A DNA stretch of 64,000 nucleotides, taken from positions 1 through 64,000 of the forward strand of contig NZ_NESK01000020.1 in the NCBI RefSeq assembly GCF_003063415.1, read 5' to 3'. Under the pieces are notes generated by a model, which was not told the DNA's origin, made no database searches, and was given only the letters and a program-made list of their open reading frames with translations. Made by a program: the position numbers and the translations under genes. The DNA is from Limnohabitans sp. 2KL-17 (GTDB lineage Bacteria; Pseudomonadota; Gammaproteobacteria; Burkholderiales; Burkholderiaceae_C). Positions 1-64,000 of this stretch are shown in pieces; the first letter of the stretch is position 1, and every line of letters starts with the position of its first letter.

Positions 1-280
1 GGTGGGCCACATGGCGCAGGTGATGGTGCGGGGGCTGGAGAAAGTCGATCAGATGTTTGTGCTGACGATGACCGCCTATAACCTCACGCGCATGCGCACC
101 TTGGGGCAAATCCGTCAGCAGGGGGCGTGAGGGGCAGAAAAAGCCCCGAAATGGGCTTACAAGTGGGCCAAGGCGAACAAAAAACGAAGGGAATATCAGA
201 ATGCGAAAGGAAAATCAAAAAAATCAAAACCATGCGGGGCGAAATTGCGCTCGCGAATGGGGTATTTCAGCAGCCTGTTA
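1..280 (+). mobile_element. 3' end of an IS5-type insertion sequence, left part outside the window
   Basis: The first 130 bases encode the C-terminus of a DDE transposase. About 130 bases of non-coding sequence follow and end in a motif around 262-280 (core TTTCAGCAGCCTG) that resembles IS5-type terminal inverted repeats from memory. Immediately afterwards the reading frame of a Bug receptor resumes in mid-protein, so the element boundary is placed near 280. A weak hairpin (AAGCCC at 141-146, GGGCTT at 153-158) lies just after the transposase stop. The left end, target duplication and exact IS family cannot be seen here. Confidence 0.6.
2..130 (+). CDS. Transposase, C-terminal fragment (open at the window edge)
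   Basis: The frame is open from the first bases to a TGA at 128-130 and gives 42 residues ending in AYNLTRMRTLGQIRQQ. The pattern 'KV..MF.LTM.AYNL.RMR.L' is typical of the last helix of IS5/IS1182-like DDE transposases, which cut and join the element's ends. The 5' part lies outside the window, so integrity cannot be judged. The next gene downstream is interrupted, which fits an insertion event. Confidence 0.6.
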   Translation: MGHMAQVMVRGLEKVDQMFVLTMTAYNLTRMRTLGQIRQQGA

Positions 281-607
281 AGGGCCTTGGCCGTCTCTAG
301 CCCCCAGCGCATTGGCCTGCTGCCAGATGTGCCGACGGTGGCCGAAAGCGGCCTGCCCGAGCTGGCGGGCTTTGAAGCAGACCAGTGGTACGGCATCGTT
401 GCACCTGCGGGCACGCCTGCTGCCATCGTGCAAAAACTCAATGCACAAATCAACGCCAGCTTGCGGTCGGCCGAGATCCTCCAGCGGCTGAACACCGAAG
501 GTGCCGTGCCGACCCCCCAGCCACCTGAAGTTTTCGGCGAGCTGATCGCGCGTGAAATCATCCGCTGGAAACCCGTGGTGCAACAAGCTCAGCTCAAACC
601 TGACTGA
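281..607 (+). pseudogene. Bug/TctC-family tripartite tricarboxylate transporter receptor, 3' fragment
   Basis: About 109 residues remain, against roughly 320 for the family. The visible motifs (RALAVSS, LPDVPTVAESGLP, WYGIVAPAGTP) and the 'L...G..P....P..F...I..E..RW' ending are those of the C-terminal lobe of periplasmic Bug receptors, which bind carboxylates for TctAB-type transporters. The N-terminus and signal peptide are missing because the frame runs straight into the insertion-sequence end near 280. No ribosome-binding site or natural start is present, so I call it a disrupted gene. The stop at 605-607 precedes a strong terminator. Confidence 0.75.
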
Positions 608-620
608 TCCTGGCAAGTGC

Positions 621-651
621 AAAAAAATGGCACCCTGGGTGCCATTTTTTT
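621..651. terminator. Bidirectional intrinsic terminator
   Basis: TGGCACC (628-634) pairs with GGTGCCA (638-644). An A-run lies on the left and a seven-T run on the right, so the hairpin can terminate transcription from both sides. It sits between the convergent Bug fragment and the metallo-hydrolase gene. Confidence 0.85.
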
Positions 652-671
652 GAAGAGACGGGACAAGGCAT

Positions 672-1634
672 TCAAGCCATCGGGTTGAATTGATAGCCTT
701 CGCCGGAAGGAGTGATGGTGCCAAACGCCGGAAATGGAAAGTGAAAGCCCCCAGCCACCATCTTCTCTTTGACCAACATGTCGAAGATGCGGCGACGCGA
801 CTGACGCGCCATCTCGGGGTTCATGTCAAACATCACCGCCCAGTCGGGTGCCCGAGCAAACAAGGATGGCACGTTGGTGATGTCTGCAACATACGCAAAA
901 GACTGACCCTGGGATTGCATCTTGAACAAACTGTGCCCCGGGGTGTGACCAAAGGCCGCGATAGAAGTCAAACCCGGCGCCACATCTGTGCCCGGCTCAA
1001 ACTTGACCAACTGATCACCGGACAAATTACCCAAAGCGCGGCGCACGCCTTCAAAAGCACCTCTGATGCTTGGCGGTGCCGCTGAGATGCGCGCTTCATC
1101 GGTCCAAAAAGCATGTTCAACCGTGGGCACATGCACGCGGGCATTGGGGTACACCAAGTCACCGTTTTTAAAACGCAGGCCGTTGATGTGGTCGCCATGA
1201 AAATGGCTCAGGACCACGTGGTTGACGTCCTCGGGCTTGAAGCCTGCAGCCGCCAAATTGCCCAGCAGCTTGCCCGTGGTGGGCGGGCCATTGTCTGCAA
1301 AACCTGTGTCGAACAAATAGCGCTGGTTGCCATTGACGAGCAGAAACGGGGTGTACGGAACATCGATGTAATCGGTCGGCAAGTTTTGCGATGCCAGCAA
1401 TGCCTTGACGTTGTCCAGCGGAACCTTGGGAACAAACTCTTCGCCCAAAGGTCGGCGCACGGCGCCGTCATTGAGCGCAATGATCTCCATGCTGCCCAGC
1501 TTCATGCGCCGAAAACCCGTGGTCGGCAAAGTAGGCAGCCCGAAATTCGGCGCAGATTGCGACCACACAGACGAGAAGGCCAAGGCCGATGTCCCGGCAA
1601 AAGCGGCCCCCATGAATGAACGGCGATTGAGCAT
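672..1634 (-). CDS. Exported metallo-beta-lactamase-fold hydrolase
   Basis: 320 residues. The start at 1634 is chosen over an upstream in-frame start because it has an AGGAG site and opens a signal-like N-terminus (MLNRRSFMG followed by an Ala-rich hydrophobic stretch to about residue 27). The RR with downstream FM is a degenerate twin-arginine motif, so Tat export is possible. The metal site HFHGDH is at residues 144-149, and a later GHTPGH supplies another metal ligand. The fold is that of class B-like hydrolases such as lactonases and glyoxalase II relatives; the substrate is not evident. It stands alone, convergent with the IS-damaged Bug gene. Confidence 0.8.
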   Translation of the reverse strand: MLNRRSFMGAAFAGTSALAFSSVWSQSAPNFGLPTLPTTGFRRMKLGSMEIIALNDGAVRRPLGEEFVPKVPLDNVKALLASQNLPTDYIDVPYTPFLLVNGNQRYLFDTGFADNGPPTTGKLLGNLAAAGFKPEDVNHVVLSHFHGDHINGLRFKNGDLVYPNARVHVPTVEHAFWTDEARISAAPPSIRGAFEGVRRALGNLSGDQLVKFEPGTDVAPGLTSIAAFGHTPGHSLFKMQSQGQSFAYVADITNVPSLFARAPDWAVMFDMNPEMARQSRRRIFDMLVKEKMVAGGFHFPFPAFGTITPSGEGYQFNPMA

Positions 1635-1735
1635 CTGGTGTCTCCTGAATGTCAAAAAAATTACAGCATACCGGCCCTGCAGGCTCCAAGGGTCATCGGC
1701 GAAATACCCGCCCACTGAGCGGGGTTAAAACGGAT

Positions 1736-2731
1736 TCAACGGCCATTGATTGGGTAAGACGGGTCGTTGTAACCCGGCGTAGAGGGGTGCCCAGGCACCA
1801 CCAGACTGTCCACCACCGCTTCGTCTTCGGCGGTGATCTCGACATCCAGCGCTGCAGAATAGTCTTGCCACTGCGCCAGCGTACGAGGACCTGCAACGAC
1901 CGCGCTCACATAGCGATTGGCAAGCACCCACGCCGTGGCGAAATGTGCCAGCGTCACACCTTTGCGTTCACAGTGCTGTTTCAAGGTTTGCGCAATCTGC
2001 AATGACTCTGCCCGAAACTCGGTTTCCATGATGCGTTTGTCAGCTCTGGCAGCCCGAGTGCCCTCCGAGGGCGCTTGACCTGGTGCATATTTTCCAGTCA
2101 GCACGCCGCGCGCAATAGGACTGTAGGGCACCACGCCGAGGCCGTAATGTCCGCAGGCTTCCAGCACTTCCACCTCCGGCATGCGGTTGAGCAGGTTGTA
2201 ATACGGTTGGCACACCACAGGCCCAGGCATGTTCATCTGGCGAGCCATGTTGACCATCTCGGCAATGCGCCAACCCCGGAAATTGGAGACACCCCAATAA
2301 CGGATTTTCCCGTCGCGCAACAAGGCCTCAATGGCACGCAAAGGCTCTTCCAGGCTCATGCCGTTGTAGTCTCGGTGCAGGTAGTAAATGTCGAGGTAAT
2401 CGGTACCCATGCGGCGCAGACTGTCCTCGCAGGCACGCACCATCCAGCTGCGCGAATAACCCTGGTGATTGGGCAAATCTGCCATCGGATTGCCGACCTT
2501 GCTGGCCAGCACCCATCGGTGACGTTGTCCGGTCAGCAATTGCCCAAGAATCTCTTCGGACTTACCCAAGGTGTAAACGTCGGCTGTATCGATGAAATTA
2601 CAGCCCCGGGTCAGCGCATCCGCCAAGATGTCGCGGGCATCTTCGAGAGGGGTCTGGTCACCAAACATCATGGTGCCCAAGCACAAGCGGGAAACCTTCA
2701 ATGAGCTTTTGCCCAGCATGGTGTATTTCAT
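1736..2731 (-). CDS. Aldo/keto reductase
   Basis: 331 residues, a full-length NAD(P)H-dependent (alpha/beta)8-barrel oxidoreductase. The catalytic tetrad is visible as D48, Y53, K78 and H119 (motifs FIDTAD, VY, LASK, YYLH). The Arg-rich C-terminal part (VVAGPRTLAQ) fits the cofactor 2'-phosphate-binding region of the YajO/Tas-like branch. The physiological substrate cannot be read from the sequence. It is co-directional with the hydrolase at 672-1634, about 100 bp away. A terminator at 2811-2845 separates it from acnB. Confidence 0.85.
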   Translation of the reverse strand: MKYTMLGKSSLKVSRLCLGTMMFGDQTPLEDARDILADALTRGCNFIDTADVYTLGKSEEILGQLLTGQRHRWVLASKVGNPMADLPNHQGYSRSWMVRACEDSLRRMGTDYLDIYYLHRDYNGMSLEEPLRAIEALLRDGKIRYWGVSNFRGWRIAEMVNMARQMNMPGPVVCQPYYNLLNRMPEVEVLEACGHYGLGVVPYSPIARGVLTGKYAPGQAPSEGTRAARADKRIMETEFRAESLQIAQTLKQHCERKGVTLAHFATAWVLANRYVSAVVAGPRTLAQWQDYSAALDVEITAEDEAVVDSLVVPGHPSTPGYNDPSYPINGR

Positions 2732-2810
2732 GGTTGCCCTTTAAGACAAAGTGTTGATTTGGCAAGGCTAAGCCAATTGCAAAACCCACGCTGTCACCTG
2801 TGCAGAACAA

Positions 2811-2845
2811 AAAAAGCCCCCAGGCCTTTCGGCGCGGGGGCTTTG
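2811..2845 (-). terminator. Intrinsic terminator of the mdh-acnB transcript
   Basis: On the minus strand AAAGCCCCC (2844-2836) pairs with GGGGGCTTT (2821-2813) and is followed by a run of T. It lies 19 bases past the acnB stop. Confidence 0.85.
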
Positions 2846-2863
2846 GACAGGTTCAAGACCTGA

Positions 2864-5455
2864 TCAGGCGGTCACGCCTTTCGCTTTTTCCACATACTCT
2901 TCGATCTGGTTGAAGTTCAGGTATTTGTAGATGGCTGCACCGTCCTTGTTCACAATGCCCATGGCTTCATGGTATTGGGCGACTGTGGGGATGTGCCCCA
3001 GCTTGGAGGCGATGGCGGCCAACTCGGCCGAGGCCAAGTACACATTGGTGTTCTTGCCCAGACGGTTGGGAAAGTTTCGGGTCGAGGTGGACACCACGGT
3101 CGCACCTTCACGCACTTGCGCCTGATTGCCCATGCACAGTGAACAGCCAGGCATCTCGGTGCGAGCACCTGCTGCACCAAAGTTGGCGTAATGGCCCTCC
3201 TTGATCAACTCACTCTCGTCCATCTTGGTGGGCGGTGCCACCCACAGTTTGACGGGGATGTCGCGGCTACCGCCAAGCAATTTGGCTGCGGCACGAAAGT
3301 GACCGATGTTGGTCATGCACGAACCAATGAAGGCTTCGTCGATCTTGGTGCCGGCCACTTCAGACAGGAACTTGGCATCGTCCGGGTCGTTCGGGCAGCA
3401 CAAGATCGGCTCTTTGATTTCGGCCAGGTCGATCTCGATGACGTGTGCGTACTCAGCATCCTTATCGGCTTCGAGCAGGTTGGGGGCGGCCAACCAGGCT
3501 TCGACTTTTTCGATTCGGCGGGCTAAGGTGCGTGCATCGGCATAACCATCGGCGATCATATTTTTCATGAGCACGATGTTGGACTTAAGATACTCCTGAA
3601 CTGGCTCCTTGTTCAGCTTGATGGTGCAACCTGCAGCAGAGCGTTCGGCAGAGGCGTCGGACAACTCAAACGCTTGTTCGACCTTGAGGTTGGGCAGGCC
3701 TTCGATTTCCAGGATGCGGCCCGAAAATTCGTTGATCTTGCCGGCCTTGGCCACGGTCAACAAACCCTTCTTGATGGCGTACAGCGGAATCGCGTGCACC
3801 AAATCGCGCAATGTCACGCCGGGCTGCATCTCGCCTTTGAAACGCACCAAAACGGATTCAGGCATGTCCAAGGGCATCACGCCTGTGGCTGCACCGAAGG
3901 CCACCAAGCCGGAACCGGCGGGGAAGGAAATTCCGATGGGGAAACGGGTGTGCGAATCACCACCGGTGCCGACGGTGTCGGGCAACAGCAGGCGGTTGAG
4001 CCAAGAGTGGATCACGCCGTCACCAGGACGCAGGGCAACACCGCCACGGTTGCTGATGAAAGCAGGCAATTCGCGGTGGGTTTTCACGTCCACCGACTTG
4101 GGGTATGCGGCTGTGTGGCAGAAAGATTGCATGACCATGTCGGCAGAAAAGCCCAGGCAGGCCAGGTCTTTCAGCTCGTCACGGGTCATGGGGCCAGTGG
4201 TGTCTTGTGAACCCACGGTGGTCATCTTGGGTTCGCAGTAAGTACCGGGGCGAACGCCCTGACCTTCTGGCAAACCAACCGCACGACCAACCATCTTTTG
4301 GGCCAGTGTGAAGCCAGCCTGGGTCACCACCGGCGGGGTGGGCAAACGGAACACTGTGGACGCTGGCAAGCCCAGGAACTCGCGCGCCTTGGCGGTCAGG
4401 CTGCGGCCAATGATGAGGTTGATGCGGCCACCGGCACGGACTTCATCAAACAACACATCGCTCTTGAGTTGGAAAGTGGTCAAGGTTTCGCCGTTACGAA
4501 CGATCTTGCCGTCGTAGGGCAAGACGTCGATCACATCGCCCATCTCCAGTTGGGTCACATCCACTTCAATGGGCAAAGCACCCGAGTCTTCTTGCGTGTT
4601 AAAGAAAATGGGAGCGATCTTGCCGCCCAAAGTCACGCCACCGAAACGCTTGTTGGGCACGAAGGGAATGTCCTGGCCTGTGGCCCAGATCACGCTGTTG
4701 GTGGCCGACTTGCGGCTGGAGCCTGTACCGACCACATCGCCCACGTAGGCGACCAGGTGGCCTTTTTTCTTCAGGTCTTCAACGAACTGCATTGGTCCGC
4801 GCTTGCCATCTTCTTCGGGCTTGAAGGCCGCACCTTCGCGGGTGTTTTTGAGCATCGCCAGATAGTGCAAGGGGATGTCAGGGCGGCTCCAGGCATCTGG
4901 CGCAGGGGACAGGTCATCGGTGTTGGTTTCACCAGGCACCTTGAACACGGTGACGGTGATTTTTTTCTCAACTTCAGGGCGTGCAGTGAACCACTCGGCG
5001 TCGGCCCAGCTTTGCATGACTTCTTTGGCTTTGGCGTTGCCCGCCTTGGCTTTTTCTGCAACGTCGTTGAAGAAGTCGAACATCAACAAAGTTTTCTTCA
5101 GGGCTTGGGCAGACACGCCCGCTACTTCAGCGTCATCCAGCAACTCGATCAGGGGGTGCACGTTGTAGCCGCCGACCATGGTGCCCAGCAACTCGGTGGC
5201 TTTGGCTTTGGAGACCAGGCCGACCTTGATTTCGCCGTGGGCCACTGCGGCCAAAAAAGAGGCTTTGACTTTGGCTGCGTCGTCCACACCGGGCGGAACG
5301 CGGTGGGTCAACAAGTCCATCAGGAAGGCGTCTTCGCCTGCAGGTGGGTTTTTGATCAGCTCGATCAAGTCAGCCACTTGTTTGGCATCCAGCGGCAGGG
5401 GGGGGATACCCAGGGCAGCGCGTTCAGCGGCGTGTTCACGGTAGGCTTTCAACAT
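2864..5455 (-). CDS. acnB: Aconitate hydratase B
   Basis: 863 residues, close to the usual 865. AcnB isomerises citrate to isocitrate through cis-aconitate and, in many bacteria, also hydrates 2-methyl-cis-aconitate. The order is the AcnB one: N-terminal HEAT-like domain, swivel domain ([14 protein letters not shown]), then the Fe-S domains. The three cluster cysteines lie in FIGSCMTN and in GCSLCMGN. The ATG at 5455 follows an AGGAG site and lies 12 bp after the preceding exported-protein gene, so acnB is probably the last gene of an mdh-led operon. Confidence 0.97.
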
Positions 5456-5467
5456 GGTTTTCTCCTG

Positions 5468-6016
5468 TCAGTCAAAGTTCAAAAAATACCGCCCCATGCC
5501 TGTCGTATCGATCAGGCTGGGCGGGGGATTGGTTTTCATGTCCTCGGCAAAAGCGACTTGCTCGGCGTTGACGCATTCATCGGCCAGGCGACGGCCTTTG
5601 TTCTGGTCCATCAACATGGACTTGTTGGCCAGTTGCAGCCAAACTGCACCCGCTTTGCGGTCTTCCAGACGGATCGCGCCTGTGGTCGTGGCCACAGGGT
5701 GCATGCGGTAACGGAATCCCTTGCCATGCAAATAAAAATAACCGGGCTGCGAAGCATCTGCCTCCATGCGCACACTCGCGCCCAGCTCGCAGGGCAAGTG
5801 GCCTTTGTGCACGCGATCAGCGATGGCCAGTTCATCCGGGCCCATCTTGGCTTCAGATTCGGCCTTGGGGGCTTCCTGGTTTTTCGCTGTCTTGCCAGTC
5901 TTGGCCGCAGCCGGCTTGGCGTTGGCCTGTGTTGTCTTGGAAGAACGCAGCGGTTCTTGCGCCCAGGCGGGCACAGCCAGACCAGCAAGCATCCAGAAAA
6001 TGATCATCTTTTGCAT
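5468..6016 (-). CDS. Small exported protein of unknown function
   Basis: 182 residues from the ATG at 6016, which has GGAA upstream and opens a clean signal peptide (MQKMIIFWMLAGLAVPAWAQ, cleavage likely after AWA). A Lys/Ala-rich linker follows (about residues 25-55), then a compact domain with KGHLPCELGASV, GYFYLHGKGFRYRM and a late NAEQVAFAEDMK. I do not recognise a named family. Its position between the CoA-ester lyase and acnB, with gaps of 28 and 12 bp, indicates co-transcription with TCA genes. It may be periplasmic. One cysteine in the lyase-like motif and one near the C-terminus could pair. Confidence 0.7.
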   Translation of the reverse strand: MQKMIIFWMLAGLAVPAWAQEPLRSSKTTQANAKPAAAKTGKTAKNQEAPKAESEAKMGPDELAIADRVHKGHLPCELGASVRMEADASQPGYFYLHGKGFRYRMHPVATTTGAIRLEDRKAGAVWLQLANKSMLMDQNKGRRLADECVNAEQVAFAEDMKTNPPPSLIDTTGMGRYFLNFD

Positions 6017-6044
6017 GTTGTTCCGTTCTGTTGAATGGGCTTCA

Positions 6045-7061
6045 TCATGAAACAAGCCGCGCGTTGTTGCCAGCGTCTGTCCAAAATAACTGAATTTCTT
6101 GAGGCAAAGAGCGACCTGTCTGGTGCGCGCGCTCAATCAATTGCCAAAAAAATCGGTAACTCGCACGGTCATGCAACTGACCACCATGGCTGATAGGCGC
6201 CCAGTTGGCCGCCTGCGCGGCCAAAATGATCTCGCTGGCTTGCTCAATTTGCGCTTCGCTGGGGGCCATGGCCTCCAGAATCGGGCGTATCTGGTCGGGG
6301 TGGATGCTCCACATTCGGGTGTAGCCCAGCTCACGTGCCGCCTTGAGGGCAGCCATGCGGATGGCGTCAGGTTTTTTGAATTCGGTGACCACACAGTGCG
6401 ATGGCACTTTGCCATGTGCGTGGCAGGCGCTGGCAATCTCGAGCTTGGCGCGCAGCACCAACGGGTGCGTGAACTGCCCCTCGATGCCCATGCCGTCTGC
6501 CGGTATCGCGCCGCCATGGGCAGAGACAAAATCCATCAGGCCAAAGCTGATTGACTGCACGCTAGGGTGGGCGGCGATGTCAAAGGCACGGTGCACGGCT
6601 GCGGGCGACTCGATCAGCACATGCAGGGGCAGATCAGGGACGCCGGCGGCCAGCAGGGCGGCCTGGGCGCGGTCGACATCGGCCACACTTTCGACTTTGG
6701 GCACCATGATGTGCGTCAAAACCCGGCCGCAACGGCCTGCGATGTAGGCCATGTCGGCTTCAAAACTGGGGTGGTCAACAGGGTGAACGCGCACCGCAAT
6801 GCGCGCACCCGGCCTTGCAGCGGTCGTGCCAAGGGCCAAATCGGTGACCAATACCGCGTGTTCGGCTTCGCCACCGACCGGGGCGCCGTCTTCGCAGTCC
6901 AGGGTGACATCAAAGACACAAGTGCCGAGTTCTTGCGCCATCTCGGCCTGCAGTTGCAGGCTTTTGCGCATCCTCGCTTCGACACCGCTGTAATGGTCAC
7001 ACACTGGCAGCGAGACGCTACCGGCTTGCGCACCCAACAGGACGCTGCGAGGATGACTCAC
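6045..7061 (-). CDS. HpcH/HpaI–CitE superfamily CoA-ester lyase
   Basis: 338 residues. The CitE/malyl-CoA-lyase TIM-barrel features are visible: LDCEDGAP (metal-binding Glu/Asp), AVRVHPVDHP, HIMVPKVES, IESPAAVHRA, SFGLMDFVSAHGG and the C-terminal WSIHPDQI. These enzymes cleave or form 3-hydroxy-acyl-CoA esters such as malyl-, citramalyl- or citryl-CoA using Mg2+. No citrate lyase alpha or gamma subunit lies nearby, so a stand-alone C4/C5 CoA-ester activity is more likely than citrate lyase. It sits 19 bp after mdh and upstream of acnB, so its substrate probably touches malate or acetyl-CoA metabolism. The exact reaction is not decidable here. Confidence 0.85.
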   Translation of the reverse strand: MSHPRSVLLGAQAGSVSLPVCDHYSGVEARMRKSLQLQAEMAQELGTCVFDVTLDCEDGAPVGGEAEHAVLVTDLALGTTAARPGARIAVRVHPVDHPSFEADMAYIAGRCGRVLTHIMVPKVESVADVDRAQAALLAAGVPDLPLHVLIESPAAVHRAFDIAAHPSVQSISFGLMDFVSAHGGAIPADGMGIEGQFTHPLVLRAKLEIASACHAHGKVPSHCVVTEFKKPDAIRMAALKAARELGYTRMWSIHPDQIRPILEAMAPSEAQIEQASEIILAAQAANWAPISHGGQLHDRASYRFFWQLIERAHQTGRSLPQEIQLFWTDAGNNARLVS

Positions 7062-7080
7062 TTTGAAGTCTCTTCCTGAA

Positions 7081-8067
7081 TCAGATCAGGTGAGCGACGC
7101 CAGCTTGCTCGTCGGTCAGTTCTTTCAATGTCTTGTCGATGCAAGCCTGGCTGAACGCATCGATGTCCAGACCCTCAACGACTTTGTATTCGCCGTTTTC
7201 GCAGGTGACTGGGAAACCGAACATGACATCTTTGGGAATGCCGTACCAGCCTTGCGAAGGGATGCCCATGGTGACCCAATTGCCATTGGTGCCCAGGGCC
7301 CAATCGCGCATGTGGTCAATGGCGGCGTTGGCAGCCGAGGCAGCCGAGGACAGGCCACGGGCTTCGATGATGGCCGCGCCGCGCTTGCCGACGGTGGGCA
7401 AAAACACGGTTTCGTTCCAGACCTGGTCATTGATCATGGCCTTGACCGACTCGCCCTTGATGGTGGCGAAACGGTAGTCAGCGTACATGGTGGGCGAGTG
7501 GTTGCCCCAGACGCAAAGTTTTTCGATGTCAGCAACGGCTTTGCCGGTTTTGGCAGCGATCTGCGAAGCAGCACGGTTGTGGTCCAGACGCAGCATGGCG
7601 GTGAAATTACCGGGTTTCAGATCTGGTGCGGCCTTCATGGCGATGTAGGCGTTGGTGTTGGCGGGGTTGCCTACAACCAGCACTTTGACGTTGCGCGAAG
7701 CCACAGCGTTCAGGGCTTTGCCCTGAGCCGTGAAGATGGCCCCGTTGATGGCCAGCAACTCTGCGCGTTCCATGCCGGGGCCGCGTGGGCGCGAACCCAC
7801 CAGCAAGGCGTAGTCAGCGTCTTTGAACGCGGTCATCGGGTCGCCATGGGCTTCCATGCCCACCAACAACGGGAATGCGCAGTCTTCAAGTTCCATCATC
7901 ACGCCCTTGAGCGCTTTTTGAGGACCTTCGACGGGCACTTCGAGCAATTGCAGAATGACGGGCTGGTCTTTGCCAAGCATTTCGCCGGAGGCAATGCGAA
8001 ACAACAATGCGTAACCAATTTGACCTGCTGCGCCGGTAACGGCAACGCGGACGGGCTTTTTGCTCAT
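7081..8067 (-). CDS. mdh: Malate dehydrogenase (NAD-dependent)
   Basis: 328 residues from the ATG at 8067, which has a GGAG site. The longer in-frame extension upstream has no site and an unnatural composition. Motifs: Rossmann [12 protein letters not shown] at residues 11-22, substrate loop [22 protein letters not shown], and the catalytic pair D162 and H190 (LDHNRAA, WGNHSPT). It oxidises malate to oxaloacetate. It is of the cytosolic-MDH-like type used by many betaproteobacteria, not the E. coli type. It heads the operon mdh–lyase–exported protein–acnB. Confidence 0.96.
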
Positions 8068-8201
8068 GGTAGAAACTCCAGAAGTATTAAAAACAAGGGT
8101 TGCAGTCCTTGGCTGACAACTTGTCAGCAGGTCTGTCCGGCGCACCGGACCAGGCTGCGCGCACACATGCATGGGCACGAAACGCTGGCAAACACTCGGC
8201 G

Positions 8202-8231
8202 AGTGTACCCTCGAAAACCCTGATCCGTCAA
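8202..8231 (-). promoter_or_regulatory. Putative sigma70 promoter for mdh
   Basis: On the minus strand TTGACG (8231-8226), an 18-base spacer and TACACT (8207-8202) precede mdh by about 135 bp. The only palindromic operator in the gap lies immediately upstream of the -35. Assigned by inspection only. Confidence 0.5.
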
Positions 8232-8232
8232 T

Positions 8233-8260
8233 TTGTCTTATGTCTTATATAAGATAAGAT
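8233..8260 (+). promoter_or_regulatory. Putative promoter for the GntR regulator gene
   Basis: TTGTCT (8233-8238), a 16-base spacer and TAAGAT (8255-8260) lie inside the palindrome, about 44 bp before the ATG. Binding there would block transcription of the regulator's own gene. Confidence 0.45.
8236..8259. promoter_or_regulatory. Palindromic GntR-type operator between mdh and gntR
   Basis: The perfect core TCTTATATAAGA (8243-8254) is flanked by further arms, TCTTA at 8236-8240 and TAAGA at 8255-8259, making a nested inverted repeat with one extra base on the left. The A/T-rich shape and two-fold symmetry fit dimeric GntR/HutC regulators. It overlaps the likely gntR promoter and abuts the mdh -35. 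Confidence 0.65.
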
Positions 8261-8303
8261 GTCCCCCCTGACGCGTAACTGACCCGCTCGTCAAACTCAA
8301 CCC

Positions 8304-9089
8304 ATGAACAACACCTCCCCATTGGCCGACAACAGTTTTTCTGCAGCCAACACGCCCGTGCCAACGCCTGCTTTCAGCCCGCTGTACCAGCAAATCAAAA
8401 GCCTGATTCTGCAAAACCTGCAATCCGGTGAATGGAAGCCAGGCGAGTCCATTCCCAGCGAAATGGAGCTGGCTGCACGCTACCGGGTCAGCCAGGGCAC
8501 GGTCAGAAAAGCCATCGACGAGCTGGCCAGCGACCACCTGCTTGTGCGCAGACAGGGCAAAGGCACGTTTGTCGCCACACATGCCGAGCACCATGTCCAG
8601 TACAGATTTCTGAAATTGGTACCGGACAATGGCAATTTGGACAAGGAAGGTCCCGCCCAACGTGACATCGTGGACTGCAAACGTTTGCGTGCCACAGCCG
8701 ACATCGCCCGCACATTGGCATTGAGGACGGGCGATACCGTTTTACAGGTCAGGCGCGTGCTGTCTTTTGCGGGCGTCCCCACTATTTTGGAAGACTTGTG
8801 GTTGCCCGGCGCCCCCTTCAAAGGCTTGACTTCCGAGCGTCTGGCCGGTTACCAAGGCGCCATGTATGCTCTTTTTGAAACTGAATTTGGTGTGCGAATG
8901 GTTCGTGCGGACGAAAAAATCCGCGCCGTGCTACCTGATGAGACCCAAAGCCAATTGCTAAAACTAGCCGCAGGAACCCCTTTGCTGAGTGTGGAGCGCG
9001 TTGCCTATACCTACAACGACACCCCTATGGAGCTCCGGCGCGGCTTGTACCGCACCGAAAGTCACCACTATCACAACGCTTTGAGTTGA
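8304..9089 (+). CDS. GntR-family (HutC-type) transcriptional regulator of the TCA gene block
   Basis: 261 residues. A winged helix-turn-helix occupies about residues 25-95 (PLYQQIKSLIL, GESIPSEMELAARYRVSQGTVRKAIDEL, RRQGKGTFVA). A UTRA ligand domain fills residues 115-255 (ILEDLWLPGAPF, LLSVERVAYTYNDTPMELRRGLYRTE). HutC-type members bind a small metabolite in the UTRA domain, which alters DNA binding. The gene stands between the divergent mdh-acnB operon and sdhCDAB-gltA, next to a palindrome overlapping its own promoter, so it is probably autoregulated and controls TCA genes. The effector is unknown; a TCA acid is a guess. Confidence 0.88.
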   Translation: MNNTSPLADNSFSAANTPVPTPAFSPLYQQIKSLILQNLQSGEWKPGESIPSEMELAARYRVSQGTVRKAIDELASDHLLVRRQGKGTFVATHAEHHVQYRFLKLVPDNGNLDKEGPAQRDIVDCKRLRATADIARTLALRTGDTVLQVRRVLSFAGVPTILEDLWLPGAPFKGLTSERLAGYQGAMYALFETEFGVRMVRADEKIRAVLPDETQSQLLKLAAGTPLLSVERVAYTYNDTPMELRRGLYRTESHHYHNALS

Positions 9090-9140
9090 CCCGACAAGGG
9101 CGATTGAAAAATCTCCCTGCACCCCCCGTGTGCAATGCTC

Positions 9141-9168
9141 ATGTCAGTTTGCTGCGTTGCAATAGAAT
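9141..9168 (+). promoter_or_regulatory. Putative sdh operon promoter
   Basis: ATGTCA (9141-9146), a 16-base spacer and TAGAAT (9163-9168) lie about 52 bp before the sdhC ATG. The -10 is good and the -35 mediocre. The TCTTATATAAGA motif is not repeated here. Confidence 0.4.
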
Positions 9169-9220
9169 TCACCGGCTTGCCATTCAGATGACGAACGCGT
9201 TACACCCAGAAAGTACACAC

Positions 9221-9652
9221 ATGACTGAACTCGCCCGAAAGCGGCCTGAATTCCGCAACATCAACGCCTTGAAAGACTTGCCGTCTTACCGCTTGCCAGC
9301 GGCAGGCATCGTCTCCATCTTGCACCGCATCAGCGGTTTCCTGATGTTTTTGCTGATGCCACTCATCATCTGGCTGTTTGACAGTTCCATCACTTCCGAG
9401 ATCTCTTACGCCAAACTCTCGGCTGCTTTCAACGTTGGCCTGGGCTTTGTACCTGGCTGGTTCATGAAATTGGTCGCATTGGCACTGATTTGGGCCTATT
9501 TGCACCATTTCATTGCGGGTCTGCGCCATTTGTACATGGACATCTGTCACGCGGTGACCAAAGAATTCGGCAAATCTTCTGCCATCGTCACACTGGTTCT
9601 GAGCATCGGCCTGACCGCAGTGCTCGGTGCCAAGCTGTTTGGTCTGTACTGA
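9221..9652 (+). CDS. sdhC: Succinate dehydrogenase cytochrome b556 subunit
   Basis: 143 residues from the ATG at 9221, matching the family start (RPEFRNIN then SILHRISG). An in-frame ATG at 9188 is possible but less likely. Three membrane helices are evident (about residues 30-54, 83-105 and 119-140). H96 in HHFIAGLRH aligns with the axial haem b ligand of E. coli SdhC. The SILHRISG segment contributes to the quinone site. It anchors SdhAB in the inner membrane and passes electrons to ubiquinone. First gene of sdhCDAB-sdhE-gltA. Confidence 0.93.
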   Translation: MTELARKRPEFRNINALKDLPSYRLPAAGIVSILHRISGFLMFLLMPLIIWLFDSSITSEISYAKLSAAFNVGLGFVPGWFMKLVALALIWAYLHHFIAGLRHLYMDICHAVTKEFGKSSAIVTLVLSIGLTAVLGAKLFGLY

Positions 9653-9686
9653 TCAGCCCCCCCACAAGAAACAAGGAAACTGACTT

Positions 9687-10052
9687 ATGTCCGTGAATTA
9701 CGGCTCCAAACGCATCGTGACCGGTGCTGGTTATGGCTTTCGCGACTGGCTCGCTCAGCGCGTCACCGCCAGCCTGATGGCCCTTTTTACCCTGATTTTG
9801 CTGGCGCAGGTCATCTTCACAGCCGGCCCCATTGGTTACGAGGAATGGGCAGGTATTTTTGCCTCCCAATGGATGAAGGTCCTGACTTTCTCTGTCATTC
9901 TTTCCTTGCTGTACCACGTCTGGGTGGGCATGCGTGACATCTGGATGGATTACGTTAAACCCCTGGCTGTCCGCCTGGTTTTACACGTTTTCACCCTGGT
10001 CTGGCTGGTCAGCTGTGCAGGCTGGGCCGTTCAGTCGCTCTGGCGCCTGTGA
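9687..10052 (+). CDS. sdhD: Succinate dehydrogenase membrane anchor subunit
   Basis: 121 residues with three hydrophobic helices (about 23-45, 63-84 and 94-117). The family motif H77-VWVGMRDIWMDY is present; the Arg-Asp pair corresponds to the quinone-site region of SdhD. It pairs with SdhC to hold haem b. A 34-bp gap follows sdhC. Confidence 0.93.
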   Translation: MSVNYGSKRIVTGAGYGFRDWLAQRVTASLMALFTLILLAQVIFTAGPIGYEEWAGIFASQWMKVLTFSVILSLLYHVWVGMRDIWMDYVKPLAVRLVLHVFTLVWLVSCAGWAVQSLWRL

Positions 10053-10105
10053 AAAATTCGAGATCGTTTGTCATTGCATTGAACTCACCCCAACTTAGAT
10101 AAACC

Positions 10106-11911
10106 ATGAGCTATACCAAAGACAAAATCACCACCCGCAAGTTAGATGTCGTGATCGTCGGCGCCGGTGGTTCGGGCATGCGCGCATCGCTGCAACTGGC
10201 CCGCTCTGGCCTGAATGTGGCCGTGCTGTCCAAAGTGTTTCCTACCCGATCGCACACCGTGGCGGCCCAAGGCGGCATTGGCGCTTCGCTGGGCAACATG
10301 TCCGACGACAACTGGCATTACCACTTTTACGACACCATCAAGGGTTCGGACTGGCTTGGCGATCAGGATGCGATCGAATTCATGTGCCGTGAAGCGCCCA
10401 AGGTCGTGTATGACCTAGAGCACATGGGCATGCCCTTCGACCGCAACCCGGATGGCACCATTTACCAGCGTCCATTTGGCGGCCACACCGCCAACTACGG
10501 CGAAAAGCCCGTGCAACGCGCTTGCGCTGCGGCTGACCGCACGGGTCACGCCATGCTGCACACGCTTTACCAGCAAAACGTGGCTGCTAAAACCAGCTTT
10601 TTCGTGGAGTGGATGGCCCTTGACCTGATCCGTGATGCCGAAGGCGACGTGGTCGGTGTGACAGCACTCGAAATGGAAACCGGTGACCTGCACGTCTTGC
10701 ACGCCAAGACCGTGCTGATGGCCACAGGTGGCGCAGGCCGCATTTATGCCGCCTCGACCAACGCCTTTATCAACACGGGTGACGGCTTGGGCATGGCTGC
10801 TCGTGCAGGCATCCCGATGGAAGACATGGAATTCTGGCAATTCCACCCCACTGGCGTGTCCGGTGCGGGCGTGCTCTTGACCGAAGGCTGCCGGGGCGAA
10901 GGTGCCATCTTGCTCAACAGCAACGGCGAACGCTTCATGGAGCGCTATGCGCCCACCCTGAAAGATCTGGCTCCGCGTGATTTCGTATCACGCTGCATGG
11001 ACCAAGAGATCAAGGAAGGCCGTGGCTGCGGCCCCAACAAAGACTACGTTTTGCTCAAGCTCGACCACCTGGGCGCAGAAACCATCCACAAGCGCCTGCC
11101 ATCGGTGTACGAGATCGGCGTCAACTTCGCCAACGTCGACATCACCAAAGAGCCGATCCCGGTTGTGCCCACCATCCATTACCAGATGGGCGGCATCCCG
11201 ACCAACATCAACGGCCAGGTGGTCACACAAAACGCCACCGAGAACAACGCCGTTGTGAACGGCTTGTACGCCGTGGGCGAATGCTCTTGCGTGTCGGTGC
11301 ACGGTGCCAACCGATTGGGCACCAACTCGCTGCTCGATTTGCTGGTGTTTGGCCGCGCTGCGGGCAACCACATTGTCGACTTCGCCTCCAAGACCAAGTC
11401 GCACAAGGCATTGCCGGCCGATGCCACCGACCTCACGCTGGAACGTCTGAACAAACTCGAAGGCCGTGGCGGCGAATACGCCCAGGATGTGGCCAACGAC
11501 ATGCGGGCAGCCATGCAACAGCACGCTGGCGTGTTCCGCACACAAGCCAGCATGGACGAAGGCGTTCAGAAGATCGCGGCCATCCGTGACCGCGTCAACG
11601 CCATTGGCCTGAAGGACACCTCCAAAGTGTTCAACACCGCCCGCATCGAAGCCCTGGAAGTAGAAAACCTGATCGAAGCCGCACAAGCCACGATCGTGTC
11701 TGCGGCCGCTCGCCGGGAATGCCGTGGTGCCCACACTGTGAGTGACTACGAGCGCCCAGTGGACGATGCCGTGGCCCCATTGGGTCGCGACGATGCCAAC
11801 TGGATGAAACACAGCCTGTGGCACAGCGCATCGAACAGCCTCACTTACAAGCCTGTGAAGCTCAAGCCCCTGACCGTGGACTCCGTGCCACCCAAGGTTC
11901 GCACGTTCTAA
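10106..11911 (+). CDS. sdhA: Succinate dehydrogenase flavoprotein subunit
   Basis: 601 residues (usual about 590-600). FAD binding is shown by VIVGAGGSGMRASLQLA near residue 16. The covalent FAD histidine lies in RSHTVAAQGG. The dicarboxylate site shows in HPTG, TEGCRGEGAILLN, RDFVSR and the late SVHGANRLGTNSLLDL. It oxidises succinate to fumarate and hands electrons to SdhB. FAD attachment in this class is aided by SdhE, which is encoded three genes downstream. Confidence 0.97.
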   Translation: MSYTKDKITTRKLDVVIVGAGGSGMRASLQLARSGLNVAVLSKVFPTRSHTVAAQGGIGASLGNMSDDNWHYHFYDTIKGSDWLGDQDAIEFMCREAPKVVYDLEHMGMPFDRNPDGTIYQRPFGGHTANYGEKPVQRACAAADRTGHAMLHTLYQQNVAAKTSFFVEWMALDLIRDAEGDVVGVTALEMETGDLHVLHAKTVLMATGGAGRIYAASTNAFINTGDGLGMAARAGIPMEDMEFWQFHPTGVSGAGVLLTEGCRGEGAILLNSNGERFMERYAPTLKDLAPRDFVSRCMDQEIKEGRGCGPNKDYVLLKLDHLGAETIHKRLPSVYEIGVNFANVDITKEPIPVVPTIHYQMGGIPTNINGQVVTQNATENNAVVNGLYAVGECSCVSVHGANRLGTNSLLDLLVFGRAAGNHIVDFASKTKSHKALPADATDLTLERLNKLEGRGGEYAQDVANDMRAAMQQHAGVFRTQASMDEGVQKIAAIRDRVNAIGLKDTSKVFNTARIEALEVENLIEAAQATIVSAAARRECRGAHTVSDYERPVDDAVAPLGRDDANWMKHSLWHSASNSLTYKPVKLKPLTVDSVPPKVRTF

Positions 11912-11975
11912 AGATTGTCTAGGCCGCTCACCTCCGGTCGGCGGCCCATCACCAGAATCCAACAGGAGTTTATCC

Positions 11976-12680
11976 ATGGCCCTACGTACATTCCAGATCT
12001 ACCGCTACGACCCAGACAAGGATGCCAAGCCTTACATGCAAACCATCCAGGTTGAATTGGACGGCAACGAGCGCATGTTGCTTGACGCCCTAATGAAACT
12101 CAAAGCTGTAGACCCCACCATCTCCTTTCGCCGGTCTTGCCGCGAAGGCGTGTGCGGTTCAGACGCGATGAACATCAACGGCAAAAACGGTTTGGCATGT
12201 CTCACCAACATGAACACCCTGCCCGGCACCATCGTGCTGAAACCCCTGCCAGGTTTGCCAGTGATCCGCGACGTGATCGTGGACATGACCCAGTTCTTCA
12301 AGCAATACCACTCGATCAAGCCTTACCTGATCAACAGCACCATCCCGCCCGAAACCGAGCGCCTGCAAAGCCCGGAAGAGCGTGATGAGCTCAACGGCCT
12401 GTACGAGTGCATCTTGTGCGCCAGCTGCTCCACCGCCTGCCCCAGTTTCTGGTGGAACCCTGACAAGTTCGTGGGCCCGGCAGGTTTGCTGCAAGCCTAC
12501 CGTTTCATCGCAGACAGCCGTGATGAAGCCACGGCTGAGCGCCTGGACAACCTGGAAGACCCCTACCGTCTTTTCCGCTGCCACACCATCATGAATTGCG
12601 TCGACGTTTGCCCCAAGGGTTTGAACCCTACCAAGGCCATCGGCAAGATCAAAGAGATAATGGTCCGTCGCGCTGTCTGA
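11976..12680 (+). CDS. sdhB: Succinate dehydrogenase iron-sulfur subunit
   Basis: 234 residues. The [2Fe-2S] ligands are in SCREGVCGSDAM plus the following NGLACLT. The [4Fe-4S] and [3Fe-4S] ligands are in CILCASCSTACPSFWWN and CHTIMNCVDVCPKGLNP. The start at 11976 has an AGGAG site. It relays electrons from SdhA to the haem/quinone site. Its TGA overlaps the ATG of sdhE by one base, suggesting translational coupling. Confidence 0.97.
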   Translation: MALRTFQIYRYDPDKDAKPYMQTIQVELDGNERMLLDALMKLKAVDPTISFRRSCREGVCGSDAMNINGKNGLACLTNMNTLPGTIVLKPLPGLPVIRDVIVDMTQFFKQYHSIKPYLINSTIPPETERLQSPEERDELNGLYECILCASCSTACPSFWWNPDKFVGPAGLLQAYRFIADSRDEATAERLDNLEDPYRLFRCHTIMNCVDVCPKGLNPTKAIGKIKEIMVRRAV

Positions 12681-12988
12681 TGCTGGTCACGCCTTTGCTT
12701 GAAGACGCGTCTTTGACAGGCGCAGACCGACTCGCCCCCTTGAGCGAGCGGTCGCTGAGCAAGCTTCGTTGGCGCAGCCGACGGGGCCTGCTTGAAAATG
12801 ACTTGTTCATCGAGCGCTTTTTCAATCGGCACAGTTCTCGCTTAACAGTTGGGCAGGCCCGAGGCATGTATGTGCTCATGGACCTGTCCGACAACGATCT
12901 CATGGACTTGCTGTTGCGCCGCAAGGCGCTGCAGCCCGAGATCAGCACCGACGAGGTGTGCGAAGTCCTGGACATGTTGAGAGCTTGA
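12680..12988 (+). CDS. sdhE: FAD assembly factor SdhE (CptB family)
   Basis: 102 residues from the ATG at 12680, which overlaps the sdhB stop. The characteristic [14 protein letters not shown] (variant of RGxxEND/LxxxF) is at about residues 35-48, and the family's acidic [11 protein letters not shown] helix follows. SdhE promotes covalent flavinylation of SdhA, so its place in the sdh operon is functional. The first 20 residues are longer and more variable than in E. coli. Confidence 0.9.
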
Positions 12989-13029
12989 CCTTAAATGGAT
13001 CACATCAGGAATTACTGAGGAAACCCACC

Positions 13030-14328
<1,299 letters not shown>

Positions 14329-14348
14329 TCCGGTTCACACCCGCCCCC

Positions 14349-14374
14349 AAAGCCCGCCCCGTGCGGGCTTTTTT
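14349..14374 (+). terminator. Intrinsic terminator after gltA
   Basis: AAGCCCGC (14350-14357) pairs with GCGGGCTT (14363-14370), followed by a T-run to 14374. Confidence 0.85.
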
Positions 14375-14522
14375 CATGGTTTCATCTTGTTCAGAGCCAC
14401 CTTGTGGTGTCAGTGCCGCAGCACGGAAGGCCGATTTGCTGGCGCGAAGCGACTGATGAGGCCTTGTGGGCCACGGCGCTGCCACCACAAGTCCCTCAAA
14501 GCTTAAGAGGTCACGAGCCAGG

Positions 14523-14554
14523 GTGACAAACAAGCCCTGGGATCCGCATAAAAT
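14523..14554 (+). promoter_or_regulatory. Possible leu operon promoter
   Basis: TAAAAT at 14549-14554 lies 25 bp before the leuC ATG. GTGACA at 14523-14528 is a fair -35, but the spacer is a long 20 bases. It sits in an imperfect hairpin (CCAGGG 14518-14523 with CCCTGG 14535-14540). No Leu-rich leader peptide was found in the 205-bp gap after gltA. Confidence 0.3.
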
Positions 14555-14579
14555 GACGAGCTGCACTGAAGGAAGCACC

Positions 14580-16031
14580 ATGGCCCGTACGCTTTACGAC
14601 AAGATCTGGGACGAACACGTCGTCCACACCGAAGAAGACGGCACAGCCGTCCTCTACATCGACCGCCATCTGGTGCACGAAGTCACCAGCCCCCAAGCCT
14701 TTGAAGGCCTGCGCCAAGCCGGCCGCAAAGTCTGGCGCATCAGCTCTATCGTGGCCACCGCAGACCACAACACCCCCACCACTGGCTGGGAGTTGGGTTA
14801 CGACGGCATCACCGACCCCGTCAGCAAAGAGCAAATCACCACACTGGATGCGAACATGAAGGAATACGGCTCCGCCGCGTTCTTTCCTTTCCTGTCCAAA
14901 CGGCAGGGCATCGTGCACGTCATTGGCCCTGAAAATGGCGCCACCCTGCCCGGCATGACCGTGGTTTGCGGCGATTCACACACCTCGACGCACGGCGCAT
15001 TCGGCGCACTGGCCCACGGCATCGGCACCTCGGAAGTCGAGCACGTCATGGCCACGCAAACCCTGCTGGCCAAAAAAGCCAAAAATATGCTCATCAAGGT
15101 CGAGGGCACCCTGGCCAAAGGTCTCACGGGCAAAGACATCGTGCTGGCCATCATTGGCAAAATCGGCACGGCGGGCGGTACCGGTTACACCATCGAATTT
15201 GCAGGTTCAGCCATCCGAGCCCTCAGCATGGAAGGCCGCATGACGGTCTGCAACATGGCCATCGAGGGCGGTGCGCGCGCAGGCCTGGTGGCAGTGGACG
15301 ACAAGACCATTGAATACGTCAGAGGACGCCTGCTTTCGCCGGGGACTGATCCAAAAACCGGCCAGTTTGTGGGTGGCGTGGAATGGGACCAAGCCGCGGC
15401 CTACTGGAAGACCCTGCAATCTGATATCGGTGCCCACTTTGATGCCACGATCGAGCTCGATGCCAGCCAGATCGTGCCGCAAGTCACCTGGGGCACCTCG
15501 CCCGAAATGGTGCTGGGCATCGATGGCCACACACCCGACCCAGACAAGGAAAAGGACGACGTGAAGCGCGATGCCATTGAGCGCGCACTGACCTACATGG
15601 GTTTGCAGCCTGGCAAGGCCTTGTCCGACATCACCGTTGACAAGGTTTTCATCGGCTCTTGCACAAACAGCCGCATCGAAGACATGCGCGAAGCCGCTGC
15701 GATCGTAAAAAAGCTGGGGCAAAAGGTCGCCAAAAACGTCAAGCTGGCCATGGTGGTGCCCGGCTCCGGTTTGGTCAAAGAGCAAGCTGAGCGCGAAGGC
15801 CTGCACGAGATTTTCAAGGCCGCAGGCTTCGAGTGGCGTGAGCCTGGTTGCTCCATGTGTCTGGCCATGAACGCCGACCGCCTGGAACCTGGCGAGCGCT
15901 GCGCATCGACTTCGAACCGCAACTTCGAAGGCCGTCAAGGTGCGGGTGGGCGCACCCACCTGGTCAGCCCCGCCATGGCCGCAGCCGCTGCGGTGCATGG
16001 TCACTTCATAGACATCCGTCAATTCGCCTGA
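14580..16031 (+). CDS. leuC: 3-isopropylmalate dehydratase large subunit
   Basis: 483 residues from the ATG at 14580, with AAGGAAG upstream. An in-frame extension further upstream has no family similarity. It is an aconitase-fold [4Fe-4S] enzyme; cluster cysteines are in FIGSCTNSR and in GCSMCLAMN, and [14 protein letters not shown] is the active-site motif. With LeuD it isomerises 2- to 3-isopropylmalate in leucine synthesis. Here leuC and leuD are separated by a small lipoprotein gene. Confidence 0.97.
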
Positions 16032-16048
16032 TTCACTGGAGACTTTTC

Positions 16049-16174
16049 ATGAAAACCATCTCGTGCCTGTTGGTCGCCTTGAGCCTGATGGCCCTGTCAG
16101 GCTGCAATACTGTTCGCGGTATTGGCCAGGACATTGGAAAAGCCGGTTCAGCCATCGAAAAATCAGCCAAATAA
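16049..16174 (+). CDS. Entericidin-like small lipoprotein
   Basis: 41 residues from the ATG at 16049 with a GGAG site. A basic n-region (MK) and hydrophobic core ([12 protein letters not shown]) lead to the lipobox LSGC, with Cys19 as the lipidation site. A short Gly/Ala/Lys-rich amphipathic tail ([22 protein letters not shown]) follows. This matches the EcnA/EcnB family of membrane-anchored lipopeptides. No partner entericidin lies beside it. It sits between leuC and leuD, 17 and 5 bp away, so it must be co-transcribed with them. The role in a leucine operon is unknown. Confidence 0.85.
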
Positions 16175-16179
16175 TCACC

Positions 16180-16833
16180 ATGCATAAATTCACCCTTCTC
16201 AAAGGCCTGGTGGCCCCGATGGACCGCGCCAATGTGGACACCGACGCCATCATTCCCAAGCAATTCCTCAAGTCGATCCGCAAGACGGGCTTTGGGCCCA
16301 ACCTGTTCGACGAATGGCGCTATCTGGATGTGGGATTTCCCGGCCAGGACCCGAACAGCCGAAAGCCCAACCCCGACTTCGTGCTGAACCATCCACGCTA
16401 TGAAGGCGCACGCATTTTGCTGGCCCGCAAAAATTTTGGCTGTGGCTCCTCGCGTGAGCATGCCCCCTGGGCCATCGACCAATACGGCTTTCGTGCCGTG
16501 ATCGCGCCCAGCTTTGCCGATATATTTTTCAACAACTGCTTCAAAAACGGCCTGCTGCCCATCGTGCTGCCCGAATCCGTGGTCAGCCAGTTGTTCGACG
16601 AAGTCGCTGCCTTCCCCGGCTACCAGCTCACAGTGGACCTGGAACGCCAAGTGGTCATCAAACCCCAAGGCGAAGAAATTCCGTTCGAAGTTCAAGCCTT
16701 CCGCAAGTACTGCCTGATCAACGGTCTGGACGACATTGGCTTGACCCTGCGGCATGCCGACAAGATCAAGGCTTTTGAGGCTGAGCGCCTGGCCACCAAG
16801 CCCTGGCTCGCCCACACGGCGATACACGCTTGA
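16180..16833 (+). CDS. leuD: 3-isopropylmalate dehydratase small subunit
   Basis: 217 residues from the ATG at 16180. The swivel-domain motif [14 protein letters not shown] and the N-terminal [14 protein letters not shown] are those of LeuD, which completes the LeuC active site. The preceding lipoprotein stop is only 5 bp upstream and no clear ribosome-binding site is seen, so translation may be coupled to it. Confidence 0.96.
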
Positions 16834-16861
16834 AACCCTGAACACTTTTGCGAAATACCCC

Positions 16862-17947
16862 ATGAAAATAGCAGTCCTCCCCGGTGATGGCATCGGCACC
16901 GAAATCGTTGCCGAAGCCGTCAAAGTCCTGAACGTTCTCGACCTCAAGTTCGAGATGGAAACCGCGCTGGTCGGTGGTGCCGCCTTTGATGCGTTTGGGC
17001 ACCCCCTGCCCGAAGCGACCCTCAAGCTGGCAATGGCATCAGACGCGGTGCTGTTTGGCGCCGTGGGTGACTGGAAATACGACACCCTTGACCGGCCCCT
17101 TCGACCCGAGCAAGCCATTTTGGGATTGCGTAAGCACATGGGCCTGTTCGCCAACTTCCGCCCGGCCATCTGCTACGAGCAGCTGGTCGGCGCGTCCAGC
17201 CTCAAGCCTGAATTGATCTCGGGTCTGGACATCCTGATCATCCGCGAGCTGACGGGCGATATCTATTTCGGCCAGCCACGCGGGCGACGCACCGCCACCG
17301 ATGGCCACTTCCCCGGTGCCGAAGAAGCCTTTGACACCATGCGCTACAGCAAGCCCGAGATCGAGCGCATTGCCCATGTGGCTTTTCAGGCTGCCCGCAA
17401 ACGCAAAGCCGCAGACAAAGAAGGTCGCGTGACCAGCGTGGACAAGGCCAACGTGCTCGAGACTTTCCAGTTCTGGAAAGACGTGGTCACAGAAGTCGGC
17501 AAAGAGTACCCCGACATTGCCCTGGACCACATGTATGTGGACAACGCCGCTATGCAGTTGGTCAAGGAACCCAAACGCTTTGACGTGGTGGTCACCGGCA
17601 ACATGTTCGGCGACATCCTTTCCGACGAAGCCTCCATGCTGACAGGCTCCATCGGCATGCTGCCTTCGGCCAGCCTGAACACGAAAAACCAGGGTTTGTA
17701 TGAGCCCAGCCACGGCAGTGCCCCCGACATCGCTGGCAAAGGCGTGGCCAACCCTCTGGCCACCATCCTGAGCGCTGCCATGATGCTGCGTTTCAGCCTG
17801 AACCAACCCGAAGCGGCCCAGCGCATTGAAGCGGCTGTGCAAAAAGTACTGGCACAGGGTTTGCGCACTGGCGACATCTGGAGCGAAGGCACCACCAAGG
17901 TGGGCACCGCGCAGATGGGTGAAGCGGTGGTGAAAGCGCTCGGCTGA
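16862..17947 (+). CDS. leuB: 3-isopropylmalate dehydrogenase
   Basis: 361 residues from the ATG at 16862. Motifs: [12 protein letters not shown] at the N-terminus, substrate-binding arginines in [14 protein letters not shown] and [10 protein letters not shown], the Mg-binding aspartates in the DNAAMQL and [12 protein letters not shown] segments, and [14 protein letters not shown] for NAD. It oxidatively decarboxylates 3-isopropylmalate to the leucine precursor. The three leu genes are contiguous, but leuA is not in the window. Confidence 0.97.
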
Positions 17948-17989
17948 CCCCTCTCTCATGCTGTCAGGCTGGGCTCAGCTTGCATCCAT

Positions 17990-17995
17990 TACAAT
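17990..17995 (+). promoter_or_regulatory. Probable -10 box in front of the 33-codon upstream ORF
   Basis: TACAAT ends 7 bases before the ATG at 18003, so a transcript starting the usual distance away would be leaderless or nearly so. The -35 region (about 17966-17972) is weak. Confidence 0.4.
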
Positions 17996-18002
17996 TTCGT
18001 TC

Positions 18003-18104
18003 ATGTTTCACGCCCGCCTGTTCTCCCTGAACTTTGCTGTTGCCGCCAAGGCAGTTGCTGGCGCGCGTGCAACTTCCACAAAAACCACGACCATTAAGGG
18101 CTAA
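18003..18104 (+). CDS. 33-codon upstream ORF with a Thr-rich run, candidate leader peptide of asd
   Basis: The ATG at 18003 opens 33 codons ending in TAA at 18102-18104. Residues 24-31 read TSTKTTTI: five Thr and one Ile within eight codons, near the end of the peptide. The first part (LFSLNFAVAAKAVAGARA) is Ala-rich and unremarkable. The composition resembles thr-operon leader peptides, and asd (92 bp downstream) supplies threonine, isoleucine, methionine and lysine precursors. No ribosome-binding site is visible, but a -10 box 7 bases upstream could give a leaderless message. Expression is not proven. Confidence 0.5.
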   Translation: MFHARLFSLNFAVAAKAVAGARATSTKTTTIKG

Positions 18105-18109
18105 TCAGC

Positions 18110-18174
18110 CTGGTTCGTCGTGCGCCCCCCCCCGGCCAGACGAGCCGGGCAAACAGTCAGGTCGAACACTGTTT
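18110..18174 (+). promoter_or_regulatory. Competing hairpins in the asd leader
   Basis: CTGGTTCGTC (18110-18119) can pair with GACGAGCCGG (18139-18148), including two G-U pairs. The right arm can instead join a tight hairpin CCCGGC (18131-18136)/GCCGGG (18144-18149), so the two folds exclude each other. A third, weaker stem AAACAGT (18151-18157)/ACTGTTT (18168-18174) ends in four T. This is attenuator-like, but a canonical long T-run is absent, and a C-rich stretch (18124-18133) could instead favour Rho. Confidence 0.4.
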
Positions 18175-18196
18175 TAAAAATTGAAAGGGCGTTGAA

Positions 18197-19354
18197 ATGA
18201 GCAAGTTAGTAGGTTTGGTCGGCTGGCGCGGCATGGTCGGCTCAGTGTTGATGGACCGCATGACTCAGGAAAAAGACTTTGACCTGATCGAGCCATTGTT
18301 CTTTTCCACATCGAATGCGGGCGGCAAAGCCCCGGCAATGGCCAAGAACGAAACCACGTTGCAGGACGCATTCAACATCGAGCAGCTCATGCGCTGCGAC
18401 ATCATCATCACTGCCCAGGGCGGCGACTACACATCGGACGTCTTCCCCAAACTGCGCGCTGCAGGATGGCATGGCCACTGGATCGATGCGGCCTCGACCC
18501 TGCGCATGGAAAAAGACGCAGTCATTATTCTCGATCCGGTCAACATGCCCGTGATCAAGAACGCCCTAGCCCACGGTGGCAACAACTGGGTGGGCGGCAA
18601 TTGCACCGTCTCGTGCATGCTGATGGGCGTGGGCGCTTTGTACAAAGCCGGCCTGGTCGAGTGGATGAGTACCCAGACTTACCAAGCGGCTTCGGGTGGT
18701 GGCGCGCAACACATGCGCGAACTGCTGACCCAATACGGCACACTGCACGCCGAAGTCAAAGCCCTGCTGGACGACCCCAAAAGTGCCATTCTGGAAATCG
18801 ACCGCATGGTGGTCGCCAAACAGCGCGCCCTCACTGCGGCTGAGACTGCCAACTTTGGCGCGCCATTGGGTGGCTCGCTGATCCCATGGATCGACAAAGA
18901 CCTGGGTATCGGCAAAAACCGGGACGAGCCCGGATGGGGCACATCCAAGGAAGAGTGGAAGGGCATGGCCGAAACCAACAAGATTCTGGGTTTAGGCGAA
19001 GGCTTCAACCTTGCGTCCATTCCCGTTGACGGTTTTTGCGTACGTATTGGCGCGATGCGCTGCCACAGCCAGGCCCTGACCTTCAAGCTGAAAAAAGACG
19101 TGCCCGTGGCCGACATCGAAGCCATGATCGCCGCAGACAACGGGTGGGTCAAAGTGGTGCCCAACACCCGTGAAGCCACCGTCAAGGATTTGACCCCTGT
19201 GGCCGTGACTGGCACCATGACCATTCCGGTGGGCCGAGTGCGCAAGCTGGCCATGGGCCCTGAATACGTGGGCGCATTCACCGTGGGTGACCAGCTTTTG
19301 TGGGGCGCAGCCGAGCCGCTGCGCCGCATGTTGCGCATTTTGCTGGACGCCTGA
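18197..19354 (+). CDS. asd: Aspartate-semialdehyde dehydrogenase
   Basis: 385 residues with a GAAAGGG site 8 bases upstream. The NADP motif [15 protein letters not shown], the nucleophile C136 in GGNCTVSC and the acid/base His in RCHSQAL place it in the Gram-negative Asd class. It reduces aspartyl phosphate to the semialdehyde feeding lysine, diaminopimelate, methionine and threonine synthesis. It follows the leu genes but is separated from them by a leader with its own probable promoter, the Thr-rich ORF and hairpins. Confidence 0.97.
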
Positions 19355-19398
19355 TGCCCCTGCGGCAACAGAACCCAACGGTCACACCCTGAAAAGAA

Positions 19399-20820
19399 AT
19401 GCAGCTCATGCCCGTGCCCAACCGCAGCCATCAGCTCGCTAAGAACTGGACCGTGGCTGCGGTGTGGGCCTGCGCCAGCATGTCCGCAAAGGCTCTGACC
19501 CTGGGCCAATTTTCGGTGGAATCGGGCTTGGGCCAGCCACTTCGGGCGGCCATCGAGATCACGAACTACAAGGTCGAAGACCTTCGCAAACTCAAGGTTC
19601 AATTGGCCGAACCCGCCAGCTTTGAACAAGCCGGCATAGCATTTCCTCAGGCCCTGAATGGCTTGCAGGCACGTCTGGAGTTTCGTGGAGATGGCAAGCC
19701 CTATGTAGCGCTGATCGGGCAAACGCCCGTGAACGACAATTTTCTGGATGTGATCGTGGAGGCGCAATGGCCTGCTGGCCGCTTGGCCATGAATTACACA
19801 CTGCTGGTCTCGCCTTTGCGGCCTACCAAAGCCTCTGCTGAGAAAGTAAAGGGTGATGAAACGCTTATTGCGCCCGTGGTGTCACCCAAAGCCTTGGCTT
19901 CGGTCGCGTTGGCTGAGACCGACACCAAAGGCAAAAACGTTGAAGAAGCCATCACCGTCCGGCCCGGCGACACCGCATCCCGACTGGTTTTGCGCAAAAT
20001 GCCAGCAGGTGTCTCCCTGGACCAAATGCTGCTGGCCATGGTCCGTGCCAACCCGGAAGCCTTCATTGAAGGCAATGTGAATCTCTTGCGCGAGGGCGTG
20101 CAAGTGCAACTGCCGAACGCGCAAGAAGCGGCACAAGTGCCGGCCGAAGAAGCCCGTCAAACCGTGATCGCGCAAACCATCGACTTTGCGGCCTACGCCA
20201 GGCGCTTGGCCCAGACTCCGATGAAGGCTTCTGCCACTGCAACCCGCGAAATGACTGGAAAGGTCGGCGAACTGCAGGCCCCTAAACAGCCACAAAACGC
20301 ACAAGACAAATTGACCCTGAGCAAACGCGAAGTCACAGTCGACAGCGCCGAAGCGCGACTGGCAGTGGAGCGCGAGATCCAGGACAAGACAGAACAACTG
20401 ACCGCACTGAAAAAGAACCTGGAAGCATTGAAGTCTTTGGCGGCCGCAAGCGGTTTGTCAACAACAAGTTCCTCCGATCCATCGGCCCTGACACCGAGCC
20501 TGCCCAAGGCCGTCGCAGAATCGGCACCCAGGTCCTTGCTGGATCAGTTCACCAGCAACCCATCCATCTGGGCGTGGGTGATGGCCCTTTTGGCAGGCAT
20601 GGCCGCTTGGGTCTGGGTGGTCAGGCGCCGCCCTGATCCCCATGAAAGTTTGTTTGGACCGACCAGCAGCCAGGCCAAAGCCCCCACCTTAACCCCTTTA
20701 CCCTCAGGCCTGCCGCCTCAGTTTGCAAACCTCGACCTGAATCTGACACCCGCACCTACACCTGAATCCGAGTCCAAGGAAGCCCCTCAGGCCTCCAACC
20801 CAAGGGGTCCGAACTCGTGA
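19399..20820 (+). CDS. fimV: FimV-like inner-membrane LysM protein
   Basis: 473 residues, shorter than the roughly 900 of Pseudomonas FimV. A signal sequence (to about residue 32, cleavage near SAKA) precedes the FimV N-terminal domain (LTLGQFSVESGLGQPLRAAIEI, 33-138). Then come a LysM-like segment (ITVRPGDTASRLVLRK...NLLREGVQVQLPN, 185-240), a Gln/Lys-rich coiled-coil stretch (about 310-355) and one membrane helix (389-410). The tail is short and Pro/Ser-rich and lacks the TPR-like cytoplasmic domain that FimV uses to organise polar type IV pili. The stop overlaps the GTG of truA by 4 bp. Confidence 0.85.
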   Translation: MQLMPVPNRSHQLAKNWTVAAVWACASMSAKALTLGQFSVESGLGQPLRAAIEITNYKVEDLRKLKVQLAEPASFEQAGIAFPQALNGLQARLEFRGDGKPYVALIGQTPVNDNFLDVIVEAQWPAGRLAMNYTLLVSPLRPTKASAEKVKGDETLIAPVVSPKALASVALAETDTKGKNVEEAITVRPGDTASRLVLRKMPAGVSLDQMLLAMVRANPEAFIEGNVNLLREGVQVQLPNAQEAAQVPAEEARQTVIAQTIDFAAYARRLAQTPMKASATATREMTGKVGELQAPKQPQNAQDKLTLSKREVTVDSAEARLAVEREIQDKTEQLTALKKNLEALKSLAAASGLSTTSSSDPSALTPSLPKAVAESAPRSLLDQFTSNPSIWAWVMALLAGMAAWVWVVRRRPDPHESLFGPTSSQAKAPTLTPLPSGLPPQFANLDLNLTPAPTPESESKEAPQASNPRGPNS

Positions 20821-21602
20821 GACTCGCATTGGGCGTCAGCTACTCGGGCACGGCCTACCAAGGCTGGCAAAGCCAGAGCTCCGGTCTGACCGTTCAGGAC
20901 AAGCTCGAAAAAGCCCTGGCTCAATTTTGCGATGTACCCCGGGTCAGCACTTTGTGTGCGGGGCGCACCGATGCGGGCGTACACGGCCTGATGCAAGTGG
21001 TGCACTTTGACACCCCACTCGAACGCGAACTGGCTTCGTGGGTACGCGGCACCAACCGGTATTTGCCTCACGACATTGCCGTGCAATGGTCCCAATATGT
21101 ATCCGACAGTTTCCATTGCCGCGCCAGCGCCACAGGGCGGCGTTATGTCTACATCGTGCTGGACTCGGTCGTTCGCCCCAGCCTGGAGACGGGCCGTGTG
21201 GGCTGGGTCTATCGCCCCCTGGCCGAAGCGCCCATGCGCCAAGCCAGCGAGCACTTGCTGGGTGAGCAAGACTTCAGCTCTTTTCGGGCCAGCAGTTGCC
21301 AGGCCTTGTCACCCATCAAGACGCTGCGGCACATCCGCATCTCAAGGCATGGCGCTTACTGGCGGTTTGAATTTGAAGGCAATGCCTTTTTGCACCACAT
21401 GATCCGCAACATCATGGGTTGCATGGTCAGCATTGGTCAGGGACAACAGAGCCCGGACTGGATGCGCGAAGTGCTTGAGGCCAAAAACCGCGATGCGGCT
21501 GCGCCCACTTTTTCGCCCGATGGCCTGTACTTTGCCGGGCCGATTTACAGCCCCGAGTGGGGCTTGCCTGACACCACCCCCGCTTTTGATTGGTTGCCAT
21601 GA
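20817..21602 (+). CDS. truA: tRNA pseudouridine(38-40) synthase
   Basis: 261 residues starting at the GTG 20817, which overlaps the fimV stop. The catalytic D52 is in CAGRTDAGVHG, and SFRASSCQALSPIKT and FLHHMIRNIMG are family blocks. It converts U38-U40 of tRNA anticodon arms to pseudouridine. It ends in an ATGA overlap with trpF. Confidence 0.96.
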   Translation: MRLALGVSYSGTAYQGWQSQSSGLTVQDKLEKALAQFCDVPRVSTLCAGRTDAGVHGLMQVVHFDTPLERELASWVRGTNRYLPHDIAVQWSQYVSDSFHCRASATGRRYVYIVLDSVVRPSLETGRVGWVYRPLAEAPMRQASEHLLGEQDFSSFRASSCQALSPIKTLRHIRISRHGAYWRFEFEGNAFLHHMIRNIMGCMVSIGQGQQSPDWMREVLEAKNRDAAAPTFSPDGLYFAGPIYSPEWGLPDTTPAFDWLP

Positions 21603-22303
21603 CTCAGCCAAACACCCTTTTTGCCAATGCCCCCCAGCAACGCACACGCATCAAAATGTGCGGCTTCACCCGAGAAGCCGACGTGCTGGCCGCGGCTGCC
21701 GCTGGGGCCGATGCCATAGGCTTTGTGCTGTACCCGCCCAGCCCGCGCCATGTCAGCATCGACCGCGCCGCCGAGCTGGCCCGCTTGCTGCCCGCCTTTG
21801 TGACACCAGTGTTGCTGTTTGTCAACGACACGGCCGAACGCATTCAGGCCGCTTGCGCGGCTGTACCTGGCGCCTTGATCCAGTTTCATGGCGACGAAGC
21901 CCCCGAATTTTGCGAGGCCATGAGCCAGGCCACTGGCCGCCCACATCTAAAGGCGGCCCGAATCCCCCTGACCGAAGTAGCCCAATTCGACTTGGTAAAA
22001 TTTGGGCATCTCCACAATCAAGCCCAAGCCATCTTGCTCGACGCCCATGTCGACGGATACGGCGGAGGCGGGAAAACATTCAATTGGTCACTGCTGCCAC
22101 CAAACGTCAATGCTCACCTCGTTTTGTCTGGTGGACTCACACCTGCAAACGTGGCCGATGGCATTCGGGCTCTGCGAACGCACGGCCGGTCTCTGGCCGT
22201 TGACGTGAGCTCTGGCATTGAGGCTGAAAAAGGCCTGAAAGATGCCCAAAAAATACAGCAATTTGTTGCGGCAGTCCGCGCCGCCGATGCTGACCTCCTT
22301 TGA
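21599..22303 (+). CDS. trpF: Phosphoribosylanthranilate isomerase
   Basis: 234 residues from the ATG at 21599, which overlaps the truA stop (ATGA). A TTG at 21590 is an alternative start. The motifs RIKMCGFTREADV, GFVLYPPSPRHV, LIQFHGDE, LLDAHVDGYGGGGKTFNWSL and LSGGLTPANV mark the TIM barrel. It performs the Amadori rearrangement in tryptophan synthesis. The catalytic Cys is in KMCGF and the Asp in DAHVDG. It is the first of trpF-trpB-trpA. Confidence 0.96.
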   Translation: MTQPNTLFANAPQQRTRIKMCGFTREADVLAAAAAGADAIGFVLYPPSPRHVSIDRAAELARLLPAFVTPVLLFVNDTAERIQAACAAVPGALIQFHGDEAPEFCEAMSQATGRPHLKAARIPLTEVAQFDLVKFGHLHNQAQAILLDAHVDGYGGGGKTFNWSLLPPNVNAHLVLSGGLTPANVADGIRALRTHGRSLAVDVSSGIEAEKGLKDAQKIQQFVAAVRAADADLL

Positions 22304-22336
22304 AATTTTCCGGATTCAATTCCGCCAATACACGCC

Positions 22337-23620
22337 ATGTTCGACTACCAACAACCCGACGCCAAGGGCCATTTCGGCATTTACGGTGGCAGTTTCGTCA
22401 GCGAAACCCTGACCCACGCCATCAATGAGCTGAAGGCCACTTACGCCAAATACCAGCACGACCCGGAATTCATCGCCGAATTCAAGTCAGAGCTGGCGCA
22501 TTTTGTGGGCCGTCCTTCACCGATTTATCACGCTGCCCGCATGAGCCGTGAAATGGGTGGTGCGCAAATTTTTCTCAAGCGCGAAGACCTGAACCACACC
22601 GGCGCGCACAAGATCAACAACACCATTGGCCAGGCCATGCTCGCCAAGCGCATGGGCAAGCCCCGTGTGATCGCCGAAACCGGTGCGGGCCAGCACGGCG
22701 TGGCCACGGCCACCATCTGCGCCCGTTATGGACTCGAATGCGTGGTCTACATGGGCGCTGAAGACGTGAAACGCCAAAGCCCCAATGTCTACCGCATGAA
22801 GCTGCTTGGCGCGACCGTGGTGCCGGTGGAGTCAGGCAGCAAGACTCTCAAAGACGCTCTCAACGAAGCCATGCGCGACTGGGTCGCCAACGTGGACAAC
22901 ACTTTCTACATCATCGGCACCGTGGCCGGCCCCCACCCCTACCCCATGATGGTGCGCGATTTTCAGAGCGTGATCGGCGAGGAATGCCTCACGCAAATGC
23001 CTGAAATGCTGCACAGCCTGAAGATGGCCGAAGAACAGCCGGATGCCGTCATCGCTTGCGTGGGCGGCGGCAGCAATGCCATGGGCATCTTCCACCCTTA
23101 CATCCCTTTCGAAAAAACGCGGCTGATCGGCGTGGAAGCGGCTGGCGAGGGCATGGACACGGGCAAACACTCCGCCTCACTGCAAATGGGAACACCCGGC
23201 GTGCTGCACGGCAACCGCACCTATATTTTGCAAGACGACAACGGCCAGATCACCGAAACGCACAGCGTGAGCGCTGGGCTGGACTACCCTGGTGTCGGCC
23301 CTGAACATGCCTTCCTGAAAGACATTGGTCGCGCCGAGTACGTGGGCATCACCGACAAGGAAGCGCTCGAAGCCTTTCATTACCTGTGCCGCACCGAGGG
23401 CATCATTCCCGCCCTGGAATCCAGCCACGCCGTGGCCTACGCCATGAAGCTGGCCAAGACCATGCGCCCCGACCAGTCCATTTTGGTCAACCTGTCCGGA
23501 CGCGGCGACAAGGACATTGGCACCGTGGCCGATTTGTCCAATGCCGACTTCTACTGCCGACCCAGTTGCCAGGGCCAGTCGGTCAAGGGCGCTGAGCAGC
23601 CTGTGAATTTCGTGAAGTGA
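22337..23620 (+). CDS. trpB: Tryptophan synthase beta chain
   Basis: 427 residues, a somewhat long C-terminus. The pyridoxal phosphate lysine is K92 in [11 protein letters not shown]. The phosphate clamp GGGSNAMG and the COMM-domain blocks ([37 protein letters not shown]) are intact. It condenses indole with serine. It lies 33 bp after trpF and 10 bp before trpA. Confidence 0.97.
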
Positions 23621-23630
23621 GGGTCCATCA

Positions 23631-24440
23631 ATGAGCCGTATCGATGCCACCCTTGCCGAGCTGAAATCACAAGGCCGAAAAGCCCTGATCCCTTATGTGA
23701 CGGCGGGCTTTCCGCAAGCCGGCACCACCGTGCCCTTGATGCACGCCATGGCGCAGGCTGGGGCCGACATCATTGAGCTGGGGGTGCCCTTTTCAGACCC
23801 TTCGGCCGATGGCCCGGTCATCCAGAAAGCCGGCGACAAAGCGTTGGCCCTGGGCATTGGCACCGTTCAGGTGCTGGCCATGGTGCGCGAATTCCGCCAG
23901 ACCAACAGCACGACACCCGTGGTGTTGATGGGTTACGCCAACCCTGTGGAACGCTACGACCAGAAACACGGCACCGACAGCTTCATCCGCGATGCCGCGG
24001 CAGCCGGTGTCGATGGCGTGCTGATCGTGGACTACCCGCCTGAGGAGTGCGTGGCGTTTGCCGCCAAACTCCGCGAGCACAGCATGGACCTGATCTTTTT
24101 GCTGGCCCCGACCTCCACCGACGAGCGCATGCAGCAAGTGGCCCAGGTGGCCAGCGGCTATGTTTATTACGTGTCCCTCAAGGGCGTTACAGGCTCCGGC
24201 ACACTGGACACAGATGCAGTCGAAGCCATGCTTCCGCGCATCCGCCAGCATGTGCACATCCCGGTGGGCGTGGGCTTTGGCATTCGCGATGCTGCAACGG
24301 CCCAGGCCATCAGCAAAGTGGCCGATGCGGTGGTGATGGGCAGCCGTTTGATCCAGCTCATCGATGCGGCACCGGCCGACCAGGTCAATGCCGTGGCCGC
24401 TGATTTTTTGAGCGGCATTCGCCAAGCTCTGGATGCATGA
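23631..24440 (+). CDS. trpA: Tryptophan synthase alpha chain
   Basis: 269 residues. The catalytic E49 and D60 lie in [16 protein letters not shown], and [12 protein letters not shown] and [12 protein letters not shown] bind the phosphate. It cleaves indole-3-glycerol phosphate and channels indole to TrpB. The ATG at 23631 follows a GAGGG site. Confidence 0.97.
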
Positions 24441-24445
24441 ACTGA

Positions 24446-24480
24446 AAAGGCCAGCGCCCATGCTTGTTCTGGCCACCTTT
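24446..24480 (+). terminator. Hairpin after trpA, weak terminator candidate
   Basis: AAAGGCCAG (24446-24454) pairs with CTGGCCACCTTT (24469-24480) with one bulge and a 14-base loop, without a real T-run. It may only dampen read-through into accD. Confidence 0.3.
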
Positions 24481-24539
24481 ATTGGTGCAATGACCCTTTC
24501 GTCGTTTCAACGATAATCCGCCGTTGAAGGAGAACCCTC

Positions 24540-25412
24540 ATGAGTTGGCTAGAAAAACTGCTTCCCCCCAAGATCCAGCACACCGATCCGGCCGACCGCC
24601 GCTCGGTTCCAGAAGGCTTGTGGGTCAAATGCCCCAGCTGCGAGACCGTGTTGTACAAGACCGATCTCGAAGAAAACCAAAATGTCTGCCCCGGCTGCGC
24701 GCACCATCTGCGCATCGGTGCTCGCGCTCGCCTGAATGGCTTCCTGGATGGCGAAGGTCGCTACGAAATCGGTCAGGAAGTCGTGCCCGTGGACGCCCTG
24801 AAGTTCAAGGACAGCCGCAAATACCCCGAGCGCCTGAAGGAAGCCATGAACAACACGGGCGAAACAGACGCCCTGGTCGTCATGGGGGGTGCGGTGCACA
24901 GCATCCCCTTGGTGGTGGCCTGCTTCGAGTTTGACTTCATGGGCGGCTCCATGGGCTCCGTTGTAGGGGAACGCTTTGTGCGTGGCGTCGAAACAGCCAT
25001 CGAACAAAAAGTGCCTTTTGTTTGCTTCACAGCCACCGGCGGCGCCCGCATGCAGGAAGGCCTGCTGTCACTCATGCAGATGGCCAAGACCAATGCCGCA
25101 CTGACCCGCCTGGCCAAAAAGGGCCTGCCCTACATCAGCGTACTGACCGACCCGACCATGGGAGGCGTTTCAGCAGGGTTTGCCTTCCTGGGCGACGTGG
25201 TCATGGCAGAGCCCAAAGCCCTGATCGGTTTTGCGGGTCCCCGCGTGATTGAAAGCACCGTGCGCGTGACCTTGCCCGAAGGCTTTCAGCGCGCAGAGTT
25301 TCTGCAAACCAAGGGCGCGGTGGATCTGATTTGTGACCGGCGTGAACTGCGCAAAACCATCGCCAGCACCCTGGCTATGCTGCAGCGCCAGCCCGCCGAT
25401 GCGGTGAGCTGA
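24540..25412 (+). CDS. accD: Acetyl-CoA carboxylase carboxyltransferase beta subunit
   Basis: 290 residues with a strong GAAGGAG site. The N-terminal zinc ribbon is clear (VKCPSCETV, then NVCPGCAHH). The crotonase-like body shows [12 protein letters not shown] and [17 protein letters not shown]. With AccA it moves carboxyl from biotin to acetyl-CoA, giving malonyl-CoA for the fatty-acid genes found 13 kb away. trpFBA-accD is a common betaproteobacterial order. The folC usually found next is absent, because a terminator and yggT follow. Confidence 0.97.
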
Positions 25413-25429
25413 TTTTTCCCTCTGACCAC

Positions 25430-25467
25430 CCATGAAAAAGGCCCTCTTCGGAGGGCCTTTTTCATGG
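25430..25467. terminator. Perfect bidirectional terminator between accD and yggT
   Basis: A 17-bp stem without mismatch (25430-25446 with 25451-25467) closes on a TTCG loop. The internal AAAAA and TTTTT runs make it work in both directions for the convergent genes. Confidence 0.9.
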
Positions 25468-25482
25468 TGACATCTTGCAGCT

Positions 25483-26031
25483 TCAATGCGTCCAGCCCAT
25501 TTGCAGCCCCGACATCAGCATGCCCAAGATCTGCAAGACCAGCAGCAGCGCCAAGGGTGACAGATCGACCCCGCCAATCGAGGGAATCACGCGCTGAAAC
25601 GGGCGCAAAAAAGGCTCGCAAAGCCGGCTTGTAAGAGCGTACATGGGCGAGCCTGGGTTGACCCAGGACATGACCGCCAAGACCAGTACCAAGGCGCTCA
25701 GCGCGGAGACCACCAACTGGCCCAAGCCCACCAGACTGACCAGCGGCAACAGGACCCATGACCCCTGCCCACCCGCCACGAGCAAGAGCAACGAATACTG
25801 CACCAGCTTGATCAGGAATGCACCGACCAGACTGGACAGATCCCAGGCAGACCATGGGGGTATGGCACGTCGCAACGGCAACAACAACCAGTCGGTCACG
25901 GCAAAAACAAACTGCCCCAGAGGCTGATGGAATGAAATGCGTTGCCATTGCATCAAAAAGCGCAACAGACAGGTGCCCGCGATCAAGCCCGCCACCACCT
26001 CCAACACCATACTGACCATCTGATACACCAT
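25483..26031 (-). CDS. YggT-family integral membrane protein
   Basis: 182 residues from the ATG at 26031, with an AGGAG site. Two YGGT repeats are visible: the first with RFLMQWQRISFHQPLGQFVFAVTDWLLLPLRRAIPP, the second with MSWVNPGSPMYALTSRLCEPFLRPFQRVIPSIGGVDLSP. Each has two hydrophobic helices, so about four membrane spans. The family's biochemical role is not settled; links to osmotic stress and, in other lineages, cell division or photosystem assembly are reported. It is convergent with accD and divergent from the LON-domain gene. Confidence 0.88.
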   Translation of the reverse strand: MVYQMVSMVLEVVAGLIAGTCLLRFLMQWQRISFHQPLGQFVFAVTDWLLLPLRRAIPPWSAWDLSSLVGAFLIKLVQYSLLLLVAGGQGSWVLLPLVSLVGLGQLVVSALSALVLVLAVMSWVNPGSPMYALTSRLCEPFLRPFQRVIPSIGGVDLSPLALLLVLQILGMLMSGLQMGWTH

Positions 26032-26058
26032 TGAATTCTCCTTATCGTGCGATGATAC
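26031..26058 (+). promoter_or_regulatory. Putative promoter abutting the LON-domain gene
   Basis: TTGAAT (26031-26036), a 16-base spacer and TGATAC (26053-26058) end 4 bases before the ATG at 26063, implying a leaderless message. The whole divergent gap is only 31 bp. Confidence 0.4.
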
Positions 26059-26062
26059 CCAG

Positions 26063-26746
26063 ATGCCTGAAAACGACGATCCTTTTCCTCCTGCACAGAC
26101 GGAATTACCTCTGTTTCCGCTGGGCACCGTGCTTTTCACCGGGGCCTTGCTGCCCTTGCAATTGTTCGAGCTGCGCTACTTGCAAATGATTGGCGAATGT
26201 GAGCGCCTGGGGACCGGGTTTGGCGTGGTGACGCTGACCCAAGGCCGTGAAGTTCATCGCCCCGGTGATGCGGTCGAGCAATTTGAGCCCATTGGAACCC
26301 GGGTGGCGATTGAGCGCATCGAGCGGCCCCGTCCCGGTGTGGTGCTGGTGTGGTGCCGAGGCCTTGGACGTTTTCGCATTCTCGGCAAACACCAACGCAG
26401 CGACGGTCTGTGGCTCGGACAGGTTGAAGACTTGCTTGTTGAGCCAGTCTTGCCTGTACCCGAGCATTTGCAGTATTTGGCCTCGCAGATCCAGTCGGCA
26501 CTGGACACCTTGAGCGCGCAAGACAGCGTGGTGCCCCACTGGCCTCAGCCATGGGCCTTGAACGACTGCGCCTGGTTGTCTGACCGCTGGTGCGAACTGC
26601 TGCCCCTGCCTCTGGCCATGAAATACCGACTTTTCACGCTGCAAGAGCCCCTGATGCGCCTGGAATTGGTGGGCGATATGGTGGAATCGGCGCCTTCGGC
26701 CACTTCTGGCGGCAATGAGGGCCAGAAACCGCCCGCAAACTCTTAA
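26063..26746 (+). CDS. Stand-alone LON substrate-binding-domain protein
   Basis: 227 residues. The N-terminal LAN/LON domain reads [30 protein letters not shown], followed by [35 protein letters not shown] and a helical C-terminal half. There is no AAA or protease domain, so it is not a Lon protease. Such short proteins (YcaM/PUA-like group) have no assigned function; substrate or peptide binding is inferred from the fold. No ribosome-binding site precedes the ATG, which fits the promoter placed directly upstream. Confidence 0.85.
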
Positions 26747-26828
26747 AATAAAAGGCTTTGCGCGTTCGCGCCCCTTTACAACCCCGGATCGGGCGGCCCA
26801 CCGAGCCCGACCCCAACAGCACCTCGCC

Positions 26829-28388
26829 ATGTCTGACACGACTGCCTCTGCCTCTGCCGCGCAAACCCCTGCGCCCCAGGATGAAAACCAACTGATCGCA
26901 GAGCGCCGCGAAAAGCTCAAAGCCATGCGCCAGGCGCAGACTGAGGGCAAAGGCGTGGCCTTTCCCAACGACTTCAAGCCCGATCACCACGCCGCCAATC
27001 TGCACCAGGCCCATGGCGAAAAAACCGCTGAAACCCTGAACGGCGAAGGCGTGGCCAAAACCCCCGCCAAAGTGGCTGGCCGCATGATGCTCAAGCGTGT
27101 GATGGGCAAGGCCAGCTTTGCCACACTGCAAGATGTCACAGGACGCATCCAGGTTTATGTCACCCGCGACGATGTGGGCGAAGACCTGTATGCCTTGTTC
27201 AAACACTGGGATCTGGGCGACATCGTGGGTGTCGAGGGCCATTTGTTCAAAACCCGCACTGGCGAGTTGTCGATCCATGCCACCTCGATCCGCATGCTGA
27301 CCAAGAGCCTGAGGCCGATGCCCGACAAATTCCACGGTGTGGCCGACCAGGAAGTGAAGTACCGCCAGCGCTACGTGGACCTGATGACCGACGAAACCGC
27401 ACGCAAGCGCTTCATGGCCCGCAGCAAAGCCGTCAGTGGCATCCGTGAGTTCATGGTCAAGCACGGCTTCCTGGAAGTCGAAACGCCCATGCTGCACCCG
27501 ATTCCCGGTGGTGCCAACGCCAAGCCCTTTGTGACTCACCACAATGCGCTGGAACAAGAAATGTTTTTGCGCATTGCCCCTGAGCTGTACCTCAAGCGTT
27601 TGCTGGTGGGGGGGTTTGAACGCGTGTTCGAGATCAACCGAAACTTTCGCAACGAAGGCATCTCGGTGCGCCACAACCCCGAGTTCACCATGATGGAGTT
27701 CTACGCGGCTTACTGGAATTACCAGGACCTGATGACCTTCACGGAAAGCCTGATCCGTGACGCCGCCATGATTGCCGCAGGCACGCTCGACCTGAGCTAC
27801 AACGGCAAACCGGTAGACCTGAACAAGCCTTTCACGCGCTTGACCATCCGCGAGGCCATCCTCAAACACACCGAGGCGGGTGAAAACGTGGACAACGCCG
27901 AGTGGCTGCGCAATGCGCTGAAAAAGCTGGGCATGAGCGAAGCCAAGGACAAACTGTCCACCCGCAGCCTGGCCAGTCTGCAGGTGTTTTATTTCGAGGA
28001 AACCGTGGAAGACAAGCTCTGGGAGCCGACCTTCATCATGGAGCACCCTACCGAAATTTCACCCCTGGCGCGCGCCAACGACACACGGCCTGAAGTGACC
28101 GAGCGCTTTGAGCTCTACATCACCGGACGCGAGTTCGGCAACGGCTTCAGTGAATTGAACGACGCCGAAGACCAGGCCGCCCGCTTCCATGCCCAGGTGG
28201 CCGCCAAGGACGATGGCGACGACGAAGCCATGTACTACGACCACGATTTTGTGCGTGCGCTCGAATACGGCATGCCGCCCGCAGGTGGCTGTGGCATCGG
28301 CATTGACCGCCTGATGATGCTGCTGACCGACAGCCCCAGCATCCGCGACGTGATCTTGTTCCCGGCGCTGCGCCATATTCAAGGCTGA
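26829..28388 (+). CDS. lysS: Lysyl-tRNA synthetase (class II)
   Basis: 519 residues from the ATG at 26829; the extra N-terminal frame upstream is not family-like. The anticodon-binding OB fold is at about 70-160 ([30 protein letters not shown]). Class II motifs follow: motif 1 ([13 protein letters not shown]), motif 2 ([23 protein letters not shown]) and motif 3 ([14 protein letters not shown]). It charges tRNA-Lys. A long antisense frame covers it and is a coding-bias artefact. Confidence 0.97.
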
Positions 28389-28406
28389 GCAACGCACAGC
28401 ACCCAC

Positions 28407-28434
28407 AAAAAACCCGGCCATTGCCGGGTTTTTT
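28407..28434. terminator. Bidirectional intrinsic terminator after lysS
   Basis: ACCCGGC (28412-28418) pairs with GCCGGGT (28423-28429) around CATT, with six A before and six T after. It serves lysS and the convergent gene at 28448. Confidence 0.9.
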
Positions 28435-28447
28435 CTGGCTTGCGGCT

Positions 28448-28747
28448 TCAGCCCTGTTGCCGGGGCGGCAAACGGGGCGGGTCTTCCACCACCTCGCGCA
28501 CTTCAACGTCGACGATGTCATCCTGGCGCGGCGGCTCGAAACCGGACTCAAAGCCTGGCCGGGCGCCCCAGCGTGCGCCCTTGCGCAGCGCACTGAACTG
28601 CTGCCAGACCAGCACCACTTGGGGCTTGCGTCCGGTCAGCAGCCAGCGAAGGGTGGCAAACACGGTGTACAGGCCCAGAGCGCCCAGCAGCACGGCCAGA
28701 AAGACAAGCCCCAGCAGGCCCATGACAATGCGTGCAAACCAGTTCAT
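28448..28747 (-). CDS. Small membrane protein of unknown function
   Basis: 99 residues. One or two hydrophobic helices (about residues 5-35) are followed by a basic, Pro- and Asp-rich soluble tail (RKPQVVLVWQQFSALRKGARWG, then EPPRQDDIVDVEVREVVEDPPRLPPR). I do not recognise a family. It lies 18 bp after nagZ on the same strand, so it is the last gene of the lepA-nagZ run, and it ends at a terminator. The composition and start (ATG at 28747) look genuine. Confidence 0.6.
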   Translation of the reverse strand: MNWFARIVMGLLGLVFLAVLLGALGLYTVFATLRWLLTGRKPQVVLVWQQFSALRKGARWGARPGFESGFEPPRQDDIVDVEVREVVEDPPRLPPRQQG

Positions 28748-28765
28748 TCGTGGGTCCTGTTCAGT

Positions 28766-29851
28766 TCAAGGCAGGCGGTCGAGTGCCTGCATATAGTCGC
28801 TTGAGCGCACCAACTCGTCCCAGGGACGGGCGGGGGATCGGGGCAAGAGGTTCAAACGGCGCTCTTCGCTGATTTCGCTGGGCATCCAGTGTCCCTTGAG
28901 CTGGGCCTCTGCCAAGGCATCGAGTACTTCGTCCAGTTCAGTCCCGTCATTCACGGCAGAGCGGTTGCACAAAAGCGCCAGGTCACACCCGGCCTCCAAG
29001 GCGGTGATCACGGCTTCGGCGTAACTGAGCGTGCGCCCGTCCATTTGGCGCGCAGCGGCCATCGACAAGTCGTCGGTGAAAACCACGCCCTGAAAGCCCA
29101 GTTGTCTGCGCAGGATGTCCTGCAGCCATCGTGGCGAGAACCCCGCTGGGCGGCTGTCCACCTTGCTGTAGATGACATGGGCGGGCATGACGGCTGTGAG
29201 CACGCTGCCCAGCCAACGGTAGGGCTGCGCGTCGTCGGCCAAGATGGTTTTGAGGCCACGTTTGTCCACGGGCAGCGCCACATGCGAATCGGCCTTGACG
29301 GCGCCATGCCCGGGGAAATGCTTGCCGCAGTTGCCCATGCCCGCTTGCAGCAAGCCGTGCATCAGGCTGCGCGCCAAAAGACTGACCACGCGCGGGTCGC
29401 GGGCGAAGGCGCGGTCACCAATGACACCACTCTCGCCATGATCGAGGTCCAACACCGGTGTGAAGCTGAAATCCACCCCGCAAGCACGCAACTCGCTGCC
29501 CAGCACAAAGCCGGCTGACGTGGCTGCCTCACAGGCCTTGAGCACACCCGAACCGGGCTGGCCTTGGGCATCTTGTGCCCAGAGTTCGCCCAGGGCGCGC
29601 ATGGGTGGCAAGTGGGTGAAGCCATCGGTGCGAAAACGCTGCACGCGGCCACCTTCATGGTCCACAGCGATCAACAGATCAGCGCGGATGCTTTTGACCT
29701 CGGCACACAAGTCGGTCAGTTGGGCGCGATTTTGCCAGTTGCGGCCAAACAAAATCATGCCGCCTGTCAAGGGATGGGCCAGGCGGCGGCGGTCATCGGC
29801 ATTCAGAGAGATGCCTTCAATGTCCAGAATCAGGGGGGCGTGAATGCTCAT
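28766..29851 (-). CDS. nagZ: Beta-N-acetylhexosaminidase (cytosolic, GH3)
   Basis: 361 residues. The GH3 signature KHFPGHG is at residues 177-183 followed by D188-S-H, the acid/base Asp-His pair typical of NagZ. The nucleophile Asp is in VVFTDDLSMAAA, and IAVDHEGGRVQRF is a substrate-binding block. No signal peptide is present, as expected. It removes GlcNAc from muropeptides during cell-wall recycling, which in other bacteria controls AmpC. It lies 36 bp after acpS. Confidence 0.96.
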   Translation of the reverse strand: MSIHAPLILDIEGISLNADDRRRLAHPLTGGMILFGRNWQNRAQLTDLCAEVKSIRADLLIAVDHEGGRVQRFRTDGFTHLPPMRALGELWAQDAQGQPGSGVLKACEAATSAGFVLGSELRACGVDFSFTPVLDLDHGESGVIGDRAFARDPRVVSLLARSLMHGLLQAGMGNCGKHFPGHGAVKADSHVALPVDKRGLKTILADDAQPYRWLGSVLTAVMPAHVIYSKVDSRPAGFSPRWLQDILRRQLGFQGVVFTDDLSMAAARQMDGRTLSYAEAVITALEAGCDLALLCNRSAVNDGTELDEVLDALAEAQLKGHWMPSEISEERRLNLLPRSPARPWDELVRSSDYMQALDRLP

Positions 29852-29887
29852 GTTATTTCTCTACAGTTCGGGGTGAACAACAACAAA

Positions 29888-30313
29888 TCAAGGGTTGGGG
29901 CTGGTTTGCACAGGGAGCGGCGCCCTGGTTTCGACGACACAAAAACTCGCCGCATATTCGCTCTCGTCGGTGACGGTGATGTGGGCACTGAGATTTTTGG
30001 CTTCAAACCATTTTTTCAGTTCACCATGCAGGACGATCACGGGCTGGCCGCTGGGCAGTTTGCCAATTTCGCACAGGCGCCAGGTCATGGGCATGCGCAT
30101 ACCCAGTCCAATGGCTTTGCTGAAGGCCTCCTTGGCCGAAAAGCGGGTGGCCAGGTAACGCACGCCACGCTCGGGCCAGCGCGCACTGCGGGATTTCCAG
30201 TTGGCCATTTCGCCATCACTCAAGACTTTGGCCGCAAAGCGTTCACCATGCCGATCCAGACTGGCCCGGATACGGCGGATGTCGCAAATATCGGTGCCAA
30301 TGCCGTAGATCAT
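29888..30313 (-). CDS. acpS: Holo-[acyl-carrier-protein] synthase
   Basis: 141 residues. The Mg-binding residues D8 (GIGTDICDI) and E62 ([16 protein letters not shown]) are in place. It transfers phosphopantetheine from CoA to ACP; the acceptor Ser37 of AcpP is encoded 10 kb away. It follows pdxJ by 13 bp, the same pairing as in E. coli. Confidence 0.96.
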
Positions 30314-30326
30314 GCGGGCGCCTTCA

Positions 30327-31088
30327 TCAAGGGGCCAGAGCGTTCAAATACGCTTTGACTGTCGCAGCGTAGCCCGTCTCGAGGGCATCGGCCATGAAGG
30401 CGTGGCCGATCGAGACTTCCTGCAGGCCCTTGACGGCGGCCACAAAGGCGGGCAAGTTGTCGAGGTTCAGGTCGTGTCCGGCGTTCACGCCCAAGCCGGC
30501 CTGCACGGCTGCTGCTGCGGCATCGGCATAGCGCTGCAACTGGATCGCATTTTCTGGCGCCCCCCAAGTGGCCGCATACGGCTCGGTGTAAAGCTCCACC
30601 CGGTCGGCACCGACAGCGCGGACTGCGGCCATTTGCTCTGGGATCGGGTCCATGAACAGGCTCACACGGACGCCCAGGCTTTTGCATTCGGCAATCAAGG
30701 GCTTCAGACGCTCAGCGTCTTTGGGGAAAGTCCAGCCGTGGTCGCTGGTGAACTGGCCTTCGCTGTCGGGCACAAAGGTCACCTGGTGTGGGCGCACTGC
30801 GCGCACGTGGTCCATCAGGTTGTGAAAGGGGTTGCCTTCGATGTTGAACTCGCGCTCAGGCCAGGCTTTCATCAGGGCATGCAACTGCGGCACATCGCTG
30901 GCGCGGATGTGGCGCTCATCAGGGCGCGGATGGATGGTGATGCCGTGGGCACCCGCTTGCAGGCACAGCTCGGCGGCGCGGATCACGGTGGGAATGCCCA
31001 AGTGCCGTGAATTGCGCAACAGCGCGACTTTGTTAACGTTGACCGAAAGGGCAACACGTTGGGAAGATGTGGGCATGAGGGTGTTCAT
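30327..31088 (-). CDS. pdxJ: Pyridoxine 5'-phosphate synthase
   Basis: 253 residues from the ATG at 31088, which overlaps the recO stop (ATGA). A second ATG at 31076 is possible. Motifs: [46 protein letters not shown] and NAGHDLN, marking the phosphate and DXP/aminoacetone phosphate sites of the TIM barrel. It makes pyridoxine 5'-phosphate, the cofactor precursor used by TrpB here. Confidence 0.96.
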
Positions 31089-31834
31089 AAGGTTTGCAAG
31101 TCCAGCATCATTTGTCGGGTGCGCAGGGCACCCACACCACAATGGTAGTTGAGCAACAGGCGCAAGGGGCGTTGCAGCTGAACCAGAAGATCGGCACATT
31201 CACTCAGCAAGGCTGCCAGCGGCTTGGGGGCAGCCAGCGCAGCTTGCAGCGACTGCCATTGCTCGCCTCGCAAGGCATTGCGCGTGTCGTCATTCACCCA
31301 TTGCAGTCCCGCCTCAGGCAGCAAAACATAACAGTCGTTGGCAGACAAGGGCTTGACGGTCAGGGTCTGCAGATCCAATGCAGGCAGCAAGCCCATCTCT
31401 TTGAGCAACAGCAGTTCAAACCCCCGCAAAGCCCATTGCAAGGCATCAGGGTCGCCACTGGCCAGCAAGCGCACTGCAGCTGCGTACACATCAAACACCT
31501 GCGGGTGGGGATCGTCTCGCGCCGTCAGACGCATCAGCAACTCGTTGAGGTAGTAACCCGACAACAGTGCCTCGCCCGTGGGCATGACATGCCCACCCAC
31601 CCACTCAGCGGACTTGAGGGTGCGAATGTCACCATCGCCACCAAATGCCAGTGACAGGGGTTGCAATGGCAGCAGCACGGGGCGAAAGCTGGAAGTCGGC
31701 CGTTTCGCCCCCTTGGCCACCAACGCCACCCGACCATGGTGGCGGGTGAACACCTCCAAAATCAGGCTGGTCTCACTCCAGTCGTAGCGGTGCAGCACAT
31801 AGGCTGGCTCGTCAGCAATCCGCTTGGTGGCCAT
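31085..31834 (-). CDS. recO: DNA repair protein RecO
   Basis: 249 residues. An N-terminal OB fold ([34 protein letters not shown]) is followed by a helical domain. The zinc-binding Cys cluster of some RecO proteins is not evident. RecO with RecR helps load RecA onto SSB-coated DNA. Its order after era is the usual rnc-era-recO-pdxJ-acpS chain. Confidence 0.94.
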
Positions 31835-31846
31835 TGGCGCTGAAAG

Positions 31847-32899
31847 TTACTCGTACCCGAAGCTGCGCACACGCGCTTCGTCATCGGCCCAACCCGAGCG
31901 GACTTTGACCCACAGTTCAATGAACACCTTGGCGTCCAGCAACTTTTCCAGCTCCATGCGTGTCTCGGTGCCAATACGCTTGAGCTTCTCACCCTTGTCA
32001 CCAATCACCATGGCTTTGTGGCCTTCACGCTCGACCACGATGGTTGCCGCAATGCGCAGCATGCGTTTGGCCGTGCGGCCCGGTTCTTCCTCGAACTTGT
32101 CGATCACCACGGTGGAGGTGTAGGGCAACTCATCGCCGGTCAAACGGAACAATTTTTCGCGCACCATCTCACTGGCCAGAAACTTCTCGCTGCGGTCGGT
32201 CAATTCGTCTTCGGCGTGCCACCAGGCTTGCTCGGGCAGGTATTTTTCGCAAATGCCCAGCAGGCGCTCAATGTCTTTGGGCTGCTTGGCCGACATGGGC
32301 ACAAATTCATTGAAGGCGTGGCGCTCTTGCATCTCGCGCAGCCACGGTGCGATGTCGCCGCGTCGGTGCACGTTGTCCAGTTTGTTGGCCACCAGCAAGA
32401 CCGGAATACCGGGTTTCAAAAGTGCCAGCACCTTGGCATCGGCCGTGGTAAAGCTGCCGGCCTCGACCACGAACAGCACCAGGTCGACGTCACTGACGGC
32501 ACCCACCACGGTTTTGTTGAGTGACTTGTTGAGGGCGGTGCCATGGATGGTCTGGAACCCTGGCGTGTCCACAAAAACATACTGCGATACGCCCTGGGTG
32601 CGAATGCCCGTGATGCGGTGGCGCGTGGTTTGCGCCTTGCGCGAGGTGATGCTGATTTTCTGGCCCACCAGGGCGTTCAGCAAAGTCGACTTGCCGACGT
32701 TGGGCTTGCCCACGATGGCCACCAGGCCGCAGTGTTGACCGATCACGGGCACGGGCGCAGGTGCAGCCACAGCGGGCAAGGCGACATCTTCGGAGGCATC
32801 GCGCGGCTGAATGGTCACCCCCGCAATTTGAACGGGACGGCGCATCTGTTGCTCGGCAGCGGTGCGTTCAGGTGCAACAGGTTTTTTATCGGAACTCAT
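31847..32899 (-). CDS. era: GTPase Era with an N-terminal extension
   Basis: 350 residues against about 300 in E. coli. Residues 1-55 are a Pro/Ala-rich, probably disordered extension. Then come G1 GKPNVGKS (64-71), the switch I region [16 protein letters not shown]3 DTPGF (111-115), NKLD for guanine and the KH domain ([16 protein letters not shown]). Era binds 16S rRNA 3' ends in 30S maturation. The ATG overlaps the rnc stop by 4 bp, coupling it to RNase III. Confidence 0.95.
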
Positions 32900-33588
32900 G
32901 CTGGGCTTTCGGATTTCAGGATCTGCAGTAAGGCGGCTGCCGCTGCTTGTTCAGCCGCACGACGCGATGCGCCCGAGCCTTGTTGGGTTTGGCGCAATTC
33001 GGTGACCTCGCAGGAGACTTCAAATTGCTGCCGGTGCGCTGCCCCGGAGGTGGCCACCACGGTGTATTTGGGCAACGCGAACTTGCGCCCCTGAAGCCAC
33101 TCTTGCAACTCGGTCTTGGGGTCTTTTCCCGCTGCCTGCATGTCGGGTTTGATGTCCACTTTTTGGAACAAACGCTCAACCAGTGCTTGCGCATCCTGGT
33201 AGCCGCCATCCAGATACACGGCGCCGATGATGGCCTCCAGTGCATCGGCCAAAATCGAGGGGCGGCTTTGGCCTCCGGAGCGCATTTCGCCTTCACCCAG
33301 GCGCATCACGGCAGACAAATCCAGCGTTTTGGCCAATTGGTGCAAAGTGTCTTGCTTGACCAGATTGGCCCGCACCCGCGACAAGTCGCCTTCAGGCAAG
33401 CTGGACAATTGGGCATAGAGCATGTGCGCCACAGACAGGTTGAGCACCGAATCACCGAGAAATTCAAGGCGCTCGTTGTGGTCCGAACTGAAGCTGCGGT
33501 GGGTGACCGCTTGCTGCAGCAAGCCAGCCTGGCGAAAGGCATAGCCCAAGCGGATTTGCAATTCGGACAATGCAGAGGAGGTCGCCAC
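32896..33588 (-). CDS. rnc: Ribonuclease III
   Basis: 230 residues from the GTG at 33588, chosen because GAGG lies 7 bases upstream. An in-frame start at 33630 would overlap lepB by 35 bp and lacks a site. The catalytic signature [12 protein letters not shown] is at 38-49, with E42 and D46 as metal ligands. The C-terminal double-stranded-RNA-binding domain ([18 protein letters not shown] to [15 protein letters not shown]) is complete. It processes rRNA precursors and regulatory duplexes. Confidence 0.93.
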
Positions 33589-33595
33589 AGTCACC

Positions 33596-34561
33596 TCAAT
33601 CAAAAGCGCCGATGCGCTTGATGTTGCCAAAGTTCATCCAAACAAAAAAGGCTTTGCCCACAATGTTGGCATCGGGCACAAAACCCCAGTAACGCGAATC
33701 GAGCGAGTTGTCGCGGTTGTCGCCCATCATGAAGTAATGCCCAGCAGGGACTTTGCAGGTCACGCCTTCAACGGTGTAATTGCAATTTTCACGACCCGCA
33801 AAGGTGTCGGCACCCGGTATGAAAGCGGGGCGTTCATCGTCCTGAATGGTTTGGTGCGGCCTGACCCCCAGCGTTTCACTGCTGTGCTTGAAATAGCGCA
33901 TGGTCGACTCGTCAAAGAAATCGGGCAAGGCTTGGGTGCTCACTGGCTTGCCATTGATGCTCAGCCGCTTGTTCAGGTATGCGACCTCGTCGCCGGGCAC
34001 GCCGACCACGCGTTTGATGTAGTCCACACTGGGCTTGGGCGGATAACGGAACACCATCACGTCACCGCGCTGAACGGCAGCGCCTTCAGTCAGCTTGGTG
34101 TTGGCCACAGGCAAGCGAATGCCGTAGTGGAATTTGTTCACCAAAATCAAATCCCCAATGTGGAGCGTCGGGATCATCGAACCAGAAGGGATCTTGAAGG
34201 GCTCGAATAAAAAAGAGCGCAAGATGAACACCACCACGATGACCGGGAACAGTCCTGCAGTCCAGTCCAGCCACCAAGGCTGCATCAGCAGCTTTTCACG
34301 GCTCTCCTGGAGGTTAGTGTCGACTTTTTCAATGCCCATTTTGGCCAATCCGGCGCTGCGCTGCGCTGTCTCGGCCTCCAGCCGATCCACCGCTCTTTGG
34401 CGCTGCGGCAAGAAAACAAAACGCTCAGCCAGCCAATAAATACCCGTGATGACCGTGGCCAAAAGCAAGAGCAAGGCGAAGTTGCCCTCGATGAAACCCA
34501 GGTACCAGGACCCGGCGTATCCCACAAAGGCGGCCAACATCAAAGACGTCAAGAACTGCAT
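33596..34561 (-). CDS. lepB: Signal peptidase I
   Basis: 321 residues from the ATG at 34561, which shares one base with the lepA stop. Two N-terminal helices (about 4-20 and 26-45) and a third near 103-120 anchor it. The Ser/Lys dyad is S128 (PSGSM) and K183 ([14 protein letters not shown]). The final [11 protein letters not shown] block is the conserved box E. It removes signal peptides from exported proteins at the periplasmic membrane face. Confidence 0.96.
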
Positions 34562-36369
34562 CAATCTTCCACCTGCAAAATGGCCAAGAACGCCTCTTGG
34601 GGCACCTCGACCGAACCAATTTGTTTCATCCGCTTTTTACCCGCTTTCTGCTTTTCAAGCAGTTTGCGTTTGCGTGAAATATCGCCACCGTAACACTTGG
34701 CCAGCACGTTCTTGCGCAAGGCCTTGATACTTTCACGGGCAATGATGTTGGCCCCAATGGCCGCCTGAATGGCCACATCGAACATCTGGCGGCTGATGAT
34801 TTCGCGCATCTTGGCTACAACCGCCCTGCCGCGGTACTGGGACTGGGTGCGGTGCACGATGATGGACAGCGCATCGACCTTCTCGCCATTGAGCAAAATG
34901 TCGACCTTCACCACGTCCGATGCCCGGAACTCCTTGAACTCGTAGTCCATGGAGGCATAGCCCCGACTGACCGATTTGAGTTTGTCAAAAAAATCAAGCA
35001 CGATTTCGCCCAAGGGCATTTCATAGGTCAGCATGACCTGTCGGCCGTGATAGGCCATGTTCAGTTGCACGCCACGTTTCAGGTTGGCCAGGGTCATGAC
35101 GGGCCCGACATAGTCTTGTGGCATGTACAGATGCACCGTGACGATCGGCTCACGGATCTCCTGCACCTTGCCCTGGTCAGGCATTTTGGAGGGGTTCTCG
35201 ACCATCACGACTTCACCATCAGGCTTCACCACTTGGTAAACCACGCTGGGGGCTGTGGTGATCAAGTCCTGGTCGAATTCGCGCTCGAGACGTTCCTGCA
35301 CGATTTCCATGTGAAGCAATCCGAGGAAGCCGCAGCGAAAACCAAAGCCCAGCGCTTGCGACACTTCGGGTTCGTAATGCAGTGATGCATCGTTGAGCTT
35401 GAGTTTTTCCAGGGCATCGCGCAGGGCATCGTATTGGTTGGCTTCGGTCGGATAAAGCCCGGCAAACACCTGTGGCTGGATTTCCTTGAAACCCGGCAAA
35501 GCTTGCGTCGCAGGGCCCTGGTTGTTGGGCAGCTTCTTTTCCAGTGTCACGGTGTCGCCCACCTTGGCGGCCTGCAACTCCTTGATGCCCGCAATGATGT
35601 AACCCACCTCGCCAGCCTTGAGCGATTCGCGCGGCTGGTTGGCGGGGGTGAACACACCCAGGCTGCCCGCTTCATAGACAGCGTTGCTGGCCATCATCTT
35701 GATGCGCTCGCCTTTGAGCAACTGCCCATCGACCACGCGCACCAGCATCACCACGCCGACATAGGTATCAAACCAGCTGTCAACGATCATGGCGCGCAAT
35801 GGCCCATCGGGATTGCCTTTGGGCGGGGGGATGCGGGCCACCACGGCTTCGAGAATTTCTTCAATGCCCATGCCAGTTTTGGCCGAGCACGGAATGGCGT
35901 CGGTGGCGTCAATGCCGATCACGTCCTCGATCTCGCTGCGGGCATTGTCCGGATCGGCGTTGGGCAAATCCATTTTGTTCAGAACGGGAACCACCTCGAC
36001 ACCCAACTCGAGTGCGGTGTAGCAATTGGCCACCGTCTGTGCCTCGACTCCCTGGCTGGCATCCACCACCAGCAAGGCGCCTTCGCATGCTGACAACGAC
36101 CGCGAGACTTCGTATGAGAAGTCCACATGGCCTGGCGTGTCGATGAGATTGAGGTTGTAAACCTGTCCGTCCTTGGCTTTGTACTGAAGTGCTGCGGTTT
36201 GAGCCTTGATGGTGATGCCGCGCTCTTTCTCGATGTCCATCGAGTCCAGGACCTGGGCTTCCATGTCTCTTGCTTCAAGACCACCACACCATTGAATCAA
36301 GCGATCGGCAAGCGTGGATTTACCGTGGTCAATGTGGGCAATGATCGAAAAATTTCTGATGTGATTCAT
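34561..36369 (-). CDS. lepA: Elongation factor 4 (LepA)
   Basis: 602 residues from the ATG at 36369; a TTG at 36372 is also in frame. GTPase motifs [17 protein letters not shown] and NKMDLP are present, followed by EF-G-like domains and the unique C-terminal domain ([25 protein letters not shown]). It acts on ribosomes and affects initiation and back-translocation. It leads the long minus-strand run down to nagZ. The leader has a strong terminator hairpin at 36408-36444. Confidence 0.96.
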
Positions 36370-36404
36370 CAAACAACGTCTGCAAGTATTTGTGGATCAA
36401 GGAT

Positions 36405-36478
36405 CCGTAAAAGAAAAAAGGGCGCGTCTGGTGGAGACGCGCCCTGAACCAACAATCTATGGCAACTGCGATAGTTGG
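36405..36478 (-). ncRNA. Possible small RNA or lepA leader attenuator (about 75 nt)
   Basis: On the minus strand TACAAT (36490-36485) is followed about 7 bases later by a segment that can fold into CCAAC (36477-36473)/GTTGG (36453-36449) with an inner CTAT/ATAG pairing. It then ends in the terminator below. The -35 region is poor. The transcript could be a free RNA or the terminated leader of lepA. Confidence 0.25.
36408..36444 (-). terminator. Strong intrinsic terminator upstream of lepA
   Basis: On the minus strand GGGCGCGTCT (36444-36435) pairs perfectly with AGACGCGCCC (36429-36420) across CCACC, followed by six T, a C and four T. It lies about 420 bp past the degP stop and 40 bp before the lepA ATG. 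Confidence 0.85.
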
Positions 36479-36559
36479 GTCTTCATTGTAGGCAAATTGG
36501 CCCACGCGCACAGCCCCAAAAACACGTTTGGCAGGTCGTTGCTGCTTTGCAACACGGCT

Positions 36560-36579
36560 TTATCCACATGTTATTCACA
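36560..36579 (+). promoter_or_regulatory. Pair of DnaA-box-like nonamers
   Basis: TTATCCACA (36560-36568, exact E. coli R-type box) and TTATTCACA (36571-36579, one change) are direct repeats 2 bp apart. They are followed by an A/T-rich patch (36584-36594). Single-mismatch copies also occur at 36391-36399 and 36618-36626 (minus strand) and 36710-36718. Confidence 0.45.
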
Positions 36580-36866
36580 GCAGATTTAATATCTTCCTGA
36601 ACAACTTGTGGGCCATCTGTGGATCAACGGTGGACTCCTGTGTGAAATCCCGCATCGTGAACTCAGCCCTGCACTTTATGCCATCAATTGAAGGTCAAGA
36701 CGCCAGATTTTATCCAAATTCATCATGGCAGCTCAGTTAAGTTAGTTGGCACAAACTTTAAAAATCTTTTCCAGAAATCAAAAACTGTTCGAAACCAGGC
36801 CCCGAAAGGCCTGAATATGCAGCCAATGACCTTCAAAAACTGTGGACTCTTGACAAGTCCAGCGGT

Positions 36867-38339
36867 TTATTTGGTCGGTCTGATCAGCACATACTGCGCC
36901 CCGTCACCTCTGCGAATCAGGACACTGGTCGGTCGATTTTTATCAACACGGGACATGGCCAACTCAAAGTCTTTGAGTGATGTGACTTCCGAATTGGCAA
37001 CCGCCAAGATCAAATCACCTTCGCGTATACCCGCCCTGGCAGCGGCATCAGTTGCCGCATCCACCCGCACACCACCGCGCACGCGAAGTTCCTTCTTTTG
37101 GGCATCGGTCAAATCGCTGACGCTCAAACCCCAGTGCTGCCCAATGGCAGCGGGCGCGGTTTTCTCTGGGGCGGGGGCTGCAGCAGCAACTTTCTCGGCC
37201 TCAATCTCGGCCACTGTGATGTTCAAGTCTTTATTGGCGCCACGGCGAAAAACCGTGATGCCCACTTTGCTGCCTGGTTTGGTGTTTCCCACCGCACGGG
37301 GCAAGTCAGCAGGCTTGTCGATGGGCTTGCCGTCAAAGCGCGTAATGATGTCACCGGCCTCAATGCCGGCCTTGTCAGCGGGCGAGCCTTCTTCGACGCC
37401 CCGCACCAACACCCCCTGCGCCTTGCCCAGACCGATTGACTCCGCCACGTCTTTTGTCACGGGTGCAATCTGGACGCCAATGCGCCCGCGGCTGACGCGG
37501 CCACTAGCGCGCAGTTGCTCACTGACGCGCATGGCTTCGTCCATGGGAATGGCAAACGAGATGCCCATGAACCCGCCTGAACGGGAATAGATTTGGCTGT
37601 TGATGCCCACCACCTCACCGCGCATATTGATCAACGGCCCACCGGAGTTGCCAGGGTTGATCGCCACATCGGTTTGAATGAATGACAAATAATCGCCAGT
37701 GTCTCGCTGCTTGGCGCTCACAATGCCAGCCGTGACCGTGCTCTCCAGGCCAAAAGGCGACCCAATCGCCATCACCCATTCACCCACGCGCAAACGGCCC
37801 ACATCGCCCACCTTGACGGCAGGCAGGCCAGTCGCCTGAATTTTGACAACAGCCACATCGGTGCGTTTGTCGGCACCCACGATGCGCGCCTTGAATTCGC
37901 GTTTGTCGGTCAGGGTCACCATGACTTCATCGGCACCTTCCACCACATGGGCGTTGGTCATGATGAAGCCGTCAGCACTCAAAATGAAGCCAGAGCCCAC
38001 ACCCCGTGGCTGCGCTTCTTCTTGAGGTTTGTTTTGGCGTGGTGCTTGTCTGGGCGCGTTGGGTATGGGCACGCCAAAAAACCGCCTGAAAAGCTCTTGC
38101 ATTTCCTCGTCCGGTGTGGCGGCGCCCGGTGCGCTGGGACGCACTTTTTCAAGGGTCCTGATGTTGACCACCGAGGGGCCCACCTGCTCCACCAGGTCCG
38201 TGAAGTCAGGCAGACTGCGCACGACCGTGTTGGGGGTTTGTGCCATCACAGCAGCTGATGGCGTCCATGCAATTCCCGCCGCCAGGACACTGAAGAGTGT
38301 GGCCGTAGCGGCCGTTTTCATCCAACTTTTTTTCTGCAC
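36867..38339 (-). CDS. degP: Periplasmic serine protease/chaperone DegP (MucD-like)
   Basis: 490 residues. The start at the GTG 38339 has AAGGAG six bases upstream. A signal peptide (to about residue 34, AVMAQ) leads to a trypsin-like domain with catalytic H131 (TNAHVV), D161 (TDVAVV) and S232 (GNSGGPL). Two PDZ domains follow (about 270-360 and 395-490; GVLVRGVEEGSPADKAG, GDLILAVANSEV). A Pro/Gln-rich loop (90-112) is the LA-loop region. It degrades or refolds misfolded envelope proteins. Confidence 0.95.
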   Translation of the reverse strand: MQKKSWMKTAATATLFSVLAAGIAWTPSAAVMAQTPNTVVRSLPDFTDLVEQVGPSVVNIRTLEKVRPSAPGAATPDEEMQELFRRFFGVPIPNAPRQAPRQNKPQEEAQPRGVGSGFILSADGFIMTNAHVVEGADEVMVTLTDKREFKARIVGADKRTDVAVVKIQATGLPAVKVGDVGRLRVGEWVMAIGSPFGLESTVTAGIVSAKQRDTGDYLSFIQTDVAINPGNSGGPLINMRGEVVGINSQIYSRSGGFMGISFAIPMDEAMRVSEQLRASGRVSRGRIGVQIAPVTKDVAESIGLGKAQGVLVRGVEEGSPADKAGIEAGDIITRFDGKPIDKPADLPRAVGNTKPGSKVGITVFRRGANKDLNITVAEIEAEKVAAAAPAPEKTAPAAIGQHWGLSVSDLTDAQKKELRVRGGVRVDAATDAAARAGIREGDLILAVANSEVTSLKDFELAMSRVDKNRPTSVLIRRGDGAQYVLIRPTK

Positions 38340-38383
38340 AAAAGCTCCTTATGGGGTTACGTCCCGAACTTAAATTGTTTGCA

Positions 38384-38411
38384 TCAAATACGGGCTAATC
38401 CAGTCAGTTCA
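38384..38411 (-). promoter_or_regulatory. Possible sigma-E-type promoter of degP
   Basis: On the minus strand TGAACT (38411-38406), a 17-base spacer and TTTGA (38388-38384) resemble the GAACTT/TCTGA-type elements of envelope-stress ECF sigma factors. It lies about 45 bp before the degP start. The -10 part is only a partial match. Confidence 0.35.
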
Positions 38412-38418
38412 AGCCACC

Positions 38419-38916
38419 TCAAGCACGCTCTGCCAAAGGCTCGGCCGTGTTGTGGCTTGTCTTCGCAGGCGAATTTACAGCGCATCTAAAACCATGCCAC
38501 TTTGAGGGCATCGTCACTTCCTCCAACCAGACAAAGGCCAGCAATCCGCAACGCTGCTCTTGCTCGTCCAGCATCCTGACAAATAGCAAAAGCCTGGAAC
38601 CCAAGTCCAAACCCACCGTCACTTCAATGCGAAGTTCTTCGTCCTTGTTTTTACCCTCATCTGCCAACCAGCGCCAGGCCTCGCCGCTCCAGAAAAAACG
38701 TCCACCTTGCATGGCCTGCCGAGGCACCCAAACTACAGCGCCAAGCACGCAAAAGGCCCAAAAGAACCAAGCTGAGCCCACCATGGCAAACCTTGCCTGC
38801 CCAGACACTTGCCAACCAACAAGCCCCAGCGCCGAAAGCAAGGCCACGCCCATCAAGGCAGCACGGCCCCAAACAAAACGCCCCACCGGGAAAGCCGCAG
38901 GTGGGGCGTTGTACAT
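38419..38916 (-). CDS. Small membrane protein, YgfX/CptA-like
   Basis: 165 residues. Two N-terminal helices (about 18-38 and 44-66) are followed by a beta-rich soluble part (GGRFFWSGEAWRWL, LRIEVTVGLDLGSRLLLFVRM) ending in VWLEEVTMPSKWHGFRCAVNS. The layout and the late 'W..FR..V' motif resemble YgfX (CptA), a membrane protein tied to the SdhE/CptB family. That assignment is tentative. It lies 14 bp after fabF. In related genomes rpoE-rseA-rseB usually follows; here degP does. Confidence 0.55.
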   Translation of the reverse strand: MYNAPPAAFPVGRFVWGRAALMGVALLSALGLVGWQVSGQARFAMVGSAWFFWAFCVLGAVVWVPRQAMQGGRFFWSGEAWRWLADEGKNKDEELRIEVTVGLDLGSRLLLFVRMLDEQEQRCGLLAFVWLEEVTMPSKWHGFRCAVNSPAKTSHNTAEPLAERA

Positions 38917-38930
38917 GGCAATAACTCGCG

Positions 38931-40175
38931 TCAGATGCGTTTAAACACCAGCGAACCGTTGGTGCCACCAAAACCAAAATTGTTTTTCAGGGCTACGTCA
39001 ATTTTCATGTCGCGTGCCGTGTTGGCACAGTAGTCCAGATCACACTCTGGGTCAGGATTGGTCAGGTTGATGGTGGGTGGAACTTTTTGCAAATGCAGCG
39101 CCAGCACAGTGAACACACTCTCAATGCCTCCCGCACCACCCAACAGGTGACCTGTCATGGATTTGGTGGAACTCACCACGGTTTTGTACGCATGCGCGCC
39201 CAAAGCCGCCTTGATGGCATTGGTTTCGTTGATGTCCCCCAATGGCGTGGAGGTGCCGTGCGCGTTCAGGTAATCGATCTGGTCGGCATTGACACCGGCA
39301 TTGCGCATGGCGTTGACCATGGCCCGGCGTGGGCCGTCCATGCTGGGTGCTGTCATGTGCCCTGCGTCAGCGCTCATGCCGTAGCCTGAAAGTTCGGCAT
39401 AAATCTTGGCACCCCGGGCTTTGGCGTGCTCATACTCTTCAAGGACCATTACACCTGCACCTTCTCCCAGCACAAAGCCATCACGGTCTTTGTCCCAGGG
39501 GCGGGAGGCAGCTGCAGGGTCATCGTTGCGGGTAGACAAGGCGCGCATGGCCGCAAAGCCGCCGACACCCAGCGGTGACACACAGGCTTCAGAGCCTCCA
39601 GCGACCATCACGTCCGCATCGCCGTATTCGATCAAACGACCGGCTTCGCCTATGGAGTGCAAACCTGTGGTGCAAGCAGTTACAACAGCCAGATTAGGGC
39701 CTTTGAAACCACTGCGCATCGACACATGGCCAGAGATCATGTTGATGATCGAGGCCGGTACAAAAAATGGGGAAATTCGCCGGGCACCACGGGCGATGTA
39801 TTCGGCATGGGTGTCTTCGATCATTGGCAAACCGCCAATGCCTGAACCGATCACCACGCCAATGCGACAAGCTTCTTCTTCATCCAATGCATCGCCTGTT
39901 GGCAGCCCAGAATCCTGGATGGCCTGAGCTGCGGCAGCGATACCGAAATGGATGAAACGGTCCATAGCCCTGGCCTCTTTGGCGGAGATATAGGACTCGA
40001 GGTCAAAGTTCTTGACTTCACCCACGAATCGGCAAGACATGGCCGAAGCGTCAAAACGGGTGATAGGACCAATGCCGGACTGACCGGCAAGCAGGTTCGT
40101 CCATGCATCGGTCACCGTATTGCCTACGGGGCTGACGCATCCCAAACCCGTGACTACAACGCGGCGCCGGGTCAT
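38931..40175 (-). CDS. fabF: Beta-ketoacyl-[ACP] synthase II
   Basis: 414 residues. The Cys-His-His triad is C168 ([15 protein letters not shown]), then His in [11 protein letters not shown] and in [13 protein letters not shown]. The closing [17 protein letters not shown] is the family's C-terminal signature. It elongates acyl-ACP with malonyl-ACP and is the temperature-responsive condensing enzyme. It lies 6 bp after acpP. Confidence 0.97.
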
Positions 40176-40181
40176 CGTCTA

Positions 40182-41232
<1,051 letters not shown>

Positions 41233-41236
<4 letters not shown>

Positions 41237-42183
41237 GCCAACAATCCTTTCACTTCAGCCAGGGTGGTGGGGTCGTACAAGGCCACACCGTTCAATTCGG
41301 CGTCAATGCGCTTGGTCATACCCGCCAACACCTTGCCGGGGCCGCATTCCACCAAAACGGTCACGCCACGGGCCTTGATGGCCTGCACGCATTCGACCCA
41401 ACGCACCGGACCAAAAGCCTGGCGGTAAAGCGCATCACAGATGCGAACCGGATCGGATTCGACGGCTACATCGACGTTGTTGAGCACCGGAATTTGCGGC
41501 GCGGCCAGGCTCAGTGTGGCCAGCTTTTCCCGCAATTTTTCAGCCGCAGGCTTCATCAGGCTCGAGTGAAAGGGGGCCGACACAGGCAAGATCAGCGCAC
41601 GTTTGGCGCCCATGGCCTTGAGCACTTCACAGGCTTTGTCGACTGCAGCTTTGCTGCCGGCAATCACGGTTTGGGCAGCATCGTTGAAGTTCACGGCCTC
41701 GACCACCTCTGGGCTGCCGAGGGCAAAGCTGGCTTGCGCCTCCTGGCAACCCGCAATTACTTTGGCGGATTCCAGACCCAAGATGGCCGCCATGGCACCC
41801 ACGCCCACAGGGACAGCTTCTTGCATGGCTGTGGCCCGCAAGCGCACCAGCGGGGCAGCTTGCGTCAAAGTGAGCACCCCCGAAGCGACCAAGGCACTGT
41901 ATTCGCCCAATGAATGGCCAGCCACCACCGAGGGCTTGGTACCCCCTTCGGCCAGCCAGGCCCGGTATGCAGCAACCGCCGACACCAACATCACGGGTTG
42001 GGTGTTGGTGGTCATGGCCAAGGCTTCTTTGGGACCATCATGAATGAGTTTGGCGACATCTTCACCCAGGGCGTCAGAGGCTTCTTTGAGGGTTTCGAGC
42101 ACCACCGGGTGATCCCCCCAAGCGTCGAGCATGCCCACCGATTGGGAGCCTTGTCCAGGAAAAACAAATGCAAAGTTGGTCAT
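41233..42183 (-). CDS. fabD: Malonyl-CoA:ACP transacylase
   Basis: 316 residues from the ATG at 42183; the longer upstream frame is not family-like. FVFPGQGSQSVGM opens the protein and the nucleophile S91 is in GHSLGEYSALVA. A catalytic His lies in the AKRALILPVSAPFHSSLM block. It loads malonyl onto AcpP for fatty-acid elongation. Confidence 0.97.
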
Positions 42184-42249
42184 ATGCGGTCTGAATGAAT
42201 CTGAAATCGGATCAGCATGGCGCAATGCCGCTGACCTGCGAAGGTCCCA

Positions 42250-43227
42250 TCAATAGCGCAGCAGCACGGAGCCCCAAGTGAAGCCGCCGCCCACACCTTC
42301 GAGCATGAGCGTCTGTCCCCGCTGAATTCGCCCATCGCGAACGGCAGTGTCCAACGCCAAAGGGATCGAGGCGGCCGAGGTATTGCCGTGCTGATCCACG
42401 GTGACCACCACTTTGTCGGCGGGCATCTTGAGCTTTTTGGCGGTGCTTTGCATGATGCGGATGTTGGCCTGATGCGGGATCAGCCAATCGATGTCGGCAT
42501 CGGTCAAATTCGCCTTGGCCAAACTGGCTCGAGCGGTTTCTTCGAGCACACCCACAGCCAGTTTGAAAACGGCCTGCCCATCCATTTTGAGAACCGGGTC
42601 GCCCAGAATACCGCCACGGTTCACATGACCAGGTACACACAAAATATCTTTGTATTTGCCATCGGCATGCAAATCAGTGGCCAAAATGCCGGGCGTGTCC
42701 GAGGCCTCCAGGACAACGGCGCCTGCGCCATCACCAAACAAGACACAGGTGGTGCGGTCCTTGAAGTCCAGAATGCGACTGAACACTTCTGCGCCAATGA
42801 CCAGCGCCCGCTTGGACGAACCGGTTTGGATCATGGCATCTGCGATCGTCAGCGCGTAAATGAAGCCACTGCAAACCGCCTGCACGTCAAACGCCGGGCA
42901 ACCTGCAGCGCCCAGCTTGTGCTGAACCATGGTTGCAACCGAGGGGAAAACCATGTCTGGTGTCGAAGTGCCCACGATGATCAGGTCAATGTCCTGTGCA
43001 GCCAAGCCAGCGGCATCCAATGCCCTGCGAGAGGCTTCTGTGGCCAGATCGCTGCAGCCTTGCTCATCGGCGGCAAAGTGTCGGGCGCGGATACCGGTTC
43101 GCTCCACGATCCAGTTGTCCGAAGTTTCAACACCTTGCTGCGCCAACTCGGCAGCCAGATCGGCGTTGGTCATGCGTTTTGCCGGCAAGTAACTGCCAGT
43201 GCCCAAGATGCGGGAGTAAATTCTCAT
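42250..43227 (-). CDS. fabH: Beta-ketoacyl-[ACP] synthase III
   Basis: 325 residues. The triad is C119 ([10 protein letters not shown]), His in [10 protein letters not shown] and Asn in [10 protein letters not shown]. It starts fatty-acid synthesis from acetyl-CoA and malonyl-ACP. The ATG overlaps the plsX stop by 4 bp; a 66-bp gap separates it from fabD. Confidence 0.97.
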
Positions 43228-44288
43228 ACAGATGTGACCGCTGGTTCTGACCGCTCAGCCTGAGCCCCTGCCAACAACGGGCCAGCATGGGCGATGCGTT
43301 CACGAACGCGCTCAAGCAATTGGTTTCGAGATGCATCATAAGCGCGGATCAAGGCATTTTCAAATGCCAGCTCGTCGGCAGAACCATGGCTTTTGAACAC
43401 CAGCCCCCGCAGACCCAACAAGGCAGCGCCGTTGTAGCGGCGGTGGTCTACACGGTTTTTAAAAGCTGTTAGGACCGGATAAGCCAAAATGGCGGCCATT
43501 TTAGTGAAGATGTTGCGAGAGAACTCAGCCTTGAGAAAGCTGCTCACCATGGTGGCCAGGCCCTCACTGGCCTTCAGGGCCACATTGCCAACAAAGCCAT
43601 CGCAGACCACGATGTCGACTGTTCCCTTGAAAATGTCATTCCCTTCGACATTGCCATAAAAATTCAAATCCCCGGAGTTAGCAGCAAATCGCAACAATTC
43701 ACCGGATTTTTTGATGATTTCATTGCCTTTTATGGCCTCTTCGCCAATATTGAGCAGACCAACAGTGGGCTGCTCCTTGTTCTGCAAGACAGAAACCAAG
43801 GCTGAGCCCATGACTGCGAACTGCAACAAATGCTCTGGCGTGCAATCCACATTGGCACCCAAATCCAGCATGGTGGTGCCGCCGCCTTTGAAGTTGGGCA
43901 TTTGACCGGCAATGGCCGGGCGATCGATGCCATCCATGGTTTTGAGCACATAGCGGGCAATCGCCATCAAGGCGCCCGTGTTTCCGGCAGAGATGGCAAC
44001 TGACGCCTTGCCATCACGCACTTGCTCTATGGCCACCCGCATGGAAGAGTCTTTCTTCTTGCGCAAGGCCACCTCCAGCGAATCGTCCATTTCGACCACT
44101 TCGGTCGCGGCAACCACCGTGGCACGAAAATCATCAAAACCGGCTAAGGCCTCAGGACGCCCGACCAGCACCAAACGGGCATCAGGGTGGCTTGACAAGA
44201 AGCGGCTGCAAGCCGCCAGGGTGACTCGGGGACCATGGTCGCCGCCCATGCAATCGACAGCCAGGGTGATCGGAGTGGGCGAGGTCAT
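43224..44288 (-). CDS. plsX: Phosphate acyltransferase PlsX
   Basis: 354 residues. The N-terminal [12 protein letters not shown] and the [36 protein letters not shown] and [14 protein letters not shown] blocks are those of PlsX. The enzyme makes acyl-phosphate from acyl-ACP for phospholipid synthesis. It ends with about 20 variable residues. Confidence 0.96.
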
Positions 44289-44330
44289 GAGATCCTAGAG
44301 ATCAAAAATCGTGAAGAAATCAAAGCCATA

Positions 44331-44370
44331 AAAACAAAAGCCCGAGGCTACTGACACAGTAGCGCCGGGC
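44331..44370 (-). terminator. Hairpin between rpmF and plsX, terminator-like
   Basis: On the minus strand GCCCG (44370-44366) and CTACTG (44362-44357) pair with CAGTAG (44353-44348) and CGGGC (44344-44340) across a three-by-three internal loop, then TTTTGTTTTT. It could set the ratio of L32 to PlsX. Confidence 0.55.
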
Positions 44371-44397
44371 CCATTCAGGCTTATAGGCTGAAGCCGA

Positions 44398-44580
44398 TCA
44401 GGCTTCGGACTTGTTTTTCAGCACTTGACGGCCACGGTAAAAGCCGTTGGGGCTGATGTGATGGCGCAAATGGATTTCACCTGTTGTTGGCTCCACAGCG
44501 ATGCCTGGCACGTTCAGGGCGTTGTGTGAACGGTGCATACCGCGCTTGGATGGCGACTTTTTGTTTTGCTGAACAGCCAT
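44398..44580 (-). CDS. rpmF: 50S ribosomal protein L32
   Basis: 60 residues, very basic N-terminus ([19 protein letters not shown]), full length for the family. It has an AAGGAG site. Its place between yceD and plsX is conserved across Gram-negative bacteria. Confidence 0.97.
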
Positions 44581-44669
44581 GGTGGCTCCTTGGAAGCTTG
44601 GAGGCCGCGCCTGTAGCGCAGCGTCTGGTTGATGAGAGTGTCGCCCAAATCAACTGAGCGAAGCCGCAA

Positions 44670-44675
44670 ATTATA
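44670..44675 (-). promoter_or_regulatory. TATAAT box upstream of rpmF
   Basis: A perfect TATAAT on the minus strand lies about 90 bp before the rpmF ATG and after yceD. The -35 region is weak. It would allow L32 synthesis independent of yceD. Confidence 0.4.
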
Positions 44676-44714
44676 GCCTAAGACAAGCCAGCCCCTCAGG
44701 GTTTAGTTTCGCGC

Positions 44715-45263
44715 TTACTTGGGAGGGCCTGTTTTGAGGCCAGCCAATACGCCAAACGGATTGGGGCGTTCGGATGCCGCGTCAAACTCGGGATCGACTG
44801 CGGACATAGGCACTGTTTCGGGGCAAACCTCGTGCAAAGGGACCAAGGGCAATGACAAAATCAGCTCATCCTCGATCAAGGCCAGTGCGTCAAAATCACG
44901 GCTGATGGCCAAAATATCATCTTCGGACTCATCGTCAAGCGCCGCCGCCGTGGCCTCATCGGCTACAAAACGCAAAGAACGCTCAGCCGCCACCACATCC
45001 AAAACAGGCGACAGGCATCGTTGGCATTGCATCGGCAAACGCACCGAAGCCTTCAAGTCCAGCCAAATCTCGTCAGTGCCCCCCGGTTGCGGAACCATTC
45101 GGCCCTGCAATTGCCAAAGCAAAAGGCCAGGAGACAGAGCGCTGCCGAATTGTTCTTCTGCCAATCGCGGCCAATCGGCCAGATTGCCCTCGCCCTTCAG
45201 GCCGATGGCATCACGGGCAAAAGACACCACATCCAGGTGCCGGGGGTCCATTTTTTTTTCCAT
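44715..45263 (-). CDS. DUF177 (YceD-family) protein
   Basis: 182 residues from the ATG at 45263. Residue 5 is also Met (ATG at 45251), behind a run of nine A, and is an alternative. The family core ASVRLPMQCQRCLSP with paired cysteines and the later acidic LIEDELILSLPLVPLHEVC are visible. YceD relatives are linked to ribosome/23S rRNA accumulation in some lineages, which fits its fixed position next to rpmF. Start and exact role remain uncertain. Confidence 0.85.
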   Translation of the reverse strand: MEKKMDPRHLDVVSFARDAIGLKGEGNLADWPRLAEEQFGSALSPGLLLWQLQGRMVPQPGGTDEIWLDLKASVRLPMQCQRCLSPVLDVVAAERSLRFVADEATAAALDDESEDDILAISRDFDALALIEDELILSLPLVPLHEVCPETVPMSAVDPEFDAASERPNPFGVLAGLKTGPPK

Positions 45264-45314
45264 GGCTGCAGTGTAAGAGAATCACCTGTCCGAATTTCAC
45301 CTTGGGTTTGCACT

Positions 45315-45926
45315 TTGACACCGAATTTCTCCTCCACACCCAGCAACGTCCGCCAAGTCGTACTGGGCTCTACATCACGCTATCGGCGCGAATTGTTGGC
45401 GCGCCTGCGCATCCCTTTCAGTGTCACCGCACCCAACGTGGACGAAACCCCGCAGGCGGGCGAAACCCCGAAGAACTTAGCCTTGCGACTCGCATTGGCC
45501 AAAGCCCAGGCCGTCGCCGCCTTGCATCCGGAAGCGGTGGTCATCGGCTCGGACCAGGTGGCCGATCTGGCGGGACAGCCCCTGGGCAAGCCGGGTGAGC
45601 ACGCACGGGCTGTACAGCAATTGCGCCAAATGCGTGGTCAAACGGTGATTTTTCAGACTGCGCTGGCCGTGGTGTGCTTGGCAACGGGCTTTAAACAAGT
45701 TGATCTGGCAGAGGTGCGGGTGGTTTTCCGCGACTTGAGCGACGACGAAATCGAAGCTTATTTACAAGCCGAAAAGCCCTATGACTGCGCTGGCAGCGCC
45801 AAAAGTGAGGGCCTTGGCATTGCCTTGCTGGAGTCCATTGACAACGATGACCCGACTGCGCTGGTGGGGCTGCCCCTCATCCGCACCGCCCGGCTGTTGC
45901 GCCTAGCTGGGGTCAAGCTGCTGTGA
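45315..45926 (+). CDS. Maf/YceF-type nucleotide pyrophosphatase
   Basis: 203 residues if started at the TTG 45315. No ATG or GTG occurs in a suitable place, and no ribosome-binding site is obvious. The YceF-type motifs are clear: VVLGSTSRYRRELLARL, PNVDET, VVIGSDQVADL, and AEKPYDCAGSAKSEGLGIALLE. This subfamily prefers modified nucleotides such as m7GTP and is divergent from yceD-rpmF in E. coli too. It ends in a 4-base overlap with the next gene. Confidence 0.88.
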   Translation: MTPNFSSTPSNVRQVVLGSTSRYRRELLARLRIPFSVTAPNVDETPQAGETPKNLALRLALAKAQAVAALHPEAVVIGSDQVADLAGQPLGKPGEHARAVQQLRQMRGQTVIFQTALAVVCLATGFKQVDLAEVRVVFRDLSDDEIEAYLQAEKPYDCAGSAKSEGLGIALLESIDNDDPTALVGLPLIRTARLLRLAGVKLL

Positions 45927-46696
45927 ACGCCCACCAAAACACCAAGGGCTGCCTGTATCTGGTGCCCACGCCGTTGGACTTTGGCTGCGTTGAGCAAGCA
46001 CCCATCACACATGTTCTGCCTGAAGCCACACTGGCCACGGCTGCCAATATCCAGCATTGGGTGTGTGAAAACGCCAAAACCACCCGGGCATTTTTGAAGC
46101 GCGTTGGAGAAACCCACCCCCTGATCGCCCCCCTGCCCGAGCAAAGCATCACCGAGTTGCCTCGCCACGTGCACAAGAAAGGCGACCACCAATCCGGCTT
46201 TGACGCCAAACCGCTGCTGACGGCGGCTTTGCAAGGCTATGACGTAGGCCTGATCAGCGAAGCCGGCATGCCTGCTGTGGCCGATCCTGGCAGTTCGGTG
46301 GTGCGTGCTGCGCACGATCTGGGCTTGAAGGTGGTGCCGCTGGTCGGCCCGGTGTCTTTGTTACTGGCTTTGGCCGGCAGTGGGCTGAATGGCCAAAACT
46401 TCGCATTTGTAGGCTACTTGCCGCAAGACGCCGCAGAACGTGCCACCAGGCTCAAGCAACTGGAATCTCTGGCCCATAAAACCGGGCAAACACAGCTCTG
46501 GATAGAGACGCCTTACCGCAACGCAGCCATGTTGTCGGGACTGCTGCAAAGCTTGCAGGCCCACACCCGTTTGGCCATTTCCAGCGGCCTGACACTGCCT
46601 TCGGCGAGCATCCAGAGTCACAGCGTGGCGCAATGGAAAAAGGGCCTGAAAGGCCCTGATGGTCACACGCCTGCGGTCTATGCCATCGGGCCTTGA
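45923..46696 (+). CDS. RsmI-like tetrapyrrole-methylase-fold SAM methyltransferase
   Basis: 257 residues from the GTG at 45923. Blocks GCLYLVPTPLDFG, VCENAKTTRAFLKR, GYDVGLISEAGMPAVADPGSSVVRAAHDLGLKVVPLVGPVSLLLALAGSGLNGQNFAFVGYLP and the closing ETPYRNAAMLSGLL match RsmI/CbiF-like methyltransferases. Several residues differ from true RsmI (16S rRNA C1402 2'-O-methylase), which usually has longer N- and C-termini. The substrate is therefore open. It is translationally coupled to the Maf gene and convergent with sppA. Confidence 0.75.
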   Translation: MNAHQNTKGCLYLVPTPLDFGCVEQAPITHVLPEATLATAANIQHWVCENAKTTRAFLKRVGETHPLIAPLPEQSITELPRHVHKKGDHQSGFDAKPLLTAALQGYDVGLISEAGMPAVADPGSSVVRAAHDLGLKVVPLVGPVSLLLALAGSGLNGQNFAFVGYLPQDAAERATRLKQLESLAHKTGQTQLWIETPYRNAAMLSGLLQSLQAHTRLAISSGLTLPSASIQSHSVAQWKKGLKGPDGHTPAVYAIGP

Positions 46697-46699
46697 GGT

Positions 46700-47695
46700 T
46701 CAGCGCAAGCCCGTGCTTGTTCGCAGGGCACGCAACGTGCCTTCACCCATGGCAGCGCCAAATCGTTTGACCAGGCGTTCTGCCACGTTTTCGCGTTGCG
46801 TGTAGTCCACCACATCGGGGGCTTTCACCACTTCACGGGCCACGCCATCGAGGCTACCCAGGCTGTCGGCCAAGCCCATGTCAACCGCTTGCTGGCCACT
46901 CCAAAATAAGCCGCTGAAGGTATCAGGACTTTCCTTGAGCCGATCACCACGGCCTTTCTTGACCACTTGGATGAACTGGGTGTGGATTTGGTCGAGCATG
47001 GCTTGGGCGTGTTTACGTTGCGGCTCAGTTTGCGGGCTGAAGGGGTCCAGAAAACCTTTGTTGACACCCGCCGTCATCAAACGCCGCTCCACCCCCAGCT
47101 TGTCCATGAGTCCGGTGAATCCAAAGCCATCCATCAAGACACCAATACTGCCCACAATGCTGGCCTTGTCTACATAAATGCGGTCAGTGGCTGCCGCGAT
47201 GTAATAAGCGGCCGAAGCACACGACTCCTCCACCACGGCGTAAATCGGCTTGTTGTGCAAAGCACGCAAACGGACGATCTCGTCGTTGATCAGGCCTGCC
47301 TGTACCGGACTGCCGCCAGGAGAGTTGATCAGCAACACCAAGGCCTGCGAGCCTGAGTCTTCCAAGGCAAGGCGCATCGCCGACATCACATTTTCAGCGC
47401 TGGCTTCGGTCTCCGAGCCGATTTCGCCCACGATAGACACCATCGCCGTGTGCGGCAAGCTGGGATGACTGGTGGGGGATTTATAGCTGAATGCCTGCCA
47501 AAACACCACCGCCAAAAACAGCAGCCAAGCAGAACGCAAGCCCACTTTCCAGCGCCTGGCCACTTTCTGCTCTTTCAAGCTGGCAAAGGCCAACTGCTCC
47601 AGTGTTTGGCGCGCCCAGCCTTCGTCTAGGGGGAGGGCAGCTTTCACGGGTTCTGGGGGGGCCGAGGCGGACGTGTTGTCCTGGGGGTCTTGCAT
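46700..47695 (-). CDS. sppA: Signal peptide peptidase SppA (S49 family)
   Basis: 331 residues from the ATG at 47695, two bases after the Rieske stop. One membrane helix lies at about 52-69. The Ser/Lys dyad is probably S161 (EESCASAAYYIA) and K213 (GVNKGFLDPF). LLINSPGGSPVQAG is the oxyanion/strand block. It is the short single-domain form, which degrades released signal peptides in the inner membrane. It belongs to the co-directional group rluC-HAD-Rieske-sppA. Confidence 0.94.
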   Translation of the reverse strand: MQDPQDNTSASAPPEPVKAALPLDEGWARQTLEQLAFASLKEQKVARRWKVGLRSAWLLFLAVVFWQAFSYKSPTSHPSLPHTAMVSIVGEIGSETEASAENVMSAMRLALEDSGSQALVLLINSPGGSPVQAGLINDEIVRLRALHNKPIYAVVEESCASAAYYIAAATDRIYVDKASIVGSIGVLMDGFGFTGLMDKLGVERRLMTAGVNKGFLDPFSPQTEPQRKHAQAMLDQIHTQFIQVVKKGRGDRLKESPDTFSGLFWSGQQAVDMGLADSLGSLDGVAREVVKAPDVVDYTQRENVAERLVKRFGAAMGEGTLRALRTSTGLR

Positions 47696-47697
47696 GG

Positions 47698-48063
47698 TCA
47701 AAATTCAAGGGGCTTTAAGTTGTAGGCAGTATGCCAGTGAACCACGCCGTCCCGCTCTGAAAGGTCTATTTTCACAAGGCCGCCACGGCAGAGTCCACCA
47801 GAGCACGCCCCCGTGTCTGGTTGGTAAGTGGCGCCGTGTGTGGCACACATCAGCCAGCGTCCAGTGTCGTCAAAAAAGCGGTCTGGCTGGTAGTCCATTT
47901 CCATGGCCACATGGGTGCAGCGGTTCAGATAGGCGTACACCTGGCCTTCGTAACGGATGGCAAACGCACGGCAAGTCTGACCGGCATACACAATGTCAAA
48001 AGGCACAGCACGGCCTCCTTGGGCCAAATCAGCGCTGTTGCACAAAGGGACCATCGGATCCAT
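47698..48063 (-). CDS. Rieske [2Fe-2S] domain protein
   Basis: 121 residues from the ATG at 48063, which has AGGAG five bases upstream; an upstream GTG is rejected. The cluster ligands are C49-T-H51 and C73-A-T-H76, with a further Cys pair (ACSGGLC) nearby. No catalytic domain or membrane anchor is fused, so it is a soluble small ferredoxin or NirD-like protein. The partner oxidoreductase is not in the window. Confidence 0.9.
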   Translation of the reverse strand: MDPMVPLCNSADLAQGGRAVPFDIVYAGQTCRAFAIRYEGQVYAYLNRCTHVAMEMDYQPDRFFDDTGRWLMCATHGATYQPDTGACSGGLCRGGLVKIDLSERDGVVHWHTAYNLKPLEF

Positions 48064-48075
48064 GACCACTCCTGT

Positions 48076-48756
48076 TCAAGCGTTGAGCAGCAACCAGTAG
48101 TGCAAATCACGCACGCTGTGCGCCACATGGCGAGGGTTCAGGGCATGAAAAGCCTCGGGCTCGTGCGCCCCATAGCTCACACCCACGCTGGCACAACCGG
48201 CGTTCAGGGCCATTTGTAAATCATGCGTGGTGTCGCCAATCATCAAGGTGCGCTCGGGTTCAACCCCAAACTCACGCATCAGCTCGTGCAGCATCAGCGG
48301 ATGGGGCTTGCCTGCCGTTTCATCGGCCGTTCTTGAGCCGTCAAAACGGTGGCGCAACTCCACCGCCTGCAAGGACTCGTTCAAGCCTTGTCGGCTTTTG
48401 CCCGTGGCCACCGTCACCCAGTGGTGCCGGGCTTTCAAGTCGTCCAGCAACTCCAGCACGCCATCAAACAGGCAGATGTCGTGTTGGTGCTGTATGTAAT
48501 GGTGACGGTAGCGCTCACCCAAAGCCGGGTATTTGTCGACAGGCACATCGGGCGCCGCATGCGCCAGCGCAGGCATGAGGGCCAGACCAATCACATAGGA
48601 GGCTGCCTCGCGAGTGGGCTCTGCCCCACCCACATCCACCACCGCGCGCTGAATACAGCGGGTGATGAGGGCGGTGGAATCGAACAAGGTGCCATCCCAA
48701 TCGAAGGCGATCAGGTCAAACTGGCGGGGCCGGAATTCATTCAGAGTGGCTGGCAT
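48076..48756 (-). CDS. HAD-family phosphatase, phosphoglycolate phosphatase-like
   Basis: 226 residues from the ATG at 48756; an ATG at 48765 is also in frame. The nucleophile motif DWDGTLFDS has D19 and D21. Later VTVATGKSRQGL (motif 2), the KPHPLMLHELM lysine and MIGDTTHDLQMA complete the active site. It resembles Gph of HAD subfamily IA and probably hydrolyses a small phosphate ester. Its start lies inside the rluC 3' end, so translation may be coupled. Confidence 0.9.
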   Translation of the reverse strand: MPATLNEFRPRQFDLIAFDWDGTLFDSTALITRCIQRAVVDVGGAEPTREAASYVIGLALMPALAHAAPDVPVDKYPALGERYRHHYIQHQHDICLFDGVLELLDDLKARHHWVTVATGKSRQGLNESLQAVELRHRFDGSRTADETAGKPHPLMLHELMREFGVEPERTLMIGDTTHDLQMALNAGCASVGVSYGAHEPEAFHALNPRHVAHSVRDLHYWLLLNA

Positions 48757-49744
48757 GGTCAACATAGGCTTTCAATTCGGGGGGTAAATCGGTTTGCAGC
48801 GAAACGCGCTCCGCTGTCACGGGGTGGTTGAACTGCAATCGCCAGGCATGCAAAAACATGCGCTTCAGGCCCGGGCTGCTCCCCGGCCTTTGAAGCTGGC
48901 GGTTCCATTCGAAATCGCCATATTTGTCGTCGCCTGCAATTGGGTGGCCTTGTGAGGCCAGGTGCACCCTGATCTGGTGGGTGCGCCCGGTTTTGATGGT
49001 CACCTCCAGCAAAGTAGCTCCTGGCAATCGCCTGGACACCTTGACCAAGGTAACGGATCGCATGCCATCGGGGTCTTCGGGCGTGGTCACACGAACGCGC
49101 CGCTCACCCTCTGCGCCATCCTGGCCCTGCAGCAAAAATTTGAGCAACGGCTGGTCAATCACTTTGAGCTTGGCCGGCCAATCGCCCTTGACCAACGCCA
49201 AATAGGTTTTACCTGTCTCACGCTCACGGAATTGGTCTTGCAGGTGCCTCAAGGCGCTGCGCTTTTTGGCCACCAGCAAAATGCCGCTGGTATCCCGGTC
49301 CAAGCGATGCACCAACTCCAGCAGCTTGGCTTGAGGGCGGGCCTGCCGCAATTGCTCGATCACGCCAAAGCTCACCCCCGAGCCACCATGCACCGCCACG
49401 CCTGCTGGCTTGTCGATGGCCAGCAAGCTGTCGTCTTCAAAAAGCAAGGGAAATTCGCGTCCCGGGGCTGGCCGTTCGGCTTTTTCGGCCACTTTGTCCG
49501 AAATGCGCACGGGCGGCAAACGCACCTCGTCACCGGATTCAATCCGGGTATCGGCCGCAGCACGGCCTTTGTTGATGCGAACTTCACCGCTGCGGATGAT
49601 GCGGTAAATGTGGGTTTTGGGTACGCCCTTGAGGTGGCGCATCAAAAAGTTGTCCAAACGCTGCCCGGCTGACTCTTCGTCCACCAACAACCATTTGACG
49701 GCGGGCGTCGCAATGGCGGACTTAGCCCCTATAATGTGATTCAC
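48737..49744 (-). CDS. rluC: 23S rRNA pseudouridine synthase RluC
   Basis: 335 residues if started at the GTG 49744; the longer frame upstream is not family-like. An S4-like domain (AGQRLDNFLMRHLKGVPKTHIYRIIRSGEVRINKGR) precedes the RsuA/RluA catalytic domain, with the Asp in LVHRLDRDTSGILLVAK. It modifies U955, U2504 and U2580-type positions of 23S rRNA. The start region overlaps the divergent rne promoter, as in many proteobacteria. Confidence 0.93.
   Translation of the reverse strand: MNHIIGAKSAIATPAVKWLLVDEESAGQRLDNFLMRHLKGVPKTHIYRIIRSGEVRINKGRAAADTRIESGDEVRLPPVRISDKVAEKAERPAPGREFPLLFEDDSLLAIDKPAGVAVHGGSGVSFGVIEQLRQARPQAKLLELVHRLDRDTSGILLVAKKRSALRHLQDQFRERETGKTYLALVKGDWPAKLKVIDQPLLKFLLQGQDGAEGERRVRVTTPEDPDGMRSVTLVKVSRRLPGATLLEVTIKTGRTHQIRVHLASQGHPIAGDDKYGDFEWNRQLQRPGSSPGLKRMFLHAWRLQFNHPVTAERVSLQTDLPPELKAYVDHASHSE
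49730..49735 (+). promoter_or_regulatory. TATAAT box of the rne promoter
   Basis: A perfect TATAAT on the plus strand; a transcript from it would begin near 49742, about 595 bases before the rne ATG. The -35 (about 49707-49713, TCGCAA-like) is weak. The box falls at the start of rluC on the other strand. Confidence 0.5.
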
Positions 49745-50336
49745 TGGCAATTGGCTGTAAGTGGTTGATTCAAATGGAAATGAATTCCGATAAAGCTGGA
49801 GTTTAGTCCACCACCACCGCGCCAAACCAGATGATCGATGCCACCCCCGGCAGGATTTGCAGACTGAAGGCCAACGCCAACAGTGGTCAATCGCCCCGAG
49901 GTTGGGCCGATGCCCAGAAACACAGATACGGAATACCCCAAGTCCAGCAGCCCTTCAGGCTGTTGGACGGATCAAAGCGAGATGGTTGTGTTGTTCGGAA
50001 CTTTGCTGATGTGGTTGGAGTGGCTCACGAAGCCATGCTTCACAGTCACGCCTTGTGCCCGGCAATTTGTCCTGGACACCGGGGGAAGCCCCCGGCAGTG
50101 GATAAATCTTTGCACACCTTTTCACTCGCCCCATCCACGCGCCACGATCCCCATTCCTGTGCTCACGCGCAGCTGAATGGCGATCAACTTCGGCAATTCC
50201 CTTCGTTTCAGGTGTCAGCCCCGGCAACGTAGGCTTTGAGATTCCCAGGAATCCCCAAGCCGGTTGTGTAAACAGGTCTCAGCCCGCAGACATTTTTCTG
50301 CACTGGGGCCAAAGCTGACAAGAAAAGGAACGCATC
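49742..50336 (+). promoter_or_regulatory. Long 5' leader of rne (no gene)
   Basis: About 595 bases carry no convincing frame on either strand. Stable hairpins are evident: an 11-bp stem (49942-49952 with 49958-49968, one G-U) and a 7-bp G/C stem CCGGGGG (50079-50085)/CCCCCGG (50089-50095). E. coli rne has a 361-base leader through which RNase E limits its own message; by analogy this leader may do the same. The AAGGAACG before the ATG is the ribosome-binding site. Confidence 0.5.
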
Positions 50337-53288
50337 ATGAAACGGATGCTGATCAACGCCACGCAAGCTGAAGAGCGCCGCCTGGCCATCGTCGATGGAC
50401 AAAAACTCCTCGACTACGAAATCGAAATTGAAGGGCGCGAACAGCGCAAGGGCAACATCTACCAAGCGGTGGTGACCCGTGTAGAGCCTTCGCTCGAAGC
50501 CTGCTTTGTGGACTATGGCGAAGACCGACACGGCTTCTTGCCGTTCAAGGAAATCTCACGCCAGTACTTTGCCGAAGGCGTCTCGGTCAGCCAAGCACGC
50601 ATTCAGGACGTCATCAAGGAGGGCCAATCCCTTCTGGTGCAGGTCGAAAAAGAAGAGCGTGGCAACAAAGGCGCAGCCCTGACCACATTTGTCAGTCTGG
50701 CTGGCCGTTATGTGGTGCTCATGCCCAACAACCCCCGCGGTGGCGGCGTCAGCCGACGCATCGAGGGCGATGACCGGGCCGAGCTCAAAGAAGCCATGGA
50801 CCAGCTGGAATACCCCAAAGGCATGTCCATCATTGCCCGCACTGCTGGCATCGGCCGCTCAGCCCCCGAGTTGCAGTGGGACCTGAACTACCTGCTCAAA
50901 CTGTGGACCGCCATCGATGGCGCATCCAAAGGTGGCAAAGGCGCCTTCCTGATTTACCAGGAATCGAGCCTGGTGATCCGTGCCATACGTGATTACTTCA
51001 ACAACGACATCGGCGACATCCTGATCGACACCGATGACATCTACGACCAGGCTCAGCAGTTCATGAGCCATGTCATGCCTGAGTTTGCGAACCGCGTGAA
51101 GCGCTACCGCGACGACGCACCCCTGTTCAGCCGCTTCCAGATTGAGCACCAGATCGAATCGGCCTACGCCCGTACCGTGCAACTGCCCTCAGGCGGCGCC
51201 ATCGTGATCGACCACACAGAAGCCCTGGTTTCAGTGGACGTCAACTCGGCCCGAGCCATCAAGGGCGGTGACATCGAAGAAACCGCCACCCGCACCAACC
51301 TGGAGGCCGCTGATGAAGTGGCTCGCCAGATGCGTCTGCGCGATTTGGGTGGCCTGATCGTGATCGACTTCATCGACATGGAAGAGAGCAAGAACCGCCG
51401 CGAAGTGGAAAACCGCCTGCGCGACGCGCTGCGCCAGGACCGCGCACGCGTGCAGTTCGGCACCATCAGCAAGTTCGGCCTCATGGAAATGAGCCGCCAG
51501 CGCTTGAAGCCCGCTTTGAGTGAAGGTGCGTCCATCCCCTGCCCACGATGCGGCGGTGCAGGCCACATCCGCGACACCGAAAGCTCGGCACTGCAGATCC
51601 TGCGCATCATCCAGGAAGAGTCCATGAAGGACAACAGCGCCGCTGTGCACGCCCAGGTGCCGGTGGAAGTGGCTTCCTTTCTGCTCAACGAAAAGCGCTC
51701 CGAGATCGCCAAGATCGAATTGCAGCAACGGATCAATGTGCTGCTGGTGCCCAACAAGTCACTGGAAACACCGCATTACAAACTCGAACGCCTCAAGCAC
51801 GACGATCCGCGCCTGGACCGTATCGAAGTCAGCTACAAAATGGCCGAAGAAATCGAAGATGCCACCACGGTGACCCGCCGTTCGCAAGAGCCGACCAACA
51901 AGCAAACGCCTGTCATCAAAGGGGTTTTGCCTGACGCCCCAGCCCCTGTTGCACCGGTCAAACCCGAAGCGGTGGCTGCAACGGCCAAGCCTGCCCCCAA
52001 CAAAGCAGTTGCTGCACCTGCGACTGTCGCCGCTCCAGCAGCCGAAGCCGGTTTCTTCGGATGGCTGAAAAACCTGTTCGGTGGCAGTGCCCCTGAAACA
52101 GCGCCAGCACCTGTTGACAAGAAGGATGAGAAATCCCGCGAAGGCCGAAATGGCGATCGCCGTTCAGAGGGACGCACGGAGGGCCGCGATGGCGAACGCC
52201 GTGACGGTCGCCGAGGCGGCCGTGATGGTCGGCGTGGCGAGCGCAGCGAAGGTGCAACCGGTGAAGTCCGCGCACCTCGCGAAGGCGGTCGTCGCGGCGA
52301 AGGCCGTGGCGAGGGTCGTGAAGGCCGTGTTGAAGGTCGTGAAGGCCGCAACGAACTGCGTGAAGGCGAAGTCCGCCCCGCACGCGGTGAACGTGATGAG
52401 CGGGGAGAACGCGCGGAGCGTCCTGCACGCGAAGGCCGTCGCGATGGTCGTGGCGAAGGCCGCGGTGACGGTCGCCGAGAGCGCGGCGAACGCGGTGTCG
52501 AAGGCCGACGTGAACGCGGCGATCGTGGTGGCGAGCGCCGCCAGGGTGACACAGCCCCCAGCGATGCACTCAGCCCCGAATCCGAAGTCATGGCCACCGA
52601 AGGTCAACAAGCCAATCTGCCCTCTGAAGGTGGTGCGTCAAGCGAAAACACGGGCGAGCGCCGTGATCGCCGATCGCGCGATCGCTACGGGCGTGACCGC
52701 CGGGACCGCCCAAGCGAAGGACGCCAGGAAAACCCTGGCGAAGTGACCCTGGGCGAGGCAGATGACAGTGCGTTCTCTGCGCCTGTCGCTGAATCCACAG
52801 GCGAAGACCGCCCTGCATCACGCTCATACTTTGAGCGTGCCCAGCCAACGTCGGTTGCACCTGCAGCCGAGCAGGCGCCCATTGAACGACCAGACGCACC
52901 TGTTTCAGCACCTGCTTCAGTACCTGTTGCAGCATCTGCACCATCATCCGCCCCTGAACCTACCCCTGTGTCGGCACCTGCTGCTCTAGCCGCGCCTGCG
53001 GCGGCGGTGACACCAGCAGCGCCTGCAGTGGCCACACGCGCAGACCTGCCATCCGTGGCCAGCTACACACTGCAAATCGACAATCTGGAACAGGTGGCGC
53101 AAGGCTCCGGTCTGGTTTGGGTGAATTCGGATGTTGCCAAGGTGGCTGCCGTTCAAGCTGGCATTGCGGCCGAAATCAAACCGGCTCGTGTGCCGCGCGA
53201 GCGTCCACCCGCTGTGACCCTGAATGAAGGTCCCCTGGTTTTGGTGGAAACACGCAAAGACTTGAAAGACATGAACTTGCCGTTCTGA
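50337..53288 (+). CDS. rne: Ribonuclease E
   Basis: 983 residues. The N-terminal catalytic half has an S1 domain (about 35-125), the metal ligands D301 (VDVNSARA) and D344 (LIVIDFIDM), and the Zn-link C402-P-R-C405. From about residue 520 the protein is disordered. It has a Pro/Ala linker, an amphipathic [12 protein letters not shown] membrane-targeting helix (about 563-575), a very Arg/Gly/Glu-rich tract (598-741), another Pro/Ala-rich stretch and a conserved-looking C-terminus. It cleaves AU-rich single-stranded RNA and organises the degradosome. Confidence 0.96.
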
Positions 53289-53316
53289 TTTCCAAGTCCA
53301 GCGCTGCGCGCTGATG

Positions 53317-53346
53317 AAAAACCGGGCCCAGCGCCCGGTTTTTTTT
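53317..53346 (+). terminator. Intrinsic terminator after rne
   Basis: ACCGGGC (53321-53327) pairs with GCCCGGT (53333-53339), preceded by four A and followed by a run of T to 53346. The remaining 178 bases up to hemY show no supported gene. Confidence 0.88.
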
Positions 53347-53523
53347 GGCACATCCGATCAGTTGCGTCAGGGGCTAAGGGGCTACAGGGGTAAGCATGCC
53401 CAATGAACCGGGCAGGCCTGGCGCGCATCGGTTTGTCCGCTCTGTGCTTGTTGTTCGACAGCACCCTTCAACTCAGGAGGCCATGCGGGGCCATCCGGAT
53501 CAGCCCCAAGGGGCATCAAGGCA

Positions 53524-54822
53524 TCAGCTCTGATTGACCAAAGCGGCCTGTTTCCAGGCTTGCGCAGCCACGGCGGGCTCTTGCCTTTGCTCAGCCAATT
53601 CGGCCAAAGCACACCAAGCCTGCCGCTTCAGTGCAGGGGCCTGCAAACCCTTGACCGCTTGGGTCAGCAGGCTCTGCGCCTTGCCCCACAACTGGTGGCG
53701 CAAGCACACCATGCCCGCCAGATACTGCCAACGCGCATCTTGAGGTTGTGCTTGCTGAGCGGTTTCTATTCGAGCCAGCCATTGCCGGGCATCGGCAGCA
53801 TGAACATCTGCCACACTGGCCTCCATGGCTTGCACCATGCGAGTCAACTGATCAGAAGTCCAATTCGACTGCTGCGGCGACTGCAAAGCGGCCCACAAAG
53901 GCTGTAACCACGGCCTGGCCACCGCACTGCTTCCCCCCAAAGCCACAAGACGCAAAGCGGCCTCTGCAGCAAGGTCGGGCATGTTGCGTTGGGTGGGGGT
54001 CAGACTCAGCCACAAACGCTGAACAGCATCGGCATCGTGTGTATGCATCAACCATTCCAGAATCAGACTGCGCACCAGGCTGTTGGCCGTGGCTGGCTTG
54101 AACGCACGGTGCTTGGCCAGCAAAAGCGCCGTATCGAGAGCCTTTGCAGGTTGACCCGCCAACCTGGCCGCTTTGAGTTGAAGCCGCATGGCCACCATGC
54201 GACGCGACGAAGCTGGAGCCAACGTCTGCAACAAACCCAAGCTTCCTGCGGCATCCCGGTCATCGAGCAACCAACGGGCTGCTCGAAGCTGGGCGCCCTC
54301 GGTCAATGTCTGGCGCTCAGAAGACTGCCCCTCTTTGGCAGACTGCATGGCCTCTTGCCAATGGGTTTGTCGCAACTCACGGTCTTGCAAGGCGTGCGCC
54401 GACTCAGCCACCATGATGTGCGCTACCGTGCGCAAAGAGACTGAATGGTCAAGCAGGAGGCCGGCATCCCTCAAGAGGGTTTCTTTTTCAAGGGCTGATT
54501 GCGCCGACTTGCGAGCCCGCAAAAAACGCCCGGCCATGAACTGGCTGATCGAATCGAGCATCGCGGCATGGGCCGCCCGTTCTTTTTGCTGAAGGCGCCA
54601 GCGCTTGGCCTGCTTGGGCAAAGACAACAAAGCCGACAAAGCCTGCTGTGCCAACACCACCACCAGCACCACAAGGCTCAACACCAACAACACCAGATTG
54701 AGCGAAAAATCGACCCGGTAGGGCGCCAAAAACAAAGTCACGGTGCCCTGGTTGTGCCCAGCGAGCCATGCCGCTGCAGCGGCCAGTGCAAACAAACTGA
54801 TGAGCCAAAGAGCTGCGCGCAT
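53524..54822 (-). CDS. hemY: HemY-like TPR membrane protein
   Basis: 432 residues. Two N-terminal helices (about 2-20 and 40-62; the ARP-type MRAALWLISLFALAAAAAW and the LVLLVLSLVVLVVVLAQ) precede the HemY_N domain and TPR-like helices (DAGLLLDHSVSLRTVAHIMVAESAHALQDRELRQTHWQEAM). It is not protoporphyrinogen oxidase, despite the name used in Bacillus. In proteobacteria it is encoded with hemCDX and its role in haem synthesis is unproved. It lies 6 bp after hemX. Confidence 0.9.
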   Translation of the reverse strand: MRAALWLISLFALAAAAAWLAGHNQGTVTLFLAPYRVDFSLNLVLLVLSLVVLVVVLAQQALSALLSLPKQAKRWRLQQKERAAHAAMLDSISQFMAGRFLRARKSAQSALEKETLLRDAGLLLDHSVSLRTVAHIMVAESAHALQDRELRQTHWQEAMQSAKEGQSSERQTLTEGAQLRAARWLLDDRDAAGSLGLLQTLAPASSRRMVAMRLQLKAARLAGQPAKALDTALLLAKHRAFKPATANSLVRSLILEWLMHTHDADAVQRLWLSLTPTQRNMPDLAAEAALRLVALGGSSAVARPWLQPLWAALQSPQQSNWTSDQLTRMVQAMEASVADVHAADARQWLARIETAQQAQPQDARWQYLAGMVCLRHQLWGKAQSLLTQAVKGLQAPALKRQAWCALAELAEQRQEPAVAAQAWKQAALVNQS

Positions 54823-54828
54823 ACCCGC

Positions 54829-55875
54829 TCACCTTCCTGCAGCAGCTGTCGCCAACGCTGTAAAAGACCCTTCCAGGGGTGGGATATCGCTGGCTTTCAG
54901 TTGCATACCGGATTGCTCAAGCAACTGAAGCATTTGAGTTGTTTTGCGAGAAGATCCATCGGCATAGCGGCGAACGATGACGGCAGCAGAAGCCAAGTCT
55001 GCGCGGGCCGCGTCTTTTTGCCGAGCCAACAAACCCAGACGGGCATTGAGCAATTTGAGCTTGATGTTTTCGCGCAGGAAAAACCCCTGGTCTGGCGACA
55101 ACAGGGCCGCTTCGGGCGATTCGATTCGGCTGACACGCACCAATCCCTTGATCTGGTCTGCAAACTGGTTCAAGCCAGCCATCCACCACGATGGCGGCGG
55201 TGGGGAACTGCCCGCTTCGGCCAAAGTCCGGCTCATGGCCGCTGTCGGTAACTCCTGATTGGCCAGCACCAAGCCATCCACCAAAGCCACGCCTTCGTCC
55301 AACTTGATCAACAAGCCCGGCAAATCAAATACATTGGCTGTTTTGAGACGATCCAGATCTTTTTCGAGTGCCCGGAGCACCGGGGCCAGACGCGGTTGTG
55401 CGGCACGCTGCACCCTCATCTGCGCCGACTTGAGCGTGGCCAGCAAGGGCTCGATACTGCCTGTCAACTGAGCTTGCTGCTGGGCCATGCGCAAAGCCGA
55501 TTCAATGTCCACCACCAAATTTTCATCGCGTGACCGCGACAGACTTTGCATCAACTCTTCAAGCTGTCCACGCTGCAGGGCCACTTCACCCAGGCGGGCC
55601 TCGACCAGTGCCAGCCGTGCGGCACTGTCTTTCACTGTCTCCTGAGCCTGTTTGGCCCATGCTTTGGCCTCCAGTGATTGCTGCCCGGTATCCGCGCTTT
55701 GCCGAGCCAGTTGCTCTTGAATGCGCGACAGCTTTTGCCACAGCAAAACAGACACCAGCAACGCCAGGCCTGCCACACCGATCGCAAGCCACCGGGTCCA
55801 TGCACGCCGAACCGGCACGGGTGCCGAAGCCACGGGCTTTGCAGAGGATGAAGCAGTTTCAGGTGTGGAAGTCAT
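54829..55875 (-). CDS. hemX: HemX-family membrane protein
   Basis: 348 residues. A Ser/Ala/Pro-rich cytosolic start, one helix (about 29-46, WLAIGVAGLALLVSVLLW), a long coiled-coil stretch (47-115) and a helical C-terminal half. It carries the label uroporphyrin-III methyltransferase in databases but lacks the SAM-methylase motifs, so that activity is unlikely. The ATG overlaps the hemD stop by 4 bp. Confidence 0.9.
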   Translation of the reverse strand: MTSTPETASSSAKPVASAPVPVRRAWTRWLAIGVAGLALLVSVLLWQKLSRIQEQLARQSADTGQQSLEAKAWAKQAQETVKDSAARLALVEARLGEVALQRGQLEELMQSLSRSRDENLVVDIESALRMAQQQAQLTGSIEPLLATLKSAQMRVQRAAQPRLAPVLRALEKDLDRLKTANVFDLPGLLIKLDEGVALVDGLVLANQELPTAAMSRTLAEAGSSPPPPSWWMAGLNQFADQIKGLVRVSRIESPEAALLSPDQGFFLRENIKLKLLNARLGLLARQKDAARADLASAAVIVRRYADGSSRKTTQMLQLLEQSGMQLKASDIPPLEGSFTALATAAAGR

Positions 55876-56687
55876 GCCAGCGATTTTATAGACTCCGCTT
55901 GTGCTTGCAGTCCGGCAGGAACATTGTCAACCCTCCCCCATCCGGATGCCCGCAGCCGCTGGGCAATTCGAGGGTGCGTGGCCAGCGCCCAAGCCTGACC
56001 CAAAGGCAAGTCCGGACAAGTCTGCAGCAGAAGCTGAGCCGCCTCGGAGCTGCTGAACAACCACCGGCTGCCATCGGTCATGGCCTGGCGCGCACGGCGG
56101 CATTGCTCAGATGTCAATTCGGGGGCCTGACGCACATAGGCCACCACCTGAAAGACTTGTAGACCTTCGCTTTCAAGCTGTTGGGCCAGCCAATCTCGCC
56201 CGGCCAACTGACCGTGTGCATCCGCACCGCGAACAATCAGGACCGAGGGCTTGGCATGCGCAGCCGCAGCCACAGCAGCCTGCACCTGCCCAGCCACCAC
56301 AACCCACAAGGCTTCAGAGTCAAACTGTGCAGACTTTTCATCAGGTGAGTCGATCAGCGCTGCAGGCCAGCCAGCAGCCAGCAAAGCCGCTTGGGTGCCG
56401 GGCCCTGTGGACCAGGCCCGGCAACTTGGCACAGCTAAGCCCTCAGGCCGCGCCGCCATGAAAAAACGCACCGCATTGGCACTGACAAACATCACAGCCA
56501 AGTGATGGGGAACCACCTGCCAGGCTTGTGTCAACCCGGAAATCTCAGGCAGCGCTGCAATCTCGATCAAGGGTAAAGCTTCGCTGTGCACGCCCAGCGC
56601 CCGCAAACCCTGTGCCCAAGCCATGGCCTCGCGCTCGGGCCGGGTCACGATCACCCGCGGGAAGGGCAATTCGGGCGCACCCGTCAT
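55872..56687 (-). CDS. hemD: Uroporphyrinogen-III synthase
   Basis: 271 residues from the ATG at 56687; a TTG at 56705 overlapping the hemC stop is an alternative. The weakly conserved family shows VIVTRPEREAMAWAQGLRALGVHSEALPLIEI and the later WLFSSSEAAQLL. It closes hydroxymethylbilane to uroporphyrinogen III. Confidence 0.92.
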   Translation of the reverse strand: MTGAPELPFPRVIVTRPEREAMAWAQGLRALGVHSEALPLIEIAALPEISGLTQAWQVVPHHLAVMFVSANAVRFFMAARPEGLAVPSCRAWSTGPGTQAALLAAGWPAALIDSPDEKSAQFDSEALWVVVAGQVQAAVAAAAHAKPSVLIVRGADAHGQLAGRDWLAQQLESEGLQVFQVVAYVRQAPELTSEQCRRARQAMTDGSRWLFSSSEAAQLLLQTCPDLPLGQAWALATHPRIAQRLRASGWGRVDNVPAGLQAQAESIKSLA

Positions 56688-56701
56688 ATCAGCTTGTGAG
56701 C

Positions 56702-57619
56702 TCAATGCGCTCCGCCGTCACGCAGGGCCTGCGCCACACTCAGCCCCAAGGCCTCTGCGGCTTGCAGGCCATCAGCGCTGGCATGGGCATCGGCTGTGAC
56801 CAAAGTGGTGGCGCCTTCTGGATCGCCCCAAGCCGCTTGCAGCTTGAGAACGCCCCCCTCGATGATGGCGTGTGCAGCCAAAGGCATGGAGCAGCTGCCA
56901 CCCATGGCACGGCTCACGGCGCGCTCAGCCGCCACGCGGCGCCATGAGGGCGCATCGGCCAGCGGCGCCAACAAGGCGCGCAAGTCGTCGCGGTCACTGC
57001 GAATTTCGATGCCCAACGCGCCCTGCCCTGCAGCGGGCAGCATCTGGTCGGTTTCAAAAATGTGGCGAATGCGCTCGGTCAAACCCAGGCGTTTGAGGCC
57101 TGCAGCGGCCAGCACGATGCCCGCGTACTGCCCTTCATCGAGCTTGCGCAAGCGGGTGTCCAGGTTGCCACGCAGGGGCTCGATCTTCAAATCGGGCCGC
57201 AAGGCACGCAACAACACGGTGCGGCGAAGGCTGGAGGTGCCTACCACCGCGCCTTGCGGCAAGTCTTCCAGGCGAGCGTATTGCGGCGACACCCAGGCGT
57301 CGCGAGGGTCTTCGCGTTCCATCACGCAAGCCAACTCAAAGCCCTCCGGCATGTCCATGGGCACATCCTTGAGCGAATGCACCGCAATGTCGGCGTGGCC
57401 TTCTTGCAAGGCGACTTCAAGTTCTTTCACGAACAGGCCCTTGCCACCCACCTTGCTCAGGCTGCGGTCCAGAATCTGATCGCCTTGTGTCGTCATGCCC
57501 AAAAGCCGGACCTTGCAGCCTCTGGCTTCCAGCAAAGATTTAACGTGTTCAGCCTGCCACAGAGCCAAACGGCTCTCACGGGTGGCGATGACGATGGAGG
57601 GCACTTTCGACTCGGTCAC
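56702..57619 (-). CDS. hemC: Porphobilinogen deaminase
   Basis: 305 residues from the GTG 57619, with an AGGAAA site. [30 protein letters not shown] (with the catalytic Asp85), VGTSSLRR and the dipyrromethane-cofactor Cys243 in [13 protein letters not shown] are intact. It polymerises four porphobilinogens. It starts the hemCDXY run and is divergent from ppc. Confidence 0.97.
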
Positions 57620-57766
57620 GGCGGGGTTTCCTGAAAAAATATTGACCCCATCAAAATGAAATCAATTGGTAATTTTTTGTCCTCGGGCGATGCTAGCATG
57701 AGGCGATGGACGATGGGACCCAGGGCACATCACCAGCACTCCCCCCCCTTCAGAGCAGACACACCG

Positions 57767-60619
57767 ATGAAACAGGCCTCCGCGGAACCCACCCCCCTCC
57801 CCAAAGCACCCCAGACCAGCAAGCACCGCGAAAAGCGCGACAGTGAACGCCCCTTGGCTGAAGACATCCGGCTGTTGGGCCGCATTCTTGGTGATGTAAT
57901 CCGGGTGCAAGAAGGCCCCCAAGCCTACGAATTAGTCGAGCAAATTCGCAAATTGTCGGTGGCCTTTCGGCGCGATGCCGACCAGGAAGCCGACAAAGCG
58001 CTGAAAAAACTGCTCAAAAGCCTGCCTGGCGATCGGGCTGTCAGCGTGATCCGAGCCTTTACCTACTTCAGCCACCTGGCCAATCTGGCCGAAGACCGCC
58101 ACCACATTCGCCGACGCGCCATCCACGAACGTGCAGGCCACACGCAAGAAGGCAGCATCGACGTCGCGCTGCAGCGCCTGCGTTGGGCGGGCATCACGCC
58201 ACGCAACATCTCGGACATGCTGGCCAAAAGCTATGTCTCGCCCGTGCTCACGGCCCACCCCACCGAAGTGCAGCGCAAAAGCATCCTGGACGCAGAGCGT
58301 GACATTGCACACCTGCTGACCGAGCGCGACGCCATCAAGGCCCGCGCCGCTGCCGTGAACGCTGCCAAAGACGCCCTCACGCCCAAAGAACTGGCCAGCA
58401 ACGAACTGCAAATGCGCGCCCGGGTGATGCAGCTGTGGCAAACGCGTTTGTTGCGCTTTACCAAGTTGACCGTCGCTGACGAAATTGAAAACGCCCTGAG
58501 CTACTACGAAGCCACCTTCTTGCGTGAAATTCCCAAGCTGTATGCCGAATTGGAGCAAGCCCTGCCCGGCCAGCGTGTCGCCAGTTTCTTGCGCATGGGC
58601 CAATGGATAGGCGGCGACCGCGATGGCAACCCCAACGTGACCGCGCAAACGCTGGAACACGCCCTGACCCGCCAAAGCGATGTCGCCCTGCGCCACTATC
58701 TTACCGAAGTGCATTTTTTAGGCAGCGAGTTATCGCTGTCGGCCATGCTGGTCCCCTTTGGCACCGACATGCTCGCCTTGGCCGCCCAATCGCCCGACAC
58801 CAACGAACACCGGCTGGACGAGCCCTACCGCCGGGCTCTGACCGGCATCTATGCCCGACTGGCCGCCACCCTGAAAAACCTGACTGGAGGCGATGCAGCG
58901 CGCCACGCCGTGGCCCCGCAAAACCCTTACAGCAGCGCCGAAGAGTTACTGACCGATCTCCGCGTGATCGAAGCATCGCTGTGCAGCCACCACGCCGAAG
59001 CGCTCGCCGCCCAGCGCCTGCAACCACTGATCCGCGCTGTGGAAGTTTTTGGCTTCCACCTGGCCACGGTTGACCTGCGCCAAAGCTCGGACAAACACGA
59101 AGAAGTGGTGGCCGAGCTGCTGACCACCGCCCGTGTGGAAAAGCATTACAGCCAGCTTGACGAACACGCCAAGCAAGCCCTGTTGCTGGGTCTGCTGAAC
59201 GACGCCCGTCCGCTGCGTGTCACGGGTGCCGACTACAGTGCCCACACCACATCGGAACTGGCCATTTTTGAAATGGCCCATCGCATGCTCGCCAACTTTG
59301 GCAAGGAGGCAATTCGCCACTACATCATCAGCCACACCGAAGCTGTGAGCGACTTGCTGGAAGTGCTGCTGCTGCTCAAAGAAGTGGGGCTTTTGCGGGG
59401 CACACTGGACAGCAAAGCGCACAACGACCTGATTGTGGTGCCCCTGTTCGAGACCATCGAAGATCTGGCCCAGTCCGCGCGGATCATGCGTGACTTTTAT
59501 GCCCTGCCTGGTGTGGCTGCGCTGGTTCAGCGCTCGGGCGGCGAGCAAGACATCATGCTGGGCTATTCAGACAGCAACAAAGACGGTGGCATTTTCACCA
59601 GCAACTGGGAGCTCTACCGCGCCGAAATTGCCTTGGTGGAGCTGTTTGACAAACTTCAAAAGAGCCACGGCATCACCCTGCGCATGTTCCATGGCCGCGG
59701 TGGCACCGTAGGGCGTGGCGGTGGCCCAAGCTACCAAGCCATCCTGGCGCAGCCGCCCGGCACCGTACGCGGCCAGATTCGCCTGACCGAACAAGGCGAA
59801 GTCATTGGCTCCAAATACGCCAACCCCGAAATCGGTCGCCGCAACCTCGAAACTTTGGTGGCCGCCACACTCGAAGCCACCCTGCTGCAGCCCACCAAGC
59901 CCGCCACGCGGGCTTTTCTGGAAGCTGCGGCCGAATTGTCCAAATTCAGCATGAGCGCCTACCGCGCACTGGTTTACGAAACACCCGGCTTTACCGACTA
60001 CTTTTTTGGCGCCACCCCGCTCAAGGAGTTGGCGCAGCTGAACATCGGCTCACGACCCGCATCGCGCAAAGCACTTGAGAAAATCGAAGACCTGCGCGCC
60101 ATCCCCTGGGGATTCAGCTGGGGCCAATGCCGCCTGACCCTGCCCGGCTGGCTGGGCTTTGGCACAGCCGTGGCCGCATACCTTGACAAACCAGATGCAG
60201 CAGAACGCAAAGCGGCGCTGGCCCTTTTGCAAAAAATGTACCGCCAGTGGCCATTTTTCCGCACCCTGCTGTCCAACATGGACATGGTAATGGCCAAGAG
60301 CGACCTCGCCCTGGCCTCGCGTTATGCCGAACTGGTCAGTGACGCCCGCCTGCGCAAAAAGATCTTTACCGCGATTGAGGCCGAATGGCACCGCACGGCC
60401 GACGCACTGACCCAGATCACGGGTGAAAAAAACCGACTGGCCAGCAACCCGGCGCTGGACCGATCCATTCGCCACCGCTTTCCCTACATCGACCCGCTGC
60501 ACCACCTGCAGGTCGAGCTGATCCGCCGCTACCGGGCGGGCAAGGCCGACGAACGGGTGCAACGCGGGATTCACATCTCGATCAACGGGATCGCTGCGGG
60601 ATTACGAAATACGGGGTGA
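57767..60619 (+). CDS. ppc: Phosphoenolpyruvate carboxylase
   Basis: 950 residues from the ATG at 57767, somewhat longer than the E. coli 883 because of an N-terminal extension. An upstream in-frame start at 57656 is less likely. Catalytic H164 is in [12 protein letters not shown], and the [25 protein letters not shown] and C-terminal NTG motifs are all present. It carboxylates phosphoenolpyruvate to oxaloacetate, refilling the TCA cycle encoded at 3-14 kb. Aspartate is the usual inhibitor in the family. Confidence 0.97.
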
Positions 60620-60701
60620 GCGCATTTACCCAAGGCATTCCCGAGCTGAACAGCACAGACTGGGGAACCAGGCCCTGGGTCTGGCGTCCTGTGAAGCCCG
60701 A

Positions 60702-60707
60702 TAAAAT
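60702..60707 (+). promoter_or_regulatory. -10 box next to the argH start
   Basis: TAAAAT ends 9 bases before the argH ATG at 60717, and no Shine-Dalgarno sequence is present between them, so the argH message may be leaderless. The -35 is weak. Confidence 0.35.
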
Positions 60708-60716
60708 CTCAGACCT

Positions 60717-62165
<1,449 letters not shown>

Positions 62166-62179
62166 CCGCTCAAGCATGC

Positions 62180-62199
62180 CGTTTGATGCGGATCAAACG
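62180..62199. promoter_or_regulatory. FNR/CRP-type palindrome upstream of the UbiB-like gene
   Basis: CGTTTGAT (62180-62187), GCGG, ATCAAACG (62192-62199): a perfect 8-bp inverted repeat containing the FNR consensus TTGAT-N4-ATCAA. Its centre is about 60 bases before the ATG at 62249. A TAGCAT box (62237-62242) close to the ATG would place it near -60, a class I activator position. No T-run follows, so it is not a terminator of argH. Confidence 0.6.
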
Positions 62200-62248
62200 C
62201 CTGTCATTTGATGAACCTGCGGGATGCAAACCCGCCTAGCATCCTCAG

Positions 62249-63943
62249 ATGCTGATCGAAACGCTGGGCGCAGCCCGTGACTTGGGGCGTCTGAACACGA
62301 TTTTGGGGGTACTCACCCGCCATGGCTTTGGCGACACTGTGCGGCGCCTGGGTTTGACCGATGCACTGGCCCGGGCCGGCCATGCGCTGAATTGGGAACA
62401 TGCAGCCGACTTGGCCAGGCTGCCGCCCCCGGTTCAGGTTCGGCTGGCTCTCGAAGAGCTGGGACCCACCTTCGTCAAGCTCGGGCAAATACTGGCAGGT
62501 CGGGCCGACTTGTTCAGCCCCGAATGGATTGCCGAATTCGAAAAACTTCACAGCGGTGTACCGGCCGTGCCCCTGGACGACTTGCGGCCTCAACTGGTGG
62601 AAGACCTGGGCGCCCAACCTGAGGCCATATTCAAGCACTTTGACACCACGCCTTTGGCTGCGGCATCCATCGCCCAGGTGCACAGCGCCCAGTTACAAGA
62701 CGGCACCGATGTCATCGTCAAAATTCGCCGACCCGGCATCACCGAGATCATTGCCGCAGATCTGCGTTGGCTGGAAAAGCTGGCGGTGGTGGCCGAGGCG
62801 CAACTGCCTTGGCTCAAGCCCTACAGACCCCAACAACTGGTGCGCGAATTGGCCAGGTCTTTGAAACGCGAGCTCGACTTGGCCAACGAGTGCCGCAACG
62901 CTGAACGCATCGCAACCAATTTGGCGCAGTTGCCGTGGATCGTCATTCCACGCGTGCATTGGGCTTTCACGCGCGAACGCATCAATGTGCAAGACCGCAT
63001 CTTCGGCATTGCAGGGCAACAGCTTCACTTGCTGGACAACAACGGTTATGACCGGAAACTGCTGGCGCAACGTGGTGCAAACGCGGTCCTGAAAATGATC
63101 GTGGACGATGGATTTTTCCATGCCGATCCGCACCCTGGCAATGTTTTTTACCTGCCTGGAAACGCCATCGCCTTCATCGACTTCGGCATGGTTGGGCGCT
63201 TGTCCAAGCGTCGCAGGGAGGATTTACTCAACCTGTTGCTGGGCCTGGTCGAGCGCAACCCACAGGCCGTCGCAGACGTGCTGCTGGATTGGACGGGCGA
63301 CGAGCCTGGACTCCACATCGACCAACTGGAGGGCGAAATCGAGGCATTTGTCGACCAATACCACGGCGTGCCCTTGGCCCAACTGAGTCTGGGCCAAATG
63401 CTGGGCGATGTCACCACCATCCTGCGCGAACACCACCTGGCTTTGCCCAGCGATCTGGCGCTTTTGATCAAGGCTTTCATCACGCTCGAAGGCATGGGCC
63501 GCAGCCTGGACCCTGGCTTTCACATGACGGCAGAGGCACTGCCCTTGCTGCGCAGAGTACTGCGCGCACGCTACAAGCCCAAAGCACTTGCACAGCGCGC
63601 CTGGCAAGCGCTGCGGCGCAGCGTCGGCCTGATCGAACAACTGCCGCGAGATTTGTCCCGACTGCTGCGCAATGCGCGCCGTGGACAGTTGCATATCGGC
63701 CTGGAACTGACACACCTCAAGCGGGTTGGCAACCAGCTCAACCAAGCGGCCAACCGCATGGCCATGGCACTGGTGATTGCAGCACTGGTCATCGGCTCAT
63801 CCATTGTGATGACGGTGCAAGGTGGGCCAACACTTTGGGGCTTGCCCGCCTTTGGTTTTATCGGATTTTGCGGTGCGGTTCTTGGCGGTTTGTGGCTGGT
63901 GCGCGCCATTTGGAACAGCAACCATGACAGCAATGACCACTGA
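62249..63943 (+). CDS. UbiB/ABC1 (AarF)-family atypical kinase-like protein
   Basis: 564 residues. The family hallmarks are present: KxGQ region GPTFVKLGQILAGRADLFS (about 72-90), the Ala-rich loop AAASIAQVH and the metal-binding HADPHPGN...IDFGMVG. Two C-terminal membrane helices lie at about 505-525 and 530-553. UbiB proteins support ubiquinone synthesis, probably through a lipid- or CoQ-intermediate-extracting ATPase. ubiE and ubiJ are not next to it, so the symbol is left open. An FNR-type box precedes it. Confidence 0.88.
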   Translation: MLIETLGAARDLGRLNTILGVLTRHGFGDTVRRLGLTDALARAGHALNWEHAADLARLPPPVQVRLALEELGPTFVKLGQILAGRADLFSPEWIAEFEKLHSGVPAVPLDDLRPQLVEDLGAQPEAIFKHFDTTPLAAASIAQVHSAQLQDGTDVIVKIRRPGITEIIAADLRWLEKLAVVAEAQLPWLKPYRPQQLVRELARSLKRELDLANECRNAERIATNLAQLPWIVIPRVHWAFTRERINVQDRIFGIAGQQLHLLDNNGYDRKLLAQRGANAVLKMIVDDGFFHADPHPGNVFYLPGNAIAFIDFGMVGRLSKRRREDLLNLLLGLVERNPQAVADVLLDWTGDEPGLHIDQLEGEIEAFVDQYHGVPLAQLSLGQMLGDVTTILREHHLALPSDLALLIKAFITLEGMGRSLDPGFHMTAEALPLLRRVLRARYKPKALAQRAWQALRRSVGLIEQLPRDLSRLLRNARRGQLHIGLELTHLKRVGNQLNQAANRMAMALVIAALVIGSSIVMTVQGGPTLWGLPAFGFIGFCGAVLGGLWLVRAIWNSNHDSNDH

Positions 63944-64000
63944 GACACAGGACGAGCAACTTTTTGGGTGATGCCACGCACAGACCCTGGCACTTCAACA

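Follow-up and report, generated by a model that had tools for sequence, protein, structure and literature searches.

A putative Thr/Lys/Ile-sensing attenuator upstream of asd, carried on a probably leaderless ORF or on the LeuB tail, in Comamonadaceae-like bacteria

The gap between leuB and asd in the window (the whole 64,000-nucleotide stretch of Limnohabitans sp. 2KL-17 DNA analysed here) carries a putative ribosome-sensing attenuator for asd, the output of which would be translational and act through a switch at the asd ribosome-binding site (RBS); we assign this reading a probability of roughly 0.6. In the proposed mechanism, transcription would start at or beside the AUG of a leaderless leader ORF. 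When tRNA charged with Thr, Lys or Ile runs short, the ribosome would stall on the codon run, segment 2 would stay free and pair with segment 4, and the resulting hairpin 2:4 would hold a C-rich box inside, so that the asd RBS stays open. When the ribosome reads the leader through to the stop codon, or when no ribosome translates it, segment 2 would be covered or paired with segment 1 and 3:4 would pair, upon which the C-rich box, now free, would pair with the asd RBS and close it. In relatives with a fused leader, the sensor codons would be the last codons of leuB, with the remainder of the mechanism identical. The stalling, the direction of the response, and translation instead of transcription as the output are what we infer. 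Such an element would probably raise Thr, Lys and Ile synthesis when these amino acids run short.

The features of the locus are collected in Table 1. A preliminary description, made from the letters of the window, had reported a 33-codon ORF with TSTKTTTI at residues 24-31 and three stems downstream of it, and all four were confirmed at the base level: the ORF itself, the stem CTGGTTCGTC (18110-18119) with GACGAGCCGG (18139-18148), the stem CCCGGC (18131-18136) with GCCGGG (18144-18149), and the third stem AAACAGT/ACTGTTT inside 18151-18174. The second stem shares 18144-18148 with the first, and the two are therefore mutually exclusive. The predicted fold of 18003-18210 had a z of -2.1, with 7 of 200 shuffles equally good. 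A longer in-frame version of the ORF, starting from an ATG at 17958 (48 aa), is open in the window, and an ATG at the equivalent distance was limited to 26 of the 159 free-form loci, of which 21 are Limnohabitans-type close relatives. A run of nine C residues at 18125-18133, between segments 2 and 3, is variable in length among close relatives.

Table 1. Features of the leuB-asd region, in window coordinates.
Feature	Position	Strand	Basis or remark
leuB, 3-isopropylmalate dehydrogenase	16862..17947	+	NCBIfam TIGR00169 leuB, 494 bits, cut-off 353
-10 box TACAAT, probable leaderless promoter	17990..17995	+	read in sequence; conserved box
Leader peptide ORF, 33 codons, MFHARLFSLNFAVAAKAVAGARATSTKTTTIKG then stop	18003..18104	+	read in sequence; conserved in relatives
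Putative regulatory codons ACT TCC ACA AAA ACC ACG ACC ATT AAG GGC (Thr/Lys/Ile)	18072..18101	+	
Segment 1 CACGAC	18086..18091	+	partner GTCGTG 18117-18122
Inner helix of 1:2, GGGCT / AGCCT	18098-18102 / 18107-18111	+	surrounds stop codon
Segment 2 CTGGTTCGTC	18110..18119	+	helix 2:4
C-rich box GCGCCC	18122..18127	+	complementary to asd RBS 18187-18192
Segment 3 CCCGGC	18131..18136	+	partner 18144-18149
Alternative partner of C-rich box, GGCCA	18134-18138	+	present in predicted window fold
Segment 4 GACGAGCCGGG	18139..18149	+	common to helices 2:4 and 3:4
Third hairpin AAACAGT...ACTGTTT	18151..18174	+	lineage-limited; not conserved terminator
GGGCGT in asd RBS	18187..18192	+	partner of C-rich box
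asd, aspartate-semialdehyde dehydrogenase, putatively regulated gene	18197..19354	+	NCBIfam TIGR01745 asd_gamma, 578 bits, cut-off 403

The ORF, its codon make-up, the -10 box, the helices and the complementarity to the RBS are each apparent from comparison with relatives. Of 60 genomes of the genus, 58 yielded asd, and DNA was taken for 30; further relatives came from at least 80 records (Limnohabitans, Acidovorax, Hydrogenophaga, Rhodoferax, Simplicispira and others) among the matches listed, and the upstream DNA of the family and the order represents part of all matches. The window's family is coded f1 and probably belongs with the Comamonadaceae, while f31 appears to be the Burkholderiaceae in the narrow sense. 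Among 138 f1 loci, 136 were readable (all except L173 and L178), and L185 is incomplete upstream. A loose classifier assigned 60 of them to a free form, in which the leader is an ORF of its own, and 50 to a fused form, in which it is the end of leuB. With six weak fused tails added by hand (L135, L138, L175, L196, L283, L331), leaders were present at 116 of 136 loci, and these together with the window make up the 117 leaders analysed below. The classifier erred in calling L248 of another family free (1 of 60) and in missing L212 of f31. No leader was found in L091, L128, L134, L169, L275, L288 and L297, which are of the same family or group and have a normal LeuB end.

A strict rule based on Thr codons alone asked for four or more Thr among the last 15 codons ahead of a stop located 70-125 nt upstream of asd. 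It picked out 74 of 136 f1 loci, 11 of 29 f31 loci and 3 of 3 f13 loci, and none of the 60 loci from 35 other families; with the threshold lowered to three Thr, the counts were 103/136, 12/29, 3/3 and 2/60, respectively. A covariance model built from 101 leaders, applied at E <= 0.01, had matches in 251 of the 300 f1 genomes scanned (106 of 115 genera), many of these genomes having also supplied the model, and 49 of the 300 had no match to it. As eight of the best E values lay above 1e-4, the level of chance second hits, 243 genomes (101 genera by reading of the list) may be counted instead, all with E below 1e-4. Most genomes, the window's own included, gave one match, and two were also obtained in other f1 genomes, e.g. 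G182; in ten genomes compared with asd positions, the best match was just upstream of asd. A scan of the order matched 18 of 250 genomes, namely eight f1 members at 66-88 bits and ten others at 27 bits or less. Further copies of the element were considered and rejected, as second matches reached at most 28 bits in 15 genomes rechecked and matches outside the family at most 27 bits, both being taken as chance.

The comparison that the preliminary description had called for thus found both the Thr codons and the stems conserved across the family. Its observation is confirmed, with conservation as the decisive evidence, and its interpretation as an attenuator is supported by the sequences compared. 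A chance short ORF followed by chance hairpins is refuted by the same conservation, as seen in the 251 matched genomes and in the strict four-Thr rule (74 of 136 family loci versus none of 60 elsewhere), and retains a negligible probability.

The codon run stands out both within the window and among relatives. In the window, 2124 stop codons are preceded by ten open codons; the leader stop is alone among them in having at least eight Thr, Lys, Ile or Met residues in the last ten codons, and is one of four with at least five Thr. In the last nine codons of the 117 leaders, Thr accounts for 41.8%, Lys for 20.3% and Ile for 16.7%, together 79%, and the corresponding figure for Asd and LeuB from 218 loci of all families is 16%. 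The Thr/Ile run proposed earlier as the sensor therefore stood as far as Thr and Ile are concerned, and its restriction to these two did not, since Lys codons belong to the run in the 117 leaders. Thr, Lys and Ile are all made from aspartate semialdehyde, i.e. through Asd, so that the sensor would be wider than threonine and a shortage of any of the three could act. A run of pathway-product codons in a short ORF before a biosynthetic gene, as attenuators have, is thus present. Differences in codons 21-33 of related 33-codon leaders fall mostly on codon position 2 (1794 of 3290), by which Thr, Ile and Lys are exchanged for one another. Synonymous differences were in excess only in codons 10-20 (0.55 versus 0.29 expected, the leader pairs not being independent), which fits translation of the ORF; codons 2-9 (0.26 versus 0.26 expected) and codons 21-33 (0.21 versus 0.28 expected) showed no such excess among the same non-independent pairs.

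If the RNA were structured for some other purpose, such as processing or the binding of a protein or metabolite, the peptide would be incidental, and the strongly conserved sequences of segments 2 and 4 as well as the missing synonymous excess in codons 21-33 are in line with this. Such a reading is at odds, however, with a tail that is 79% Thr, Lys and Ile, with position-2 differences that swap these residues, with the recurrence of the codon run as a LeuB tail (see below), and with f31 and f13, in which leaders rich in Thr, Ile and Lys precede asd on largely different downstream RNA; we consider it very improbable.

The set of 159 free ORFs was reduced to 157 by removal of L120 and L318, which have no ATG 20-60 codons before the stop, and to 137 by removal of repeats. 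A length of 33 codons was found in 94 of the 137. A match of at least 5/6 to TATAAT, ending 6-9 nt before the ATG, was present in 125 of these 137 unique ORFs versus 1.5 in shuffles, and the same box was found in 0-5 of the 137 when other windows were inspected. The earlier suggestion of a -10 box seven bases 5′ of the ATG and a leaderless message is strongly supported by this conserved box, and the free leader ORF looks leaderless, with a transcript that would start at or beside the AUG. Sinorhizobium trpL is leaderless and starts at the 5′ end of its transcript, as the asd leader appears to. A promoter scan of the window returned no -35/-10 pair by its rules; the -10 box alone is conserved.

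Helix conservation was measured in alignment A1, which contains 101 of the 117 leaders after removal of near-identical ones and of eight atypical ones (L135, L168, L170, L175, L309, L318, L320, L331), a removal that raises the paired percentages. Helix 2:4 was paired in 93.3% of 1009 cells, with 16 two-sided changes; none of 500 shuffles was as high, and slid controls gave 24-49%. Helix 3:4 was paired in 85.9% of cells, a level reached by 5 of 500 shuffles; slid controls gave 22-62%. Helix 1:2 was weaker, with 76.1% of cells paired (68.6% in its outer and 85.0% in its inner part; slid controls 26-60%). Because segment 4 is common to 2:4 and 3:4, the codon run is followed by mutually exclusive conserved helices. 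At columns 52-83, within hairpin 2:4, both sides were changed in 30 sequences. The RNAalifold consensus fold was weak (-1.6 kcal/mol), perhaps because alternative helices compete. The CAG..CTGTT of the third hairpin was present in 30 of 61 free leaders.

Two kinds of additional stem around hairpin 3:4 were also seen. One, e.g. CACAAACCC with GGGUUUGUG, occurs in L131, L278, L294, L304, L306, L315, L325 and L334; by eye, its sequence changes on both sides, and it is followed by a U run in L304, L306 and L315. The other, of GGACCC/GGGUCC type, was seen by eye in the fused loci L263, L274, L290, L302, L312, L313 and L314.

No part of the leader is more complementary to the asd RBS than the C-rich box that immediately follows segment 2 (mean -10.7 kcal/mol); an overlapping window 3 nt earlier gave -10.2 kcal/mol and the remaining windows -3.8 to -8.4 kcal/mol. 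When partners were exchanged among loci, 0 of 5000 exchanges were as good as the box with its own RBS, and 15 of 5000 when exchanged within the free and fused groups, where the gain was modest (-9.20 own versus -8.97 kcal/mol exchanged); in these exchange tests, kinship is handled only by the free/fused grouping, not by a tree. Against the inner stretch of hairpin 2:4, too, the box did better with the partner from its own locus: within groups, 0 of 5000 exchanges were as good (116 of the 117 loci, L320 excluded). These two exclusive partners of the box suggest a switch at the RBS. Matched changes in box and RBS were found as UGCGCC/GGCGCA (L136), ACGCCC/GGGCGU (L097), UCGCCC/GGGCGA (L130) and UGCCCC/GGGGCA (L284). 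An RBS-complementary segment exclusive with another pairing, as in translational attenuators, is therefore present, and is absent in some fused lineages; inspection by eye gave no clear box:RBS match in, e.g., the fused L263, L274, L283 and L290, nor any in L128 and L134, which, like L091, have lost the run. The output is thus more likely to be asd translation, through the box matching its RBS.

Predicted exposure of the Shine-Dalgarno (SD) sequence was also compared between ribosome states. Exposure with a stalled ribosome minus that with a terminating ribosome had a mean of +0.07 (38 up and 11 down of 117), and shuffled middles gave -0.008; the effect was small, and between a stalled and a ribosome-free leader it was not significant (p = 0.15). 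For the window's own sequence, the prediction was opposite to the proposal, with 0.17 when stalled and 0.40 with the ribosome at the stop. Translational attenuation is favoured, the folding model supporting it weakly among relatives and not in this window.

In classical transcription attenuation, 3:4 or the third hairpin would stop transcription before asd unless 2:4 forms. The order of segments is that of the trp and thr attenuators, some lineages (L304, L306, L315) have a stem and then a U run, and the third hairpin AAACAGT/ACTGTTTT is present in the window. However, no intrinsic terminator was found in the window by the scan rules, terminator-like sites were not enriched (7 of 116 loci versus 0-5 in five shuffles), and the third hairpin lies clear of segment 4 and hence is not exclusive with 2:4, so that we regard this reading as unlikely. 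The third hairpin was rejected as a terminator, as no terminator is conserved across loci; the preliminary description had itself conceded the lack of a textbook T-run terminator, which was borne out. The stem and U run in some lineages imply that the output step may vary. Alternatively, Rho might end transcription on the untranslated or freed leader before asd, with stalling preventing this. The U-tract terminator is not conserved and the element lies at the leuB end in fused loci, both of which suit Rho, but the complementarity of the box to the asd RBS would be left unexplained, and Rho-dependent attenuation is also a doubtful explanation.

The fused form occurs at 59 loci, of which 58 are distinct; 50 belong to the f1 set and 9 were among the matches listed in further records. 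There, the codon run forms the C-terminus of LeuB, and RNA of the same kind follows; one such tail reads MGDAVVAAITKTITKG and then stops. The window's own LeuB ends without the Thr/Lys/Ile tail seen in relatives, and the tail appears to be extra to the enzyme, as a solved relative (4iwh) ends at MGDAVVAAL. The share of Thr, Lys, Ile and Met is similar in fused (76%) and free (82%) tails. On a quick tree of 123 rows of Asd, joined by LeuB for 77, at least 8 changes between the free and fused states were counted among 112 rows versus 18-20 in five shuffles, a rough count, given the poor support of 50 of the 120 inner branches. We lean towards the view that, in many Comamonadaceae-like bacteria, the last codons of leuB serve as leader peptide for a translational attenuator that sets asd, and that the sensor has changed places repeatedly in evolution, from the LeuB tail to a separate leaderless ORF under a promoter of its own or the reverse. 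If this is true, reading of the last codons of one cistron would gate the next cistron, and short odd LeuB tails would be explained as regulation, not enzyme function. Fused tails ending 70-150 nt before asd, instead of a free ORF, were noted in L062, L069, L071, L082, L095, L097, L099, L105, L109, L113, L127, L130 and others.

A search of 17500-19500 against Rfam, Thr_leader included, at E <= 1 returned one chance match (E = 0.042), inside asd. Judged by its conservation, the element is real and probably an attenuator, and it has no Rfam match. The enterobacterial thr operon attenuator (thrL, Rfam Thr_leader) has a Thr/Ile codon run followed by exclusive hairpins. The asd element resembles it in that exclusive hairpins follow a leader peptide with a Thr/Ile run, and in that the gene downstream belongs to the aspartate family. 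Unlike it, the asd element includes Lys codons, appears leaderless, has no conserved terminator, would control asd rather than thrABC, can be a LeuB tail, and has no Thr_leader match. It would work like an amino-acid attenuator, without the intrinsic-terminator feature of classical transcription attenuators.

Among the literature searched, the nearest precedent for pairing with the SD is the actinobacterial LEU element before leuA (PMC1262725). Both have a leader ORF with product codons and a pairing that involves the SD box; in the LEU element it is the Leu codons that pair with the SD, and evidence cited there has regulation unchanged when they are mutated (PMC1262725), whereas the asd element would use a separate box for the RBS. 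The Corynebacterium ilvBNC uORF is similar as a short ORF with product codons before an amino-acid operon and differs in its terminator stem, amino acids and taxa (PMC10272879); Sinorhizobium peTrpL is a short product-codon ORF before an amino-acid operon, with other amino acids and taxa (PMC7298713); and the alphaproteobacterial cysS uORFC-8-2 motif shares a conserved product-codon uORF and a structured leader found by comparison, and differs as a proposed transcription attenuator with Cys codons, in another gene and class (PMC8632094). In the literature searched, which lay mostly outside subscription journals, both an asd leader of such a kind and an amino-acid sensor carried by the tail of the preceding enzyme were unreported. 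The element would place control where the pathways to Lys, Met, Thr and Ile diverge, and it appears to be shared by the majority of the members examined in a large betaproteobacterial family. It would join three unusual traits: a three-product sensor, a leaderless leader, and a sensor able to sit on an enzyme tail.

The leaders of other families before asd were seen in L141, L151, L198, L199, L202-L207, L210 and L212 (f31) and in L159, L234 and L235 (f13). By eye, several of those in f31 also seem leaderless, their ATG being preceded at 6-9 nt by a box resembling TAGACT or TATATT. A typical betaproteobacterial leader-asd locus was also present in L054 (CALQKH020000002.1), which is titled an Akkermansia muciniphila MAG and is probably a mislabelled bin.
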